This document shows, piece by piece, positions 1-64,000 of a DNA stretch of 64,000 nt (within the stretch, counting starts at the first letter, position 1; each line of letters starts with the position of its first letter). The position numbers and the translations under genes are program-made. Under the pieces are notes generated by a model. It worked only from the letters and a program-made list of their open reading frames with translations, was not told where the DNA came from and made no database searches. The DNA comes from Chlorobium sp. (lineage in GTDB: Bacteria > Bacteroidota > Chlorobiia > Chlorobiales > Chlorobiaceae): the NCBI GenBank assembly GCA_005862225.1, contig SZXV01000005.1:62001-126000 (forward strand). The letters run 5' to 3'.

Positions 1-1
1 G

Positions 2-340
2 GCCGATGCGCGCTCACCAAGGGACGGCAAATTTCTTGAGGTTGTCGGGCATTATCAACCTACTGCAAAGCCGCATGCAGTGACTATTAAAAAAGAGCGC
101 ATTGTATACTGGATGCAGACTGGTGCACAGCCAACAGCTACAGTTAACAGTCTTATCCGTACAACCGGATTGCTCTATGAATTGAGGCTCAAGAGTATGG
201 GGCGCAGTGAGGCTGAAATTTCTGCAGAGATGGAGAAGTGGCAGGCACATCAGACTGTCAGGCGTCAGAAGCGTCTTGCCTTGAAGTCTCATCGTCGCAG
301 TGCTAAAAAAGAGGCTGAAGCGAACGCAGCTAACGCTTGA
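2..340 (+). CDS. rpsP: 30S ribosomal protein S16 (5' end outside window)
   Basis: Structural protein of the small ribosomal subunit. The reading frame is already open at base 2 and gives the typical S16 run [20 protein letters not shown], followed by the [14 protein letters not shown] segment, so the true start lies about 20 codons upstream of the window. The GTG at 80 is internal and should not be taken as the start. The C-terminus is a lysine/alanine-rich tail. rimM follows after 33 bases, the usual rpsP-rimM-trmD-rplS order. Assignment is secure; only the N-terminus is missing. Confidence 0.95.
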
Positions 341-373
341 GAGGCGTCATCATAGTTTTTTTGTGAGGTTGGG

Positions 374-877
374 GTGGAACTCTATCTGACTGGTATCATT
401 CTCAAGCCGAAAGGTTTGAAGGGTGAGGTTAAAGTGGAGGTGATTACTGACTTTCCGGAAAGTTTTCTTTCACGGGTTCAGTTTTACGCAGGAAGTTCAG
501 TCAATTCCGTTGAACGTTTAACGGTAAAAAAAGCTGCTCTTTCTGGAGGTTTTGCCTGGTTGTTCTTTGAAGGGATTGATACTATCGAAAAAGCAGAGGC
601 ACTGACAGGTTGGCAATTGTTCGTTGATGAAAATCAACTTTTACCGCAACCGGATAACCGCGCCTATCTTCATGAAATTATTGGTATGAGGGTTTTAGAC
701 CGTCATCGAAGGGAGGTAGGAGTTGTTACGAATGTCATCAGGATGCCTGCCAATGAAGTATACGAAGTTCAGATCGGGGGAAAAAAGGTTTTGCTGCCAG
801 CCATTGATGAGTTTGTTGAAGAGTTCAGTCTTGCTGAACAGTGCATCGTTATTCCGAGATATGATGAATTTCTGTAA
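374..877 (+). CDS. rimM: 16S rRNA processing protein RimM
   Basis: Ribosome maturation factor that binds S19 and assists assembly of the 30S head. The 167-residue product has the N-terminal RimM barrel ([15 protein letters not shown] near residues 8-22) and a C-terminal PRC-barrel ([20 protein letters not shown]). Length is normal for the family. The start is GTG, as no nearer ATG precedes the conserved motif. It sits between rpsP and trmD, six bases from the longest possible trmD frame, which fits the standard translation operon and co-transcription. Confidence 0.95.
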
Positions 878-895
878 CTGTTAGTGCTGAATGTC

Positions 896-1609
896 ATGGA
901 TGCAATCAGGATTGATGTAATTTCAGTTATCCCCGGTTTTTTTGATTCACCGCTTAATAATGGATTGTTAAGCATTGCACGCAAGAAAAACCATGCTGAA
1001 ATCTTCATTCATAACCTTCATGATTATGGACTTGGCAGGTATAAACAGGTTGATGATTCGCCTTATGGCGGGGGGGCTGGTATGGTGCTCCGTCCGGAAC
1101 CTGTTTTTAACTGCATTGAAGCGTTAAAGGCTGAAAGAGAGTATGATGCGGTGATTTTTCCAACACCGGATGGGAAGTTGTTTGACCAGCCTGTGGCTAA
1201 CCGGCTTTCATGTATGCGTCATCTGATTATTCTCTGTGGCCATTATAAGGCAGTTGATGAAAGGATCAGGCAAAATTTGATTACTATGGAAATCTCCATA
1301 GGTGATGTGGTTGTTTCGGGAGGTGAGATCCCTTCTCTGTTTCTTATGGATGCGCTTGTCAGGGTGATTCCAGGGGTTTTGGGTGACAGTGAATCGGCAT
1401 TGAGCGATTCTTTTCAGACAGGACTTCTTGACTCAGTCTACTATACTCGACCTGCGGAATTCAGAGGGATGAAGGTGCCTGAAGTGCTGTTGACGGGTCA
1501 CCATAGCAATATTGAGCACTGGCGAGGTGAAAATGCTGTTGATCGAACCCGTCGTCGTCGTCCGGATCTTATCGATAAAGAGGTTTTAGATGAATTTAAG
1601 AAAAAATAA
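896..1609 (+). CDS. trmD: tRNA (guanine37-N1)-methyltransferase TrmD
   Basis: SAM-dependent enzyme that methylates G37 of tRNAs with G at position 36, preventing +1 frameshifts. SPOUT-family features visible are the [13 protein letters not shown] segment, the trefoil-knot region with [31 protein letters not shown], and the [21 protein letters not shown] segment near the C-terminus. Two starts are possible: GTG at 884 (241 residues) or ATG at 896 (237 residues). I chose ATG because it places the conserved [13 protein letters not shown] segment almost at the N-terminus, as in relatives. It lies between rimM and rplS. Confidence 0.95.
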
Positions 1610-1627
1610 CGTAAATAAGTTGTTGTC

Positions 1628-1990
1628 ATGGATCAGTTAATCAAGTTAGTTGAAGCCACCCAGGCTGTTACCGATTTTCCGGAAATCAGGCCAGGCGATA
1701 CCATCAAGATTCAGTTGAAGGTTATTGAGGGTGAAAAAGAGAGGCTTCAGGCTTTCGAGGGTATTGTTATAAGCGACAGGGGAGCAGGAGGAAACAAAAC
1801 TATCACGGTTCGCAAAATTTCTCATGGTGTTGGTGTTGAGAGGATTATCCCTGTCAACTCACCGAACATCGAAAGTGTCACGGTTGTTAAACATGGCAAG
1901 GCAAGAAGGGCAAAACTTTTCTACCTGCGCAAGCGTACTGGCAAGGCGGCATTAAAAGTGAAGGAACGGAAGATTGTAGAGAAAATCTGA
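1628..1990 (+). CDS. rplS: 50S ribosomal protein L19
   Basis: Large-subunit ribosomal protein at the 30S-50S interface. The 120-residue product has the family hallmarks FRPGDT-like segment ([13 protein letters not shown]), [11 protein letters not shown] and [13 protein letters not shown], then a basic C-terminus [16 protein letters not shown]. Length is normal. It is the last gene of the rpsP-rimM-trmD-rplS operon and is followed within 10 bases by a hairpin with a T-run. Confidence 0.96.
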
Positions 1991-1998
1991 ATATTGTT

Positions 1999-2033
1999 AA
2001 ACCCGATGTGCATCAACGCTATCGGGTTTTTCT
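1999..2033 (+). terminator. Intrinsic terminator of the rpsP-rplS operon
   Basis: AAACCCGAT (1999-2007) pairs with ATCGGGTTT (2021-2029) around a 13-base loop and runs into a T-rich tract. It sits 9 bases after the rplS stop, as expected for a Rho-independent terminator. Confidence 0.85.
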
Positions 2034-2065
2034 TTTTTATCGTATGCCGGTTTTTTTGAGGAATA

Positions 2066-2896
2066 ATGACGCTTGTTGCTGATATTGATTTTTTCCGGCA
2101 AAAAATTTTCGATTTTTATCGACTGCATCGACGGAGTTTTCCCTGGAGGGAGACCACAGATCGCTATGCTGTCATGATCAGCGAGATTATGTTGCAGCAG
2201 ACGCAGGCGGAGAGGGTTGTGCCAAGGTTTCAGGCCTGGCTGCAACATTTTCCTGATATCACTCATTTGGCATCCGCTCCACTCAAAGATGTTCTTACTC
2301 TCTGGAGTGGGCTTGGTTACAACTCCAGGGCAGTGCGGTTGCATCATTGCGCCTCTATTATATCAGATTCCTACGGAGGAATCGTGCCGTCACACCCGCA
2401 ACTTCTTAAAAAACTTCCGGGTATCGGTGAGTATACATGCCGCTCTATTCCTGTTTTTGCGGATAATCTGGATCTGGCTGCTGTTGATACCAACATCAGA
2501 AGAATCATTATTCATGAATTCAGCCTGCCTGTAGATACTCCTGCTTCCAAAGTTCAAGAACTGGCTGATGCGGCGCTTCCTCACGGACAAAGTCGCGATT
2601 GGCATAATGCCTTGATGGATTATGGAGCACTTGAGCTTACCAGCAAAAAGACAGGAATTCGGCCTTTGACGAAGCAGTCAAAGTTTCATGGTTCAAAACG
2701 GTGGTACCGGGGTCAGCTTATCAGGGAGCTTGTTCATTCAGATATAATGTTTCTTGAAGAGATAGAAGAGAAGTACGGAAACTGCCCCTGGAATCTTGTT
2801 GAAATCCTCTCAGACCTCATTCATGAGGGGTTGGTTGAACCCCTGGAGTCACCGTGTAATGGTGTCCGCCAGGGGTTCAAGATAAAAGGTGGCTGA
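2066..2896 (+). CDS. MutY-like A/G-specific adenine glycosylase, cluster-less
   Basis: Endonuclease III superfamily DNA glycosylase expected to remove adenine opposite 8-oxoguanine. The 276-residue protein has the catalytic-site segment SEIMLQQTQAERV (Glu40), the helix-hairpin-helix LPGIGEYTCRS (117-127) and the catalytic Asp141 in VDTNIRR. The Cys-x6-Cys-x2-Cys-x5-Cys cluster that normally follows the ALMDYGALE segment is absent: that stretch (TSKKTGIRPLTKQSKFHGSK) has no cysteine. The C-terminal NUDIX-like 8-oxoG reader is also missing; about 60 residues that look like a small winged helix remain. Start is ATG 2066. Substrate specificity is inferred, and a related glycosylase subtype is possible. 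Confidence 0.8.
   Translation: MTLVADIDFFRQKIFDFYRLHRRSFPWRETTDRYAVMISEIMLQQTQAERVVPRFQAWLQHFPDITHLASAPLKDVLTLWSGLGYNSRAVRLHHCASIISDSYGGIVPSHPQLLKKLPGIGEYTCRSIPVFADNLDLAAVDTNIRRIIIHEFSLPVDTPASKVQELADAALPHGQSRDWHNALMDYGALELTSKKTGIRPLTKQSKFHGSKRWYRGQLIRELVHSDIMFLEEIEEKYGNCPWNLVEILSDLIHEGLVEPLESPCNGVRQGFKIKGG
2837..2878. repeat. Strong inverted repeat inside the 3' end of the MutY-like gene
   Basis: GAACCCCTGG (2837-2846) is the exact reverse complement of CCAGGGGTTC (2869-2878), with a second short pair CACC/GGTG inside the loop. No T-run follows on either strand. It may serve as an RNA 3'-end structure between two convergent genes; function is not known. Confidence 0.6.
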
Positions 2897-2900
2897 AGCT

Positions 2901-4733
2901 TTACTCAGTATTGTAGACCATATTGAGTGCCTTATAAACCTTGTCAATCTCAGCAGAATATTTTGTTGTTATCTCCTTGCGCTTGAGTTTCAGTGTCGGT
3001 GTCATTTGACCGTTTTCAAGGCTGAAAGGGGTTTCGATCAACAAAAATTTGCGAACCTTTTCATGGGTAGCAAGTTGCCGTGAAACTGTACGGATGAGCT
3101 TTTCGTAAACCTGCAGAATGTTTTTATTCTCTATCAACTCTTTGTTGCTGGATGCCTTAATGCCTTCTGCGTCCGCCAACTCCTTCAGCTTGCTGAATTC
3201 GGGCACAATAAGGGCAATCAGAAATGGACGTTTTTCACCGATTACAATGACCTGGTCAACATAGGAACTTTCAGAGATCAGGTTTTCGATAGGCATTGGT
3301 GCAATATTTTTTCCGCCAGAGGTGACAATAATATGTTTTTTGCGATCAGTTATTTTCAGACAGCCATCCCTGTCGATCTCTCCAATGTCACCTGAGTAGA
3401 ACCACCCATCTTTGATAACTGCACTGGTCGCCTCTTCATCCTTCCAGTATCCCTTCATGATATTTGGTCCCTTGAGAAGGATTTCACCGTCCGGAGCAAT
3501 CTTGACCTCAACATTTTTTACTGCCTGTCCCACAGTTCCATACTTGATTTTTTCGGGTCGATTAACATGGGTGACTGGTGAGGTCTCAGTCAAGCCAAAC
3601 CCTTCCAGAATACTGATATCAAGAGCCTGGAAAAACTCGCCGATTTTTTGCGGTAGGGCCGCGCCGCCGGAAACAAAATAACGCAGTCGTCCACCAAACT
3701 TGTTTGTGATTTTGCTATAGACAAGTTTTTTTGCCAGAGTATGCTGGAGAGAGAGTAGTTTTGATGCTCTGCCTTTTTTATTGAGCTCAAGATGATATTT
3801 TTCACCCGTTTTCAGTGCCCACTGGAATATTTTCTGCTTGAGGGGGCTTTGTGTTGAAATTTGTTTGAGTATACCCATCTTGATTCGGTCGAAGAGTCTC
3901 GGTACGGTAAACATAATCGATGGGCGAGCTTCGGTCATGTTAAGAGAGATCGTTTCAACACTTTCTGCAAGATAAATGCTTGCTCCACATGCGAAGAGCA
4001 GATAATATCCGCCAGTTCTTTCGTAGGCATGGGAAAGTGGAAGAAATGAGAGACCGCAGTCAGAATCATCAAGACAGATAACCGTCGCACACGATTTTAC
4101 GTTTTCACAAATATTGTGATGTGTGAGCATCACCCCTTTTGGCAGTCCTGTCGTACCGGAGGTATAGATTATGGTTGCTACATCTTCAGGCTCCACAGAT
4201 GTCCCCTCAAGAATCAGTGGTTTATGAAGCAAAATTTTTTCACCCTCAGCTTTAGCCTGGTTCAGGTCAAGCACATCCTCCACCTGTTCTTCAAGGCGGT
4301 TCATCACCACCACAAGAGTTAATTCCGGGAGGTTTTGCCAGATCGAAAGAATTTTGCCAAGCTGAAGCATATTCGAGACAACAATAGCCCTTGCTCCGCA
4401 GTTATTAAGAATGTATTCAATCTGATTTGATGGCAAAGAAGGATAGAGTGGTACATTAATAGCGCCAATGTTCAGTATTGCCATGTCGGCCAGGTACCAA
4501 CCAGGCCTGTTTTCTGAAAGAATGGCAACTCTGTCTTTAGAAGATACTCCGTTAAATTTCAGATAGGCAGCGAACGTTCGGACGTCCTGCTCAAAAGCAT
4601 GATAAGCTATAGGTTCATACTGGCCGTTGATTTTCCTTGCAAATGGAAATTTTGAATTATCACCTCTGTAATGGGTAAAGACTGAGGCAAACAGTTCAGG
4701 CAGTGTCTGGAATTCAGGATTGATAAGTCCCAT
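2901..4733 (-). CDS. Long-chain acyl-CoA synthetase (AMP-forming)
   Basis: ANL-superfamily ligase that activates fatty acids through an acyl-adenylate to acyl-CoA. The 610-residue protein shows the AMP-binding P-loop [11 protein letters not shown] (190-200), the LTETSP motif in [18 protein letters not shown], the [21 protein letters not shown] hinge region and a C-terminal TPTLKLKRK segment with the expected catalytic lysine. No signal peptide is seen, so it is cytosolic or peripherally membrane-bound. In a photoautotroph it more likely recycles free or exogenous fatty acids than supports beta-oxidation. It stands alone, convergent with the MutY-like gene (4 bases between stops). Confidence 0.88.
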
Positions 4734-5000
4734 TATTGTAAAATGTTAAAGTATAGGAAAATCAGCTCTTACCCATGGAGTATGGGCGTTTGTCGTACAT
4801 GTTTCAGTAACAACCAGAGCATTTCTGTACTTGTCAGAATATAACACATAACTGTAGAAAAGGAATGCCTGCTTTCAGGATCACATTGTTTTTGGTTAAA
4901 TTGCGTGATATTCTGAGTGATCTTCTGTACAAGGATGTGTCTATTTGTTCCTGCGTAATTTTAAGTACGATTGATCTATATCAAGAAGGGGTTAATTGAG

Positions 5001-6023
5001 ATGATCGTCTATAAGGGTATCCGAAAAGCCGCCGTAAAATATCAGCAAGAGGTTGCTTGCTGGATATTATTGATGTTTTTTGCGATATGTTCTCAACCTC
5101 TGTCTTCATTATCCGCAACTCCACTTAAAAAAGCGTCACTTATTCTTCTCTGGAGCCCGCAGTCTCAATTTGCCGGCTATTATGTTGCCCTCGAAAAAGG
5201 GATTTACCAACGGCATGGTATTGATTTGACAATACTCAAAGGTGGGCCAGGAGTGTCGCCTGTGCTTGCTTTACAACAAGGCGATGCTGATTTTGCTGTG
5301 CTTTGGCTGACAACAGCTTTCGGACATCGCGTGAATGGCAAGAGACTCGTCAATGTTGCTCAAATTATTCAGAGATCGTCAATGATGCTGATTTCCAAAA
5401 AAACAAGCGGAATCAGAACAATTAACGATATGAATGGGAAGAAGGTTGGCCTTTGGCAGGGAGATTTATCCATTCCACCACATACTTTATTTGACAAATA
5501 CGGTATTAGTGTTCGGGAGATTCCCCAGTCAAATACGGTAAACCTTTTTTTGCGAGGAGGAATTGATGTGACCTCTGCAATGTGGTACAACGAATACCAT
5601 GTTCTTCTTAATTCAGGCGTTGATGCCGATGAGTTAAATACCATTTTTCTTCAGGAGCAGGGTATGACTTTTCCGGAAGATGGTCTGTATACTCTTGAAA
5701 AAACAGTTCAAAAAGATCCTGCTCTGGTTGATGGCTTTGTCCGTGCATCACTTGAAGGATGGCAATATGCATTTGCTCATCCTGATGAGGCTCTTGACAT
5801 CGTCATAAAGAACATGCGTCAGGCTCAGGTTCCTGCCAACCGGACACATCAGAAGTGGATGCTTGAGCGGATGAAAGATCTGACAGTATCGGATAAAAAT
5901 GAGTTTGGTACTCTGAAGCCGCAGGATTATGAAGCCGTTGGGAAGATTATGCGAAATCAAGGGCGGATCAAAAGTTATCCTGACTATGCAACATTTACCT
6001 GGAGGTCTGATGCCAGGAAGTAA
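5001..6023 (+). CDS. NMT1/THI5-type periplasmic substrate-binding protein
   Basis: ABC-type binding protein of the NMT1/THI5-like class (nitrate, sulfonate, taurine, pyrimidine precursors). After a basic N-terminus and a hydrophobic signal segment (WILLMFFAICSQPLSSLSA), the mature part begins with ASLILLWSPQSQFAGYYVA and KGIYQRHGIDLTILKGGPG, typical of this fold. TTG 4971 could extend the frame by ten codons, but AAGGGG lies 11 bases before ATG 5001, which is preferred. No matching permease or ATPase adjoins it. Its 3' end overlaps the next gene, a transmembrane sensor phosphatase, by 14 bases, so I infer it delivers a ligand signal rather than cargo. The ligand is unknown. Confidence 0.8.
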   Translation: MIVYKGIRKAAVKYQQEVACWILLMFFAICSQPLSSLSATPLKKASLILLWSPQSQFAGYYVALEKGIYQRHGIDLTILKGGPGVSPVLALQQGDADFAVLWLTTAFGHRVNGKRLVNVAQIIQRSSMMLISKKTSGIRTINDMNGKKVGLWQGDLSIPPHTLFDKYGISVREIPQSNTVNLFLRGGIDVTSAMWYNEYHVLLNSGVDADELNTIFLQEQGMTFPEDGLYTLEKTVQKDPALVDGFVRASLEGWQYAFAHPDEALDIVIKNMRQAQVPANRTHQKWMLERMKDLTVSDKNEFGTLKPQDYEAVGKIMRNQGRIKSYPDYATFTWRSDARK

Positions 6024-7950
6024 AAGTATTGTTACACGACTGATTCTTGTTATTACCTTGAGCAGCTCTCTTATTTTTGCTCTGACGCTGGGGTATAACT
6101 ATTACCAATCCAGAATTATTCTTGAAAAGGAGCTTGAAAATAACGCACGCAATCTTGCCATGTCGTTGGTCAATAAAGTTGAGAGTGAGCTTGTTTCTGT
6201 TTCTAAAGTGACGGAAGGAGTTGCACGCTCACTTGAGACCGGTCGATATTCGGAGCAGGAGCTTCATTCATTGATCAGAAATACTGTTGCAGGCAATGCC
6301 GGGATATACGGTTCTTGTGTTGCCTATGAACCATACGCTTTCAGCCGGACGAATCGTCTCTATGCTCCATATTATTACAGAGAAAACGGAACAATAAAGT
6401 TGATTCGTCTTGAAACTTCTTATAAAAATCTTCCATATCTCTACTGGGACTGGTACCAGATTCCTCGGGAATTGGGAAAATCTGAATGGAGTGAGCCCTA
6501 TTATGATGAGGGTGGAGGTAATACTCTTATGTCGACATGTTCCGTTCCCTTTTACGAAGAGCATGGAGGTGTAAGACGTCTTAAAGGGATTGTCGGAGCC
6601 GATATCACTCTTGATTCATTGACCGAGCTTGTTTCATCTGTCAAGATTCTCAAGACTGGATATGCAGCGCTTCTTTCTCGCAATGGTATGATTCTGGCTC
6701 ATCCCTTGAAGGGCGCTATCATGAATGAAACCTTTTTCAGTATTGCTGAATCGCGTCAGGAAGCTTCTCTCAGGGAAATTGGAAAGAGGATGATCAGGGG
6801 GGAATCCGGATTTGTTTTTTACAGGAGCCTGGTTGGAGTCAGAAGCTGGATGTATTATGCTCCGATACTTACAACGGGATGGACTCTTGCTGTTGTTTTT
6901 CCCGAAAGTGAATTACTCGAACATGTCAGGACGCTGAGTATGACAATGGCGGTAATGGGATTTGGAGGTATTCTTCTTCTGACGATTGCTGTGGTCTCTC
7001 TTGCCCGCTCCATCACCAAACCCCTTCGATCGCTTGTTGCGGCCACGAAGTTGATGGGTTCAGGCAATTTCGATGTCGAACTTCCTGCAGTCATTTCGAA
7101 TGATGAAGTTGGGGTGTTGACGAACTCTTTTCGTCTCATGGTTACTTCGCTTAAGGAGTATATCAAAAATCTGACTGAGACGACAGCCGCCAAGGAGAGA
7201 ATCCAGAGTGAGCTCAAGGTGGCTACTGATATTCAGGCCAGCCTGTTACCTCGACTTTTTCCTGCTTTTCCAGATCGACCCGAGTTTGATATTTATGCTT
7301 CTATGGATCCTGCAAAAGAGGTTGGTGGAGACTTTTATGATTTCTTTTTTATTGACCATCACAATCTTTGTTTTCTGATCGCTGATGTGGCCGACAAAGG
7401 TGTGCCGGCAGCGCTCTATATGATGGTGGCAAAAACGCTGCTGAAATCGGAGGGTCAGCGTCTCGGAGAGCCGGATCTTATTCTTTCGTACGTGAACAAC
7501 ATTCTTGCTACAGACAACGACAGTTGCATGTTTGCCACCGTATTCTGTGCCATTCTTGATACCAGAACAGGTGAGGTACGTTTTGCTAACGCTGGCCATA
7601 ATCCACCATTGATCATGACATCTGCAGGCATACAGTATCTTGCTGTTCAGTCAGGTTTTGTGCTTGGCCCTATACAGGATATCGTCTATAAAACTGAAAG
7701 CATTACACTGCAGGCTGGAGATACTCTTTTTCTTTATACTGATGGTGTGACTGAAGCAAAGAATCCTGGGGAAGAGCTTTATGGTGAGTCAAGATTGCTT
7801 CATGCACTCCAATGCGCACCAAAAGAGGAGCTTTGCGATTTGATCCATTATATCCGTTCTGAAGTCCGGGCACATGCACATGGCGCTCCTCAGTCTGATG
7901 ATGTTACCATGGTCGCCCTGAAATATCGCGGAACTGTTGCTGATGCTTGA
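6010..7950 (+). CDS. Membrane dCache-HAMP-PP2C (RsbU/SpoIIE-type) phosphatase
   Basis: Predicted transmembrane sensor whose cytoplasmic PP2C domain dephosphorylates a STAS anti-sigma antagonist. Order: TM1 (about 12-32), a long Cache-like periplasmic domain (about 35-300), TM2 (about 310-332), HAMP (SITKPLRSLVAATKLMGSGN onward), a helical linker, then the phosphatase. All expected metal-binding Asp motifs remain: GGDFYD, IADVADKG, YTDGVTEA and SDDVTMV. ATG 6010 is chosen over the longer frame from 5929 because GGAGG at 6001-6005 is correctly spaced. The likely target is the STAS protein at 11497-11835 of the same gene run. Confidence 0.88.
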   Translation: MPGSKSIVTRLILVITLSSSLIFALTLGYNYYQSRIILEKELENNARNLAMSLVNKVESELVSVSKVTEGVARSLETGRYSEQELHSLIRNTVAGNAGIYGSCVAYEPYAFSRTNRLYAPYYYRENGTIKLIRLETSYKNLPYLYWDWYQIPRELGKSEWSEPYYDEGGGNTLMSTCSVPFYEEHGGVRRLKGIVGADITLDSLTELVSSVKILKTGYAALLSRNGMILAHPLKGAIMNETFFSIAESRQEASLREIGKRMIRGESGFVFYRSLVGVRSWMYYAPILTTGWTLAVVFPESELLEHVRTLSMTMAVMGFGGILLLTIAVVSLARSITKPLRSLVAATKLMGSGNFDVELPAVISNDEVGVLTNSFRLMVTSLKEYIKNLTETTAAKERIQSELKVATDIQASLLPRLFPAFPDRPEFDIYASMDPAKEVGGDFYDFFFIDHHNLCFLIADVADKGVPAALYMMVAKTLLKSEGQRLGEPDLILSYVNNILATDNDSCMFATVFCAILDTRTGEVRFANAGHNPPLIMTSAGIQYLAVQSGFVLGPIQDIVYKTESITLQAGDTLFLYTDGVTEAKNPGEELYGESRLLHALQCAPKEELCDLIHYIRSEVRAHAHGAPQSDDVTMVALKYRGTVADA

Positions 7951-8013
7951 TACAGGAATTGATTTCTGAGAGAGGAGCTTATTTGCTTACTAACCAAGTA
8001 ATTCAAAATAGTA

Positions 8014-10356
8014 ATGAACAAAAAGTTACTTGTTGTCTTTTCATGGCTGCTTCTGGTCAGGGTGTTTACTGTTTTCATCTGTGAGAATTCTGTAACCGGA
8101 TTGCCCCCAGTCAAACATGCAATATGTACTCTTGCTACTCTTTTTTCTGCAGACGCTGTCGCTTCAACAACGCAAGGGAAGAAAATTGCATCTGTAGATG
8201 ATTTGAAAGATAAGCGGATTGGTGTGCTTCTTGGCTCTGTTCACGATTCTTATGCCATGAAAACATTTCCCAATGCAACAATTCTGCAATATAAAACGCC
8301 ATCGGATATTGTTTTGGCTGTCAAGACGGGAAAGGTTGATGCGGCCATTTACACGTATGAGACTCTTCGTGATATTTTTCGAACGAATGATGACTTGGCA
8401 ATTTTAGGATCGCCTTTGTTTTCTGTGCCGGTAGGTATTGGTTTTAACAAAACCAATAATCAGTTACGAGAACAATTCAATGATTTTTTAAGGCAGATAA
8501 AAAAGAATGGCATTTATGATAACATGATAAATCGCTGGATTATACAAGGTGATACATCAATGCCTGAGATAAAGAATTCAAAAGCTAATGGCGTTCTTAC
8601 TGTTGGTATTGTCAGTGATAAAGGGCTGCCTTTTCTGATTATCAAGGATAATAAGCTCATTGGATTAGATGCGGAACTTGCAGAACGATTTGCTGCATAT
8701 CTTGGGAAAGAACTCAAAATGAGTGATATGGAGTTTGGCAGTCTTATTCCTGCTGTTGTATCACAAAAAATTGATATGATTTCCAGTACATTGATGATCA
8801 CTGATGAACGCAAAAAACAAATCAGTTTTTCGGACGAATACTACAATTTACGAGCAAGTTTCTTTGCGTTGAAAAAGAATATTGTAATCTCATCAGCTCC
8901 AAAAAGCAATAAATTTTCATCTCTTGAAGATCTTAAAAACAAGCGGTTTGCTGTTTTTACTGGAACAGTTCATGATGGGTTTGTTTCTCGAAAATATCCA
9001 AATGCTCAATTGATGAGGTATGAAAGTACTGCCGATATGGTTTTGGCACTCGAAAGTAATAAAGTTGATGTTGCTCTTCTTGATGTTATTACTGCCGGAG
9101 TTATCATAAAGCACAACCCGGAGCTGGGCATTTTACAGGAAGATGTGCTCAATATGCCTCTTGGAGTTGGTTTTGGCAAAAATGCTGATGATCTTCGGCA
9201 GCGATTCAACAATTTTCTGCAAGCAATACGAGGCGATGGAACCTATGATGACATGTACAAGCGCTGGTGCCGTGGAGATCCTGAACAGGTTGTTATGCCA
9301 GAGATTGCGAATGGTACCGGTCAAAAGTATGTACTTGGTGTTTCTGTAGATGATCTTCCTTATGTCGCATTCATGAATGGAAAATATGTTGGTTTTGATA
9401 TTGAATTGTTAAAGCGTTTTGCCGCCAGAGAAAATATTAATCTGGATATTGTCCCGATGGAATTCGCGTCTCTTGTTCCGGCGCTGGCGTCCGGGAAAGT
9501 TGATATCATTACTGATGGCATTGCTATATCTGAAGAGCGTAGTCGTATGGTTGATTTTTCAGCTTCTTATATGGAATTTCGTACAGCCGCGATGGCAATG
9601 AAGTCAAAAATTGCCCGTTATGATAATCAGCCTGTTTCTGAAATTGCTTCTGGCGGTTTTATTGAGAATACCATAGAGAGTTTTCGTCGCAATATTATTC
9701 TTGAGGAGCGCTGGCGAATTATTCTTGACGGTCTGAAAACGACAGTGTTGATTTCTGTTCTGTCCACGCTTTTTGGCACGCTTCTTGGTTCGCTTGTCTG
9801 TTTTATGCGCATGTCAAAAAACGTGATGCTGAGTCTGCCAGCGAAGTTGTTTATCTCGATATTGCGAGGCACGCCAGTGCTGGTGTTTTTAATGCTGATT
9901 TTTTATGTTGTTTTTGCATCAGTCAATATTGATCCTGTTCTTGTAGCCGTCATAGCCTTTGGAATGAATTTTGCGGCTTATGTTGCTGAGATATTCCGCA
10001 CCGGCATCACGAGTATCGATAAAGGCCAGAGCGAGGCAGGCATTTCGCTTGGCTTCAGCAAGGTGCGAACGTTTCTCTACATTATTCTGCCCCAGACCAT
10101 TCAGCGGATCCTTCCTGTCTACAAGGGAGAGTTTATTTCACTGGTCAAGATGACTTCGATTGTCGGATACATTGCTGTGCAGGACTTGACGAAGGCAAGT
10201 GATATTATTCGGAGTCGCACCTTTGACGCCTTCTTCCCCTTGATTATGGTCGCAATTTTATACTTCATCATTTCATGGGTTCTGATGTTGTCACTTGAGT
10301 ACCTTGAGCGGAAAACCGATCCAAAATCCAAAAGAAAACAGGCGGTCATCGCATGA
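8014..10356 (+). CDS. Amino-acid ABC transporter: binding-protein lobes fused to permease
   Basis: A 780-residue fusion. After one or two hydrophobic N-terminal segments (4-23, 36-50) come four family-3 binding-protein pieces: a lobe-2-like unit (57-180), a lobe-1 unit (194-290), a second lobe-2 unit (300-430) and a second lobe-1 unit (438-535). The two lobe-2 units are clear repeats ([20 protein letters not shown] and [20 protein letters not shown]). The last part (555-765) is a HisM/GlnP-type permease with a [19 protein letters not shown] membrane segment and an EAA loop ([20 protein letters not shown]). The middle pair forms a complete binding protein; the outer halves could form a permuted one. 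The ATPase gene overlaps its 3' end by 4 bases. The substrate is probably an amino acid, unproven. Confidence 0.85.
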
Positions 10357-11450
10357 TAAAGATAGAGCATTTGTCGAAAAAGTTTGGTGATCTTGTTGTT
10401 CTGCGAGATGTCACCATAGAAATCAAATCAGGGGAAGTGATTTCCATTATAGGGCCGTCGGGTACCGGAAAGAGCACGTTTTTGCGTTGCATCAATCTGC
10501 TTGATCGTCCGAGCGGGGGAGCGATTCATATTGACGGGGTCAATATTCTTGATCCGAAGGCGGATGTTTCAAAAATCCGTCAGAAGATGAATATGGTTTT
10601 TCAGTCATTTAACCTGTTTGCGCATTTGTCGGTGATGGAAAATCTGACGATCGGGCCAGTGAAACTTCTCGGGCTGAGTCGTTCGGATGCCGAACGCAAG
10701 TCACGAGATCTTCTGAAGCTGGTAGGTCTTGCCGAGAAGGCGGGCAGTTATCCTGATGAACTGTCTGGGGGTCAGAAACAGCGCGTAGCGATTGCCCGTT
10801 GCATGGCGATGGAGCCTCGTATCATTCTGTTTGATGAGCCGACCTCAGCCCTTGATCCCACCATGGTGAGTGAGGTGTTGTCGGTCATACGCCGTCTGGC
10901 GAAAGATGGGATGACGATGGCGATCGTGACGCATGAAATGGACTTTGCGCGAGATGTGTCGAACCGAGTGCTCTATATGGACGAGGGGTGTATTTATGAA
11001 GAGGGTACGCCGGAGGAGATATTTGAGCGTCCTCAGAAAGAGAAGACACGAGCGTTTATTAACCGGATAAGAAGTTTCCATTATCATATCGGGACGCCGG
11101 ATTATGATTTGTATGGGATGAATGCAGAGATTGAGATGTTCTGCGAGAAACAGATTCTGCCGATGAAAACGAGACAGAATTTACTGTTGATTGTTGAAGA
11201 GATGCTTCAGCTCTACACACCGTGGCTTCGCACGGCGCATCTTGATATGACGATATCATACTCGGAAAAGAAAGAGAGTCTGGAGGTTGTTTTTGAAAGC
11301 AGCGGCAGTGCGTTGAATCTGTTTGACAATGCTCAGTTGCCCGACGAATTGGGGCTGACCATCATCAAGAGTCTGACAGAAAGCATAGATTACCAGCGAT
11401 TGGGCGACAAAAACCGGTTACTGCTGATTTTGAAAAAGATGGTAAAATAG
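10353..11450 (+). CDS. GlnQ-like ABC ATPase with C-terminal RsbW-like domain
   Basis: Residues 1 to about 240 form a polar-amino-acid ABC ATPase: Walker [10 protein letters not shown] (34-42), Q-loop VFQSFNLF, signature [10 protein letters not shown], Walker B IILFDEP and the switch VTHEMDF. Such ATPases normally end there. This one continues to residue 365 with a segment resembling a GHKL/HATPase of RsbW type: [12 protein letters not shown] matches the N-box, [16 protein letters not shown] the G2 region. The N-box Asn is Gln-like and the DxGxP box is replaced by [10 protein letters not shown], so ATP binding there looks lost. It overlaps the permease gene by 4 bases (ATGA). I infer a docking domain for the STAS protein encoded next. 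Confidence 0.85.
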
Positions 11451-11496
11451 CATCGGGAAGAGACAAATATTATATAAGCAACCAAACAAGGTCAAG

Positions 11497-11835
11497 ATGA
11501 ATATTCAGACAAGCAAAGAGTCGTCGGCGATGGTAGTCAAGGTAACGGGTCGTTTGGATGCTGTCACGGCTCCGGAATATGAACAACAGTTTACCGCGTT
11601 GATAACGGGAGGGGAGACAAGATTTGTGGTCGATTTTGAAAAGCTTGATTACATCAGTAGTGCGGGATTAAGAGTTCTGCTTGCGATGGCAAAGCAAATC
11701 AAAGCAAAGAGTGGACAAATTCATTTGGCCAATATAGGGGGTGCCGTCAGGGAGGTGTTCGATATTTCAGGGTTTGGATCAATATTTCCGATGCACGAAT
11801 CGGTGATCAGTGCATTGAATGCAACGGCAGGTTAA
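11497..11835 (+). CDS. STAS-domain anti-sigma factor antagonist
   Basis: A 112-residue single STAS domain of the SpoIIAA/RsbV class. The phospho-acceptor loop is intact (LDYISSAGLRVLLAM, Ser54/Ser55). Such proteins are phosphorylated by an RsbW-type kinase and dephosphorylated by a PP2C phosphatase; in the unphosphorylated form they bind the kinase and release its other partner. All of these parts are encoded in the surrounding run: PP2C at 6010-7950, kinase immediately after, and an RsbW-like domain on the ABC ATPase 46 bases upstream. It joins the next gene with no intervening base. Confidence 0.92.
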   Translation: MNIQTSKESSAMVVKVTGRLDAVTAPEYEQQFTALITGGETRFVVDFEKLDYISSAGLRVLLAMAKQIKAKSGQIHLANIGGAVREVFDISGFGSIFPMHESVISALNATAG

Positions 11836-12255
11836 ATGGTTACGCCGTTTCATACTTTAACCTGTGCTGCCAATGTCGGGCAATTAAGAGAAATTGCTGA
11901 ATTTGTAGACGAATGTGCCGAACGTTTTGGGCTAGATGTTAAAAGAACGTTTGGCCTGCAAGTTGCCGTTGAGGAGGCATTTGTAAATATTTGCAGTTAT
12001 GCCTATCCAGAAGGTAATGGTGAGGTTATTATAGCTGCCGGAGCAGAAGGCGACTCGCTTGTACTTGAAATATCTGATAATGGCACACCTTTTAACGTCT
12101 TGAAGCTTCCTGACCCCGATACGACACTGGATATAACGAACCGGGATATTGGTGGTTTGGGTGGCTATTTTATTCGCCGATTGACTGATAATGTTTGTTA
12201 CAGAAGAGAAAATGGGCAGAATATTTTGACATTATTACTACAGCGAACCTCATAA
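11836..12255 (+). CDS. RsbW/SpoIIAB-type anti-sigma serine kinase
   Basis: A 139-residue stand-alone GHKL kinase. The N-box VEEAFVNICSYAYP (Asn51), G1 box ISDNGTPFN (81-87) and glycine-rich G2 loop IGGLGGYFIRRLTD are all intact, so it should bind ATP and phosphorylate the STAS protein encoded directly upstream (adjacent codons, almost certainly translationally coupled). No sigma factor gene lies nearby, so its second partner is either encoded elsewhere or absent. Last gene of the 5001-12255 run. Confidence 0.92.
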   Translation: MVTPFHTLTCAANVGQLREIAEFVDECAERFGLDVKRTFGLQVAVEEAFVNICSYAYPEGNGEVIIAAGAEGDSLVLEISDNGTPFNVLKLPDPDTTLDITNRDIGGLGGYFIRRLTDNVCYRRENGQNILTLLLQRTS

Positions 12256-12616
12256 CATGGTTGCGTGGGTTTAACCAGTAAATCAAAAATGATTGGTATT
12301 CGACGTATTTTTATGATTGGAGGTATAACGGAAAATCTTTTATGCTGTCCTGTTGCAGATTTCACCGATGTATGATTTTGCTTCAATGGTGAAGCACAGC
12401 ATCTCGATACGCAATTCTGCTTTTGTGGAACATAACCGACATGAAGCATTGCTGTACTTTTTAATTGTAAGAATTTAGCACTATCTTTGCTGGTTATTAG
12501 TCCAATTCGGTTGTATCACATATCTTGAGCGTTTTTTGGGATTCTCATAATGCGTTGTTTAACCTTAGCTCTACTCTTTCTCTGGAGCATTTTTTAGCTT
12601 TGTTTCCTGATTATTC
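12256..12616. other. 361-base non-coding gap
   Basis: The gap separates the transporter/partner-switch run from the envelope-sugar operon. I see no convincing gene, RNA structure or terminator hairpin. A TTGAGC at 12525-12530 followed by CATAAT at 12546-12551 could be part of a promoter for the downstream operon, but the 15-base spacing is short and I do not press it. Confidence 0.4.
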
Positions 12617-13681
12617 ATGCAAATGACGAAAAAATCCACTCTTTCATGGAGTGGCTATGCAGGTCTTGGTCTCGGCATTATTTTGATCGCTTATCTTTTC
12701 AGGCAGGTTGATCTTCAGAGATCGACTGAACTGATCGCCTCGATCGGTCTTTCATCGATATTTATTATTCTTCCTTTTTTTACGCTCCATCTACTTGAAA
12801 CTTTTGCGTGGACAAGGGTTTTTCCCAGCAGCATCGTTTCAATTCCGTTTTTCAAGCTTCTGAAAATACAAATCATAGCCGAAACTGTTTCAATGACACT
12901 CCCCGCAGGAGTGGCGATAGGTGAACCGCTTCGTCCTTTTCTTTGCAACCGGTTTCTAAAAATTCCAATTCCCTCTAGTGTAGCGAGTGTGGCAGTTCGC
13001 AAACTTATGCTCGGTGCAGCTCAAGGGGCCTATACCATTATTGGTTCGTTTGTGGGCTTTTCTCTCCTTCAGAAAGTTTCTGTTACGATGCTTGGATTTG
13101 AGGGGCTTGGCTTTATTATGATTGCTGCCGGGATGGTTGTTTTTCTGCTTTTTCTGTTTCTTCTTCTTTTGCTGCTTAATGGAGAAGCTGCTCAAAACGT
13201 CCATCGGCTGTTAATGCTTGTGCCCTTCAAAAGGGTTAAAATGTGGCTTTTTGCAAAAGAATCTGGTTTTCTTGCAACAGACGAGGAGCTGAAGAGTTAC
13301 CGTGGTTCATATATCAAAAGACTTTTTCCCGTAATGGTTGTCTATCTTTTTGCATGGTCAACACTTGCTATTGAGAGCTATATTATACTGAAGCTTTTGG
13401 GGATTGAGATATCTTTTCTTGAGGTGCTGACGCTTGATATTGCTATTACCATGCTTCGTACTCTCTTTTTTTTCATTCCTTCAGGACTTGGTGTGCAGGA
13501 TCTCGGTTATCTTGCTTTTTTTCAGGCTCTCGGTATACCAGATGTTCTTGCCTATGGTGGTGCATTTGTTCTGTTGAGACGCATTAAAGAGCTCGTATGG
13601 TATTCTTTTGGTTACGGGGTCATGTTTTTTTCAGGCGTACATCTTCGTGATATAGAGGGAGCCGCAACGGAAGCATCATGA
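12617..13681 (+). CDS. Flippase-like membrane protein (LPG synthase TM-domain/UPF0104 family)
   Basis: A 354-residue polytopic membrane protein with about eight hydrophobic segments. It resembles the membrane domain of lysylphosphatidylglycerol synthases and related glycan/lipid flippase-like proteins, without the soluble aminoacyl transferase domain. A conserved-looking segment is TLFFFIPSGLGVQDLGYLAF near the C-terminus, where the family has a PGGxGxxE-type loop. It opens an operon of sugar-activating and transferring enzymes and overlaps the next gene by 4 bases (ATGA), suggesting a role in moving or presenting a lipid-linked sugar. Exact function is unknown. Confidence 0.75.
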   Translation: MQMTKKSTLSWSGYAGLGLGIILIAYLFRQVDLQRSTELIASIGLSSIFIILPFFTLHLLETFAWTRVFPSSIVSIPFFKLLKIQIIAETVSMTLPAGVAIGEPLRPFLCNRFLKIPIPSSVASVAVRKLMLGAAQGAYTIIGSFVGFSLLQKVSVTMLGFEGLGFIMIAAGMVVFLLFLFLLLLLLNGEAAQNVHRLLMLVPFKRVKMWLFAKESGFLATDEELKSYRGSYIKRLFPVMVVYLFAWSTLAIESYIILKLLGIEISFLEVLTLDIAITMLRTLFFFIPSGLGVQDLGYLAFFQALGIPDVLAYGGAFVLLRRIKELVWYSFGYGVMFFSGVHLRDIEGAATEAS

Positions 13682-14634
13682 AGAAAAAAATATTATTTAT
13701 TTGCGGTTCGATGAATCAAACCACCCAGATGCATCAGATTGCCGGGTGGCTGACTGACTATGAACAGTATTTTTCTCCTTTTTTCAGTGACGGACTGCTC
13801 GGAGCTGCCAGTGATGCTGGACTTCTTGAGTTTACGATTATGGGCCGCAAGCGATCGGAACGAACTCTTGATTATCTTTCTTCGCATCATTTGACGCTTG
13901 ATATTGGAGGCTTTGCTCATGCCTATGATTTAGTAGTGACCTGTACGGATCTTATTGTACCGAAACACATAAGGCGGAAAAAAATTGTGCTGGTACAGGA
14001 GGGTATGACTGAGCCCGAAACGATTCTTTATCATCTTGCAAGGAACTTCCAGTGGATTCCCAGGTGGATTGCCGGAACTGCTACCACCGGATTATCTTAT
14101 GCGTATGAAAAGTTTTGTGTAGCAAGCGAAGGTTATCGTGAACTTTTTATCCGTAAAGGGGTAAGTCCGGCTAAAATCGAGGTGACCAGCATTCCGAACT
14201 TCGACAATTGCGAGCAGTATCTTCATAATGATTTTCAGCATCACGATTTCGTGCTGGTCTGTACCTCGGACAATCGAGAAACATTTATTTATGAGAACCG
14301 CCGCAGAAATATTGAAAAGTACATCGAAATGGCAGGCAATTCTCAGCTTCTTTTCAAGCTTCATCCAAATGAAAATGCTGAAAGGGCAATCAGGGAAATT
14401 GAACGTTACGCCCCGGATAGCATTGTCTTCAGTGAAGGAAAAACTGAAGAGATGATCGCAAACTCGAGGATGTTGATTGCACAGTTTTCATCAACTATTT
14501 TTGTAGGTTCCGCGCTGAACAAGGAGGTGCATTGTGGCCTCTCTCCTGATGTGTTGAAGTCGCTGACTCCTCTCCAAAATAAAGCAGCGGCGAGCAAGAT
14601 TGCTGATGTGTGCCGGCAGGTGATAGATGGCTGA
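13678..14634 (+). CDS. Putative glycosyltransferase-like protein (GT-B style)
   Basis: A 318-residue soluble protein that I recognise only by general style. It begins with a short Rossmann-like strand (KKILFICGSMNQTTQMHQI), has a KIVLVQEGMTEPE segment in the middle, and a C-terminal half with LLFKLHPNENAERAIREIE and MLIAQFSSTIFVGSAL, which is reminiscent of CDP-glycerol or UDP-GlcNAc-epimerase-like GT-B folds (HP and SS(T) motifs). It lies between a flippase-like protein and a CMP-sugar synthetase, so transfer of the CMP-activated acidic sugar is a reasonable guess but not shown. Confidence 0.55.
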   Translation: MKKKILFICGSMNQTTQMHQIAGWLTDYEQYFSPFFSDGLLGAASDAGLLEFTIMGRKRSERTLDYLSSHHLTLDIGGFAHAYDLVVTCTDLIVPKHIRRKKIVLVQEGMTEPETILYHLARNFQWIPRWIAGTATTGLSYAYEKFCVASEGYRELFIRKGVSPAKIEVTSIPNFDNCEQYLHNDFQHHDFVLVCTSDNRETFIYENRRRNIEKYIEMAGNSQLLFKLHPNENAERAIREIERYAPDSIVFSEGKTEEMIANSRMLIAQFSSTIFVGSALNKEVHCGLSPDVLKSLTPLQNKAAASKIADVCRQVIDG

Positions 14635-14656
14635 ACGATAATGTAACTGATTATTA

Positions 14657-15358
14657 ATGTATACGGTAGCAATTATTCCTGCAAGAGGCGGGTCGAAGGG
14701 GTTGAAAAAGAAAAATATCTATCCAGTAGCAGGCAAACCTCTTGTTTCATGGACAATTCAGCAGGCGCTTGCATCCACATCCATTGATCAGGTGTTTGTT
14801 TCAACTGATAATCCCGTCATTTCCGAAGTTTCCATGGAGTATGGGGCGAAGGTGATCCAGCGTCCATCAAAACTTTCGGGTGACAAGGCGAGTTCCGAAT
14901 CTGCTCTTGTTCATGCAATTGGTGTTATCGAATCAGAGTATAATATGCCAGTGAGTACGGTTGTCTTTTTACAGGCAACCTCTCCATTGCGAAAATCTGG
15001 TGATATCGATGCTGCCGTAGAGGTTTTTCGGCGTGAAGAGGCAGATTCACTGATTTCTGTGACGAAAGCAGATGACCTCACCTTGTGGGAATCACGTGAA
15101 GGTAAGTGGGCGAGTGTCAACTTTGATTATCACCATCGCGGTATACGTCAGGATCGGCCAACACAGTATATTGAAAATGGCTCCATCTATATTTTTACTC
15201 CAGAAACTCTTTATGCTTTTGATAACAGAATTGGTGAAAAGCTTTCAATCTTTGAAATGGAATTTTGGCAGACCTGGGAGATTGATACTGTCGAGGAAAT
15301 AGATTTAATTGAATATTATATGTATAAAAAAAAACTGGCTAACCAGGATGAAGACTAA
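14657..15358 (+). CDS. CMP-sugar synthetase (NeuA-type cytidylyltransferase)
   Basis: Activates an acidic sugar with CTP to give a CMP-sugar. The 233-residue protein begins with the diagnostic [24 protein letters not shown], has [28 protein letters not shown] and a [13 protein letters not shown] motif; these are shared by CMP-sialate, CMP-legionaminate and some CMP-Kdo-type synthetases. No nonulosonate synthase (NeuB-like) is in the operon. The neighbouring alcohol dehydrogenase and aminotransferase instead recall the KdnB/KdnA pair that makes 8-amino-Kdo, so CMP-8-amino-Kdo is a candidate product. Family certain, substrate inferred. Confidence 0.85.
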
Positions 15359-15382
15359 CAAAACCTTTAGATTACTCTTTTT

Positions 15383-16513
15383 ATGAACTTCTTTTTATCC
15401 ACCGATCTTGTTATCGGGGTTAATGAGGCGCTGAACCTGAACGGGCATCTGGCGCAGATGTCGGTGCAGAAACCCGGTATCATTTATGACGCGAATGTTG
15501 CTAACAGCCTTTATTTTCAGGATGTCCTGAAGAATCTTACTTCCACATATACGAACGCTGTGCTGTATTGCAACGAATTTGCCGGAGAGCCAACGTATAC
15601 CCATCTTGAAAATGTTGCCGAGTTTTTCCGGGGAAATATACCAGACAGCATCGTTGCTATTGGTGGAGGCAGTACGCTTGATCTGGGCAAAGGAGTGGCC
15701 CTGCTCATGACGAACACTGTTCCGGCTCTTTCACTCAAAGGGTTTCCTTCAGGGGTGAATGATCCTCTTCCTCTTGTCACGGTGCCGACGCTGCTTGGCA
15801 GTGGTGCTGAGGTCAGCTTTAATGCTGTTTTTATTGATGAAGCAGAGGGCCGAAAACTTGGTATTAACAGCCGAAAAAATTTCCCTAAAAAATCGGTTAT
15901 TGACCCGCAGCTTTCAATGACAGCCCCTTTTGAGAGCGTTATTGCATCGGCGATGGACAGTCTTGTCCATTGCGTTGACAGTTTTGGATCGGTCAAACAT
16001 ACTGCATTCAGCAGAATTTATTCTATTGAGGGATTCCAGCGCACCTTTTACGCTTTACAGCAGAATCAGCTTGACAGGGCAGAGTCCCGGCTTGATCTTG
16101 CAATCGGGAGTGTTTGTGGTACAGTCGCTCTCATGAATTCAGGTGATGGCCCGACCAATGGATTTGCGTACTACCTCGGTGTCAAGCATCGTGTGCCGCA
16201 TGGTCTTGCAGGTGCAATTTTTCTTAAGGAGGTTATGCGATACAACCATCTTCATGGTTATGAAAAGTATGCTCTTCTTAACCCCATGCGCTCAACACCA
16301 TCTCCAAAAGAGAATACGGACGAACTGCTTGAAGAGATGGACGAACTCTATAAACAGCTTTGTATTCCTTCACTTGTACCTTATGGATATGGTAAGGGAA
16401 ATGCAGCAGAATTTGCACATAATGCCTCTGAGGCGCTGAAAGGATCATTTTCAGGTAATCCCGTTGAATTTACCGAAGAATCGGCTCGGGATGTTGTTTT
16501 TCAATTAACCTAA
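15383..16513 (+). CDS. Iron-type alcohol dehydrogenase (KdnB-like candidate)
   Basis: Group III metal-dependent dehydrogenase, 376 residues. The nucleotide-binding GGGSTLDLGKG (94-104) and TLLGSGAEVS segment are clear. Metal-site residues Asp192 and His196 (MDSLVHCVDS) and His273 (VPHG) are present, but the His usually 14 residues before PHG is Asn259 and a further His269 sits four before it. With the following DegT aminotransferase it matches the composition of the KdnB-KdnA pair known from Shewanella, in which C8 of Kdo is oxidised then aminated. Glycerol-1-phosphate- or butanol-dehydrogenase-like roles are alternatives. Confidence 0.75.
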   Translation: MNFFLSTDLVIGVNEALNLNGHLAQMSVQKPGIIYDANVANSLYFQDVLKNLTSTYTNAVLYCNEFAGEPTYTHLENVAEFFRGNIPDSIVAIGGGSTLDLGKGVALLMTNTVPALSLKGFPSGVNDPLPLVTVPTLLGSGAEVSFNAVFIDEAEGRKLGINSRKNFPKKSVIDPQLSMTAPFESVIASAMDSLVHCVDSFGSVKHTAFSRIYSIEGFQRTFYALQQNQLDRAESRLDLAIGSVCGTVALMNSGDGPTNGFAYYLGVKHRVPHGLAGAIFLKEVMRYNHLHGYEKYALLNPMRSTPSPKENTDELLEEMDELYKQLCIPSLVPYGYGKGNAAEFAHNASEALKGSFSGNPVEFTEESARDVVFQLT

Positions 16514-16532
16514 AAGAACAGGACAACCTATT

Positions 16533-17690
16533 ATGGCGGGAGCAGAACTTATCGGTCGTGAAGAACTGGCTGAAATACAGGAGCTTTTCAGCAGGGAAAA
16601 AGTCAATTTGTATCGTTATGGCGGTGGTAATTATAAAGCAAGAGAGTTTGAGGAAAAATTTGCTGCATGGATGGGTGTCAAGTATGCCCATGCCGTTTCT
16701 TCGGGAACCGCAGCTATTCATTGCGCTCTTGCAGGGGCTGGTATAGGAGTTGGTGATGAGGTTATAACAACGGCATGGACCTTCATAGCCCCGGTGGAAG
16801 CTATCAGTGCTCTCGGCGCAATCCCGGTGCCGGTTGAACTTGATGAAACCTATCATCTTGATCCGGTTGAGGTTGAAAAGGCAATCACTCCAGCAACAAA
16901 AGCAGTTGTGGCTATTCCAATGTGGGCTTCTCCGAAAATGGATGAACTCGTGGCACTCTGCAAGAAGCATGGCCTGATTCTGATAGAGGATGCTGCACAG
17001 GCTCTTGGTGCATCATACAAGGGACAGAAGCTTGGTACGTTTGGGAGTGTTGCGTCGTTCTCGTTTGATGCCGGAAAAACGCTCCACACTGGTGAGGGAG
17101 GCATTATTGTTACCAACGATAAAGAGATCTATGACCGGGCGGCCGAGTTCTCTGATCATGGTCACATGCACCTTCCAGGCTTGCCCAGAGGCAAGGATCC
17201 CAGAAGATCCAAAGGACTGAATTTACGTCTCAGCGAAGTAACTGCGGCCATTGGTCTGGCTCAGCTTTCCAAAATTGAGACCATTCTTTCCAGATCAAGG
17301 GAAAACAAAAAGAAAATCAAGGACGCCATCCGCCATCTTGACAACATTATCCTTCGACCCTTCAGCGATGAAGCTGGGGCACAGGGAGATACCCTTATTT
17401 TCAGGCTCAGGGATCGTGAAGCAGCATTGCAGTTTGAGGCGCACCTCACAGATCATGGTTTTGGTACCAAGATCCTGCCGGAAGCTCTTGACTGGCATTT
17501 CGCCGGAGTATGGGGGCACCTTCTTGGTGAATATGATCAGTACCGCAATATTGATCTTGAAGCTCGTTGGCCAAAAACAGGTATCATGCTTCGTAGCAGC
17601 ATCTGCCTGAATATTCCTGTACTGATGGATGAAGAGACGATCAGCAAGCTTGTCAAGGCAATTATTACTGGTGCGGAAAAGATTGGATAA
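16533..17690 (+). CDS. DegT/DnrJ/EryC1 sugar aminotransferase (KdnA-like candidate)
   Basis: PLP-dependent aminotransferase acting on a keto or aldehydo sugar. The 385-residue product has AVSSGTAAIHCALAGAG near residues 54-70, LIEDAAQALGA with Asp153 for the PLP ring nitrogen, and the PLP lysine Lys182 in SFDAGKTLHTGEGG, then the family segment GLNLRLSEVTAAIGLAQL. It closes the operon that starts at 12617 and follows the alcohol dehydrogenase by 19 bases, so the two probably act in sequence (oxidation then amination). A terminator hairpin follows. Confidence 0.88.
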   Translation: MAGAELIGREELAEIQELFSREKVNLYRYGGGNYKAREFEEKFAAWMGVKYAHAVSSGTAAIHCALAGAGIGVGDEVITTAWTFIAPVEAISALGAIPVPVELDETYHLDPVEVEKAITPATKAVVAIPMWASPKMDELVALCKKHGLILIEDAAQALGASYKGQKLGTFGSVASFSFDAGKTLHTGEGGIIVTNDKEIYDRAAEFSDHGHMHLPGLPRGKDPRRSKGLNLRLSEVTAAIGLAQLSKIETILSRSRENKKKIKDAIRHLDNIILRPFSDEAGAQGDTLIFRLRDREAALQFEAHLTDHGFGTKILPEALDWHFAGVWGHLLGEYDQYRNIDLEARWPKTGIMLRSSICLNIPVLMDEETISKLVKAIITGAEKIG

Positions 17691-17706
17691 ATGTTCTTTT
17701 GTTAAT

Positions 17707-17736
17707 AAAAAAGCCTGCACGAAGCAGGCTTTTTTA
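17707..17736. terminator. Bidirectional intrinsic terminator
   Basis: AAGCCTGC (17711-17718) pairs with GCAGGCTT (17724-17731) around ACGAA, flanked by an A-run on one side and a T-run on the other. It can stop the sugar operon on the plus strand and tRNA-Cys transcription on the minus strand. Confidence 0.88.
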
Positions 17737-17745
17737 TTTGATATG

Positions 17746-17816
17746 AGGCGAAGAGCGGATTCGAACCGCTGTACAAGGTTTTGCAGACCTCTGCCTAACC
17801 ACTCGGCCACTTCGCC
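17746..17816 (-). tRNA. tRNA-Cys (GCA)
   Basis: Read on the minus strand, the 7-bp acceptor stem is GGCGAAG/CTTCGCC, with the expected U discriminator for tRNA-Cys. The T arm carries GGTTCGAATCC, the D arm GCCGAGTGGTTAGGC, and the anticodon loop CTGCAAA gives anticodon GCA (plus-strand bases 17782-17784). CCA is not encoded. Length is 71 bases. It is transcribed away from rmuC and toward the bidirectional terminator. Confidence 0.95.
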
Positions 17817-17859
17817 ATTACAACGGCTTTTAAGGTAAGAAAAAAGTTATTCTTTTCAA

Positions 17860-19194
17860 ATGTTATCTGCTTCTCAAATTATGATGGAAGCCCTTTTATT
17901 ACCAATTCTCTTTGTTCTGCTTGTCCTGCTCTGTTTTGTTGTATACCGCATTATTCGTGATGCTCCCCTGAAAGCTGAGCTGCAGAGGCTTCGAAGTGTT
18001 GAAGAGGAATACCGAGCTATGGCAACGCGGCTTGAGTTGAAATCAAAAGAGCTTGAAGAGCTGAAGATTCGCCAGGCTCGGCTTGAAGCAGATATCAGTA
18101 ATGAACAACGCAGCGCGGCAGAAAGAACGACGATGATGCAGGAGACGGAATCGCGACTGAAAATCGAGTTTGAAAATCTTTCCAACAGGATTTTTGAAGA
18201 ACGGGGAAAGGCACTCGGCCAGGAAAACCGGGAACGTCTTGAGGCTCTTTTGCAGCCACTGCGAGAACAGCTTGATGCCTACCGCAAAAGAATTGAAGAG
18301 GTCCATGATACTGATACTGTCCTTTCCGGGCAGCTTATCGAAGAGGTGCGCCAACTGCAAAGACTCAGCGGCCGAGTAAGCGATGAAGCGAACATGCTTG
18401 CACGAGCAATCAAGGGAGAATCGAAAAAGCAGGGTGACTGGGGTGAGATGATAATTGAGAGGGTTTTCGAGGCATCAGGACTTGAAAAAGGCAGAGAATA
18501 TATTGCCCAGGAGAGTTTTCGTACAGAGCACGGATTGCTTAAACGTCCAGATTTTCTGGTTTTGCTTCCTGGCAACAAAGCGGTCATTGTTGATTCAAAG
18601 GTTTCCCTGACAGCTTATGAACGATTCTGCAGCCTTGATGATGATGAGCAACGCCAGTCCGCACTGAATGATCATGTTCAGTCGGTTCGTCGCCATATAG
18701 CCGAATTGCAGGTAAAAGAGTACAGTGACATTGGTGGCAACAGAACACTTGATTTTGTCATTCTGTGCATTCCTCTCGAACCTGCATGGCAGGCGGTCAT
18801 GCAGGCTGATCCTGAGTTGATGTATGATCTTGCCGGGAAAAACGTTGTTTTGTGCGGGCCCGCCACATTGATGATTACCCTGAAGCTTATCGCCCAGATA
18901 TGGCGACGGGAAAATGAGAATCGAAATGCCGAGCTTATTGCTGAAAAAGCGGGAAAAATATACGATCAGGTTCTTCTGGTTTTTGATGCAATGGCAGATG
19001 CGCGCAAAAAGCTTTCCGGAGTGTCAGATTCTTTTGATCTCGCGTTAAAACGCATCCAAGAGGGAAGAGGGAATCTTGTCAGCAGGGTCGAAGAGATTCG
19101 CAGACTTGGCGCAAAGGTAAACCGTCAGATACCGGCAAACTTTGCCGCCGATGCTGAAAACGAGGAAACCAAGGGCGAGTCAGAAGCACTATGA
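17860..19194 (+). CDS. rmuC: DNA recombination protein RmuC
   Basis: RmuC-family protein, linked to limiting DNA rearrangements, with a PD-(D/E)xK-like nuclease domain. The 444-residue product has an N-terminal membrane anchor (about residues 9-30), a coiled coil (about 35-180), then the RmuC core with KKQGDWGEMIIERVFEASGL, RPDFLVLLPGNKAVIVDSKV (Asp and Lys of the nuclease-like site) and VILCIPLEPAW. Start ATG 17860; ATGs at 17881 and 17884 are alternatives that keep the anchor. Its stop overlaps the convergent HigA-like gene by 6 bases. Confidence 0.9.
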   Translation: MLSASQIMMEALLLPILFVLLVLLCFVVYRIIRDAPLKAELQRLRSVEEEYRAMATRLELKSKELEELKIRQARLEADISNEQRSAAERTTMMQETESRLKIEFENLSNRIFEERGKALGQENRERLEALLQPLREQLDAYRKRIEEVHDTDTVLSGQLIEEVRQLQRLSGRVSDEANMLARAIKGESKKQGDWGEMIIERVFEASGLEKGREYIAQESFRTEHGLLKRPDFLVLLPGNKAVIVDSKVSLTAYERFCSLDDDEQRQSALNDHVQSVRRHIAELQVKEYSDIGGNRTLDFVILCIPLEPAWQAVMQADPELMYDLAGKNVVLCGPATLMITLKLIAQIWRRENENRNAELIAEKAGKIYDQVLLVFDAMADARKKLSGVSDSFDLALKRIQEGRGNLVSRVEEIRRLGAKVNRQIPANFAADAENEETKGESEAL

Positions 19195-19497
19195 TTTTGA
19201 CTCATCGAAGGCCTGTATCTCACGTTCAATATTTTCGCCTTCATTGTTCAGGGCGACTTTAAGGTCGTAATCCATCTGGAGCCCAAACCAGAATTGGGGT
19301 GGTGTACTGAAATAGCGACCAAGACGCAGTGCGGTTTCGGCGGTGATACGCCGTTTTCCTGCGATTATTTCGCTGATGCGCAACACCGGGATATTAATAT
19401 CCTCCGCTACTCTCTTTTCGGAGATCTTCATAGGATTCAGATACTCTTCAACTAAAACCGTTCCGGGATGCAGCGGTGACATTTTTCTTGCAGACAT
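19189..19497 (-). CDS. HigA-like antitoxin/Xre regulator, orphan
   Basis: A 102-residue helix-turn-helix protein of the HigA/VapA addiction-module antidote class: MSPLHPGTVLVEEYLNPMKI at the N-terminus, EKRVAEDINIPVLRISEIIAGKRRITAETA for the HTH, and RYFSTPPQFWFGLQMDYDL, all typical. I start it at ATG 19497, preceded by AGAAGGAACG, rather than at the TTG 174 bases upstream, whose extra residues look non-coding. HigB normally sits immediately upstream of higA; no HigB-like frame is present in the 208 bases before the divergent Rrf2 gene. It may therefore be a solitary regulator or the relic of a toxin-antitoxin pair. Confidence 0.82.
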   Translation of the reverse strand: MSARKMSPLHPGTVLVEEYLNPMKISEKRVAEDINIPVLRISEIIAGKRRITAETALRLGRYFSTPPQFWFGLQMDYDLKVALNNEGENIEREIQAFDESKS

Positions 19498-19705
19498 GAA
19501 TAACGTTCCTTCTGATAACATGAATTTACAATCATCATCAAGCTGTGTGTAACAACACAGTACCATTTTTTTATTGATTTCACGCTCTTTATTCTCAGCG
19601 AAATAATAAGGTTGTTTATTACGAGATATCTTTCTGAGTGAGTTGAGAAAAAGAATTTTGTTATTGGCCAAACTGATACTATCTTGATATCAATTAAGGA
19701 GGGTT

Positions 19706-20191
19706 ATGAAAGTACTGACAAAAAAAACGGATTACGCCATACGAGCTCTCTTGATGCTTGGAGCAAAACAGGGAAGTTATATATCAGCCAAGTCGATTGC
19801 GGTTGAGCAGGATATGCCTTATCAGTTTCTTCGAGGTGTGTTGCAGGAGATGATTCGTCATGACTTGATAATTTCGAAGGAGGGAGTTCAGGGTGGCTTT
19901 ATGCTGGCAAAGGATCCTGACGAGATTCGTGTCAGGCAGTTGATTGAAATATTTCAGGGGACAGTGCAAGTGTCGGAGTGCATGTTTCGGAAGCAAATTT
20001 GTGCAAATCGTTCGCGATGTGTGCTTCGTCATGAAATCATGAGGATTGAAGAGGTGGTCAATAACGAATTTGAAAAGGTAACGATAGGGAAGCTTCTCCG
20101 GATGCTCAGTGCTGAAGGCAATATGAGGCCTGCCCTGAAAGATGGAGAAGCGCCAGACCCTCAAACACGACAAACGGGGATAATGAACTGA
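19706..20191 (+). CDS. Rrf2-family Fe-S regulator
   Basis: Winged-helix transcription regulator of the IscR/NsrR/RsrR type. The 161-residue product starts with the typical KVLTKKTDYAIRALLMLGA and has a wing/helix segment QDMPYQFLRGVLQEM. Three cysteines (Cys92, Cys99, Cys105 in SECMFRKQICANRSRC) can hold an Fe-S cluster, so NO, oxygen or redox sensing is likely. A strong AAGGAGG precedes the ATG. It shares one base with the ferredoxin gene (TGATG) and precedes hcp, so it probably controls this nitrosative/redox operon and itself. Confidence 0.88.
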   Translation: MKVLTKKTDYAIRALLMLGAKQGSYISAKSIAVEQDMPYQFLRGVLQEMIRHDLIISKEGVQGGFMLAKDPDEIRVRQLIEIFQGTVQVSECMFRKQICANRSRCVLRHEIMRIEEVVNNEFEKVTIGKLLRMLSAEGNMRPALKDGEAPDPQTRQTGIMN

Positions 20192-21048
20192 TGAAACGAG
20201 AGATAATTACGATAGATGAGAAGAGGTGCACTGGTTGTGGTGATTGTATTCCAGGGTGTCCCGAGGGCGCTTTACGGGTTATTGATGGAAAAGCCCGATT
20301 GATCAGTGATCTTTTTTGTGACGGTCTTGGTGCCTGTCTGGGGCATTGTCCAACTGGAGCCATGAAGATAGAGCTTCGAGAAGCTGAATCTTATGATGAA
20401 AAACGGGTTATGCGTGAAAGTATTGTTCCGGGAGGGTCGAATGTTATTGCGGCTCATTTGCAGCATCTTGCTGATCATGGTCAAAGCGATTTTTTCGACC
20501 AGGCGCTTGAATACCTTGAAGAGCATTCTCTTGCAAATCCCCTGAAAAATGTAACCGGTGTAACGCATGGTGAAAAACAATCTCATGAAGGGGGATGTCC
20601 TGGAAGTCGGATGCAGGATTTCAGTGTGCAACAAGAGTGTGCTCCAGCGCCTTCTGTGAGTCCCGAAAGTGCCTTGCGCCAGTGGCCGATTCAGCTTCAT
20701 CTTGTTTCGCCTCAGGCGCCCTGTTATCAGGGATCAGATCTCTTGCTTGCGGCCGATTGCACAGCCTTTGCTGTCGCTGATTTCCACTTATCCTTCATGC
20801 GCGGAAAAAGTTTGGCAATTGCTTGCCCCAAACTTGATTCCAATATGGAAAATTATGTTGAGAAGCTTACGGTTATGATTGATTTGGCTCGCCTTAACAC
20901 TATTACTGTTGCGATCATGGAGGTGCCTTGTTGCAGCGGATTAATGTCTTTTGTTGCCGAGGCGCTTCGTAAGGCACATCGCAAGGTGCCGGTTAAAAAA
21001 GTGCTTTTCAGTTTGCGGGGTGAGATTATGTCGGAGGAGTGGGTGTAG
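20191..21048 (+). CDS. 4Fe-4S ferredoxin-domain protein associated with Hcp
   Basis: A 285-residue protein with an N-terminal ferredoxin-like domain: a full first cluster motif CTGCGDCIPGC and a second motif CDGLGACLGHCPTGA in which one cysteine of the canonical CxxCxxCxxxCP is Leu. The C-terminal half (about 165-285) contains further cysteines (APCYQGSDLLLAADCTA, ACPKLD, VPCCSGL) and no domain I can name. Lying between the Rrf2 regulator and hcp, it probably supplies electrons to hydroxylamine/NO reduction by Hcp, as small Fe-S partners do elsewhere. Role inferred from context. Confidence 0.75.
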   Translation: MKREIITIDEKRCTGCGDCIPGCPEGALRVIDGKARLISDLFCDGLGACLGHCPTGAMKIELREAESYDEKRVMRESIVPGGSNVIAAHLQHLADHGQSDFFDQALEYLEEHSLANPLKNVTGVTHGEKQSHEGGCPGSRMQDFSVQQECAPAPSVSPESALRQWPIQLHLVSPQAPCYQGSDLLLAADCTAFAVADFHLSFMRGKSLAIACPKLDSNMENYVEKLTVMIDLARLNTITVAIMEVPCCSGLMSFVAEALRKAHRKVPVKKVLFSLRGEIMSEEWV

Positions 21049-21097
21049 GAGAATTTGACTGTTGACAATGGAATAAAGAGTACTCGGAGAAAAGGAT

Positions 21098-21241
21098 ATG
21101 ATGAAGGATGCGATGGGAGGATATCGAGGGACTGCCTGTGAGATAAACAGGATTATGCTGAAACATCGCGAAAATGCCGAGGCCTGGTATAACCCAAAAA
21201 CCTCTGGATATTACGGACAGCATATCGTAACAGGGCTTTAA
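21098..21241 (+). CDS. Possible 47-residue small protein
   Basis: An open frame of 48 codons in the 284-base gap between the ferredoxin gene and hcp. It begins ATG ATG after AAAGGAT and encodes MMKDAMGGYRGTACEINRIM, then a polar stretch ending GYYGQHIVTGL. No family is recognised and no membrane segment is visible. It lies on the operon strand, but it could equally be chance; an antisense frame of 89 codons covers the same stretch. Confidence 0.3.
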   Translation: MMKDAMGGYRGTACEINRIMLKHRENAEAWYNPKTSGYYGQHIVTGL

Positions 21242-21347
21242 TGAGGGAGCAAAAAGGCGATAGAACAGGAGCAATGGAAGACAGAAGGCTGGCAATCCTG
21301 CTATCGCCGAAGATCAATAACAACAATCAATAATGGAGAATAGAACG

Positions 21348-22976
21348 ATGGGAATGTCATGTAATCAATGTCAGGAGAGCATTCATGGTACCGGATGCCG
21401 AGCAAGAGGTGTGTGCGGGAAGGATGAATTAACTGCCAAACTGCAGGATGTGCTGGTCTATGCAACCGAAGGGCTTGCTCTCTCGGCAGAAGAGCTGCCT
21501 GAAGGTGTATCAAGAAAAGTAGGCCAGCTTATCAGCGAGTCGCTTTTTGTCACAGTTACCAATACCAACTTTGATGAAGATGCGATAGTTTTGCAGATAT
21601 TGAAAACACTTGCCTTGCGTGACGAGGTGAATGCTTTGAGGCATCTGAAGCCTGGTCATGATGCCGCACTGTGGAGTGGTGGGTCAAAGGAGGATTTTCT
21701 TGCAAAAGCACTTGTTGTCAGCGTTGAAAGTCTCAGTGAAAACGAAGACCTGCGTTCACTGAAAAGTCTTGTACTCTATGGTATCAAGGGGCTCGCAGCC
21801 TATACCGATCACGCAGCCGTGCTCGGCTATCACGATGATGATATTTATGCTTTTTATGTCAAAGGCCTTGCTGCCTTGACAAAAGAGCTTTCGGCTGATG
21901 AGCTGACAGCCCTTATACTGGAAACTGGAGGCGTTGCCGTGAAGGCAATGGCCTTGCTCGACAAAGCAAACACTGAAACGTATGGCCATCCCGAGATTAC
22001 CATGGTGAAAACCGGTGTCGGCAAAAATCCGGGTATCCTTATTTCAGGCCATGATCTGCGCGATATGGAGGATCTGCTGAAACAGACAGAGGGAACAGGT
22101 GTTGATGTCTACACGCATTGCGAAATGCTACCTGCGCATTACTATCCTGCTTTCAAGAAATATTCTCACTTTGTTGGTAATTATGGTGGCTCTTGGTGGT
22201 CTCAGGACAAGGAGTTTGAATCTTTCAATGGACCGATTCTCATGACAACAAACTGTATTGTTCCTGTTCGAGAAGCTTATCGTAACCGTATGTTTACTAC
22301 AGGAATGGCTGGTTATCCAGGTCTGAAACATATTCCGGCCAGAGCAGAGGGTGGCCAGAAAGATTTTTCTGCGCTTGTTGCTCTTGCCCAAACATGTAAG
22401 CCGCCGGTTGAGCTTGAAAATGGAGAGATTGTCGGGGGCTTTGCGCACAATCAGGTACTCGCACTTGCCGATAAAGTGGTTGACGCTGTCAAGTCGGGAG
22501 CTATCAGGCGTTTTGTGGTGATGGCAGGCTGTGATGGTCGTCATGCATCTCGCCGTTACTATAACGATGTGGCTGCAGCATTGCCGAAGGATACCATTAT
22601 TCTCACGGCCGGATGTGCAAAGTATCGCTACAACAAGCTTGAGCTTGGTGATATTGGTGGTATTCCCCGTGTGCTTGATGCTGGTCAGTGCAACGACTCC
22701 TACTCACTTGCCGTTATAGCTCTGAAGCTCAAGGAGGTTTTTGCACTTGAAAATATTAATGATCTTCCTATCTCTTTTGATATAGCATGGTATGAGCAGA
22801 AAGCTGTAACGGTTTTGCTGGCATTGCTTTATCTTGGAGTGAAAGGGATTCGTCTTGGCCCAACGCTTCCAGAGTTTCTTACTCCGAATGTAGCCGCTGT
22901 ACTTGTCGAGAAATTTGGCATCAAACCAATCGGAACGGTTGATGCTGATGTTGAGGCAATGATGGCAGGTGTGTGA
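21348..22976 (+). CDS. hcp: Hybrid cluster protein (hydroxylamine/NO reductase)
   Basis: Hcp reduces hydroxylamine and NO with a hybrid Fe-S-O cluster. The N-terminal cysteine set is [23 protein letters not shown], as in the short anaerobe-type Hcp class. Downstream hybrid-cluster regions are visible: [55 protein letters not shown] and [22 protein letters not shown] 21333 is also in frame, but GGAG at 21335-21338 is spaced 9 bases before ATG 21348, which I prefer (542 residues). Probable partner genes are the Rrf2 regulator and ferredoxin upstream; expression is likely induced by nitrosative stress. Confidence 0.93.
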
Positions 22977-23139
22977 TCTGATGGCCTTTTTTTTGTAACC
23001 AGTTTTGCTGGTTTCCCAAATGCGGATATGAATCTTTTTCGGTCAGTAACTCCATATCCGTACTTGAGTTTATTTTTTATTGATGTTAACAAAAAGTCAG
23101 TATTCTATTCTCCTTTAACTTTTAATAACTATATATTCA

Positions 23140-23145
23140 TATAAT
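23140..23145 (+). promoter_or_regulatory. Candidate -10 element of the SQR gene
   Basis: TATAAT lies 36 bases before the SQR start codon inside a very AT-rich stretch. No clear -35 hexamer at standard spacing is seen (AACTTT at 23117-23122), so this is only a candidate. Confidence 0.3.
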
Positions 23146-23181
23146 AAAAGTAATCATATTCAATTGGGAAAATAGACTTCT

Positions 23182-24636
23182 ATGGCAAAAGTTGTTGTTT
23201 TAGGAGCAGGTATATCAGGTCATACCTGCGCTTCGTTTCTTAAAAAGAAACTTGGCAAACGTCATGAAGTCGTTGTCGTGACTCCAAATGCTTACTATCA
23301 GTGGATTCCTTCAAATATTTGGGTGGGTGTCGGGCAAATGTCTATTGACGATGTTCGCTTTGAATTGAAAAAGGTTTATGATCGCTGGGGCATTGTGCTG
23401 AAGCAGGCCAAAGCCATAGAAATTCATCCGGAAGGTGACAGGGATATTTCAAAGGGGTTCGTAACCATTGAATACACCGATGCGTCAAGGAATGGACAAA
23501 CGGAAAAAGTCGATTATGATTTTCTTGTGAATGCCACCGGTCCGAAGCTTAATTTTGAAGCCACCGAGGGTCTCGGTCCGGGAAAAAACAGCTTTTCGGT
23601 TTGCACGTATACTCATGCTGCACAGGCATGGGAAAATCTTCAGGATAACATCAAAAAAATGCAGGCTGGTCAAAAGCAGCGTATTTTGATTGGTACTGGT
23701 CATGCCATGGCAACCTGCCAGGGTGCAGCTTTCGAATATATTCTGAATGTCGCACACGAAATCACAAAACGGGGTTTAAGCGATATGGCCCAAATCACCT
23801 GGTTATCAAACGAATATGAGCTTGGTGACTTTGGTATGGGAGGCGCTTTCATCAACAGGGGAGGCTATTATACACCTACAAAGGTTTTTACTGAATCCAT
23901 TATGGCCGAGTACGGCATCAATTGGATAAGACGAGCGGGAGTTTATAAGGTTGAACCCGGCAAAGCGTATTATGAAACACTGAATGGCGAAAATTTAATA
24001 CAGGAGTTTGATTTTGCCATGCTTATCCCCTCTTTTTCAGGAGTTGGATTAACCACTTATGACAAGAATGGACTTGATATAACAGAGCAGATGTTTGCGC
24101 CAAACAAGTTTATGAAGGTTGATGCTGATTACACGGTTAAACCTTTTGAGGAGTGGACGGCTGATGACTGGCCGTCAATTTATCAGAACCCTCTCTATAA
24201 AAACATCTATGCTCCCGGGATTGCCTTTGCGCCACCGCATCCAATATCCAAACCAATGTCAAGTCCGAGTGGCAGGCAAATTTTCCCTACAGCTCCCCGT
24301 ACCGGGATGCCGGCTGGTGTTATGGGGAAAATTGTAGCGCTGAATATTGCGGAAAAAATACAGGGAGCCCCGGAGCATCGCCATAAAGCATCAATGAGCA
24401 GAATGGGTGCAGCCTGCGTCGTCTCTGCAGGATTTGGTTCGTTTGATGGACTTGGAGCATCAATGACTCTTTTTCCTGTTGTTCCGGACTGGGAAAAGTA
24501 TCCGGAATGGGGTCGTGACATGAACTATTCTCTTGGAGAAGCAGGACTTGCCGGGCATTGGCTGAAAGTGATCCTTCACTATTTGTTCTTTCATAAAGCG
24601 AAGGGCTATCCATTCTGGTGGTTGATTCCTGAGTAA
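23182..24636 (+). CDS. sqr: Sulfide:quinone oxidoreductase
   Basis: Membrane-associated FAD enzyme that oxidises sulfide and reduces quinone, feeding the photosynthetic chain in green sulfur bacteria. The 484-residue protein begins with the FAD dinucleotide motif VVVLGAGISGHTCASFL, has PNAYYQWIPSN and the three family cysteines at residues 141 (FSVCTYTHAA), 179 (HAMATCQGAAFEY) and 412 (GAACVVSAGF). The C-terminus is amphipathic/hydrophobic (HWLKVILHYLFFHKAKGYPFWWLIPE) for membrane contact. Which of the several chlorobial SQR types it is cannot be decided here. A small gene follows on the same strand. Confidence 0.92.
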   Translation: MAKVVVLGAGISGHTCASFLKKKLGKRHEVVVVTPNAYYQWIPSNIWVGVGQMSIDDVRFELKKVYDRWGIVLKQAKAIEIHPEGDRDISKGFVTIEYTDASRNGQTEKVDYDFLVNATGPKLNFEATEGLGPGKNSFSVCTYTHAAQAWENLQDNIKKMQAGQKQRILIGTGHAMATCQGAAFEYILNVAHEITKRGLSDMAQITWLSNEYELGDFGMGGAFINRGGYYTPTKVFTESIMAEYGINWIRRAGVYKVEPGKAYYETLNGENLIQEFDFAMLIPSFSGVGLTTYDKNGLDITEQMFAPNKFMKVDADYTVKPFEEWTADDWPSIYQNPLYKNIYAPGIAFAPPHPISKPMSSPSGRQIFPTAPRTGMPAGVMGKIVALNIAEKIQGAPEHRHKASMSRMGAACVVSAGFGSFDGLGASMTLFPVVPDWEKYPEWGRDMNYSLGEAGLAGHWLKVILHYLFFHKAKGYPFWWLIPE

Positions 24637-24663
24637 TTTCGAAATGAAACAACTTTAAATTGT

Positions 24664-24828
24664 ATGACTATGGGTAAAAATCGAGTTAAGGCATATTATG
24701 ACGAAGCATATCCTCCGGTACCCTCAAAAGGCACACTGTACTGGCGGAAAAACCTTTTATGGCAGCTTGTCCGGTTTGTAGTATTAAACGTTAAAATTAT
24801 GAGGATTGTGGTCGGAGGGCATTCCTGA
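24664..24828 (+). CDS. Small 54-residue protein downstream of SQR
   Basis: A 55-codon frame starts 27 bases after the SQR stop and encodes MTMGKNRVKAYYDEAYPPVP, a short basic/aromatic middle and a hydrophobic helix-like stretch (NLLWQLVRFVVLNVKIMRIV). The composition looks like a real protein: a charged, aromatic N-terminus and a likely membrane-contacting helix. It is probably cotranscribed with SQR and could be an accessory or membrane-tethering peptide. Start may instead be ATG 24670. No family is recognised. Confidence 0.6.
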   Translation: MTMGKNRVKAYYDEAYPPVPSKGTLYWRKNLLWQLVRFVVLNVKIMRIVVGGHS

Positions 24829-24842
24829 TGCTGCAAAGCTGA

Positions 24843-25433
24843 TCAGTAGTGAACGGCGGCATAAAAAAGGTTTTTCTTAATCTCGCTTATGACAAACTGG
24901 TAGCTCTTACTGTTTTTCCACCAAAAAACACAATCCCACCATGCCGGGTTTGTTGGAACTATAATGAATTTTTTCGACGAACCTTTAAATGCACGGCTCC
25001 ATGTCTGATGAATACGGAGGAGGTGTGGAGGATCGCTGACAATAATTGCGCTATTCCATCCTTGTTTCCCCATTATGCTGGAGGTATTCAACGCCTCTTC
25101 CCAGGTTGTTTTTGATTTGGCATCAATCTGAATTGCTTTTTTTGGAACGCCGAACTCCATTATGCGACGTTCACGCCAATTAGGGTGATTGGGATGATAA
25201 AACCTTTCATCTATACCTGTCAGAATAATGTGCGCAGCATATCCACTCTTGTAGAGTTCAGCTCCTTTAAGAACTCGAAGCCCATTATCGCCACCAAGCA
25301 CGATGATCACATCAGCTTTTTCAGGGGCACTCCCATATTGTGAAAGCAACATGCCGAGGCTTAAAAAAATGAATGCAGCCAAAGCACTTATCGAACAAAT
25401 AAAAATCAAGGCTGGTTTTAAAAACAGTCTCAT
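24843..25433 (-). CDS. DUF218 (YdcF/ElyC-like) membrane protein
   Basis: A 196-residue protein with an N-terminal membrane helix (about 8-30) and a DUF218 domain: ADVIIVLGGDNGLRVLKGAEL, AAHIILTG, KTTWEEALNTSSIM and AIIVSDPPHLLRIHQTWSRA. Relatives such as ElyC and SanA act in envelope or peptidoglycan-precursor homeostasis, though the biochemical activity of the domain is not established. It stands alone, convergent with the small SQR-linked gene and divergent from the kinase. Confidence 0.85.
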   Translation of the reverse strand: MRLFLKPALIFICSISALAAFIFLSLGMLLSQYGSAPEKADVIIVLGGDNGLRVLKGAELYKSGYAAHIILTGIDERFYHPNHPNWRERRIMEFGVPKKAIQIDAKSKTTWEEALNTSSIMGKQGWNSAIIVSDPPHLLRIHQTWSRAFKGSSKKFIIVPTNPAWWDCVFWWKNSKSYQFVISEIKKNLFYAAVHY

Positions 25434-25618
25434 AGAGATGATAAGGGTAATTTTATCCGGTAAAAAAAGTAATATTTTGGTTACATTTTAAATCAAATGC
25501 TTTTTGAGACCAAAATATGTTCAATTTCAGCAAACATTCTCCTGTGAATGAAGCTATCTCGCTGGAAATGTCTTGAATTTTATTGGAAGCTTCAAAGAAT
25601 TTCTGTTACAAAACAATA

Positions 25619-27697
25619 ATGAGCAACAATAATACAGGTACTCTTACTACAGAGGCGACAATTGGGGGTTACAAAGATATTTTTGGCAAATCCATTGCAG
25701 CCAATATGCCGGGCTCCTTTTCAATTAATGATGCCAGTGGGCGGCTTGTTTTATGGAATGAGTATCATCGTGATGAAATAGTTGGAAAATCTGACCATGA
25801 AATGCTTTTTACCAATGCGTTAGAGGTCTTTCATCCGGAAGATAAAGCCAACGCATTTAAATCGATGCAGGTCATTTTGAATTCTGGTGCTGAAGTGACA
25901 ACAGAAGGCAGAGTATTGCTTTGCGGAGGTCCAAAATTTCAATGGAGAATGATAACTGGTCGTCGGATTATGGTTGATGACAATCCCTTTGTTATTGCTA
26001 TTGGAATGAATATCACAGAACGTAAGCGCTCAGAAGAAATGACAGCCTTTCGTTTACGGCTTGATTTTATGGCGGATTCACATTCAGTTGAAGAGTTGCT
26101 AAGGGAGACTCTTGATGAGGCTGAACGCCTCACTGACAGTACTCTTGGCTTTTGTAACTTTATTTCTGATGATTTGAACGGGCTTTCATTACATGTCTTT
26201 TCTACGAAAATGCAAATGGGCTCGCAATGTACTCTTGGTCAGAAGGAACGGGTTCATTATCTGCCTGTGAACGAAGAGGTGATGTATGCTGATATTGTTA
26301 GGTCGCAGAGTGCGGTGATCAATAATTGCGATATACCAAAAATTCGTACAGATATGCCGACTACCAATGCTGAAATGAGGCGCAGAATGTTTTTTCCGCT
26401 CAAAAAAGGGCCAAATGTTACGGCAATATTTTGCCTTGGAGATAAACCCTATGATTATGACAAGGATGATTTAAGAATTTTAAATGATCTTGCAGATTTT
26501 GCATGGGATGTTATTACCCGAAAGCGAGCAAAGCAATCGGAACAAAAAATACAGGCAGTTCTGCTTCAGGCTCAGAAAATGAAGCTGGCAGGTCAGCTTG
26601 CCGGTGGCATGGCTCACGATTTCAATACGATGTTACAGGTAATCCTGGGGAATGTCACAATGGCCATTGCGACTCAGGGCATTCCAAAGCCTTTGCACAA
26701 CAATCTCAAGGATATTTTCAAGGCTGTCGAACATTCTGCTGATCTGTCCCGTCAACTTATTGCGTTTTCTCAACAACACTCCATTATGCCAATTGTTCTT
26801 GATTTGAACAAGCTGATTGAGCGGATGATTCCTGCTCTTAAACGGAGGGTTGGAGAAAATATTGCGCTTGAATGGATATCCGCACCCCACCTCTCTTTGA
26901 TCAAGGTAGATCCCGCTCAAATAGAACTGATGCTTGGAAATCTTTGCCTCAATGCCTGTGATGCGATCACCGGAATAGGAACGATAGTCATCCAAACAGG
27001 TCGGGTTCATGTTGAAAAAGAGGCATGTCTGGCTGCTCATCCCTGCAAAAAGCCAGGAGACTATGTGACTCTTGTGGTCACTGACAACGGTTGCGGCATA
27101 GAAAAAAAGGATATTCCCTATATTTTCGAACCTTTTTTTACCACCAAAGATAGCGGAAAAAGAGCAGGGATGGGTCTTTCAAGCATCTATGGCATAGCCA
27201 AACAAAACAATGCCTTCATTGATTGCCTGAGTGAGCGCGGAAAGGGAAGTGCCTTTACAATATATTTTCCCCGCCAGAAAGGTTATGAAGAGATTGATGA
27301 GCAACTTGAACAACCTCCACCGGTCATTTGTTGCAAAGAAACGATTCTGCTTGTCGAATCAGAACCTGATATCCTCAATATCTGCAAGTTATCGCTTGAA
27401 AATAATGGTTATAAAGTCCTTGACGCAACGACTTCCGCTGAAGCAATCAACATTGCTTTCGCATACAAGGGGCAAATTCATTTGCTGTTGACCGATGTTG
27501 TCTTGCCCGAGATAAACGGTTGTGATCTTTCGAAAAAGCTGCTGTCAATCTATCCCCAACTTAAAACTCTGTTTATGTCCGGTTACATGACCGCAGGTAT
27601 TACGGGAGATGAATTTCCGGAGGCGCATATTATTGAAAAGCCATTTTCTGTCAACAAGCTTCTTTTGGCTCTATTGAACATCTTTGAGGGACAATAA
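25619..27697 (+). CDS. Hybrid sensor histidine kinase (PAS-GAF-HisKA-HATPase-REC)
   Basis: A soluble 692-residue hybrid kinase. Order: PAS domain (about 20-135, ending AIGMNITERKRSEE), GAF-like domain (about 145-300), dimerisation domain with phospho-His333 in GGMAHDFNTML, HATPase with NLCLNACDAI, VTDNGCGIE and FEPFFTTKDSGKRAGMGLSS, and a C-terminal receiver with Asp626 in LLLTDVVLPEING. ATG 25619 is preferred to a TTG 36 bases upstream. No membrane segment is seen, so the signal is cytoplasmic. No separate response regulator adjoins it; output must pass through the receiver or an unlinked phosphotransfer protein. Confidence 0.9.
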   Translation: MSNNNTGTLTTEATIGGYKDIFGKSIAANMPGSFSINDASGRLVLWNEYHRDEIVGKSDHEMLFTNALEVFHPEDKANAFKSMQVILNSGAEVTTEGRVLLCGGPKFQWRMITGRRIMVDDNPFVIAIGMNITERKRSEEMTAFRLRLDFMADSHSVEELLRETLDEAERLTDSTLGFCNFISDDLNGLSLHVFSTKMQMGSQCTLGQKERVHYLPVNEEVMYADIVRSQSAVINNCDIPKIRTDMPTTNAEMRRRMFFPLKKGPNVTAIFCLGDKPYDYDKDDLRILNDLADFAWDVITRKRAKQSEQKIQAVLLQAQKMKLAGQLAGGMAHDFNTMLQVILGNVTMAIATQGIPKPLHNNLKDIFKAVEHSADLSRQLIAFSQQHSIMPIVLDLNKLIERMIPALKRRVGENIALEWISAPHLSLIKVDPAQIELMLGNLCLNACDAITGIGTIVIQTGRVHVEKEACLAAHPCKKPGDYVTLVVTDNGCGIEKKDIPYIFEPFFTTKDSGKRAGMGLSSIYGIAKQNNAFIDCLSERGKGSAFTIYFPRQKGYEEIDEQLEQPPPVICCKETILLVESEPDILNICKLSLENNGYKVLDATTSAEAINIAFAYKGQIHLLLTDVVLPEINGCDLSKKLLSIYPQLKTLFMSGYMTAGITGDEFPEAHIIEKPFSVNKLLLALLNIFEGQ

Positions 27698-27735
27698 TGC
27701 CAGACTTCAGAAACCGTTAGCTTCTCGGCATAGAA

Positions 27736-28380
27736 TCAGGAGGGCTCTGTACTGTTATTTTTAGATTGCTCCTGTATAGGAAGGGATGGTAATTTATCTG
27801 CAGACAAGTCAAGCAGGCGTACGGCACCGGCAAATTTTTTTTCGTAATAGTTTTTAAGTTGGTCTTCGGTAATTCCCTTGGAAAGTGAAGAGTGAACAAA
27901 TGTGTCGTTACCTATAAATATACCAACATGGTTTATGTGCAGCCCCTTTGTCTGAAAAAACACAAGATCACCAGGCTGCAACTCATTTTTGCTGACTTTA
28001 TTGCCTATTGCTGACATCTCTTTTGACGATCGGGGAAGATGCATATTAAACACCTTGTTATACATAAAGCGCACAAAACCTGAGCAATCAAACCCTGCCG
28101 GAGTTTGACCACCAAAACGGTATCGTGTTCCAAAATATTGACCGACATGAGCAAAAAAACTCTGCATGGCAGTGGAAAAACGAGGAGATCCTACAGTAGA
28201 TGCCTGAGATACATTTGAAGGAGTATTATCAGGTGTACCGTCACAACGTCCTATATTAGGCTCTGCAAACTGAAATATTGAGGCAAGAACACAAACAGTG
28301 ATATATTTAGCAAATACGGAAATCTTTTTTGGTACCGGAGGCAGTTTGAACAATAAAGAAAAATTCTGATGACGAGTCAT
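27736..28380 (-). CDS. NlpC/P60 cell-wall endopeptidase
   Basis: Predicted gamma-D-glutamyl-diaminopimelate endopeptidase acting on peptidoglycan stems. The 214-residue protein has a basic N-terminus and hydrophobic export segment (about 20-37), and a C-terminal NlpC/P60 domain with catalytic Cys99 (PAGFDCSGFVRF), His151 (LHINHVGIFIG) and a third polar residue His163 (FVHSSLSKGI). PGDLVFFQTK is the usual strand between them. Isolated gene, convergent with the hybrid kinase gene. Confidence 0.9.
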   Translation of the reverse strand: MTRHQNFSLLFKLPPVPKKISVFAKYITVCVLASIFQFAEPNIGRCDGTPDNTPSNVSQASTVGSPRFSTAMQSFFAHVGQYFGTRYRFGGQTPAGFDCSGFVRFMYNKVFNMHLPRSSKEMSAIGNKVSKNELQPGDLVFFQTKGLHINHVGIFIGNDTFVHSSLSKGITEDQLKNYYEKKFAGAVRLLDLSADKLPSLPIQEQSKNNSTEPS

Positions 28381-28630
28381 AAAAAAATCGTTTTATACTT
28401 TTCTCACCAATAACTGATTGTAATGTACAATTATGTAACGAAATATCCCAGTTTCAATCCAAATAAACCGGCATTTTTTTGTGCGTTCATTGAATATCGT
28501 TGGCCAGGAAATTATCTTCGTAAACCATTGTTTTCCCGTTTTTTATTGAGAAAAGTTTTTCATAAATTAGGCACTTCCAAAAAGTCAGTCATGAAAGACG
28601 GGTTTGTTTAACCTATTTTTTTATAAGGCG

Positions 28631-29674
28631 ATGAAGCATTTGCTCCCTGTACTTCTGTTCTTTATGTTCATTGTTTCGGGATGTTCCGGCCAAAAGGCTA
28701 AAGAAACAGGAAAAGCTGACTCTGTGGCACGTCCATTACAGATAGGCCTTGTTTTTGATGTGGGAGGTCGTGGCGATAAATCATTTAATGATTCAGCGTA
28801 TAACGGTCTTGAACTTGCCAGAAGCAAGCATGGGATTAATTTTATTTATGTGGAACCTCAGGGTGAAGGAGCTGACCGGGAATCAGCGTTGCGTCAGATG
28901 GCCAGCGATCCGGATGTTGGGCTGATTATTGGTGTGGGTCTTCTTTTCAGTGATGATATTACCAGAATTGCTGCTGAATTTCCCGATAAAAAATTTGTCT
29001 GCATTGACTATATAACTCAACCAAAAGTTACAATACCGGCAAATCTCCAGGGAATTGTTTTTGAAGAGAAAAAAGGCTCTTTTCTTGCAGGTGCCCTTGC
29101 AGGACTCGTGACCAAAACTAAAACAGTCGGTTTTATAGGTGGTATGGAGTCAAGCGTCATCAAAAAATTTGAAACAGGTTTTGTCAAGGGTGTTCACACA
29201 ATAAATCCTGATATCAGAGTTATTTCAGGCTATATCGGTATGACTGGAAGCGCCTTTGCCAATCCGGCCAAGGGGCGGGAGCTTGCACTTGGACAGTATG
29301 CCAGGGGAGCTGACATTATTTATCAGGCTGCCGGAGCCAGTGGTCTTGGAGTTATTGAGGCAGCAAGAGAGAGCAAGGCTTTTGTCATTTGTACCGATCG
29401 AGATCAGGAGCCGGAAGCGCCGGGGTTTGTACTATCCAGTATGACCAAAGCTGTTGACAGAGCTGTGCTGAAAACAGTTGAAAATGTTCTTGATGGAACT
29501 TTCAAAGGCGGGGGAGTATCTGTTTTTGGTCTTGCAGATCGCTATACGGACTATGTTTACAATGATAAAAACGCAGCACTGATCGGCTCCAAAAATCATG
29601 ATCAGCTCGAAGATATTCGCAATAAGTTAGTAGCAGGAAAAATTGTTGTCGATGATACCGCCGTTGTACAATGA
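28631..29674 (+). CDS. Bmp-family substrate-binding lipoprotein
   Basis: Basic-membrane-protein family binding lipoprotein; relatives bind purine nucleosides or related ligands for ABC import. The N-terminus from ATG 28631 is a lipoprotein signal with Cys18 in FIVSGCSG. Family segments include LVFDVGGRGDKSFNDSAYNG, VGLIIGVGLLFSD, KFVCIDY, GSFLAGALAGLVTKTKTVGFIGG and ADIIYQAAGASGLGVIEAA. The longer frame from TTG 28604 is rejected because it would displace the signal peptide. No permease or ATPase gene adjoins it, so it is an orphan receptor here. Confidence 0.87.
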   Translation: MKHLLPVLLFFMFIVSGCSGQKAKETGKADSVARPLQIGLVFDVGGRGDKSFNDSAYNGLELARSKHGINFIYVEPQGEGADRESALRQMASDPDVGLIIGVGLLFSDDITRIAAEFPDKKFVCIDYITQPKVTIPANLQGIVFEEKKGSFLAGALAGLVTKTKTVGFIGGMESSVIKKFETGFVKGVHTINPDIRVISGYIGMTGSAFANPAKGRELALGQYARGADIIYQAAGASGLGVIEAARESKAFVICTDRDQEPEAPGFVLSSMTKAVDRAVLKTVENVLDGTFKGGGVSVFGLADRYTDYVYNDKNAALIGSKNHDQLEDIRNKLVAGKIVVDDTAVVQ

Positions 29675-29760
29675 TGATTGCATGATCAGTCAGAAAGGAC
29701 TTGTGGTCGTTCTCCAAGCGGATAAATGCTTGATTTTTAATTGTTTGAAGAAAAATACTG

Positions 29761-30756
29761 GTGAATAATAATATTCTTGTCACAGGAGCAACTGGTTTTA
29801 TTGGGTCGAGTCTTGTTAAAAAACTGGCTGAAACTGATGATAAAATTTTCATTCTTGTTCGTAAAAGTTCTGATTTAACCTCTCTTACAGACATCCTTCA
29901 CAAGGTTCATCTTGTTTATGGTGACATTACAGACCGGTCTTCGCTGGATTCTGCCATGCAGGGAATTGACTTTGTCTATCACTCTGCAGGACTGACCTAT
30001 ATGGGGGATAAAAAGAACGCATTGCTTTACAAAATCAACGTTGATGGCACCCGCAATATCCTGCAAGCTTCAGCCATTGCCGGTGTTAAAAGAGTTGTAC
30101 ATGTCAGTTCGATAACTGCTGTTGGAATTGCCTTCAATAAAAAGCCGGTTGATGAATCAGTTATCTGGAATTTTGATACTATCAGCCTGGAATATGCCAG
30201 GACAAAACACCTTTCTGAAATGGAGGTTGCCGAAGCCGTAAAAAAGGGGCTGGATTGCGTTATTGTCAATCCGGCTTTTGTTTTTGGGGCTGGCGACATC
30301 AATTTCAATGCCGGGCGCATCATCAAGGATATCTATAACAAAAGACTCCCGTTTTATCCGCTTGGGGGTATTTGTGTGGTTGATGTTGAAATTGTTTCAG
30401 AAGCAATTATAAGCGCCATGAAAAAAGGGAAAACAGGGGAGCGGTACATCCTTGGTGGCGAAAACGTCTCATACAAACAGCTTGCTGATACGATATCACG
30501 GATTACCGGTGCTCCAAGAGTTCACTTTCCACTCCCATTCTGGACTGCAAAAATATTGAAATCAGCTCTTGATCTTTACAAGAACAAAAACCGGATATCC
30601 AAGCTTTTCAATATGTCCATGTTCAGGGTTGCTTCTCATTTCCTCTATTTTGATTCTTCCAAAGCAATCCGCGATCTTAACCTGCGATATGAATCACACG
30701 AACACAGTATCAGAAATGCCTATGAGTGGTATCGTGAAAGGAATATGCTGAATTGA
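29761..30756 (+). CDS. Extended SDR: NAD-dependent epimerase/dehydratase-like
   Basis: A 331-residue extended short-chain dehydrogenase/reductase. The Rossmann motif VTGATGFIGSSLVKKL is at the N-terminus; HSAGLTYMGDKK, VHVSSITAVG and the catalytic Tyr-x3-Lys (EYARTKHLSE) follow, with NPAFVFGAGD. It resembles dihydroflavonol-reductase-like/3-beta-HSD-like and hopanoid-associated epimerases; substrate is unknown. The start is GTG at 29761, directly before NNNILVTGATG. It lies alone between a lipoprotein and a methyltransferase on the opposite strand. Confidence 0.82.
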   Translation: MNNNILVTGATGFIGSSLVKKLAETDDKIFILVRKSSDLTSLTDILHKVHLVYGDITDRSSLDSAMQGIDFVYHSAGLTYMGDKKNALLYKINVDGTRNILQASAIAGVKRVVHVSSITAVGIAFNKKPVDESVIWNFDTISLEYARTKHLSEMEVAEAVKKGLDCVIVNPAFVFGAGDINFNAGRIIKDIYNKRLPFYPLGGICVVDVEIVSEAIISAMKKGKTGERYILGGENVSYKQLADTISRITGAPRVHFPLPFWTAKILKSALDLYKNKNRISKLFNMSMFRVASHFLYFDSSKAIRDLNLRYESHEHSIRNAYEWYRERNMLN

Positions 30757-30758
30757 AA

Positions 30759-31547
30759 TTATCGCTTTTGACAAAAGATCATCATTCTTGGTGAATCGTT
30801 TTTCAGGAATGGTTCACCGTCATAGTTGCCGACGATAGAGCTTACGGCAAATCCCTCTTGCTGAAGCATTGCAAGAATCTCCTCTTCGTTATAGAGCCGG
30901 ACTGATTCCCTGAAGGTGATTGTTTCACCCGAAGGTGAGCTGATAGTCATGCGTTTTACTATTCTGTTGTCATGTAATTCACGATCTTCATACACGGCAA
31001 GCTCTCCGACAGTTCGTCGTGACTGAGCCACCAGATTGTTGGCAAGGTGGAGAGGATTAAGAAGATCAAGCACATACCACCCACCACGTTTAAGCAATTT
31101 GTAAACTCTTTGAAGGACAAGCTGATCATCTTCCTTCATATCGAAATAGCCAAAGCTGGTAAAAAGCTGAACCACAAGATCATAGAGGCTGTCAGACTGA
31201 ATGTCTCTCATATCGCAACAAGTCCAATCTATCGACAAAGAACTTTCTGACGCAGCTTTACGGGCCTCCTCCAGGAGAAATGGTGAAAGATCGTTGCCTG
31301 TGACACTGTAGTCAAGTCGGGCGAGTTCAAGTGCGTGACGTCCAGCCCCACAGGCCATATCAAGGACAGATAATGATGATGGCTCTTTCAGGTTAAAACC
31401 AGATATTGAAAGAATGGTATGAATACAGCGGGCAGCCTCTGCATGATCCCGGTGGCTGTATAATTCAAGATACAGTGGATGATTAAACCACTCTTCAAAC
31501 CAGTTGCAACCCACCTCTTTTCCTTGGGAATCGAGCAGTTCTGACAT
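30759..31547 (-). CDS. Class I SAM-dependent methyltransferase
   Basis: Rossmann-fold methyltransferase with motif I LDMACGAGRHALELARL and acidic follow-on VTGNDLSPFLLEEARK. The 262-residue frame from ATG 31547 (MSELLDSQGKEVG) is preferred: the upstream ATG 31592 lies inside a terminator-like hairpin and would add a hydrophobic stretch unlike the family. Substrate cannot be predicted. Its stop is 2 bases from the SDR gene's stop (convergent). Confidence 0.82.
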   Translation of the reverse strand: MSELLDSQGKEVGCNWFEEWFNHPLYLELYSHRDHAEAARCIHTILSISGFNLKEPSSLSVLDMACGAGRHALELARLDYSVTGNDLSPFLLEEARKAASESSLSIDWTCCDMRDIQSDSLYDLVVQLFTSFGYFDMKEDDQLVLQRVYKLLKRGGWYVLDLLNPLHLANNLVAQSRRTVGELAVYEDRELHDNRIVKRMTISSPSGETITFRESVRLYNEEEILAMLQQEGFAVSSIVGNYDGEPFLKNDSPRMMIFCQKR

Positions 31548-31584
31548 ATCAATGAGGATCAAAAAGTAAAAAAGCAAGCGGAAC

Positions 31585-31606
31585 GGGGGCATGCAGTGAT
31601 GCCCCG
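31585..31606 (-). terminator. Terminator-like hairpin after the 64-residue gene
   Basis: GGGGCAT (31586-31592) pairs with ATGCCCC (31599-31605); read on the minus strand the stem is followed after about ten bases by a run of T. It lies just downstream of the small gene at 31625-31819. Confidence 0.65.
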
Positions 31607-31624
31607 CTCAAGGATCCTGTATGC

Positions 31625-31819
31625 TTATTTTGCGTAATCGGTAATTGCTTTTGCAAGAATTACCTGGTCATTTTCTCCATTCGGGATTCGGACGTTTTTT
31701 TCAATGAATTTCCATGCATTTGTTTTTTCTGACTTCACAGAAAAAATAAGTTTCGCGCATTTAAAATCACTGGTGCCCGATTTTTTGCCTTTATCTGCAA
31801 ATGTTTGCTTTTTTGCCAT
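31625..31819 (-). CDS. Small 64-residue protein of unknown function
   Basis: Encodes a lysine-rich 64-residue protein (MAKKQTFADKGKKSGTSDFK, one cysteine, then KLIFSVKSEKTNAWKFIEKN and a short acidic/aliphatic end). No domain is recognised. It looks genuine because of its compact, charged composition, the clean terminator-like hairpin behind it and the absence of any overlapping gene. A small nucleic-acid- or ribosome-associated role is possible but unsupported. Confidence 0.65.
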   Translation of the reverse strand: MAKKQTFADKGKKSGTSDFKCAKLIFSVKSEKTNAWKFIEKNVRIPNGENDQVILAKAITDYAK

Positions 31820-31943
31820 GACTCGTAATGTAGTTCGATTGGGTTAAAACACGGTGCTTTTCTTTACTGCATTTGTAATGAAAAATGTATGTTAAGTTAA
31901 TAAAAAAAATTCCGACAACCAAGCTCTTATCCGCATGAAATGC

Positions 31944-33272
31944 TTACAACTGTTCTGATTCAATGAGTAGTCCCTTATGGAAGATCCCGATCGCTTTTCC
32001 CTTCAGGGAGCGGTCAATAAATGGAGTGTTTGATGATTTAGATTTCAACGAATGTAAAGTGACGTTCCAACTTGCCTCAGGATCAATAATTGTAAAATTG
32101 GCATTTTCTCCGGGTTGAAATAAAATCGGTTTGAGTTTCATGATAGCTCTTGGGTTGACCGACAAGAGTTCGATTGCGCGATTCATGGTAATGACATGTT
32201 TATCAACCAGCTCTGTCATGGTTAATCCCAATGAAGTCTCAAGGCCAATAATCCCGAATGAAACCTGATCAGGAGGGCACTCTTTTTCATGAGAGGCATG
32301 AGGAGCATGATCTGTGGCAATGGCATCAATTGTCCCGTCTGCAATCCCTTCAAGCAGAGCTTCACGGTTTTCTTTTGATGAAAGAGGAGGTTTCATGATA
32401 TAGTTACCTTTTCGTTCGGCCATAAAAAGATCCTCATCACAAAGAGTAAAATGGTGAGGGGTGACTTCACAGGTAACCTGGAGTCCTTCGCTTTTTGCCT
32501 TACGGACAAGATCAAGCGCCGTTTTGGTGCTGATATGTGCAACATGATAACGAGGTCTGATGGTCGGGTCGAGCAGCTTGTGTTCCTCAATATAGCGCAT
32601 CAACAGCAGGTCTCGGTTCAGCATTATGGCTTCTGATACATCCGGAATGCCCTTAAGGCCCAGTTTGGTCGAAAAAAGACCCTCATTCATGATTGCGTCA
32701 ATGGTAAGCGATCGATCTTCACAATGCTGAATAATGAGCAGATCAAAATTTAAAGCGTATTCAAAGGCCAGCCGCATGATCTGACTGTTCTGAATAGCAG
32801 AACCATCATCAGAGACCGCCGTCACTCTGCATGAGCTGAACTGACCGAATGGCGCAAGATGTTCTCCCTTGCTTCCTGCGGTCATTGCTCCAATAACTTC
32901 GATATCGATGGGAAGCCTGGTCGAATGATGATGGAGGTAGGCAACACCAAGCGGACTGTCAATAACAGGTTTTGTGTTCGGCATAAGAGCCACACCGGTA
33001 AAACCACCTGCAAGTGCTGCCTGAGCGCCGCTTTCAAGAGTTTCCTTGTACTCCTGACCTGGCTCCCTGAAATGGCAATGCATATCAAAAAGTCCCGGGA
33101 CAAGTATTTTTCCCCGAAGATCAATAACTCTGTCATCTGGCAATGGAACAGGCACTTCATTGCCGTAAAAAACTTCCTCAATGAGCCCGCTGTTACTCAC
33201 TTTAATCGTTCCTGTGAGATCAAGCTGTTCGAGAGGATTAAGAAGGCGTGCCTGTTGAAAAATATAACTCAT
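31944..33272 (-). CDS. pyrC: Dihydroorotase
   Basis: Zinc amidohydrolase of pyrimidine synthesis that cyclises carbamoyl-aspartate to dihydroorotate. Metal-site motifs are visible: DMHCHFREPGQEYKET near the N-terminus, QHCEDRS, HVAHIST and ATDHAPHASHEKE near the C-terminus. I start at ATG 33272 (MSYIFQQARLLNPLEQ, 442 residues), which puts the usual short amidohydrolase lead-in before VPGLFDMHCHF; the frame open to 33392 would add 40 residues that look unrelated. It stands alone, divergent from the cyclo-ligase gene. Close length and motifs fit class I dihydroorotase (PyrC/AllB-like). Confidence 0.92.
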   Translation of the reverse strand: MSYIFQQARLLNPLEQLDLTGTIKVSNSGLIEEVFYGNEVPVPLPDDRVIDLRGKILVPGLFDMHCHFREPGQEYKETLESGAQAALAGGFTGVALMPNTKPVIDSPLGVAYLHHHSTRLPIDIEVIGAMTAGSKGEHLAPFGQFSSCRVTAVSDDGSAIQNSQIMRLAFEYALNFDLLIIQHCEDRSLTIDAIMNEGLFSTKLGLKGIPDVSEAIMLNRDLLLMRYIEEHKLLDPTIRPRYHVAHISTKTALDLVRKAKSEGLQVTCEVTPHHFTLCDEDLFMAERKGNYIMKPPLSSKENREALLEGIADGTIDAIATDHAPHASHEKECPPDQVSFGIIGLETSLGLTMTELVDKHVITMNRAIELLSVNPRAIMKLKPILFQPGENANFTIIDPEASWNVTLHSLKSKSSNTPFIDRSLKGKAIGIFHKGLLIESEQL

Positions 33273-33537
33273 GGCTTTAGTCTGATAGGGGTGAAGGGCC
33301 TTTTCCTCTTCACTATTGTTAAAAATCAGCGCTGCATTTGTTTGCAAAGATACAACAAATAATGGATAAGCTGGTGCAGGAGCAGGCTTCATCGTCTCTG
33401 AAATATTCTCAATGTGTCAACCAGTACGTTCGGTTGGGGAAATGCTTTATTTGAGAGCATTTATAGAGAGAACAAACTCTATTTTACTATTTTACCCTTC
33501 ATAAGGCAATGAATCATGAGCATTGAAATATTTCCCA

Positions 33538-34146
33538 ATGGATCGGGAAGCAAATATAAGCGTTACAAAAGCTGAATTTCGGGTCAGGATGATTGCCCGA
33601 AGGCGCTCCATACCTGAAAAATCGAGGATGGATTCAAGCGCTGCCATTGCAGATCATCTTGTTTCTCTGCCTGAAGTTATACTTGCGCATCATATTCATC
33701 TGTATCTTTCTATGACAAGGCAGGCTGAGGTATGTACGGAATTTCTTGTAGAACGGCTGACAGCAATGGCTAAAAAAATATCGGTACCGGTTATTCGGGA
33801 TGGCCTTCTCTATTCCGCACTATTCCATCAGGGGGATGCCGTTGTGCAAGCGCCATTTGGTCAGCCTGAACCAGCAGAGCTCACTCTTGCAGATGAATCA
33901 CATCTGGATGTTGTTTTGCTTCCGCTTTTGGCCTTTGATGATCAAGGATATCGTCTTGGATATGGCAAAGGCCATTATGACCGTTTTTTGCGACGACTTT
34001 CAGAACAAAAGGTAAATCCCTTTCGAATCGGGCTCTCTTTTTTTACACAAAAGGTTGAGACAGTCCCTGTCGATATCTGGGATGAACCTCTTGACGCAGT
34101 GGTTCATGAACACGGAATTATTCGATACTTTTCATCTGATTTTTGA
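33538..34146 (+). CDS. 5-formyltetrahydrofolate cyclo-ligase family protein
   Basis: ATP-dependent enzyme converting 5-formyl-THF to 5,10-methenyl-THF. The 202-residue product has the N-terminal [16 protein letters not shown] and the ATP/folate-site stretch [15 protein letters not shown] with [19 protein letters not shown] before it. ATG 33538 is chosen; TTG 33523 would add five residues. It ends 8 bases before the ppk start and may be cotranscribed with ppk, rpiB and the CBS gene. Confidence 0.9.
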
Positions 34147-34154
34147 TTTTTACT

Positions 34155-36296
34155 ATGCATACTGGTAATGAAAACAACACCATTGGAGCTATTCCATCAC
34201 AGGATTTTCTGGATACATCACTCTATGTCAACAGGGAATTAAGCTGGTTTTGTTTCAATCAACGGGTGCTTGAAGAGGCTCTGAATCCTGATGCGCATCC
34301 ACTACTGGAGAGAGTCAAATTCATCTCGATTTTCAGTTCAAACCTTGATGAGTATTTCATGATCCGTGTTGCTGGTATTGAAGATCAATATGAAGCTGGT
34401 ATTCAGGACAGAACAATTGACGGCCATACCCCCTATGAGCAGCTCGCAAAGATTCGCTCAATTGTTCTGCAGCAACTCAGACAACGAAATGAGTGCTTTT
34501 ATCATGATCTGATACCAGCGCTACAAAGAGAGAAGATCGAGTTTCATAAAGTTGCTGAATTATCAGCAACCCAACAGCGGGCTTTGAGCCACTATTTCCG
34601 CAAAGAGATTTTTCCGGTTCTTACTCCTTTGGCTTTCGATACAGGCCATCCATTTCCATTTATGTCAAACCTTTCCCTTAATCTCGCTATTGAGCTGGAA
34701 GATGAAGAGAACAAGGCACTGAAGTTTGCCCGTGTGAAGGTGCCGAGTATCCTGCCGAGATTGCTTCGCCTCAATAATATAAGAGGCTTTCATGATGATG
34801 ACGGAATTATCCGGTTTATCTGGATAGAAGATCTTATTGAAAGCAATCTTGCGCATCTCTTTCCAAAAATGAGGATTATTCAGTCTCACCTGTTCAGATT
34901 GATTCGCGATGCTGATATTGAAATAGAAGAGGATGAAGCTGGAGATCTGCTGAAGACTATTGAACAGGGGCTCAGGTCAAGCCGCTATGGCAAGGTTGTT
35001 CGACTTGATATTTCTTCTGAAATGCCTCTTTCTGTCAGAAAATTACTGATCCAAAATCTGGGAATCGCAGAAAGAAATATGTATGAAATAGATGGTACGC
35101 TTGGACTTGGCTGCCTGATCGATCTTTTGAAAATAGAACGACCGGATTTGAAAGACGAACCATTTATTCCCTATAACCGCTTTGAGGAGGAGTCAGCCGC
35201 ACATATCTTCAGCATGATAAAGGCCAAAGATATTTTACTTTATCACCCTTATGACTCGTTTCAGCCAGTCGTAGATTTTCTCAATCAGGCGGCTCTTGAT
35301 CCAGATGTTCTGTCAATAAAACAAACACTCTACAGGGTTGGAAGCAATTCGCCAATTGTTGAGGCATTAATGAACGCGGCTGAAGAGGGTAAACAGGTGG
35401 CGGTGCTTGTAGAGCTCAAGGCAAGATTTGACGAAGAGAACAACATTGTCTGGGCTCGGGCGCTTGAGGATGTCGGAGTACATGTTGTGTACGGTCTCCC
35501 AAGGTTGAAAACACATGCCAAGCTTACACTTATTGTGCGGAGGGAACAACACAAGCTGAAAAGGTATCTGCATCTCGGCACAGGAAACTACAACCCTGTA
35601 ACCGGAAAAATTTATACAGATTACAGCCTTTTTACAACGAATGAGCAACTGGCCAACGATGTCGCAGAACTTTTCAACGCATTGACCGGATATTCAAAAC
35701 ATACTGGTTACAGAAAGCTGTTGGTATCACCAATCAACACCCGGAAAAGGATCATTGAGATGATTGAGCGGGAGGCCGAGTGGATGTGCAAGGAAAAGAG
35801 TGGACGAATAATCATGAAAATGAACGCTCTGGTTGATGCTCAAACTATTCGGGCACTCTACAGCGCATCTTGCGCAGGCGTCAGGATAGATCTGATCGTT
35901 CGTGGAATATGCTGCCTGAAGCCAGGTATTGTCGGAGTGAGTGAAAATATTCGGGTCATCAGCATCATCGGACGTTTTCTTGAACACAGCAGGGCATATT
36001 ATTTTCATAACGGTGGCAAGGAGGAGCTGTTTCTCGGCAGTGCGGATATCATGCCAAGAAACCTTGACGATAGGGTTGAAGCTCTTTTTCCTGTTTTCGA
36101 TAAAGCACTTATTAAAACGGTAACTTCCGATCTTGATCTGATTCTCCGTGATAATGTCAAGTCATGGGAGATGAACAGCGACGGAAATTACTCACTGATT
36201 GTTAATGATGCTCAGCCAGTAAACAGTCAAGCACTCTTTTTATCCAGGTCTTCACAGAAAAAAGCGTCATTTAAATTTAACGTTAACGAATTATGA
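34155..36296 (+). CDS. ppk: Polyphosphate kinase 1
   Basis: Makes inorganic polyphosphate from ATP, reversibly. The 713-residue product begins with the PPK N-terminal domain ([30 protein letters not shown]), and the catalytic region includes the [17 protein letters not shown] motif, [20 protein letters not shown] and the phospho-histidine segment [15 protein letters not shown]. The C-terminal part has RGICCLKPG and [23 protein letters not shown] 34155 is preferred to a TTG 12 bases upstream. It overlaps rpiB by 4 bases (ATGA), so the two are translationally coupled. Confidence 0.95.
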
Positions 36297-36721
36297 AAAT
36301 TGCAGTTGGAAGTGATCATGCCGGATTTGAATTCAAAAAAGGGGTGCTTGCATGGCTTGAACGTAACGGTTATCAGTTCAACGATATGGGGCCTTATGAT
36401 GAGGGATCGGTAGATTATCCTGATTATGCCCGAAAAGTTGCAAGTTCCGTTGCTTCAGGAGAGTGCAACTCTGGAATTCTGCTTTGTGGTACCGGTATAG
36501 GTGTTTCGATTTCTGCCAACAAAATAAAGGGTATTCGTGCGGCACTTGCTTGCAATCCAGAATTTGCCACCCTTGCCCGGCAGCATAATAATGCCAATAT
36601 TATCTGTTTCTCGGCACGTTTTACCGATATGGCAACAATTGAGCAAAGCCTTTCAAACTGGTTTAACACTGATTTTGAAGGAGGAAGGCATCAACAAAGG
36701 GTGAATAAAATTGAGCAATGA
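36293..36721 (+). CDS. rpiB: Ribose-5-phosphate isomerase B
   Basis: Interconverts ribose-5-phosphate and ribulose-5-phosphate (pentose phosphate pathway). The 142-residue protein has the RpiB hallmarks [11 protein letters not shown] at the N-terminus, YPDYARKVA, and the active-site [18 protein letters not shown] followed by [12 protein letters not shown]. It overlaps ppk upstream and the CBS gene downstream by 4 bases each, so the three are probably expressed together. Confidence 0.95.
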
Positions 36722-37395
36722 TTGTAAGTGAATTAATAGCTGATAGTCTTGATACAACCTCTCCGGTTTTTGGGAGTGCAGAGCTGGTTGAGCAGGTTTT
36801 TTCACTGATGCAGCGGAGGGGGGTTGAATACGCTCCGGTACTGCACGAAAGGCAAGTAGAGGCCGTGGTATCTCTCTCTGATCTTTTGCCGTTACAGAAG
36901 TCAAATAAACCGCTCAAAGAACTGAAACTTAAAAAAGCCGAAAGCATCGGGCTTCATGAGCACCTCTTTGATATTTTTCCGAAGGTATGTTCACTGCCTG
37001 GCACAATTATTCCAGTATCTGATAAAGATGGGCACTTTGTTGGTGTTGTAGATAAAACGCTATTCTTTAAACAGATTGGCGCTGTTTTTCATTTGGGTGC
37101 AGAAGAGGTGACCCTCGAACTTGATGTTCCGTTTTATGACTTCAAACTTTCAGAAGTTGTAGCGACACTCGAAAAAAACGACGCCACCGTTTTGAGCTTC
37201 GGCATGTATGAGACAGTTGTGCCCGGCAAAGGCAAGGTTATTACCTTCAGGCTTCAAACTCATGACCTCTTTCGTCTGATCAAAAATTTTGAAAATTACG
37301 GCTATCAGATTCGATATGCATCACCTTTGTTCAAAGAAAAAGATGATGAAATGAGAGAAAAAGCATTGGAAGTTATGCGTTTTATGGAGATGTAG
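36718..37395 (+). CDS. CBS-domain protein with C-terminal ACT-like region
   Basis: A 225-residue soluble protein. Residues 1-120 resemble a CBS pair (QVFSLMQRRGVEYAPVLHER, FPKVCSLPGTIIPVSDKDGH, FVGVVDKTLFF), usually a sensor of adenine nucleotides or similar ligands. The C-terminal half (about 130-210) looks like a small ACT-like fold (PFYDFKLSEVVATLEKNDAT). No catalytic domain is seen. Cotranscription with ppk and rpiB suggests energy- or phosphate-linked regulation, but this is inference. Confidence 0.75.
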   Translation: MIVSELIADSLDTTSPVFGSAELVEQVFSLMQRRGVEYAPVLHERQVEAVVSLSDLLPLQKSNKPLKELKLKKAESIGLHEHLFDIFPKVCSLPGTIIPVSDKDGHFVGVVDKTLFFKQIGAVFHLGAEEVTLELDVPFYDFKLSEVVATLEKNDATVLSFGMYETVVPGKGKVITFRLQTHDLFRLIKNFENYGYQIRYASPLFKEKDDEMREKALEVMRFMEM

Positions 37396-37492
37396 GGCTT
37401 TTAACCGGTTATCAATCATACCGGAAAAATATAGTGCATGGGTGGTCATTGACATCCAAAAAAAATGGCAAATTGAAAACGTTAAGGGTAGC

Positions 37493-38716
37493 ATGAATAC
37501 AGAATCCTCATTCGATTTTTCCGGCCAGATTCGGGCAAGAGCGGCAGAAGTTTTTTCGGAAGTTGTCTCTTTGCGCAGGGAGATTCATCGTCATCCCGAA
37601 CTCTCTTACGAAGAGGTAAAAACCACAGCTCTTATTACCGATTTTCTTCTTCATCTCGGCATCACACCTGAACCGCCAATGCTTCACACCGGGGTTGTGG
37701 CAGTGATCAGGGGAGGGAAAAAGGCCTCTTCCGGACATCATCTGGTTGCATTACGTGCGGATATTGATGCGCTGCCTCTTAACGAAGAGAATCAACACGG
37801 CTTCTGTTCTGTTGAGTCAGGAAAAATGCATGCCTGTGGTCATGATATGCACACCGCAATGCTTCTTGGCGCAGCAAAAATTCTTTCAGAAATGAAAGAA
37901 CAGTTGCCTGGCGATGTGCTTCTCATTTTTCAGCCAGCAGAGGAAAAAGCTCCTGGTGGTGCCAAACCATTTCTTGAAGCTGGTCTTTTCGAAAGATTCA
38001 AGCCATCAGTTATTATCGGCCAGCACTGTTTTCCCAATGTTGAGACCGGAAAAGTTGCTTTGTGCAAGGGAAGTTTTATGGCCGCAGCAGATGAACTTTA
38101 TTTTAAAGTAACAGGACAGGGTGGTCATGCTTCAGCTCCTCATAAAGCGGCTGATCCTGTTCTTGCCGCAGCTCATATTATTACCGCTGCACAGCATCTC
38201 GTCAGTCGAGTTGCTCCTCCCCATGAACCAGCAGTTGTTTCGATAGCGTCAATTCATGGCGGCAATGCCACGAATGTAATTCCAAGACAGGTGACCATGT
38301 CAGGAACGATGAGAACTATGAATGAGGAGCTGCGATCTCTCCTTCAGGAAAGACTTTGCCTGATGGTCGAACATGTTGCCGCAGGACTTGGTGTTGAGGC
38401 TGAAGTGGAAATCAGGAAAGGGTATCCGGTGCTTTTTAACAATCCTGATGTGACTGAAAAAGCTGAGATGATTTGCACCGAGTATCTTGGCAGCACAAAT
38501 GTGCTCACGAGTGAACCCATCATGACCGCTGAAGATTTTGCTTATTACCTTCAGGAGTGTCCGGGGACTTTCTGGCAGATCGGAACTGGAGTTGAAAATA
38601 AAGACAAAAACAACACCTTGCACTCGCCAACCTTCAATCCTGAAGAGCGTTCTCTCGAAACTGGAAGCGGCCTGCTTGCATACGCCGCATTCCGGTTTCT
38701 TGAGCTTCTAAACTGA
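37493..38716 (+). CDS. M20D amidohydrolase (hippurate/IAA-amino acid hydrolase-like)
   Basis: Zinc-dependent amidohydrolase that cleaves N-acyl amino acids or similar. The 407-residue product shows LRREIHRHPELSYEE, the metal-site HACGHDMHTAMLLGAA, the catalytic-Glu region IFQPAEEKAPGGAKP, a dimerisation domain and TAEDFAYYLQECPG near the C-terminus. ATG 37493 with AAGGG upstream is preferred over a GTG at 37442. True substrate is not predictable. It is followed, convergently, by the aldolase gene. Confidence 0.88.
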   Translation: MNTESSFDFSGQIRARAAEVFSEVVSLRREIHRHPELSYEEVKTTALITDFLLHLGITPEPPMLHTGVVAVIRGGKKASSGHHLVALRADIDALPLNEENQHGFCSVESGKMHACGHDMHTAMLLGAAKILSEMKEQLPGDVLLIFQPAEEKAPGGAKPFLEAGLFERFKPSVIIGQHCFPNVETGKVALCKGSFMAAADELYFKVTGQGGHASAPHKAADPVLAAAHIITAAQHLVSRVAPPHEPAVVSIASIHGGNATNVIPRQVTMSGTMRTMNEELRSLLQERLCLMVEHVAAGLGVEAEVEIRKGYPVLFNNPDVTEKAEMICTEYLGSTNVLTSEPIMTAEDFAYYLQECPGTFWQIGTGVENKDKNNTLHSPTFNPEERSLETGSGLLAYAAFRFLELLN

Positions 38717-38718
38717 CA

Positions 38719-39693
38719 TTATGCTTTTCCGTCAGATCCAAGAACATTGATGATCTTGTGGACGTAAAGTTTTTTGAGTGCATCACGAGCAGGCCCAAGG
38801 TATTTTCTTGGATCAAACTCTTCGGGTTTTTCGTCAAACACCTTGCGGATTGCAGCAGTCATCGCAAGACGTCCATCTGAGTCGATATTGATTTTACAAA
38901 CGGCAGACTTGGCGGCAAGGCGAAGCTGATCTTCACTGATACCAATAGCATCCTTCAGTTTTCCTCCATGCTCATTGATGGTCTTAACCAGATCTTGTGG
39001 AACAGAAGAGGATCCATGCAGGACAATAGGAAATCCCGGAATACGCTGTTCAATTTCTGTAAGAATATCAAGGCGGATTTTCGGGTCTTCGCCGGGCTTG
39101 AACTTGAATGCGCCGTGAGAGGTGCCAATGGAAATGGCGAGACTGTCAACTCCTGTTTTTGCAACGAAATCCTCAACCTCTTCAGGCTGTGTGTAGGTAT
39201 GGTGCGCGGCCGAGACCTCGTCTTCAATTCCTGCCAGAACGCCAAGTTCACCCTCAACAGTAACATCATATTGATGAGCATACTCAACAACTTTTTTGGT
39301 CAATGCGACATTCTCTTCATAAGAAAGATGGGAGCCATCGATCATAACGGAAGAAAATCCCGATTCAATGCAGTCGACGCAAAGCTCAAAGCTGTCTCCA
39401 TGATCAAGGTGAAGCACAATCGGAATTGGAGAACCGAGTTCATCGGCATAGGCAACAGCTCCCTGTGCAAGGTAACGAAGCAGGGTTTCGTTCGCATAGT
39501 TTCTGGCACCTTTGGAAACCTGCAGAATAACTGGTGATTTGGTTTCTGCGCAAGCAAGGATGATGGCCTGCATCTGTTCGAGATTATTGAAGTTATATGC
39601 AGGAATGGCGTAACCACCTGTGACGGCTTTAGAAAAAAGCTCACGGCTGTTGACCAATCCAAGTTCTTTATAACTTATTTTCTTTTTTTGCAT
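38719..39693 (-). CDS. fba: Class II fructose-bisphosphate aldolase
   Basis: Zinc-dependent aldolase acting in gluconeogenesis/Calvin-independent sugar synthesis from triose phosphates. The 324-residue protein has the zinc and phosphate motifs IVLHLDHGDSFELC, VEGELGVLAGIEDEVSA, SIGTSHGAFKF and IVLHGSSSVP, all class II. A GGAGAG ribosome-binding site precedes ATG 39693. In a reductive-TCA autotroph it would work in the gluconeogenic direction. Single gene. Confidence 0.94.
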   Translation of the reverse strand: MQKKKISYKELGLVNSRELFSKAVTGGYAIPAYNFNNLEQMQAIILACAETKSPVILQVSKGARNYANETLLRYLAQGAVAYADELGSPIPIVLHLDHGDSFELCVDCIESGFSSVMIDGSHLSYEENVALTKKVVEYAHQYDVTVEGELGVLAGIEDEVSAAHHTYTQPEEVEDFVAKTGVDSLAISIGTSHGAFKFKPGEDPKIRLDILTEIEQRIPGFPIVLHGSSSVPQDLVKTINEHGGKLKDAIGISEDQLRLAAKSAVCKINIDSDGRLAMTAAIRKVFDEKPEEFDPRKYLGPARDALKKLYVHKIINVLGSDGKA

Positions 39694-39849
39694 TGAAAGC
39701 TCTCCTTTTATTTATTATTATATGCAGTAGTTTTTCGCAGGGTGCCATTCTCTAATGACTTCTTATGCGTAACGCAATATATGTATATTAGTCTTCTCAT
39801 TCAAAACAGCTTTTCACTGCACGTCGAACCATTGACCTCATAGATTAAC

Positions 39850-41916
39850 ATGTATAGAAAAAGTTTGCTTCTCATTATTATTGTTTTGGGAAGCAATGTG
39901 CCGTTATGTGCCAATAATATTGTAAAATCTGCTCCATCTCTTACTGTTGTCACGTTCAGGCCAACTGCTGCCAACGAGGAAGCGGGCAAATATATCACAA
40001 AAACTCTTCTCCAAAGTCACTATAGAAAAATATCGGTCAACGACTCTCTTTCCCAACAGATTTTTAATCGCTTTATAGATAATCTGGACGGAAGCAAAAG
40101 CTATTTTGTGGCAAGTGAAGTCGAAAGTCTCAGGAAAATTTTTGGAAATCGTCTTGATGACGATTTTCTGGCGGGCAAGTCAAATTCAGGCTTTGGCATC
40201 TACAACTTTTTTCTTAAGCGGGCGAAAGAGAAGATGCGCTTTATGAAAGCAACTGCCGATACTGTCCGGTTTAACTTTTCGACTCCGGAAACGCTTGACC
40301 TTGACCGTAAAACAGATCCCTGGCCTGCCGACAGGCTTCAGCTTACTGATCTGTGGAAAAAAGAGCTGAAATACCAGTGGATAAACCTGAAATATTCCGG
40401 TGAAAGCAGCAAGACCATTCGGGGAACTCTTGCCAAAAGTTTTACAAACCGCCTGAATCTTCTCAATCGCCAGAAACCGGATGATGCTTTTCAGGCATAT
40501 ACTTATGCGCTGACAACCTCTTTTGATCCTCATACAAGCTATCTGTCGCCGGATGAGTACGAAAACTTTCAGATAGACATGAGTCGTTCCCTTGAGGGCA
40601 TTGGCGCAAAACTTCAGACTGAAAGCGAGTTTACCGTTGTTAATGAAGTTATTCCCGGAGGCCCTGCATTCAAAAGCAGTTTACTGAAAAAAGGTGATAA
40701 AATTATCGGTGTTGGCCAGGGGCAAACCGGTGAAATTATTGATGTTTCAGGATGGCGCATCTCCGATGTTGTAAAACTTATCCGGGGAAGAAAAAACACT
40801 GTCGTGCGCCTGAATGTTATTCCTTCAAGCCAGGGAGGCAGAGGCCCTGCCAAAATAGTTCAACTCGTGCGTGAAAAGATTAATCTGGAAGAGCAGGCTG
40901 CCAAAAAAAGCATTATTCTGCAAAATGGTCAGAAAATTGGTGTTATCACAATACCATCATTTTATCTTGATTTCGAAGGCCAGCAACAAAATACCGGAAA
41001 CTACAACAGTACCAGCCGTGATGTAGCAAGAATTATTAACGAATTGAACACCGAACATGTTGAGGGTATTGTCATTGACCTTCGTGATAATGGTGGCGGT
41101 TCGCTTGAGGAGTCAGTAAATGTGACTGGTCTGTTTATTCCAACAGGCCCCGTTGTACAGATCAGCAATTCAACCGGAGGAAAAATGGTACTCCGGGATG
41201 AAGACAGAAGGGTGCTCTATACTGGGCCGCTTGCTGTGCTTGTCAATCGTTACAGCGCATCTGCCTCCGAAATTTTTGCTGCGGCTATTCAGGATTACAG
41301 CCGTGGGGTTATCATAGGCGAAAGAACCTTCGGCAAAGGAACAGTTCAAAGTATTATAAAGCTTGTAAGGCCGTTCTCTTTTTTTGGTAAAAGCCCTGAA
41401 CTTGGGCAGATCAAACTTACGATTGCCAAGTTTTACCGGATTTCCGGGGGCAGTACCCAGCATAAAGGAGTTGTGCCGGATATTTCAATTCCTTCGATGA
41501 TTGATACAGCTCTTGTTGGAGAGGATACCTATTCCAGCAGTTTGCCATGGAGTACCATATCTCAGGCTTTTTATCGTCCAACATCTGAGATAAGTCAGGA
41601 AGAGATTGGCCTTCTTCGCCAAAAACAGCAGGAAAGATCATCAAAAAATCGTATCTACCAGGCCTATCTCCATGATCTGAATATTCTTAACCGAATTCGA
41701 AAAAAAAGAACGATATCGCTCCAGGATTCCACCTTTAAATCGGACATAGAAACGATAAAACACATTGAAAAGCTATGGGTACAGGAGCCGGATTCTACCA
41801 AAAACCTGAATAAGGATGTTCTGCTCAATCAGTCTGTGGCCATTGTTTCAGATATAGCAGAACTCAAAAAAGTACAGCGGCAAACTGTTATCAGAGCGCT
41901 TCCTTCGTTGAACTGA
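39850..41916 (+). CDS. C-terminal processing protease Prc/Tsp, copy 1
   Basis: Periplasmic S41 serine protease that trims or degrades proteins by their C-termini. The 688-residue precursor has a signal peptide (SLLLIIIVLGSNVPLCAN), an N-terminal Tsp region, a PDZ domain (about 235-320) and the protease domain with catalytic Ser470 ([12 protein letters not shown]), Asp481 and Lys495 ([11 protein letters not shown]), spaced exactly as the S/D/K set of E. coli Tsp. The adjacent copy is very similar along its whole length. Both look active. Confidence 0.93.
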   Translation: MYRKSLLLIIIVLGSNVPLCANNIVKSAPSLTVVTFRPTAANEEAGKYITKTLLQSHYRKISVNDSLSQQIFNRFIDNLDGSKSYFVASEVESLRKIFGNRLDDDFLAGKSNSGFGIYNFFLKRAKEKMRFMKATADTVRFNFSTPETLDLDRKTDPWPADRLQLTDLWKKELKYQWINLKYSGESSKTIRGTLAKSFTNRLNLLNRQKPDDAFQAYTYALTTSFDPHTSYLSPDEYENFQIDMSRSLEGIGAKLQTESEFTVVNEVIPGGPAFKSSLLKKGDKIIGVGQGQTGEIIDVSGWRISDVVKLIRGRKNTVVRLNVIPSSQGGRGPAKIVQLVREKINLEEQAAKKSIILQNGQKIGVITIPSFYLDFEGQQQNTGNYNSTSRDVARIINELNTEHVEGIVIDLRDNGGGSLEESVNVTGLFIPTGPVVQISNSTGGKMVLRDEDRRVLYTGPLAVLVNRYSASASEIFAAAIQDYSRGVIIGERTFGKGTVQSIIKLVRPFSFFGKSPELGQIKLTIAKFYRISGGSTQHKGVVPDISIPSMIDTALVGEDTYSSSLPWSTISQAFYRPTSEISQEEIGLLRQKQQERSSKNRIYQAYLHDLNILNRIRKKRTISLQDSTFKSDIETIKHIEKLWVQEPDSTKNLNKDVLLNQSVAIVSDIAELKKVQRQTVIRALPSLN

Positions 41917-42155
41917 TCAATAAATTTTGCCTATGCTCGAAACTTTTGAGGCAATTCCGCTGCTTCGGCAAGCTTATATAGGGAAGCTTTCGCCTTTTCC
42001 CTTTACCAACGGGAATTTTTCTCCTTTGCGTCTGGATATCGATTTTTTGGTTTTTTTGAACTCATCACCTCTTCTCTCTCATTAGAGACCATGATCTTGT
42101 TGTGATGGAGAGACAGTTTCATTATTTTGAACAGAACTTATAATATCACCCTACA

Positions 42156-44222
42156 ATGATTCGAAAAAGTCTGTTTCTCCTTTTGTTTATGGTTGGGAGT
42201 GCTTTTCCTCTTATAGCGGGAAACAGCAAAACATCCCTTCCTGTTAAAGCTGTGGTGGCCATAAAGCCAACAGCTTCTGAGTTGGAAGCCGCCAAATCTA
42301 TCAGCCAATATCTTTTGGAGAACCACTATCGAAAGGTGGCTGTTAATGATTCGCTGTCACAGGAGATATTTAATCGTTATATCGATAATCTTGATGGCAG
42401 CAAAAGCTATTTTTTGGCACATGATATTGAACGTCTTACTCAGTTATATGGAAAAAAGATTGATGACGAATTTCTGGCTGGGAAGGCAACGGCGGGATTC
42501 GACATTTATAACCTTTTCTTAAAGCGAGCGAAAGAAAAAATGCGGTATATGAAAGCCGCTGCTGATACTGTTCATTTCAACTTTTCAACACCAGAAACTC
42601 TTGATCTTGATCGCAAGAGCGACCCGTGGCCAGCAGATGAGCTGCAGCTTACCGATTTATGGAAAAAAGAGCTGAAATATCAGTGGCTCAACCTCAAATA
42701 TTCCGGAAAAACAAATCAGGCGATACGAAAAGAGCTTGGAAAAGGCTTTACAAGCAGGCTTAACCTTTTGAACCGTCAGAAGCCTGATGATGCTTTTCAA
42801 GCTTATACGTATGCGTTGACGACCTCTTTTGATCCTCACACAAGCTATTTCTCGCCAGATGAGTATCAGAACTTCCAGATCGACATGAGTCGTTCACTTG
42901 AAGGAATCGGTGCCAAACTCCAGACAGAAGGGGAGTATACCGTTGTTAATGAGCTCATTCCGGGAGGGCCAGCTTTCAACAGTAATCTTCTGAAAAAGGG
43001 TGATAAAATAATCGGGGTCGGTCAGGGGAAAAAAGAGGAGATTGTTGATGTCTCGGGCTGGAGAATCAATGATGTTGTCAAGCGGATTAGGGGAAAGAAA
43101 GGCACCATTGTTCGCCTGAAAATTCTTCCGGCAAGTCAGGGCGGACGAGGGTCAGCAAAAATTGTCCAACTCTTGCGTGACAAGATCAATTTGCAGGAAC
43201 AAGCTGCAAAAAAAAGTATTGTCATGCAGAACAGCTATAAAATAGGCGTTATTACCATCCCGTCATTTTACCTCGATTTTGAAGGTGAGCAGCAGAATAC
43301 CGGCGATTATAACAGCACGAGCCGTGATGTTGCCCGTATTCTTGAAGAACTCAAGGCTGAACATGTTGATGGTATTGTTATCGACCTTCGCGACAATGGA
43401 GGCGGTTCACTTGAGGAGTCTGTGAATGTTACCGGTCTGTTTATTCCGAGCGGAGCGGTTGTGCAGATCAGTAATTCAACTGGCGGAAAAACAGTACTCA
43501 AAGATGAGGACAGCCGAGAACAATATGATGGACCACTTGCTGTTCTGGTTAACCGTTACAGCGCATCGGCATCTGAAATTTTTGCTGCCGCCATTCAGGA
43601 TTACCATCGTGGTGTTATTATTGGCGAAAGAACTTTTGGCAAAGGTACCGTTCAAAGTCTGATCAAACTTGCAAGGTCATCTTCTGATGCGAGTCGGCAT
43701 TCCGAACTTGGAGAGATCAAGCTTACCGTTGCAAAGTTTTACCGGATTTCAGGTGGCAGCACACAGCATAAAGGCGTTGAACCTGAAATTACTATGCCAT
43801 CACTGATCGATACTACAAAGATTGGAGAAGACACCTATTCAAGCAGTCTTCCGTGGAGCACTGTCTCGCCAGCATATTATAAGCCGACGACAGAGATTTC
43901 TCCGGAAATGATTAACCTGCTGACGCAAAAATTTCAGGAACGATCATTGAAAAATCCTCTTTACCAGAACTATCTCCATGATCTGAATACCCTTGACCAG
44001 ATCAGGAAGAAAAAAGCAGTATCTTTACAGGATGCGGAGGTAAAATCAGAAACCGAGACAATAAAACAGATTGAAAAGCGATGGGTTCAGGATCAGGATG
44101 CTACAAAAGATCCTGTTAAAGATGTGCTGCTCAACCAGTCGGCCTCAGTTGTTGCCGATTTGGCAGAGATCAGGAAAGAGCAGGCACAACAAATATCCAA
44201 AACGCTTCCTTCTTTGCGTTAA
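42156..44222 (+). CDS. C-terminal processing protease Prc/Tsp, copy 2
   Basis: Second S41 protease with the same 688-residue length and the same order: signal peptide ([18 protein letters not shown]), Tsp N-domain, PDZ, and catalytic core with Ser471, Asp482 and Lys496. Blocks such as [14 protein letters not shown] and [17 protein letters not shown] are identical to copy 1; differences concentrate in the signal region, the N-terminus and the C-terminal tail. The stop codon shares bases with the argH stop (TTAA at 44219-44222). Confidence 0.93.
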
Positions 44223-45604
44223 AGTTGTTTGCGGGCATTCTCGATTTGAAGAGCAACGGAGTCGAATGAGCAACTTCCGTGAGTCTTTTTTGAGTTCACA
44301 CTTGCGTCTGCCTTGAGGCAGTCGTAGATGTCAGCATCAATCACATCGGAGAACTCCCTGAACTTTTCAACAGGAATATGTGGCAGGTTGACTTCAGAAG
44401 CGATACTCCATGTGACAATTTTTCCGGTAATACGGTGGGCATCACGGAAAGGAATCTGCTTGCGTACCAGATATTCAGCAATTTCTGTGGCAAGGCTGAG
44501 GTCCTCTGAAGTCAGTTTCGCCAGTCGCTCCTCCTTGAGTTTAGTATGCTCAAGTAGTTTTGCAAAGATGGTGACACTGCTGATGGTTGTCTCTGCGCTG
44601 TCAAACAGAGGCTGTTTATCCTCCTGCATATCGCGATTGTAAGAGAGTGGGAGCCCTTTCATGATGGTGAGCATCGCCATCAGATTGCCGTACACCCTGC
44701 CCGTTTTACCTCTTACCAGCTCGGCAATATCGGCATTTTTCTTTTGCGGCATGAGTGAAGAGCCGGTCGCAAAGGCGTCGCTGATCTCAAGATAACCGAA
44801 CTCGTAGGAGCTCCAGAGAATCAGATCCTCGGCAAAGCGCGAGAGGTGCATCATAATGACCGAACAGGCCGAGATGAACTCAATAACGATATCACGATCG
44901 CTGACGGCATCTATGCTGTTGGCAAACATGTCGTCAAACCCAAGAAGTACCGCCGATCGTTCGGGGTTGAGTGGAAGTGTACTACCAGCAAAAGCGGCAG
45001 CGCCAAGAGGGGAGATATTCACCCGTTTCATGAGGTCATGCAGACGCTGACGGTCGCGGTTGAACATATTGAAATAAGCCATGTAGTAGTGGCCAGCAGA
45101 GATGGGCTGGGCCCGCTGCAGGTGGGTGTAACCAAATATGATGGTTTTCTGATAGCACTCCGCTTTTTCAACGAGCACGTTCAACATCACTCCAAGGGCA
45201 TCCTGAAGTTCCGTTATCTGGCGGCGCAAATAGAGCCTGGTATCCGTTGCAACCTGGTCGTTGCGGCTTCTGCCGGAGTGCAGTTTGCCCGCAGTTGCGC
45301 CAATTTTTTCCTTGAGACGGTTTTCAATAACGGTATGGATATCCTCATCCTCCCAGTGGGGAAGCAGGGCTCCGCTCGACAGCTCCTCCTCAATCTCCCT
45401 GAGCCCGGCAATAATCTCTCCAGCCTCCGCAACACTGACAATACTCTCTTCGGCAAGCATGGTCACATGGGCAATTGAGCCCTGAATATCTTCACGATAG
45501 AGCTTCTTGTCGACATGAACCGATGACGAAAAGAGAAGCGCATCACGGTCAAAAGGCAGTGAAAATCGGCTCTGCCAGAGTAACTCTTTTTTATTGCTGC
45601 TCAT
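44219..45604 (-). CDS. argH: Argininosuccinate lyase
   Basis: Last step of arginine synthesis: argininosuccinate to arginine and fumarate. The 461-residue protein shows the fumarase/aspartase superfamily signature [20 protein letters not shown], plus [20 protein letters not shown] and TILMTI-like helices ([20 protein letters not shown]). It is the most downstream arg gene, separated from argG by 249 bases that contain a strong hairpin, so it may have its own promoter or altered expression. Confidence 0.96.
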
Positions 45605-45812
45605 AGGAATATCAGTTGTTGTGAGAGAGAATCAGCCTCCAAAATAGTAAATTTTGGTTGATGATGTGGATGCTATAAGCAATTTGGTGCGGAGTATTGT
45701 GAGCCACATGGAACAGTTACCTGAAAAAAGCTGGCGGAGTTCAATTCATTCAGCGGGGAGGTAGTTTCTTCTGCCTGTCGTGCGTCGTGTGACGTTGACG
45801 TTTTCCAGCGTA

Positions 45813-45836
45813 CGCAGGCCTCTTCAATGGCCTGCG
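45813..45836. repeat. Hairpin in the argG-argH gap
   Basis: CGCAGGCC (45813-45820) pairs with GGCCTGCG (45829-45836) around TCTTCAAT. On the minus strand it lies just after the argG stop, without a T-run. It could be an mRNA stabiliser or weak terminator within the arg transcript. Confidence 0.6.
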
Positions 45837-45853
45837 CGACAATTAGCGGGATG

Positions 45854-47056
45854 TTACTTCCCTGAGTGTACCTGGCTGAATGTCTTCAATCCAAGTCCAT
45901 AGAGGTGAATAAAGCCAGCCGCTGCCTTGTGGTTGAAGGTATCGGCTTCGGTGTAGGTGGCCAGCTCCTCGTTGTAGAGCGAGTATGGTGAGTTTCTGCC
46001 GAGCAGGGAGACTCCACCCTTGTAGAGTTTCAGGCGAACAAGGCCGGTCACCGGATTCTGCGTCTCGTGCACAAAGGCATCAAGTGCTGTTCTCATTGGC
46101 GAGAACCAAGTTCCGTTGTAGATGATGTTGGCATAATCCTGACTGATGTTCTTCTTGTACTGGAAAACCGATTTTTCGAGGGTAAGGCGTTCCAGTTCAC
46201 GATGGGCAAAATGGAGGATGGTTGCTGCTGGAGCTTCATAGATTTCGCGTGACTTGATGCCTACAACGCGGTTCTCAATCATATCGAGCCTTCCGACTCC
46301 ATTGGCGGCGCCAATCTCGTTCAGGCGGATGATCATGTCGAGTCCGCTCATCTTTTTGCCATCAAGAGCAACAGGCACACCTTTTTCAAACTCAATATCA
46401 ACCACGGCAGGAGTGTCAGGCGCCTTTTCTGGTGAGGTGGTTATCTGGTACGCATCTTCTGGCGGGGCAACCATCGGATCTTCAAGAACTCCGCACTCAA
46501 TACTGATTCCCCAGATGTTCTCATCAATTGAGTAGGGACTCTTCTTGGTAGCAGAGACCGGAATATTGTGCTCCAGTGCGTAGGCAATTTCAGCCTCTCT
46601 TGAGGTGAACTCCCACTCACGCAGGGGAGCAAGCACCTTCAGATGTGGTGCCAGTGAGGCAAAGGTAACCTCAAAGCGAACCTGGTCGTTGCCCTTGCCC
46701 GTGCAACCGTGGGCGAGCATGGTGCAATCTTCGGCGAGAGCGACATCAACAAGAGCTTTAGCAAGGAGAGGACGTCCAAGCGCTGTTGCGAGAGGGTACA
46801 CATCTTCATAGAGCGCTCCTGCCTTGAGTGCGCGCCAGATATACTGTTCAACAAACTCGTTGCGAAGGTCAACAAACTGGAATTTTGATGCCCCGGTAAA
46901 AAGCGCTTTCGATTCAAGGTTCTCAATTTCTTTCTGCTGCCCAAGGTTGCCGGTAACGGCTACAATTTCAGCATCATACTTGTCTTTCAGCCACTTGATC
47001 ATGATGGAGGTATCGAGTCCACCGGAATAGGCTATTGCAATTTTTTCTTTGCTCAT
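45854..47056 (-). CDS. argG: Argininosuccinate synthase
   Basis: Joins citrulline and aspartate with ATP. The 400-residue product begins [19 protein letters not shown] (PP-loop) and includes [14 protein letters not shown] and the SIDENIWG segment of the active site. Length is normal. It lies 16 bases after argR on the minus strand, in the same run as argF, argB, argJ and argC. Confidence 0.96.
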
Positions 47057-47072
47057 GTGTTGTAATGAATTA

Positions 47073-47519
47073 TCAGTTTTTAGAAAGATTGCTATGAATA
47101 TATGATATCAAAGCGGAAATGTTACGCACCGAAGAGGGAATGACCAGCACCGTATCATCTCCCGCTATGGTGCCCAAAACGAGAGGACTTCTCAACTGAT
47201 CAAGCCAGGAGCCGACACCGTGCGCCCTGCCAGGAAGGGTTCTGATAATGACGGTGGTTTCATTGGCGTTGACGGCAAGGACTTCAATGCCTACAAGGCC
47301 CTTGATAATCTTCTCGGTGTTCTCATCAGGAACCACCATTCTGAAGCTTCCGTTTATTCTGGCACGGGTAATGCCAAGTTCGGCGCAGTCACGAGACAGG
47401 GTAGCCTGCGCCACAATCATACCTGAATCCCTGAGAAGCAGCAGAAGATCGTGCTGATGTTCAACGGTATGCTGTCGAAGAATTTCTTTGATTTTCAGTT
47501 GTCGAGCATGCTTGTTCAT
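47073..47519 (-). CDS. argR: Arginine repressor ArgR
   Basis: Arginine-responsive regulator, 148 residues: N-terminal winged helix ([40 protein letters not shown]) and C-terminal oligomerisation/arginine-binding part ending [18 protein letters not shown]. Its place inside the arg gene run argues for autoregulation and control of the whole cluster. A palindrome before argC is a candidate binding site. Confidence 0.94.
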
Positions 47520-47533
47520 GACACATCCATCCT

Positions 47534-48550
47534 TCAGGCCTTGATTTTTTTCGCAGCATTCAGCAGGCGGTGGGTCAGGTGAAATTTCCTGTACTCTTCA
47601 TGGTTCAGCAGTTTGACCAGCAGCGCTTTCTGAACATGAAGACGGTTTTCAGCCTCATCAATGATGATCGATTGGGGACCATCCATAACCTCAGCGCTAA
47701 TCTCCTCACCCCGGTGTGCAGGCATGCAGTGCATGACAACCGCTTCTGGTTTTGCCTCGGCAAGTAAAGCACTGTTAATCTGAAAAGGTTTAAAAATCCT
47801 GAACCGTTCTGCAACCTCCTCTTCCTGCCCCATGCTGGTCCAGACATCCGTATAGAGAACATCAGCATTGGCAGCCGCCTCTTTTGGATCATGCATAATC
47901 TCAATCTTGCTGATCCCTTTTTCCCTTGCCGCTTTCAGCAGCTCCTGATTTGGCGTATACCCTTCTGGACAGGCAATGACAAAATGAAAGGGGAGAAGTC
48001 CGGCCAGTTCAACCCATGAATTGGCAACATTGTTACCGTCACCCACAAAAACGATCTTGATTCCTTCCTTCCAGATTGATTTTTCGTAGAGCGTAAACGC
48101 ATCGGCAAGGACCTGGCAGGGATGCGACAGATCGGTCAACGCATTGATAACCGGAATTGAAGAGTGTTCTGCAAGCCCTTCTATAACAGCATGATCATGC
48201 AGACGGGCAACAATGGCATCATTGTACCGTGACAGCAGTGTTGCGATATCTTGTACCGATTCGCGAGACCCGAGACCGATTGACTGACCATCAAGGTTTA
48301 TTGTATATCCTCCAAGCTCGTGAATGCCAAGTTCAAAGGAGACTCTTGTTCTGAGTGACGGTTTGCTGAAAATCATGGCGACGGTTTTATCGCGCAAAGG
48401 CAGAAAACCTTTTTCCGCAGCATTTCCTTTTCTCTTTTTCTTGACAAAGAGGGAGTAATCAAATAACTCAATAATTTTGTTGGCATCAAGCGCTGAAAAG
48501 CCGAGAAAATCACGTTTTGCTGTGGCTATATTGGTTTGAACGACTTCCAT
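47534..48550 (-). CDS. argF: Ornithine carbamoyltransferase
   Basis: Converts ornithine and carbamoyl phosphate to citrulline. The 338-residue protein has the carbamoyl-phosphate motif FSKPSLRTRVSFELGIHELG (STRTR-type), NALTDLSHPCQVLADAFTLY, and the ornithine site MHCMPAHRGEEIS. Sits 4 bases after argB and 14 before argR. Confidence 0.95.
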   Translation of the reverse strand: MEVVQTNIATAKRDFLGFSALDANKIIELFDYSLFVKKKRKGNAAEKGFLPLRDKTVAMIFSKPSLRTRVSFELGIHELGGYTINLDGQSIGLGSRESVQDIATLLSRYNDAIVARLHDHAVIEGLAEHSSIPVINALTDLSHPCQVLADAFTLYEKSIWKEGIKIVFVGDGNNVANSWVELAGLLPFHFVIACPEGYTPNQELLKAAREKGISKIEIMHDPKEAAANADVLYTDVWTSMGQEEEVAERFRIFKPFQINSALLAEAKPEAVVMHCMPAHRGEEISAEVMDGPQSIIIDEAENRLHVQKALLVKLLNHEEYRKFHLTHRLLNAAKKIKA

Positions 48551-48554
48551 TCCT

Positions 48555-49469
48555 TTACCTGTTTAAGGGTTGATCACTCTCCTGCTCTCCAATAAACTGG
48601 GTGCCGACCCCTTCATGCGTGAATATTTCAAGCAAGAGAGAGTGTGTTGATTTTCCGTCAATAAGATGAATTTTCCCGACTCCTCCGTCAAGGGTATTGA
48701 ATGCGGAAAGAACTTTCGGAATCATTCCGCCAGAAATAATTCCTTGTTCAATAAAGTCAGCGGCTTCGGCCTTGCAGATGGTTTTCAGGATTCTTTTGCC
48801 GACATGAATTCCTTCGACATCACTGACGTAGATGAGCTTTTCAGCTTTCAGGGCAATAGCGATACTGCTTGCCGCATCATCAGCATTGATATTGTAGATG
48901 TTGCCTTTGTCATCAAAGCCGATGGGAGCTATGACAGGAATAAGTCCTGCCTGGCAGAGAAGGTCAATATAATCGGTGTTGATCTGCTCAACTTCTCCGA
49001 CAAGACCAAGGATTTCAGCATTCGGGTGGGGAAGAGCTTTGACGGTATCGGCGTCAAGACCACTGACACCGACTGCTTTGCCTCCATGCTGGCTGATGAG
49101 TTGAACAATATCCTGGTTAACTTTTCCGGCAAGGGTCATCTGGATAACTGAGACCATCTCCTTGTCAGTGACTCGCCGGCCTTGAAGAAAAAGAGACGTC
49201 AGCCCAAGTTTTTCAGCAGTTTTGGTTATGGCGTCACCTCCACCATGCACCAGAACAATCTTTATGCCAACTTTGCGAAGAAGGGTAACATTCTGGGCAA
49301 ACATGTTTTTAAGGCAGGCATCCTTCATTGCTGCACCGCCATATTTAATCACAAAGGTTTTTCCTTCGAACTGGCGGATATAGGGTAATGCTTCAATAAG
49401 CACCTGCCCGATAGCTGCCTGAGGGGCTTTTCTTGCTGATTTTATTTCACTGTGCTCTGCATGGTCCAT
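48555..49469 (-). CDS. argB: Acetylglutamate kinase
   Basis: Second step of arginine synthesis: phosphorylates N-acetylglutamate. Motifs visible are [43 protein letters not shown] and [19 protein letters not shown] 49469 gives 304 residues, the usual family length. The longer frame from ATG 49538 would overlap argJ by 32 bases and adds 23 residues without family resemblance, but it cannot be excluded. Confidence 0.93.
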
Positions 49470-49506
49470 TGCGGGGAAATTGCTTTTTAAAATGTTAATG
49501 GAAGTA

Positions 49507-50718
49507 TCAGCTTCTGTAGCTTCCGTTGATATCGACATACTCTTTGCTCAGGTCGCAGCTCCAGATGGTAGCTTCTCCCGTCCCGTTGCCAAGTCGCAGG
49601 GTTATGGTGTAGGACTCTTTTGCCAGTATTGCACTTGCCGCCTCTTCAGAGAAATCGGCAACCATGCCAGGTTTCAGAATGGAGAGATCATTGAAGTGAA
49701 GTTCCAGATCCTCCTGGTTGAAGATTGCGCCTGAACGGCCTGCTGCGGCAATGATTCTCCCCCAGTTGGCATCCTCGCCATGAATGGCCGTTTTGACAAG
49801 ACTTGATTGCGCTATGGTTCTTGCTGCCCGCTCTGCGTCACGCTCATCGGCGGCTCCTTTGACGGTGATTTCGACAAGTTTTGTAGCACCTTCTCCGTCA
49901 ATGACGATAAGTTTGGCCAGAAAAGTCATCACCGCTTCGAGAGCGTTATAAAACAGCGCACAATCGCTGCTGTTGTCGCTCTTGATTTCCGGACCAGACC
50001 CACTGGCGACAATGGCAACCATGTCGTTGGTGCTGGTATCGCCGTCAACTGTAATAGCGTTGAAGCTTTTGCGATTGGCCCTTTCCAGTGCTGTATGAAG
50101 AAGTGCCGGTTCGATTAAAGCGTCAGTGGCAAGAAAGGCCAGCATGGTCGCCATATCAGGGCAAATCATGCCTGAACCTTTGGCGATGCCGCTCAGACGG
50201 ATAGTACCGCCCGAAAGCTCAAGCTCAAGGGTAAAAAATTTGGGGAAAGTATCTGTGGTCATGATGGCACTGGCTGCATCAAGGACTGACTGCCGCTGCA
50301 TGGTTGCGGCAAGTGAGGAGATTCCGGCACGAACCTTTTCCATCGGTAAAAGCTGACCGATCACTCCTGTCGAGGCAACAAGCACCTCTTTGGGATTGAT
50401 TGAAAGCTCCTGAGCTACTGCTTCAGCCATGGCACGGGCGTCTTCCAGGCCCTTGCTGCCGGTGGCGGCATTTGCATTCCCGCTGTTGCAGACAATGGCG
50501 CGAATAGATGATGGGGAGAAAGCAAGATGCTCTCGTGAAAGTGTTATCGGTGCCGCAACACAGAGGTTTCGGGTGAAGAGGGCTGCTGCGGTGGCGGGGC
50601 CTTCTGTCGCAAGCAGCATCAGATCTTTCCTGTTGCTGTATTTAATATTAGCCGAAACAGCTCCTGCTGAAAAACCTTTTGGCCAGAAATCTTGCGTGCC
50701 ATCCGAGTCTGCCGTCAT
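49507..50718 (-). CDS. argJ: Bifunctional ornithine acetyltransferase/N-acetylglutamate synthase
   Basis: Recycles the acetyl group between acetylornithine and glutamate, and may also make N-acetylglutamate from acetyl-CoA. The self-cleavage site is present in [20 protein letters not shown] (nucleophilic Thr after MA), with [11 protein letters not shown] downstream. ATG 50718 gives 403 residues, standard for ArgJ; a TTG at 50796 would extend it by 26. Because no argA or argE is nearby, the cyclic pathway through ArgJ is implied. Mono- or bifunctionality cannot be told from sequence here. Confidence 0.93.
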
Positions 50719-50825
50719 CGGCTTGACCGATGATGGCCATAGGGTTGTGGCAGAAAGTTGATGGATGACTTTAAGCCCCTTGCAGAGTTTTTCCAATGCA
50801 GTGTACTTCTTTTAATTTTAATGAA

Positions 50826-51857
50826 TTATATAAGTCCCGTTCTTTCATCAAGCCCGAGCATGAGATTCATGTTCTGTATCGCCTGGCCGGCAGCACCTTT
50901 GAGAAGATTGTCAAGGGCGGTAACAATCAGCAGTGAACCGTTTGCTGTTACCCTGGCAAGGTGCACATCACAATAATTGGTATTGACGACATGCTTTATC
51001 TCAGTCATGGTGTCACGCACCCGTACAAAAGGAGCGTGCTTATAAAAGCTGCGATAAAGCTCCATTATCTTTTCTGCATCAACCGGATTTTCCAGATTCA
51101 CATTAAGGATGCTGTAGATACCCCTGACCAGTGAGCCAATCATTGGCGTAAAACTGAAATCAAAGGAGGGATCGGTTGCGGAGGTTCCCAGTGCCTGCAT
51201 GATTTCAGGAGTGTGCTGATGAATCCCAACCTTGTATGCCCTGATATTTTCACTCATCTCTGAAAAAGAAAGTTCAATCTTGCTACTGCGTCCAGCGCCT
51301 GAAATACCTGAGGTGGAGGTGCAATTGACAGACCGAACCTTGAGTGAGCGGTCTCTTCCATGAAAAAGGGGAGCGAGCCCTAAAATAATGCTGGTTGCAT
51401 AGCAGCCGGGATTACTGATGGCAGTTTCTTTGAGGATTGTGTCATGGTAAAGTTCAGGCATGCCGTATGTCAACACAGCATCAGGTGATTTTACCTGTTT
51501 ATAGAACTCTTTATGCTCTTCTGGATCTTTAAGCCTGAAATCACCGGAAAGATCAATCACCATTTTCCCGGCATGAACAAGAGATGGGAGGAGCTGGAGT
51601 GCCTCGCCATGAGGAAGCGCAAGAAAATAGATATCGCTCTCTGTTTCCCCGGAATATTGTTTATAGACCTTATCGCAGCCAAGAGCAGGGTAGATATCTG
51701 ACACACTGTTGCCGACCTGTGAAAAGGCATACAGCTCCTGAAGTTGAACCTGTTGATGACGAAGCAGCAACTTTGTTAATTCGGCTCCGGAATAACCGGA
51801 AGCTCCGATTATCGATACTGAATATTTTTTCAAACTCTCTGTCACAGGTGACGTCAT
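50826..51857 (-). CDS. argC: N-acetyl-gamma-glutamyl-phosphate reductase
   Basis: NADPH-dependent third step of arginine synthesis. The 343-residue protein has the Rossmann start [20 protein letters not shown] and the catalytic cysteine Cys152 in [14 protein letters not shown], with the His region [10 protein letters not shown]. First gene of the minus-strand arg run; a 16-base palindrome lies about 50 bases before its ATG. Confidence 0.95.
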
Positions 51858-51908
51858 TTCAGGAATATGCTTATGCAGAAATTTTCAGAAAAAAGGATAT
51901 AATTGAAT

Positions 51909-51924
51909 CATCTCAAATGAGATG
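51909..51924. promoter_or_regulatory. Palindrome before argC, candidate ArgR operator
   Basis: CATCTCA and TGAGATG form a perfect 7-bp inverted repeat with a 2-base centre, 51-67 bases before the argC start. Position suits an operator for the ArgR encoded in the cluster, though it matches the enterobacterial ARG box (TGAAT...ATTCA) only weakly, with TGAAT just outside. Confidence 0.4.
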
Positions 51925-52044
51925 CACAATATGTTCAAGGTAACTGAATGGTGATTATTTTATTGTGCCGTATCCTGAATTATTGAATAAATATCCATTG
52001 AGGCGCAAATATTAAGCTTTTTTACCGTAATCCGCAACAAACTT

Positions 52045-52953
52045 ATGGTCTTTCTGAACATGTCGCGTCATAGAAAAGGTCTCAAGATTATTAACCTCTT
52101 GTTGTTGCTTTTTCCGATCATTTTTTTGCTTCATTGCACCCAGCCTCCGGCTGACGACACAGCCCGTAGCGGCCAGATGAGTATTGCTGTCGATCGGCAG
52201 TTTGAAGGTATCATTGGGAGTGAGGTAACGATGTTCCACAGTTATTATCCTGATGCTTATATCAGCCTCATGGCAGTCAGTCCAAACAAAAGTCTCAAAC
52301 TTCTTCTGAATCACAAGGTGAGAGCGGCTTTGATTGGCGGTGAACCTGAGGTTGCTGAAGATTCGCTTGTGGTAGCAATGAAATCAACGCTTCGACGAGA
52401 ACCCATCGCCCGTGACGCAATGATATGCATTGTGAATGTGGCCAACCCTGCCAAACAAATTTCTCTTGTGGACATCAAGGACTTATTTATTGGAAAAGGC
52501 AAAAGCGGCTTGATTCCTCTTGTAACCGCAGATGATCTCCGCCTTCATTCTCTTTTAGCCGCTAAAACAGGCGGAAAAAGATCGGATTTAAGTGCATGGG
52601 CTTGCAGCAGCGATGAAGAGCTGATGAGCCGGGTTTCTGCCGACAAAAAGGCCGTTGGACTGCTTTTTCGTTCATCGTTCCATAAGGTCAGCCAAAACAA
52701 AAAGGGGCACTATTCCATCAAAATCCTGCCTGTTGCCAAAGAGGAGAGTAATGTTTCCGCATCTTTGCCTACACAGCAAAATATCTTCGATGGGAGCTAT
52801 CCTCTTGTTACGACCGTTTACTATGTATATTATCCCGGTGATGCACTTGCCGCAGGCTTTGGCGCATGGCTCGGAAGTGAGGGACAGAAAGCATTTGAAA
52901 GAAGTGATCTGGCCCCGTTCAAGCTTGTTGAAAGGACTATTACGTTAAAATAA
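52045..52953 (+). CDS. PstS-like phosphate-binding-type lipoprotein
   Basis: A 302-residue PstS-superfamily binding protein. The N-terminus is hydrophobic (INLLLLLFPIIFLLHC) with a lipobox Cys31, so it should be a lipoprotein. PstS-like parts include RDAMICIVNVANPAKQISLVDIKDLF and YYVYYPGDALAAGFGAWLGSEGQKAF. It is short, and the classical phosphate-binding SGT motif is not obvious, so the ligand is uncertain. No pst permease or ATPase is nearby; a membrane diguanylate cyclase starts 4 bases after its stop, which suggests a sensory role. Start may also be ATG 52060. Confidence 0.75.
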   Translation: MVFLNMSRHRKGLKIINLLLLLFPIIFLLHCTQPPADDTARSGQMSIAVDRQFEGIIGSEVTMFHSYYPDAYISLMAVSPNKSLKLLLNHKVRAALIGGEPEVAEDSLVVAMKSTLRREPIARDAMICIVNVANPAKQISLVDIKDLFIGKGKSGLIPLVTADDLRLHSLLAAKTGGKRSDLSAWACSSDEELMSRVSADKKAVGLLFRSSFHKVSQNKKGHYSIKILPVAKEESNVSASLPTQQNIFDGSYPLVTTVYYVYYPGDALAAGFGAWLGSEGQKAFERSDLAPFKLVERTITLK

Positions 52954-52957
52954 CTCT

Positions 52958-54232
52958 ATGAACAGGGCGCAGCTTACTATAAAAAAAATATCACCCTTAC
53001 AGGCAATTGTCTATACAGGAACACTCAGTCTCGTCATTATCATTGTCGGTACTGTCGGGTTTTTCGTTACACAACAGAGCCTGCTTGAAAAGGTTCAAAA
53101 AAAACAGGCATGTTACCTTGACCTTGTCGATTTCAGGGGTAAACTGCTGGAGTTTGGGCTTTCCAGAGATGTGGCCGGTGTTACAATGGAAACGGACATT
53201 GGGCAGCGTCCTGAAGTATTGCTCTTCATGTACAATAAAATCCTCAGCCAGATGCGTGAAGCTGGCTTACACCCTCACACATCATTCCATCTTTCCCAAG
53301 AAAGTTGGCCGACACTTCTTGCCGGTGATAATTTGAAGCTTTTCAGTCTTGAACTTGAAAAAAACATTGACAAAGCTAAAGTCGAGTCTAAAAATGCTTC
53401 GATAAAACTTCTGGTGATCAATGAGTTTTTTCTCTTTTTCATTCTTGCGGTCTTGTTGACACTGAGTATTACTGCGGGGTGGATGTTACATAATAATTAT
53501 CGCGAGACACTCATCCCTCTTGCCCAGCTTGTAGGACAACTGAAGTTGCTCAACAGAAACATACCTGAAAGTATTCATGATACCGCTGAGGAGATGAAAA
53601 AGGAGTTGACAGAAATGGACTACTCTAATGACATTACCCAGATTACCCGATCGATCATGAATTTTTGTGGTGATATTGAGGCTAAAAACAAAAAACTCGA
53701 TGAAATATATATTCGGGATGAAAAAACAAACCTTTATAATTACCGCCATTTCAAGGAACATCTCATTATCGATGTCGAAAGGGCAAAGCGTCTTAATGAC
53801 AGAGTCTCTCTTGCAATGATTGATATTGATCATTTCAAGTTTTACAATGATTCCAACGGTCATCTTGCGGGGGATTATGCGCTTAAACTTCTGGCAGATA
53901 TCATCAGCAGCCAATGCCGGGCTTATGATGTTCCGTCAAGGTTTGGCGGAGATGAGTTTGCTCTTCTTTTCCCTAAAACGGGCACATCGACTGCACGGGA
54001 CATCGCGGAGCGTCTGCGCAAGATTATCAGTGATCGACAATTTCCTTATGAGGATGCTCAACCAGTGGGAGAGCTTACCGTCAGTATCGGTATAGCTACC
54101 TTTCCTGATGATGCGCTTGACTGGTCCACCCTGATCAGCAATGCCGACAGGGCTCTCTACAAGGCGAAAGCTGATGGAAGAAACAATGTTGTTGTTTTTA
54201 CTTCAATTGATCCCCCGAATATTCCGGGATGA
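52958..54232 (+). CDS. Membrane diguanylate cyclase (GGDEF)
   Basis: Makes cyclic di-GMP from two GTP. The 424-residue protein has TM1 (about 17-37), a periplasmic helical region (38-150), TM2 (about 153-176), a cytoplasmic linker and a GGDEF domain with the intact active motif RFGGDEFALLF (GGDEF 330-334) and an intact inhibitory I-site RAYD (321-324). Its periplasmic domain and the lipoprotein encoded just upstream could form a sensor pair. The next gene overlaps by 4 bases. Confidence 0.93.
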   Translation: MNRAQLTIKKISPLQAIVYTGTLSLVIIIVGTVGFFVTQQSLLEKVQKKQACYLDLVDFRGKLLEFGLSRDVAGVTMETDIGQRPEVLLFMYNKILSQMREAGLHPHTSFHLSQESWPTLLAGDNLKLFSLELEKNIDKAKVESKNASIKLLVINEFFLFFILAVLLTLSITAGWMLHNNYRETLIPLAQLVGQLKLLNRNIPESIHDTAEEMKKELTEMDYSNDITQITRSIMNFCGDIEAKNKKLDEIYIRDEKTNLYNYRHFKEHLIIDVERAKRLNDRVSLAMIDIDHFKFYNDSNGHLAGDYALKLLADIISSQCRAYDVPSRFGGDEFALLFPKTGTSTARDIAERLRKIISDRQFPYEDAQPVGELTVSIGIATFPDDALDWSTLISNADRALYKAKADGRNNVVVFTSIDPPNIPG

Positions 54233-55500
54233 AACCCGAGTTTTATATTGCAAGGCGCTTTGCATTCAAAAAGCGCTCGACGTCGAAACCGACCTTTATT
54301 GTTTTGGTGGCTGTTACAGGGATTGCCGTAGGAACAGCCGCCCTGATTTTGACGCTTTCCATTGTCAACGGGTTTGCGCGAAGTGTTGAAGACAAGCTGA
54401 TCAGCTTCAGCGCTCATCTCCAGATACGATACCCTGACGAACAGCTTTTTCAGGAACGTCGTTCTGATCTCGCAAGGATAGTGACGAGTGCCAATATTGC
54501 TGAAGCTTCTCCTTTTTTGGAAAAAAGTTTTGTGCTTCGGAGCCGCAACAAAGATCTTGACAAGACATGGAGCAGTAAACCGGTTCGCATCAAGGGAATT
54601 GGAGAAGAACAGCAAAATTCTTTTTTGAAAAAATTTCTTATAGAAGGCAACATTGCCCGCTCTGACTCTGGTAAAGAAATCTCGCTTTATGCCGGAAAGA
54701 CGTTGGCCGAAAATCTTGATCTCAAAGTAGGCCAGAAAGTTATGCTTGTTGGATTGGAACACGATTCTTCAGGCCAAAAACTTGTCGCCGGAGATAAAAA
54801 TATTGTAGACCTGCTCTCTTCTCTTGATCTTGAAATTGGCGTTATCCGGGGAATCTACAACACCGGACTTCAGGAGGGATTTGATGATTTTGTGGTTATT
54901 GCAAACTTACAAGAGCTTCAGCAGCGATTTAATCCCATGATGATCAGTGGCTATGATGCCAATGTTCATCATCTTGATCAATTGCAAAATACGGTGAAAA
55001 AAGTAATTGATGCTCTTGGATTTCCTTTTTATGGCTTTACTGTTTTTGAGCGTTATGCAAATCTTTTTGAATGGCTGAAGCTGCAGAAAAACATTACGCC
55101 CCTGCTGATTGTAACCATAACCATCGTGGCTGTTTTCAATATCATATCGACTCTTCTGGTCTTGATTATTGAAAAGACGCGAGAAATAGGAATGCTTAGT
55201 GCACTTGGGCTTGAACCCGGCAAAATCAGCAGGATTTTTATGGCGCAGGCTTTTCTTATTTCTCTTTCAGGGATTGCAGCAGGCAATATTCTTGCATTGT
55301 CGCTCTCCCTTTTTGAACTCCGATTTCACCTGATTACTTTACCTGAAAAAAGTTATTTCATCAAAAATGTTCCGCTGTTGATCAATGCTGCCGATTATGC
55401 TACAGTTTCATTTGCGGTTTTGGCGCTTACCCTGCTGTTTGCCTTTATTCCGGCAAGAATTGCCGCTTCGCTTACACCCGGAACCGCACTCGGGAGTTAA
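54229..55500 (+). CDS. LolC/LolE-type ABC permease, first
   Basis: Lipoprotein-releasing-system-type permease that, with a LolD ATPase, extracts lipoproteins from the inner membrane. The 423-residue protein has TM1 near residues 25-47 (FIVLVAVTGIAVGTAALILT), a long periplasmic domain, and three C-terminal TMs (from about 285). IEKTREIGMLSALGLEPGKI is the usual FtsX/LolE cytoplasmic loop. It starts inside the stop of the cyclase gene (ATGA). No ATPase gene adjoins; see the paired permease next. Confidence 0.88.
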   Translation: MKPEFYIARRFAFKKRSTSKPTFIVLVAVTGIAVGTAALILTLSIVNGFARSVEDKLISFSAHLQIRYPDEQLFQERRSDLARIVTSANIAEASPFLEKSFVLRSRNKDLDKTWSSKPVRIKGIGEEQQNSFLKKFLIEGNIARSDSGKEISLYAGKTLAENLDLKVGQKVMLVGLEHDSSGQKLVAGDKNIVDLLSSLDLEIGVIRGIYNTGLQEGFDDFVVIANLQELQQRFNPMMISGYDANVHHLDQLQNTVKKVIDALGFPFYGFTVFERYANLFEWLKLQKNITPLLIVTITIVAVFNIISTLLVLIIEKTREIGMLSALGLEPGKISRIFMAQAFLISLSGIAAGNILALSLSLFELRFHLITLPEKSYFIKNVPLLINAADYATVSFAVLALTLLFAFIPARIAASLTPGTALGS

Positions 55501-55521
55501 CTTAATGTTATTGCTGCCTGT

Positions 55522-56772
55522 ATGAACGCTGGACTATGGATTGCTCAACGATTCAGTTTTGCCCGTAAACGATTCCGGATTATCAATATCATTTCAGCCA
55601 TCAGTCTTGCTGGAATTATTATTGGAGTGAGCACTTTGCTTGTGGTTATGAGCGTCTTGAACGGCTTTCAAAAACTTGCGCGTGATCTTTTTACAACAGT
55701 TGACAGCCCGATTCAACTTGTTCCTCTTTCTGGCAGAACGTTAACGGTATCGGACAATTTTTTGCAGTCAATACGAGCACTGAAAGGAGTTGAATCAGCA
55801 GAACCGTTTGCTGAAGGCCAGGCTATTCTTGCCACTCAGGAAAAGAGTGAACTGATTTTTTTGAAAGGACTTAGCGAAGTCGCTCATCACAGGTTGATGC
55901 GTCAGACCCATGCAAGAGAGCCATATTTTACCGAGGCAACCATCTCTGTCGGTGAACTCCTGGCCTACAGAACAAACCTCTACCCATTCAAATCAGTAAA
56001 GATTTTCAGCCCGGAACTCATCTCTTCCGGCCTGGAATCATTATCACAACCATATCTGATTCCTGCTCTCACTATTCCTGAAACAACCATTTCCTCACTG
56101 TTTTCCTTACAAAAAGTATTTGATGACCGGTATGTGCTTGCCTCAGAGCCATTTGCCAAACGTATTCTTCTGCTTGGCAATGGAGAGTATTCAGGCGTTG
56201 ATATCAGAGTCAAAGATGGGGAGTCCCGCGACATGGTCACCAGTCATCTCAGAAACCTGCTGGCACAGAGCAGTTTGAAAAAAAGCTGCAAAGTCAGGAC
56301 TCTCGAAGAAAAATACAGCAACATTTTTGCTGTTATGAAGCTTGAAAAATGGATAAGTTTCAGCGTTCTGATGCTTATCATTCTTGTGGCGGCCCTTAGC
56401 CTTACCGGTGCTCTTGCCATGACGGCCATCGACAAACAGCGGGAACTCTTTTACCTTCGTTGTCTCGGGCTTGACAAGTCGCAGTTCAGGGCTATCTTCA
56501 TCATTCAGGGTGGAATGACTGGAGTGGCAGGAACGGCTGTTGGTTCACTCATTGCCTGGAGTGTATGCAAACTTCAGGAGCTGTACGGTTTTGTAGAGCT
56601 CCCCTCAAAAAGTGCGTTTATTATTCACTCCTATCCAGTCAACATGCAAACCGGTGATTTTGTGGCAGTTGGAATCACGGCAATCATGCTTTGTGTCGCG
56701 GTCAGCCTCTACCCGGCTCGAAAAGCGGCATTGATTGCTGCAAGCAGCTCTCTTGACCTGAAGACGAACTGA
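55522..56772 (+). CDS. LolC/LolE-type ABC permease, second
   Basis: Second permease of the same family, 416 residues. TM1 ([21 protein letters not shown]), periplasmic domain, then three TMs with the [20 protein letters not shown] loop. Similar topology to the first, distinct sequence, consistent with a LolC/LolE heterodimer. It begins 21 bases after the first. LolD must be supplied from elsewhere. Last gene of the run. Confidence 0.88.
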
Positions 56773-56799
56773 GTCAGCAAGTTTCATCACAGCACGTTA

Positions 56800-57255
56800 T
56801 CAGTCAAGAAGCTTTCTGAAAACGGCCATCTCTGATTTCATGAAACCTCTTGAAAAATAGAACTGCTGTGCAGCAGCATTATCACTGTCGGTCAGAAGGG
56901 TTATGCGCCCGAACCCTTCACGACGTGCAAAATCGACAGCATAATCAATCAATTGTTTGCCAATTCCTTTGCCTCGCCATGCAGGGGCCACAACCATATC
57001 CTCAAGCAAAGCAACTTTTTTACCAAGAAAAGTACTGACCGTAAACAGCAGCATCACCATTCCCTGAATGACCCCGTCCATTTCTATGACAAATATTTGC
57101 CCAAGCTCAGGTTGTCTTATAATCATTAAAAGAGCTCTTGACTGGGCTTCAGCATCGGGCGTAAACTCATGCTCCTGGCTGAACAAAATTCCAAGAAGCT
57201 CAGTGCATCTCGGCATATCGCTTTCAATCGCTTTTCTTACTGCTGACATGAGCAT
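56800..57255 (-). CDS. GNAT-family N-acetyltransferase
   Basis: A 151-residue acetyltransferase-fold protein using acetyl-CoA. The pyrophosphate-binding segment VVAPAWRGKGIGKQLIDYAV is intact and LEDMVV precedes it; FYFSRGF is the usual late motif. AAGGA before ATG 57255 supports the start. Substrate unknown. Single gene, divergent from the transporter gene. Confidence 0.9.
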   Translation of the reverse strand: MLMSAVRKAIESDMPRCTELLGILFSQEHEFTPDAEAQSRALLMIIRQPELGQIFVIEMDGVIQGMVMLLFTVSTFLGKKVALLEDMVVAPAWRGKGIGKQLIDYAVDFARREGFGRITLLTDSDNAAAQQFYFSRGFMKSEMAVFRKLLD

Positions 57256-57470
57256 CTCGTCATTCCTTTTGTGAAAAATTATCTCTTTTTAAGGTTGTTT
57301 ATTGCTGTAAATTCATCAGAAATATACCGATATGCAAACTCTTTCAGGAGAAAAAGAGAGAAGCTTCGCTTTTCTGCTTGTACATCCCCATGTATTGCTC
57401 TATACTTGTGGTCAGTTTTTTCAAAATAGCCTGCATGTTCAGGTAAACACATAACCACTACACCCTTCAG

Positions 57471-58127
57471 ATGGATGCGTTCTGGCTTTCACTTGTCATG
57501 ATTTTTCTGGCTGAGCTTGGTGATAAAACCCAGCTTGTCGCACTGACTCTTGCCACGTGCTACAATACCGGAGTTGTATTATGGGGTATTTTCTGGGCAA
57601 CCCTTGCTATTCATGTTTTTTCAGCCGGAATTGGATGGTTTATTGGAGATCAATTGCCCAATGAATGGATAAAATTTGTGGCTGGTATCGCTTTTATCGC
57701 TTTTGGTTTCTGGACACTGCGCGGTGACACTCTTGATGATGAAGAAGAGAGCTGCAAGACAGGAATCAATCCATTCTGGCTGGTCTTTTCGACCTTTTTC
57801 ATGGCAGAACTTGGTGATAAAACCATGCTTTCCACTATCACTCTCGCATCAACTCATCCGTTTCTGCCAGTCTGGCTGGGTTCAACCATCGGAATGGTTA
57901 TTTCTGACGGCCTTGCTATTGTTGCTGGAAAAATGCTCGGTGCGAGGCTACCCGAAAACATCATCAAAATTGGTGCCGCAGTGATCTTTTTCCTTTTCGG
58001 CATCGTCAGCATGTACGAAGGAGGTGCGCATTTTGCACTTTACCTGTGGGGAATTGCAGGAGCCCTTATTACCCTTACTGGTTATATTTTCCTCCGTAAA
58101 CCAACATCACGACAGCATAATAAATAA
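57471..58127 (+). CDS. GDT1/TMEM165-family (UPF0016) cation transporter
   Basis: A 218-residue membrane protein with two repeats carrying the family motif Ex[17 protein letters not shown] and [12 protein letters not shown]. Members move Mn2+ or Ca2+ across membranes. About six hydrophobic segments are seen. No yybP-ykoY-type leader, the manganese riboswitch often found before such genes, could be recognised upstream. Single gene, convergent with lgt. Confidence 0.9.
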
Positions 58128-58149
58128 ACTCAGCAAGGGTTGAATCAGC

Positions 58150-59004
58150 CTATCCCTTCACTGAGCGTACAGATGACTTTCTTGTGATAAAGAAGACTCC
58201 GATTCCGGCAATCATCATAAGAAAACAAAGCACCTGTCCCATGGAAAAGTTCAGGAGTACAAAGCCAAGCTGGGCATCGGGTTCACGAAAATATTCGATA
58301 AAAAAGCGGACAAATCCGTATCCAAAAAGGTAGATGGCTGAGAGAAATCCCGGAAATATGGATTTTTTGCGAAGAAGCCAAAGAACAAGAAAAAGGACAA
58401 TCCCTTCAAAGAAGGCTTCATAAAGCTGAGAGGGATGACGAAGTTCGTATGTTGGCGCATCTGGAAAATACATGCCAATCGCTGCATTTGTCACCCGCCC
58501 ATAGAGTTCACCATTGATAAAGTTGCCCAGACGACCGAATGTATAGCCTAAAGGAATCGTGGGAATGAAGAGGTCAAACGTCTCAAAAAATCCTCTGTTC
58601 TGCGATCGGGAAAACGCCAGGAAGGCAATAACGACACCAATTACTCCACCATGGTATGACATACCGGAAATACCGGAAAAATGACATCCCCCTGGAGATG
58701 ATACCCAGGGAATGATACTGCCGAGAGGGTTCGCCAGAAATGAACTCATTCCGTAAAACAGGATATAGCCAACCCTGCCCCCCAAAACAACGCCAACCAT
58801 AGCCCAGGTAAGTGCGTCACCGACAAATGGGCGTTTAAAAGGGAGCTTCTCTTTTTCAAGACGATAACAGGTCAGCAGATAGACAACAATAAACGCAATA
58901 ACATACATCATGCCATACCAGCGAATGGCAAATGTACCAAGAGAAAAAATGACAGGATTCATTTGTGATGGCAACGATTGCCACCAAAACAGAAAATCAT
59001 TCAT
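58150..59004 (-). CDS. lgt: Prolipoprotein diacylglyceryl transferase
   Basis: Adds the diacylglyceryl group to lipobox cysteines in the inner membrane. The 284-residue polytopic protein has the Lgt signature GRLGNFINGELYGR, IRWYGMMYVIAF and a GMSYHGGVIGV segment. Length is normal. It is on the minus strand, divergent from aclB; several lipoproteins in this window would be its substrates. Confidence 0.95.
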   Translation of the reverse strand: MNDFLFWWQSLPSQMNPVIFSLGTFAIRWYGMMYVIAFIVVYLLTCYRLEKEKLPFKRPFVGDALTWAMVGVVLGGRVGYILFYGMSSFLANPLGSIIPWVSSPGGCHFSGISGMSYHGGVIGVVIAFLAFSRSQNRGFFETFDLFIPTIPLGYTFGRLGNFINGELYGRVTNAAIGMYFPDAPTYELRHPSQLYEAFFEGIVLFLVLWLLRKKSIFPGFLSAIYLFGYGFVRFFIEYFREPDAQLGFVLLNFSMGQVLCFLMMIAGIGVFFITRKSSVRSVKG

Positions 59005-59061
59005 GAATGTCTTTTTTAGAAGCGCTAATTGGATTATATGAAAATATAGTTAACTTAAAAT

Positions 59062-59093
59062 CTTGCACTTTTCTGTGCTTGCACTTTTCCGTG
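59062..59093. repeat. 16-bp tandem repeat before aclB
   Basis: CTTGCACTTTTCTGTG (59062-59077) is followed immediately by CTTGCACTTTTCCGTG (59078-59093), one mismatch, 32-64 bases upstream of aclB. Each copy also carries a partial GCAC-N6-GTG(C) dyad. Such repeats at this position often bind regulators; nothing is known here. Confidence 0.75.
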
Positions 59094-59125
59094 TTTATAC
59101 CCAATAACATACAAATAACGATAGT

Positions 59126-60322
59126 ATGGCTAAGATACTTGAAGGGCCAGCCATGAAGCTATTCAACAAATGGGGCATTCCTGTGCCCAATTATGTTGTT
59201 ATCATGGACCCAGACCGCCTTGCGCAGCTTGGGGAAGCTAATAAATGGTTGCGAGAATCAAAACTTGTTGTTAAAGCTCATGAAGCGATCGGCGGACGGT
59301 ACAAACTTGGACTGGTCAAACTTGGGCTTAATCTTGATGGTGCGCTTGAAGCAGCAAAAGAGATGATTGGACGCGAGATCGGTACCTCTGTTGTTCGTCA
59401 AGTGATTGTTGCAGAAATGCTTGATCATGATGAGGAATACTATTTATCGATTGCAGGGAATCGTGATGGAAGCGAGCTTCTCCTTTCAAACAAAGGAGGC
59501 GTAGACATTGAAGAAAACTGGGATACGGTCAAACGGCTGTTTATTCCGCTTGATGAAACTCCAAGTATCGAGCGCATTACTGAGGTGGCTATTGATGCTG
59601 GTTTTATCGGCGAAATCGCTGAACGTGTCGCTAAAATTGCATCTCGTCTCATCCTCTGTTTTGATAATGAAGATGCTCAATCTATTGAGATTAACCCTCT
59701 GGTTATTCGGAAAAGTGATATGCGGTTTGCCGCCCTTGACGCAGTCATGAATGTTGACTGGGATGCACGTTTTCGTCATGCGGACTGGGACTTCAAGCCG
59801 GTTTCCGAAATCGGACGTCCTTTCACTGAAGCAGAACAGCAGATCATGGATATCGATGCCCGTATCAAAGGATCCGTGAAGTTGGTTGAGGTTCCAGGTG
59901 GAGACATTGCCCTGCTTACCGCAGGAGGAGGCGCTTCAGTCTTTTATTCAGATGCTGTGGTTGCAAGGGGCGGTTCTATTGCCAATTATGCTGAGTATTC
60001 TGGTGATCCACCGGACTGGGCTGTTGAGGCTCTGACCGAAACCATCTGCAGATTGCCACATATAAGACATATTATCGTTGGCGGCGCAATTGCCAACTTT
60101 ACTGATGTCAAAGCTACCTTCAGCGGCATTATTAATGGATTCCGTGAGAGCAAATCCAAGGGATATCTGGAAAATGTCAAAATCTGGGTGAGGCGCGGTG
60201 GACCAAATGAAAACCAGGGACTTGCGGCAATGAAAAAGCTGCAAGAAGAGGGATTTGATATCCATGTGTACGATCGCAGCATGCCGATGACAGATATAGT
60301 CGACCTTGCCTTGAATTCATAA
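59126..60322 (+). CDS. aclB: ATP-citrate lyase, small (beta) subunit
   Basis: Small subunit of the green-sulfur-bacterial ATP-citrate lyase, which cleaves citrate to acetyl-CoA and oxaloacetate in the reductive TCA cycle. The 398-residue product resembles the succinyl-CoA synthetase beta chain: ATP-grasp-like N-terminal part (KVVKAHEAIGGRYKLGL-like stretch near residues 48-63), SIEINPLVIRK, and a C-terminal part with LLTAGGGASVFYSDAV. A standard paired order, aclB before aclA, is seen; 64 bases separate them. Confidence 0.95.
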   Translation: MAKILEGPAMKLFNKWGIPVPNYVVIMDPDRLAQLGEANKWLRESKLVVKAHEAIGGRYKLGLVKLGLNLDGALEAAKEMIGREIGTSVVRQVIVAEMLDHDEEYYLSIAGNRDGSELLLSNKGGVDIEENWDTVKRLFIPLDETPSIERITEVAIDAGFIGEIAERVAKIASRLILCFDNEDAQSIEINPLVIRKSDMRFAALDAVMNVDWDARFRHADWDFKPVSEIGRPFTEAEQQIMDIDARIKGSVKLVEVPGGDIALLTAGGGASVFYSDAVVARGGSIANYAEYSGDPPDWAVEALTETICRLPHIRHIIVGGAIANFTDVKATFSGIINGFRESKSKGYLENVKIWVRRGGPNENQGLAAMKKLQEEGFDIHVYDRSMPMTDIVDLALNS

Positions 60323-60386
60323 GGTTGAGCGTTATCGCAGTTGAACCCCAAAGAGAAACTTTTAACATATTAAACCGTAAAGAATC

Positions 60387-62219
60387 GTGAGTATATTAGC
60401 AAATAAGGATACACGAGCGGTCATCATTGGCGGTATTGCCGGGTTGAATGCTGCAAAGCGGATGGCTCAGTTTGACTTTCTTGTCAACCGACCGCTGACA
60501 GTACAGGCATTTGTTTATCCTCCTGAAGAAGGCCAGCAAAAGGAGATTTATCGTGGTGGTGAGCTCAACAACGTTACCGTCTACGGTTCTCTCGAACATG
60601 CCATTGCAGAAAACCCTCAAATCAACACCGCTCTTATCTATATCGGGGCATCCAGAGCATTCCAGTCAGCAAAAGAGGCTCTTGATGCCAAAGGAATCAA
60701 GCTGGTGACCATGATTACCGAAGGGGTGCCGGAAAAGGATGCCAAAGCCCTTCGCAAATATGCGCTTGAACAGGGTAAAATATTTAACGGACCCTCTTCA
60801 ATTGGTATCATGACAGCAGGGGAGTGCCGCCTTGGCGTGATTGGCGGGGAATTCAAAAATCTGAAACTTTGTAATCTTTACCGTCCCGGCTCTTTTGGTG
60901 TTATTACCAAATCTGGTGGACTTTCCAATGAGGCAATGTGGCTGTGCGCCCAGAATGGTGATGGCATTACATCGGCAGTCGCCATCGGTGGAGATGCTTA
61001 CCCCGGCACAGATTTTGTTACCTATCTTCAGATGTTTGAAAACGACCCTGAAACCAAGGCAGTTGTTATCATCGGTGAAGTTGGAGGAACACTTGAGGAA
61101 GAAGCTGCAGAGTGGTTTGGACAGGAAAAACGCCGGATCAAACTGATCGCCTCAATTGGCGGTACCTGTCAGGATGTGCTGCCACAAGGGATGAAATTTG
61201 GCCATGCCGGTGCAAAAGAAGGGAAAAAAGGGCTGGGTTCCGCACGTTCAAAAATAAATGCACTTCGTGAAGCTGGCGCCATTGTTCCTGACACATTTGG
61301 AGGTCTGAGCAAGGCAATCAAACAGGTCTATCTTGAACTGCAGGCAAGTGGTGTTATAAAACCGGAGCCGGAACTTGACGAAAAATTGCTTCCTGTTCTT
61401 CCGCCGAGTGTTCAGGAAATCATGAAGCAGGGCGAAGTGATTGTCGAACCATTGATCCGTACTACTATTTCTGATGATCGTGGCGAAGAACCCAGATACG
61501 TTGGCTATGCCGCATCTGAACTCTGTGAAAAAGGATATGGCATTGAAGACGTCATTGGCCTTCTGTGGAACAAGAAACTTCCATCCAAAGAAGAGTCTGA
61601 GATTATAAAGCGCATTATTATGATTTCAGCAGATCACGGTCCGGCTGTTTCTGGTGCATTTGGTTCCATTATTGCAGCTTGTGCAGGCATCGATTTGCCA
61701 CAGGCAGTCTCCGCAGGCATGACCATGATCGGACCAAGATTTGGGGGCGCAGTTACCAACGCTGGAAAATATTTTAAATACGGCGTTAAAGAGTACCCTA
61801 ACGACATCCCTGGATTTCTTAACTGGATGAAAGAGAATGTCGGTCCAGTACCAGGCATCGGGCATCGGGTAAAAAGCGTTAAAAATCCTGATAAAAGGGT
61901 AAAGTATCTGGTTGAGTATGTAACAAAACAGACCACGCTGCATTCTCCCTGCCTCAAATATGCTCTTGAAGTTGAAAAGGTCACTACTGCCAAAAAGGAC
62001 AATCTCATCCTGAACGTTGACGGCACTATTGGTTGTATTCTTGTGGATCTTGATTTCCCTGAATACTCACTGAACGGCTTCTTTGTTCTGGCAAGAACAA
62101 TCGGCATGATTGGTCACTGGATCGACCAGAACAACCAGAATGCTCGTCTCATCAGGCTCTACGACTACTTGATCAACTATGCGGTGAAGGAAGAGCGCGA
62201 AGTGCCGGAAAAAAAATAA
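60387..62219 (+). CDS. aclA: ATP-citrate lyase, large (alpha) subunit
   Basis: Large subunit of ATP-citrate lyase. N-terminal half resembles succinyl-CoA synthetase alpha, with the phospho-histidine loop KFGHAGAKEGKKG; GPSSIGIMTAGECRLG and ITKSGGLSNEAMW are visible before it. The C-terminal half is the citryl-CoA lyase/citrate-synthase-like domain (SADHGPAVSGAFGSI, VPGIGHRVKSVKNPDKRV). 610 residues, normal. Start is GTG 60387. A perfect 12-bp terminator hairpin lies 41 bases downstream. Confidence 0.96.
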   Translation: MSILANKDTRAVIIGGIAGLNAAKRMAQFDFLVNRPLTVQAFVYPPEEGQQKEIYRGGELNNVTVYGSLEHAIAENPQINTALIYIGASRAFQSAKEALDAKGIKLVTMITEGVPEKDAKALRKYALEQGKIFNGPSSIGIMTAGECRLGVIGGEFKNLKLCNLYRPGSFGVITKSGGLSNEAMWLCAQNGDGITSAVAIGGDAYPGTDFVTYLQMFENDPETKAVVIIGEVGGTLEEEAAEWFGQEKRRIKLIASIGGTCQDVLPQGMKFGHAGAKEGKKGLGSARSKINALREAGAIVPDTFGGLSKAIKQVYLELQASGVIKPEPELDEKLLPVLPPSVQEIMKQGEVIVEPLIRTTISDDRGEEPRYVGYAASELCEKGYGIEDVIGLLWNKKLPSKEESEIIKRIIMISADHGPAVSGAFGSIIAACAGIDLPQAVSAGMTMIGPRFGGAVTNAGKYFKYGVKEYPNDIPGFLNWMKENVGPVPGIGHRVKSVKNPDKRVKYLVEYVTKQTTLHSPCLKYALEVEKVTTAKKDNLILNVDGTIGCILVDLDFPEYSLNGFFVLARTIGMIGHWIDQNNQNARLIRLYDYLINYAVKEEREVPEKK

Positions 62220-62260
62220 TCAACACCATCTGGCACAAACGAACATCATCGGGACAAAAC

Positions 62261-62290
62261 AAAAGGCGGAAATTGAAGTTTCCGCCTTTT
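62261..62290 (+). terminator. Intrinsic terminator after aclA
   Basis: AAAAGGCGGAAA (62261-62272) and TTTCCGCCTTTT (62279-62290) form a perfect 12-bp stem with a 6-base loop; the four T end the stem. Confidence 0.88.
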
Positions 62291-62583
62291 GTGATTTACC
62301 CCTGACGGCTACCAACAGAGCGCCAGTACAGGGCTTGAATCTTCAATACCGTAGGCATGAAATATAGATAGAAACCAGTATAACCAAAAAACGACCTCTT
62401 TTCTCTCGTTCAAGAGCGGAGAATTGGTAAGGGTATATAATAGTTAAAAGACTTTATTTTAATAGCTTAATACGAAAAGCGGTGTCAATAACGTTTTCAA
62501 AAAATAAAATCATTTTCAGAATTACCGGTTTTGAGCATTTTTTGTTTGATAACTATCATTAATTACGTTAAACTTGAGCAGAA

Positions 62584-62637
62584 ATCAGTCAATGGTTGAC
62601 TGATCGCTATTCAAGTAATTTGTGCCTTGGTTACTTG
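62584..62637 (+). promoter_or_regulatory. Two stem-loops in the leader of the RRM gene
   Basis: ATCAGTCAA/TTGACTGAT (62584-62592, 62596-62604, 3-base loop) is followed by CAAGTAA/TTACTTG (62612-62618, 62631-62637). They lie 48-101 bases before the RRM gene's start, within a 465-base gap that holds nothing else except the aclA terminator. They may be 5' UTR structures or DNA operators. Confidence 0.5.
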
Positions 62638-62684
62638 CCGGTATCTCTATCTATCAATGCACATGTACACTGAGACTATAACCA

Positions 62685-62957
62685 ATGAATATTTACATCG
62701 GCAATCTGGCTTACACTGTTTCTGAAGATGATCTTCGTGATGCTTTTTCCGAATTTGGAGAAGTTGCAAGCGCAAGTATCATCAATGACAAATTTTCCGG
62801 ACGTTCCAAAGGGTTTGGATTTGTTGAAATGCCTAAGGACAGCGAAGCTCGTGAAGCTATCGAATCAATGAATGGCAAAGATTTGAATGGCAGAACTGTT
62901 ACGGTAAATGAAGCAAAGCCCCGCGAAGAAAGAGCACCAAGAAGAGACCGCTATTAA
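62685..62957 (+). CDS. RRM-type RNA-binding protein
   Basis: A 90-residue single RNA recognition motif: RNP2 is IYIGNL at the N-terminus and RNP1 is KGFGFVEM in the middle, both with conserved aromatics. A short basic tail (REERAPRRDRY) follows. Such proteins in bacteria are often cold-induced RNA chaperone-like factors. It stands alone with a long leader and its own terminator; autoregulation through the leader is a possible mechanism. Confidence 0.93.
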   Translation: MNIYIGNLAYTVSEDDLRDAFSEFGEVASASIINDKFSGRSKGFGFVEMPKDSEAREAIESMNGKDLNGRTVTVNEAKPREERAPRRDRY

Positions 62958-62983
62958 GCTGTAAGCTTTTTTGGTTATTATTT

Positions 62984-63021
62984 AAACCCGGACAGAATGA
63001 AAGTTTTGTCCGGGTTTTTTT
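62984..63021 (+). terminator. Intrinsic terminator after the RRM gene
   Basis: AAACCCGGACA (62984-62994) pairs with TGTCCGGGTTT (63007-63017), followed by more T residues. It lies 27 bases after the stop codon. Confidence 0.9.
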
Positions 63022-63086
63022 GTGGTTGAAATAGTTGAGTTTACATAATATATATTATACAACAAATCCTGGACACAAAGTAATAG

Positions 63087-63135
63087 GCTAAAATACTCGT
63101 GTAAGAGTTTGTACTCCCCAAACGATATTTTAGCC
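63087..63135. repeat. Inverted repeat in the RRM/PEP-CTERM gap
   Basis: GGCTAAAATA (63087-63096) is the exact reverse complement of TATTTTAGCC (63126-63135) with a 29-base interior. It follows the RRM terminator and precedes the convergent PEP-CTERM gene. Origin and role are unknown; a mobile-element scar or a terminator for the minus-strand gene are both possible. Confidence 0.5.
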
Positions 63136-63185
63136 CTTGTGTGTTCACCCTTAAATTCTGAGACGATCTGTTCTATTGCTCAGGA

Positions 63186-63938
63186 TTAAAATACCTTCTG
63201 ATTTGTTTCATGGAGCAACGCCGGATTGCGCTTGCGGCGAAATTGCCAGATTATGAGTAAGGAACCGGTTCCGAGAAGCATCCATGTTTTAGGTTCAGGA
63301 GTGGGGCTGGCTGTTCCGTTAAATTGATAGTTATTAATACTGTAGGTGCCATTGCCGGCTGTTAATCCAGCCCCAGTCGAGGAGTAGCCATAGAGTCGAA
63401 ACTCGACTGGTCCCGTAAGATGCTGAAACGCAGCATTGGTAAGATCGATACTTTCGTAAACTGGGCTACTGACATTAGACTCTCGATTAGTTGCGATATT
63501 TATAGAAGCAATTGGTGCTCCAAAATTGTCAACACTGGATCTAAGCTGAATAAATGTAGGAACATTGTCTTTGTTACGCTGGTCATGGAACTCGAAACTT
63601 GTGAAGTTGAGTTCATAGCCAGAATTTGCGGTCAAAGTGAAGGTGAAATAATCGTTGGGATCATATGCTGAAGTAGTCCAGCCTATTGCTGGGTAACGAT
63701 TATCGACAAGGGTGGTCTCGATGCCTGAGCCGTGACCAATTCCTGATGCTGATATATTTGGAATAACAATTATTTTATTGGTATTGTAATAAGGGTTCGA
63801 AGCTCCCGGACTTGTATCCTGAATATCGTCAAAGACTAAAACAGCAGCATTCGAATTTACTCCCGCCCTTGCCAACATAAGCGCAGCAAGAACAATGATT
63901 GTCATGATTTTTGTGGGAATTCTCATATTTATTACCAT
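63186..63938 (-). CDS. PEP-CTERM surface-sorted protein
   Basis: A 250-residue exported protein. It has a basic/hydrophobic signal peptide (RIPTKIMTIIVLAALMLARA), a beta-rich, Asn/Ser/Thr-rich middle and a C-terminal sorting tag: PTPEPKTWMLLGTGSLLIIW followed by a basic cluster (RRKRN). Such tags are processed by an exosortase (EpsH/XrtA type) and occur with exopolysaccharide systems. No exosortase is in the window. The middle part has no domain I recognise. ATG 63926 is an alternative start. Confidence 0.88.
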   Translation of the reverse strand: MVINMRIPTKIMTIIVLAALMLARAGVNSNAAVLVFDDIQDTSPGASNPYYNTNKIIVIPNISASGIGHGSGIETTLVDNRYPAIGWTTSAYDPNDYFTFTLTANSGYELNFTSFEFHDQRNKDNVPTFIQLRSSVDNFGAPIASINIATNRESNVSSPVYESIDLTNAAFQHLTGPVEFRLYGYSSTGAGLTAGNGTYSINNYQFNGTASPTPEPKTWMLLGTGSLLIIWQFRRKRNPALLHETNQKVF

Positions 63939-64000
63939 GCCGCGTTTGTCGTATGATTGGCGAAAAAATTGAGCTAATTAACACATCAACAATCAATCGC

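Follow-up and report, generated by a model that had tools for sequence, protein, structure and literature searches.

An ABC importer ATPase with an RsbW-like pseudo-kinase tail, encoded among partner-switching genes in a Chlorobiaceae genome

An operon in a Chlorobiaceae genome (G000, 2.5 Mb) encodes an amino-acid-type ABC importer together with the components of a partner switch, namely, a SpoIIE/RsbU-type PP2C phosphatase, a STAS protein with a candidate phosphorylatable serine, and an RsbW-type kinase with an intact ATP site. The catalytic motifs of these proteins are intact, the ATPase of the importer ends in a domain that has the RsbW fold and has lost its ATP site, and the gene order recurs in relatives. 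We propose, with about even confidence, that these components form a partner-switching circuit and that the ABC importer is its output.

The window analyzed here is a stretch of 64,000 nucleotides, in which six genes on the plus strand fill positions 5001 to 12255, with overlaps or small gaps between neighbors. A sequence-only reading of this DNA had described this arrangement and the domains involved, and both the coordinates and the Pfam and NCBIfam searches agree with it. The features are as follows.

5001..6023, + strand: NMT1/SsuA-type periplasmic binding protein (Pfam NMT1, 1e-39)
5929..7950, + strand: dCache-HAMP-PP2C (SpoIIE/RsbU-type) membrane sensor phosphatase (Pfam MCP-like_PDC_1/dCache_1, HAMP, and SpoIIE, the last at 2e-50)
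8014..10356, + strand: three SBP_bac_3 substrate-binding stretches (multi-lobe, amino-acid-type) fused to a HisM/GlnP-type permease (BPD_transp_1) (Pfam, NCBIfam)
10353..11450, + strand: whole ATPase gene, 365 residues, GlnQ-type with tail (Pfam ABC_tran and HATPase_c_2)
10353..11066, + strand: GlnQ-type ABC ATPase core (NCBIfam GlnQ, 5.5e-90; motifs complete)
11067..11447, + strand: RsbW/SpoIIAB-fold C-terminal tail of the ATPase, pseudo-kinase and putative STAS docking domain (profile, fold, and residue comparison)
11497..11835, + strand: single-domain STAS protein, anti-anti-sigma-type, RsbV/SpoIIAA-like (Pfam STAS, 3e-20; TIGR00377)
11836..12255, + strand: RsbW-type serine kinase with intact N-box and G-boxes (Pfam HATPase_c_2, 1e-27)

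By its Pfam and NCBIfam matches, the importer is of the PAAT (polar amino acid) type, combining SBP_bac_3 stretches, a HEQRo-type permease, and a GlnQ-type ATPase. GlnPQ-like permeases similarly fuse several binding domains to a polar-amino-acid permease and have a separate GlnQ ATPase, but the importer described here differs from them in its half-lobe arrangement and in the tail on its ATPase. Inspection of motifs located Walker A, LSGGQ, Walker B, and the H-loop in the ATPase and all four acidic motifs in the PP2C phosphatase. The STAS protein scores above the TIGR00377 cutoff and carries the motif ISSAGLR, which is conserved in relatives, with the candidate phosphorylatable Ser at position 54/55; the N-box Asn and G1 Asp are invariant in the RsbW kinase family (15 homologues). 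The NMT1 gene lies immediately 5' of the PP2C gene in 32 of the 35 related loci with enough sequence, including loci where the transporter is absent. Since this gene accompanies the phosphatase and not the transporter, its product is probably the ligand-binding partner of the sensor phosphatase rather than part of the transporter.

The tail comprises ATPase residues 239-365 (127 residues). On the tail alone, the Pfam HATPase_c_2 match is weak (1.1e-4, under the gathering score), and of 68 homologous tails, 32 reach an E value of 0.01 or better. Profile-profile comparison with hhalign aligned the tail to the RsbW family of the operon at an E value of 1.5e-11 over 114 columns. The AlphaFold2 model of the tail (68 tails; pLDDT 91.5, pTM 0.86) was compared with the PDB using Foldseek, and all 18 of the 18 best matches were chains of the anti-sigma kinases UsfX, SpoIIAB, and RsbW (E value of 1.3e-6 to UsfX; TM of about 0.55-0.77 over these 18), from structures in which the kinase is bound to a STAS or sigma partner. 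When the tail profile was searched against the sequences of solved structures, there was no real match, and the fold search alone made this connection. The RsbW-like tail that the sequence-only reading had recognized is thus borne out by the comparison of folds, which had been set beforehand as a test, and to it we can add the loss of the ATP-binding residues: neither the N-box Asn nor the G1 Asp is kept in any of 90 homologous tails.

As judged from its profile and its modeled structure, the tail has the GHKL anti-sigma kinase fold of the RsbW class. Given that the nucleotide-binding Asn and Asp are absent from 90 of 90 tails, residue comparison identifies it as a pseudo-kinase, a relative of RsbW and SpoIIAB that is not a working kinase, and the possibility that the tail is an active kinase was ruled out on this ground. 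Because the ATP-binding residues have been lost, docking, rather than kinase activity, is its likely role.

In L035 and in seven other loci, the ATPase gene and the STAS gene share a reading frame. By reading the stop as a residue, we obtained a tail-linker-STAS chain; this is a modeling device and makes no claim of read-through. AlphaFold2 modeled the chain with a pLDDT of 91 and a pTM of 0.79, the linker being disordered (pLDDT of about 49). Since we estimate a pTM of roughly 0.5 for two freely moving domains of this size, the relative placement of STAS and tail appears to be confident, and the STAS protein is predicted to dock on the tail, the interaction that the sequence-only reading had suggested modeling.

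In the proposed circuit, NMT1 and the dCache domain would read a periplasmic ligand and thereby control the PP2C phosphatase. The phosphatase would remove the phosphate from STAS, and RsbW would put it back. Once dephosphorylated, STAS would bind the inactive RsbW-like domain at the end of the ATPase and alter how the importer works or assembles, and phosphorylation would release STAS from the tail. The effect on transport, its sign, and the ligands are all parts of this scheme that we infer. A more general claim, that ABC importers of a widespread class are under the direct control of a full partner-switching phosphorelay in which dephospho-STAS acts on a pseudo-RsbW domain fused to the ATPase, so that an extracellular signal would turn transport on or off without transcription, is one to which we give slightly less than even credence.

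The sequence-only reading had also remarked that no sigma factor is encoded nearby. None is present in the operon, and a Sigma70_r2 profile search of the host genome returned one primary factor and three of the ECF type (classes judged from open frames) and no sigma-B/F-type (group-3) factor. No SpoIIE phosphatase other than the operon PP2C was found in this genome, and the operon STAS is its only RsbV-like STAS; the other two STAS proteins are a SulP and a divergent protein in a 212-aa frame. Given that no sigma-B/F-type factor was found and that there is a single SpoIIE phosphatase and a single RsbV-like STAS, a sigma target is unlikely, and the tail is the nearest candidate. Although both the STAS protein and RsbW have anti-sigma-type names in Pfam and NCBIfam, a conventional sigma-factor switch located beside the transporter by chance would leave the tail unexplained and would have only the primary and ECF-type factors of the genome to act on. 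We regard this explanation as very improbable and have set it aside. A second RsbW-like gene is present in the host genome, at C12, and its product is a possible alternative partner.

ATPases with the tail were found in the Chlorobiota, Thermodesulfobacteriota, Pseudomonadota (Methylobacter, Methylovulum, Nitrosomonas communis, Nitrotoga, and Methylotenera), and Bacteroidota and in one Nitrospira MAG; a search for the tail among plasmids found none. Two contexts were distinguished. In type A, switch genes flank the tail ATPase and the transporter lies between PP2C and STAS; type B consists of the binding protein, the permease, and the tail ATPase and nothing more. The six-gene order recurs in relatives from the Chlorobiaceae, Geobacteraceae, and Methylococcaceae, and the order PP2C-transporter-STAS is common to the Chlorobiaceae, Geobacteraceae/Desulfuromonadaceae, Methylococcaceae, Nitrosomonas, and Nitrotoga, although in the type A loci of Methylobacter, Nitrosomonas, and Nitrotoga the RsbW-type gene is instead convergent and downstream. 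In a tree built from the ATPase core, each type is present in both halves, and the context changes about a dozen times. The finding by which the sequence-only reading could have been refuted, an intact tail-less ATPase beside operon-type STAS and RsbW genes, was not made among the related loci, where every intact adjacent ATPase is tailed; at one odd locus, L115, the ATPase is internally deleted and keeps half of the tail. A hybrid histidine kinase near type B loci was considered as a partner and dropped, as its presence is too inconsistent.

The tail evolves relatively more slowly where switch genes adjoin it, with a median tail/core branch ratio of 1.83 in type A versus 2.65 in type B (one-sided P = 0.0095), and a G2-box-like Gly-Leu is retained in the tails of switch loci but is often gone elsewhere. 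Taken with the pTM of the STAS-tail chain and the lack of a sigma-B/F-type factor in the genome, this slower evolution makes the transporter a credible, rather than a proven, target of the switch. The tail fold and the gene order also favor this claim of the sequence-only reading, but three observations count against it. First, 51 of the 81 loci in the ATPase tree have no switch genes nearby, and type B tails are nevertheless under purifying selection (dN/dS of 0.1-0.25). Second, cassettes occur without the tail. Third, no co-divergence of tail and STAS was detected in a partial mirror-tree analysis given the ATPase core (partial r = -0.11, P = 0.85).

These same three observations are what would be expected if the tail were a built-in structural or dimerization domain of an ATPase subfamily, RsbW-like by descent and untied from switching, with the switch genes co-located because signal and nutrient coincide and acting on some other target. 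The slower evolution of the tail beside the cassette, the confident arrangement predicted for tail and STAS, and the position of the transporter between PP2C and STAS in distant lineages (though transporter-free cassettes exist) speak against this explanation, which we consider rather unlikely. Some function of the tail is nonetheless independent of the cassette, since the tail is conserved in genomes that lack PP2C or an operon-type STAS: neither a SpoIIE phosphatase nor an operon-type STAS is present in the tail-bearing Chlorobi genomes G141, G165, G201, G260, G291, G032, and G272. All eight of the genomes without an operon-type STAS encode, like the host genome, a SulP and also a divergent STAS, whose frame is 200 to 260 residues long, and the cassette-free role of the tail is perhaps to stabilize the ATPase dimer or to bind this divergent STAS.

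The cassette is likewise found by itself. NMT1-PP2C-STAS-RsbW, or the same genes with pairs swapped, occurs without a transporter at L116, L137, L145, L147, L150, and L152; L135 is a transporter-free cassette with no adjacent RsbW, and L146 has the same order as the others on a contig that ends near NMT1. G244, G297, and G301 have a cassette without a transporter and a tail ATPase elsewhere in the genome, and a search of the cassette-bearing genomes G579, G477, G596, G544, and G536 found no tail. The Geobacterales include genomes with the partner-switch cassette and without the tail ATPase, and STAS must therefore have another target there. In two other taxonomic orders, PP2C and the tail co-occur more often than expected (5/0/2/144, P = 3e-8; 9/10/7/115, P = 1.4e-5; kinship ignored in both), with genomes in which the two are unlinked included in the counts. 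The co-occurrence of tail ATPase, STAS, and PP2C that the sequence-only reading had proposed to look for in other genomes is thus seen as a recurring gene order and, for tail and PP2C, as an enrichment, but tail and cassette are each also found alone.

Tail-less cassettes imply a further output of STAS or RsbW, which would also fit a circuit running in the opposite direction, with the importer as the sensor: its tail would take up or free STAS with the transport cycle and so report nutrient flux to the RsbW kinase and some output. The second RsbW-like protein of the genome is in keeping with this idea. However, no output protein is encoded nearby, the operon STAS is the only RsbV-like one in the genome, and a sigma-B/F-type factor is lacking; we judge this arrangement to be distinctly improbable.

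The proposed circuit, with the importer as the output, has partial precedents. In Escherichia coli MlaFB, the STAS protein MlaB is bound to the ABC ATPase MlaF and can control it; phospho-control of MlaB was suggested by the authors and left open (PMC7367683). As is proposed for the operon, the STAS protein there works on an ABC transporter ATPase, and a C-terminal extension of the ATPase is involved, but Mla moves phospholipids, the MlaF extension is about 25 residues long and has no RsbW domain, and a dedicated kinase/phosphatase pair is not described for Mla (PMC7367683). The operon STAS would instead bind a fused pseudo-RsbW domain. In the SiaABCD system of Pseudomonas aeruginosa, a partner switch composed of a PP2C sensor phosphatase, a kinase, and the STAS-like SiaC acts not on a sigma factor but on a diguanylate cyclase, with phosphorylation at Thr68 (PMC7647112), whereas the candidate target here is a transporter. 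The operon PP2C matches the NCBIfam SiaA model, with a score well under its cutoff. The tail, RsbW, and STAS have folds in common with Bacillus SpoIIAB/SpoIIAA and RsbW/RsbV and Mycobacterium UsfX/RsfB, but in the operon there is no sigma-F/B partner, and the tail, which is fused to an ATPase, no longer binds ATP.

Post-translational control of ABC importers through their ATPases is known from MetN and ModC-like proteins, whose C-terminal regulatory domains bind substrate, and from Nrt/Urt, where PII binds the ATPase (PMC10710835). A text search of this 2023 review of transporter control found no STAS, partner-switch, or anti-sigma entry. In the literature searched, we found no description of an ABC ATPase fused to an RsbW/HATPase_c_2 domain or of importer control by a partner switch via an ATPase tail. 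Several STAS-only proteins have targets that are unknown, according to a review (PMC8256260). If the proposed circuit is correct, a nutrient importer would be a new class of output for partner switching, and a STAS adaptor whose serine phosphorylation is set by a sensor phosphatase-kinase pair would be a new input among the few post-translational controls of transporters. The proposal, made for MlaB, of phospho-STAS control over an ABC ATPase (PMC7367683) could then be examined in this system as well. Cultured organisms exist among the Methylobacter, Nitrosomonas, and Methylovulum relatives, which would allow such tests.

The binding-protein region of the SBP-permease fusion in the window (8014-10356, + strand) appears to place its lobes ahead of the permease in the order C-lobe, N-lobe, C-lobe, N-lobe, which would amount to a half, a full and a half binding protein. 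Relatives range in size from about 240 to 1254 residues, and in some of them the lobes are encoded by separate genes.

In Geobacter sp. UBA6151 (L138:8516-10666), a 716-residue frame starts as an operon-type STAS protein over about 30-46 residues and is different over its remainder; this is possibly an insertion into a STAS gene. A STAS protein conserved in Chlorobi occupies a 212-aa open frame (L127:2180-2815) with a charged C-terminal stretch, and genomes that carry the tail ATPase without the switch cassette also encode STAS proteins in frames of comparable length. The Chlorobi protein may be an alternative partner of the ATPase tail.

Three Geobacterales genomes encode a second PP2C type of about 716 aa near the tail ATPase:

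L155:6454-8604, second PP2C type, Geobacterales
L156:2285-4435, second PP2C type, Geobacterales
L157:3505-5655, second PP2C type, Geobacterales

In Methylophilales (L066:4574-8965; L077), a hybrid histidine kinase and an HD-domain response regulator are encoded downstream of the tail ATPase; the sensor of the kinase is of the SBP_bac_3 type (typed in L066).

Within a switch operon whose contig ends at the phosphatase side, an ATPase gene (L115:1326-1715, - strand) carries an in-frame internal deletion, so that the first 96 residues run directly into the tail's second half. The same genome (G244) encodes a full tail ATPase at another site.
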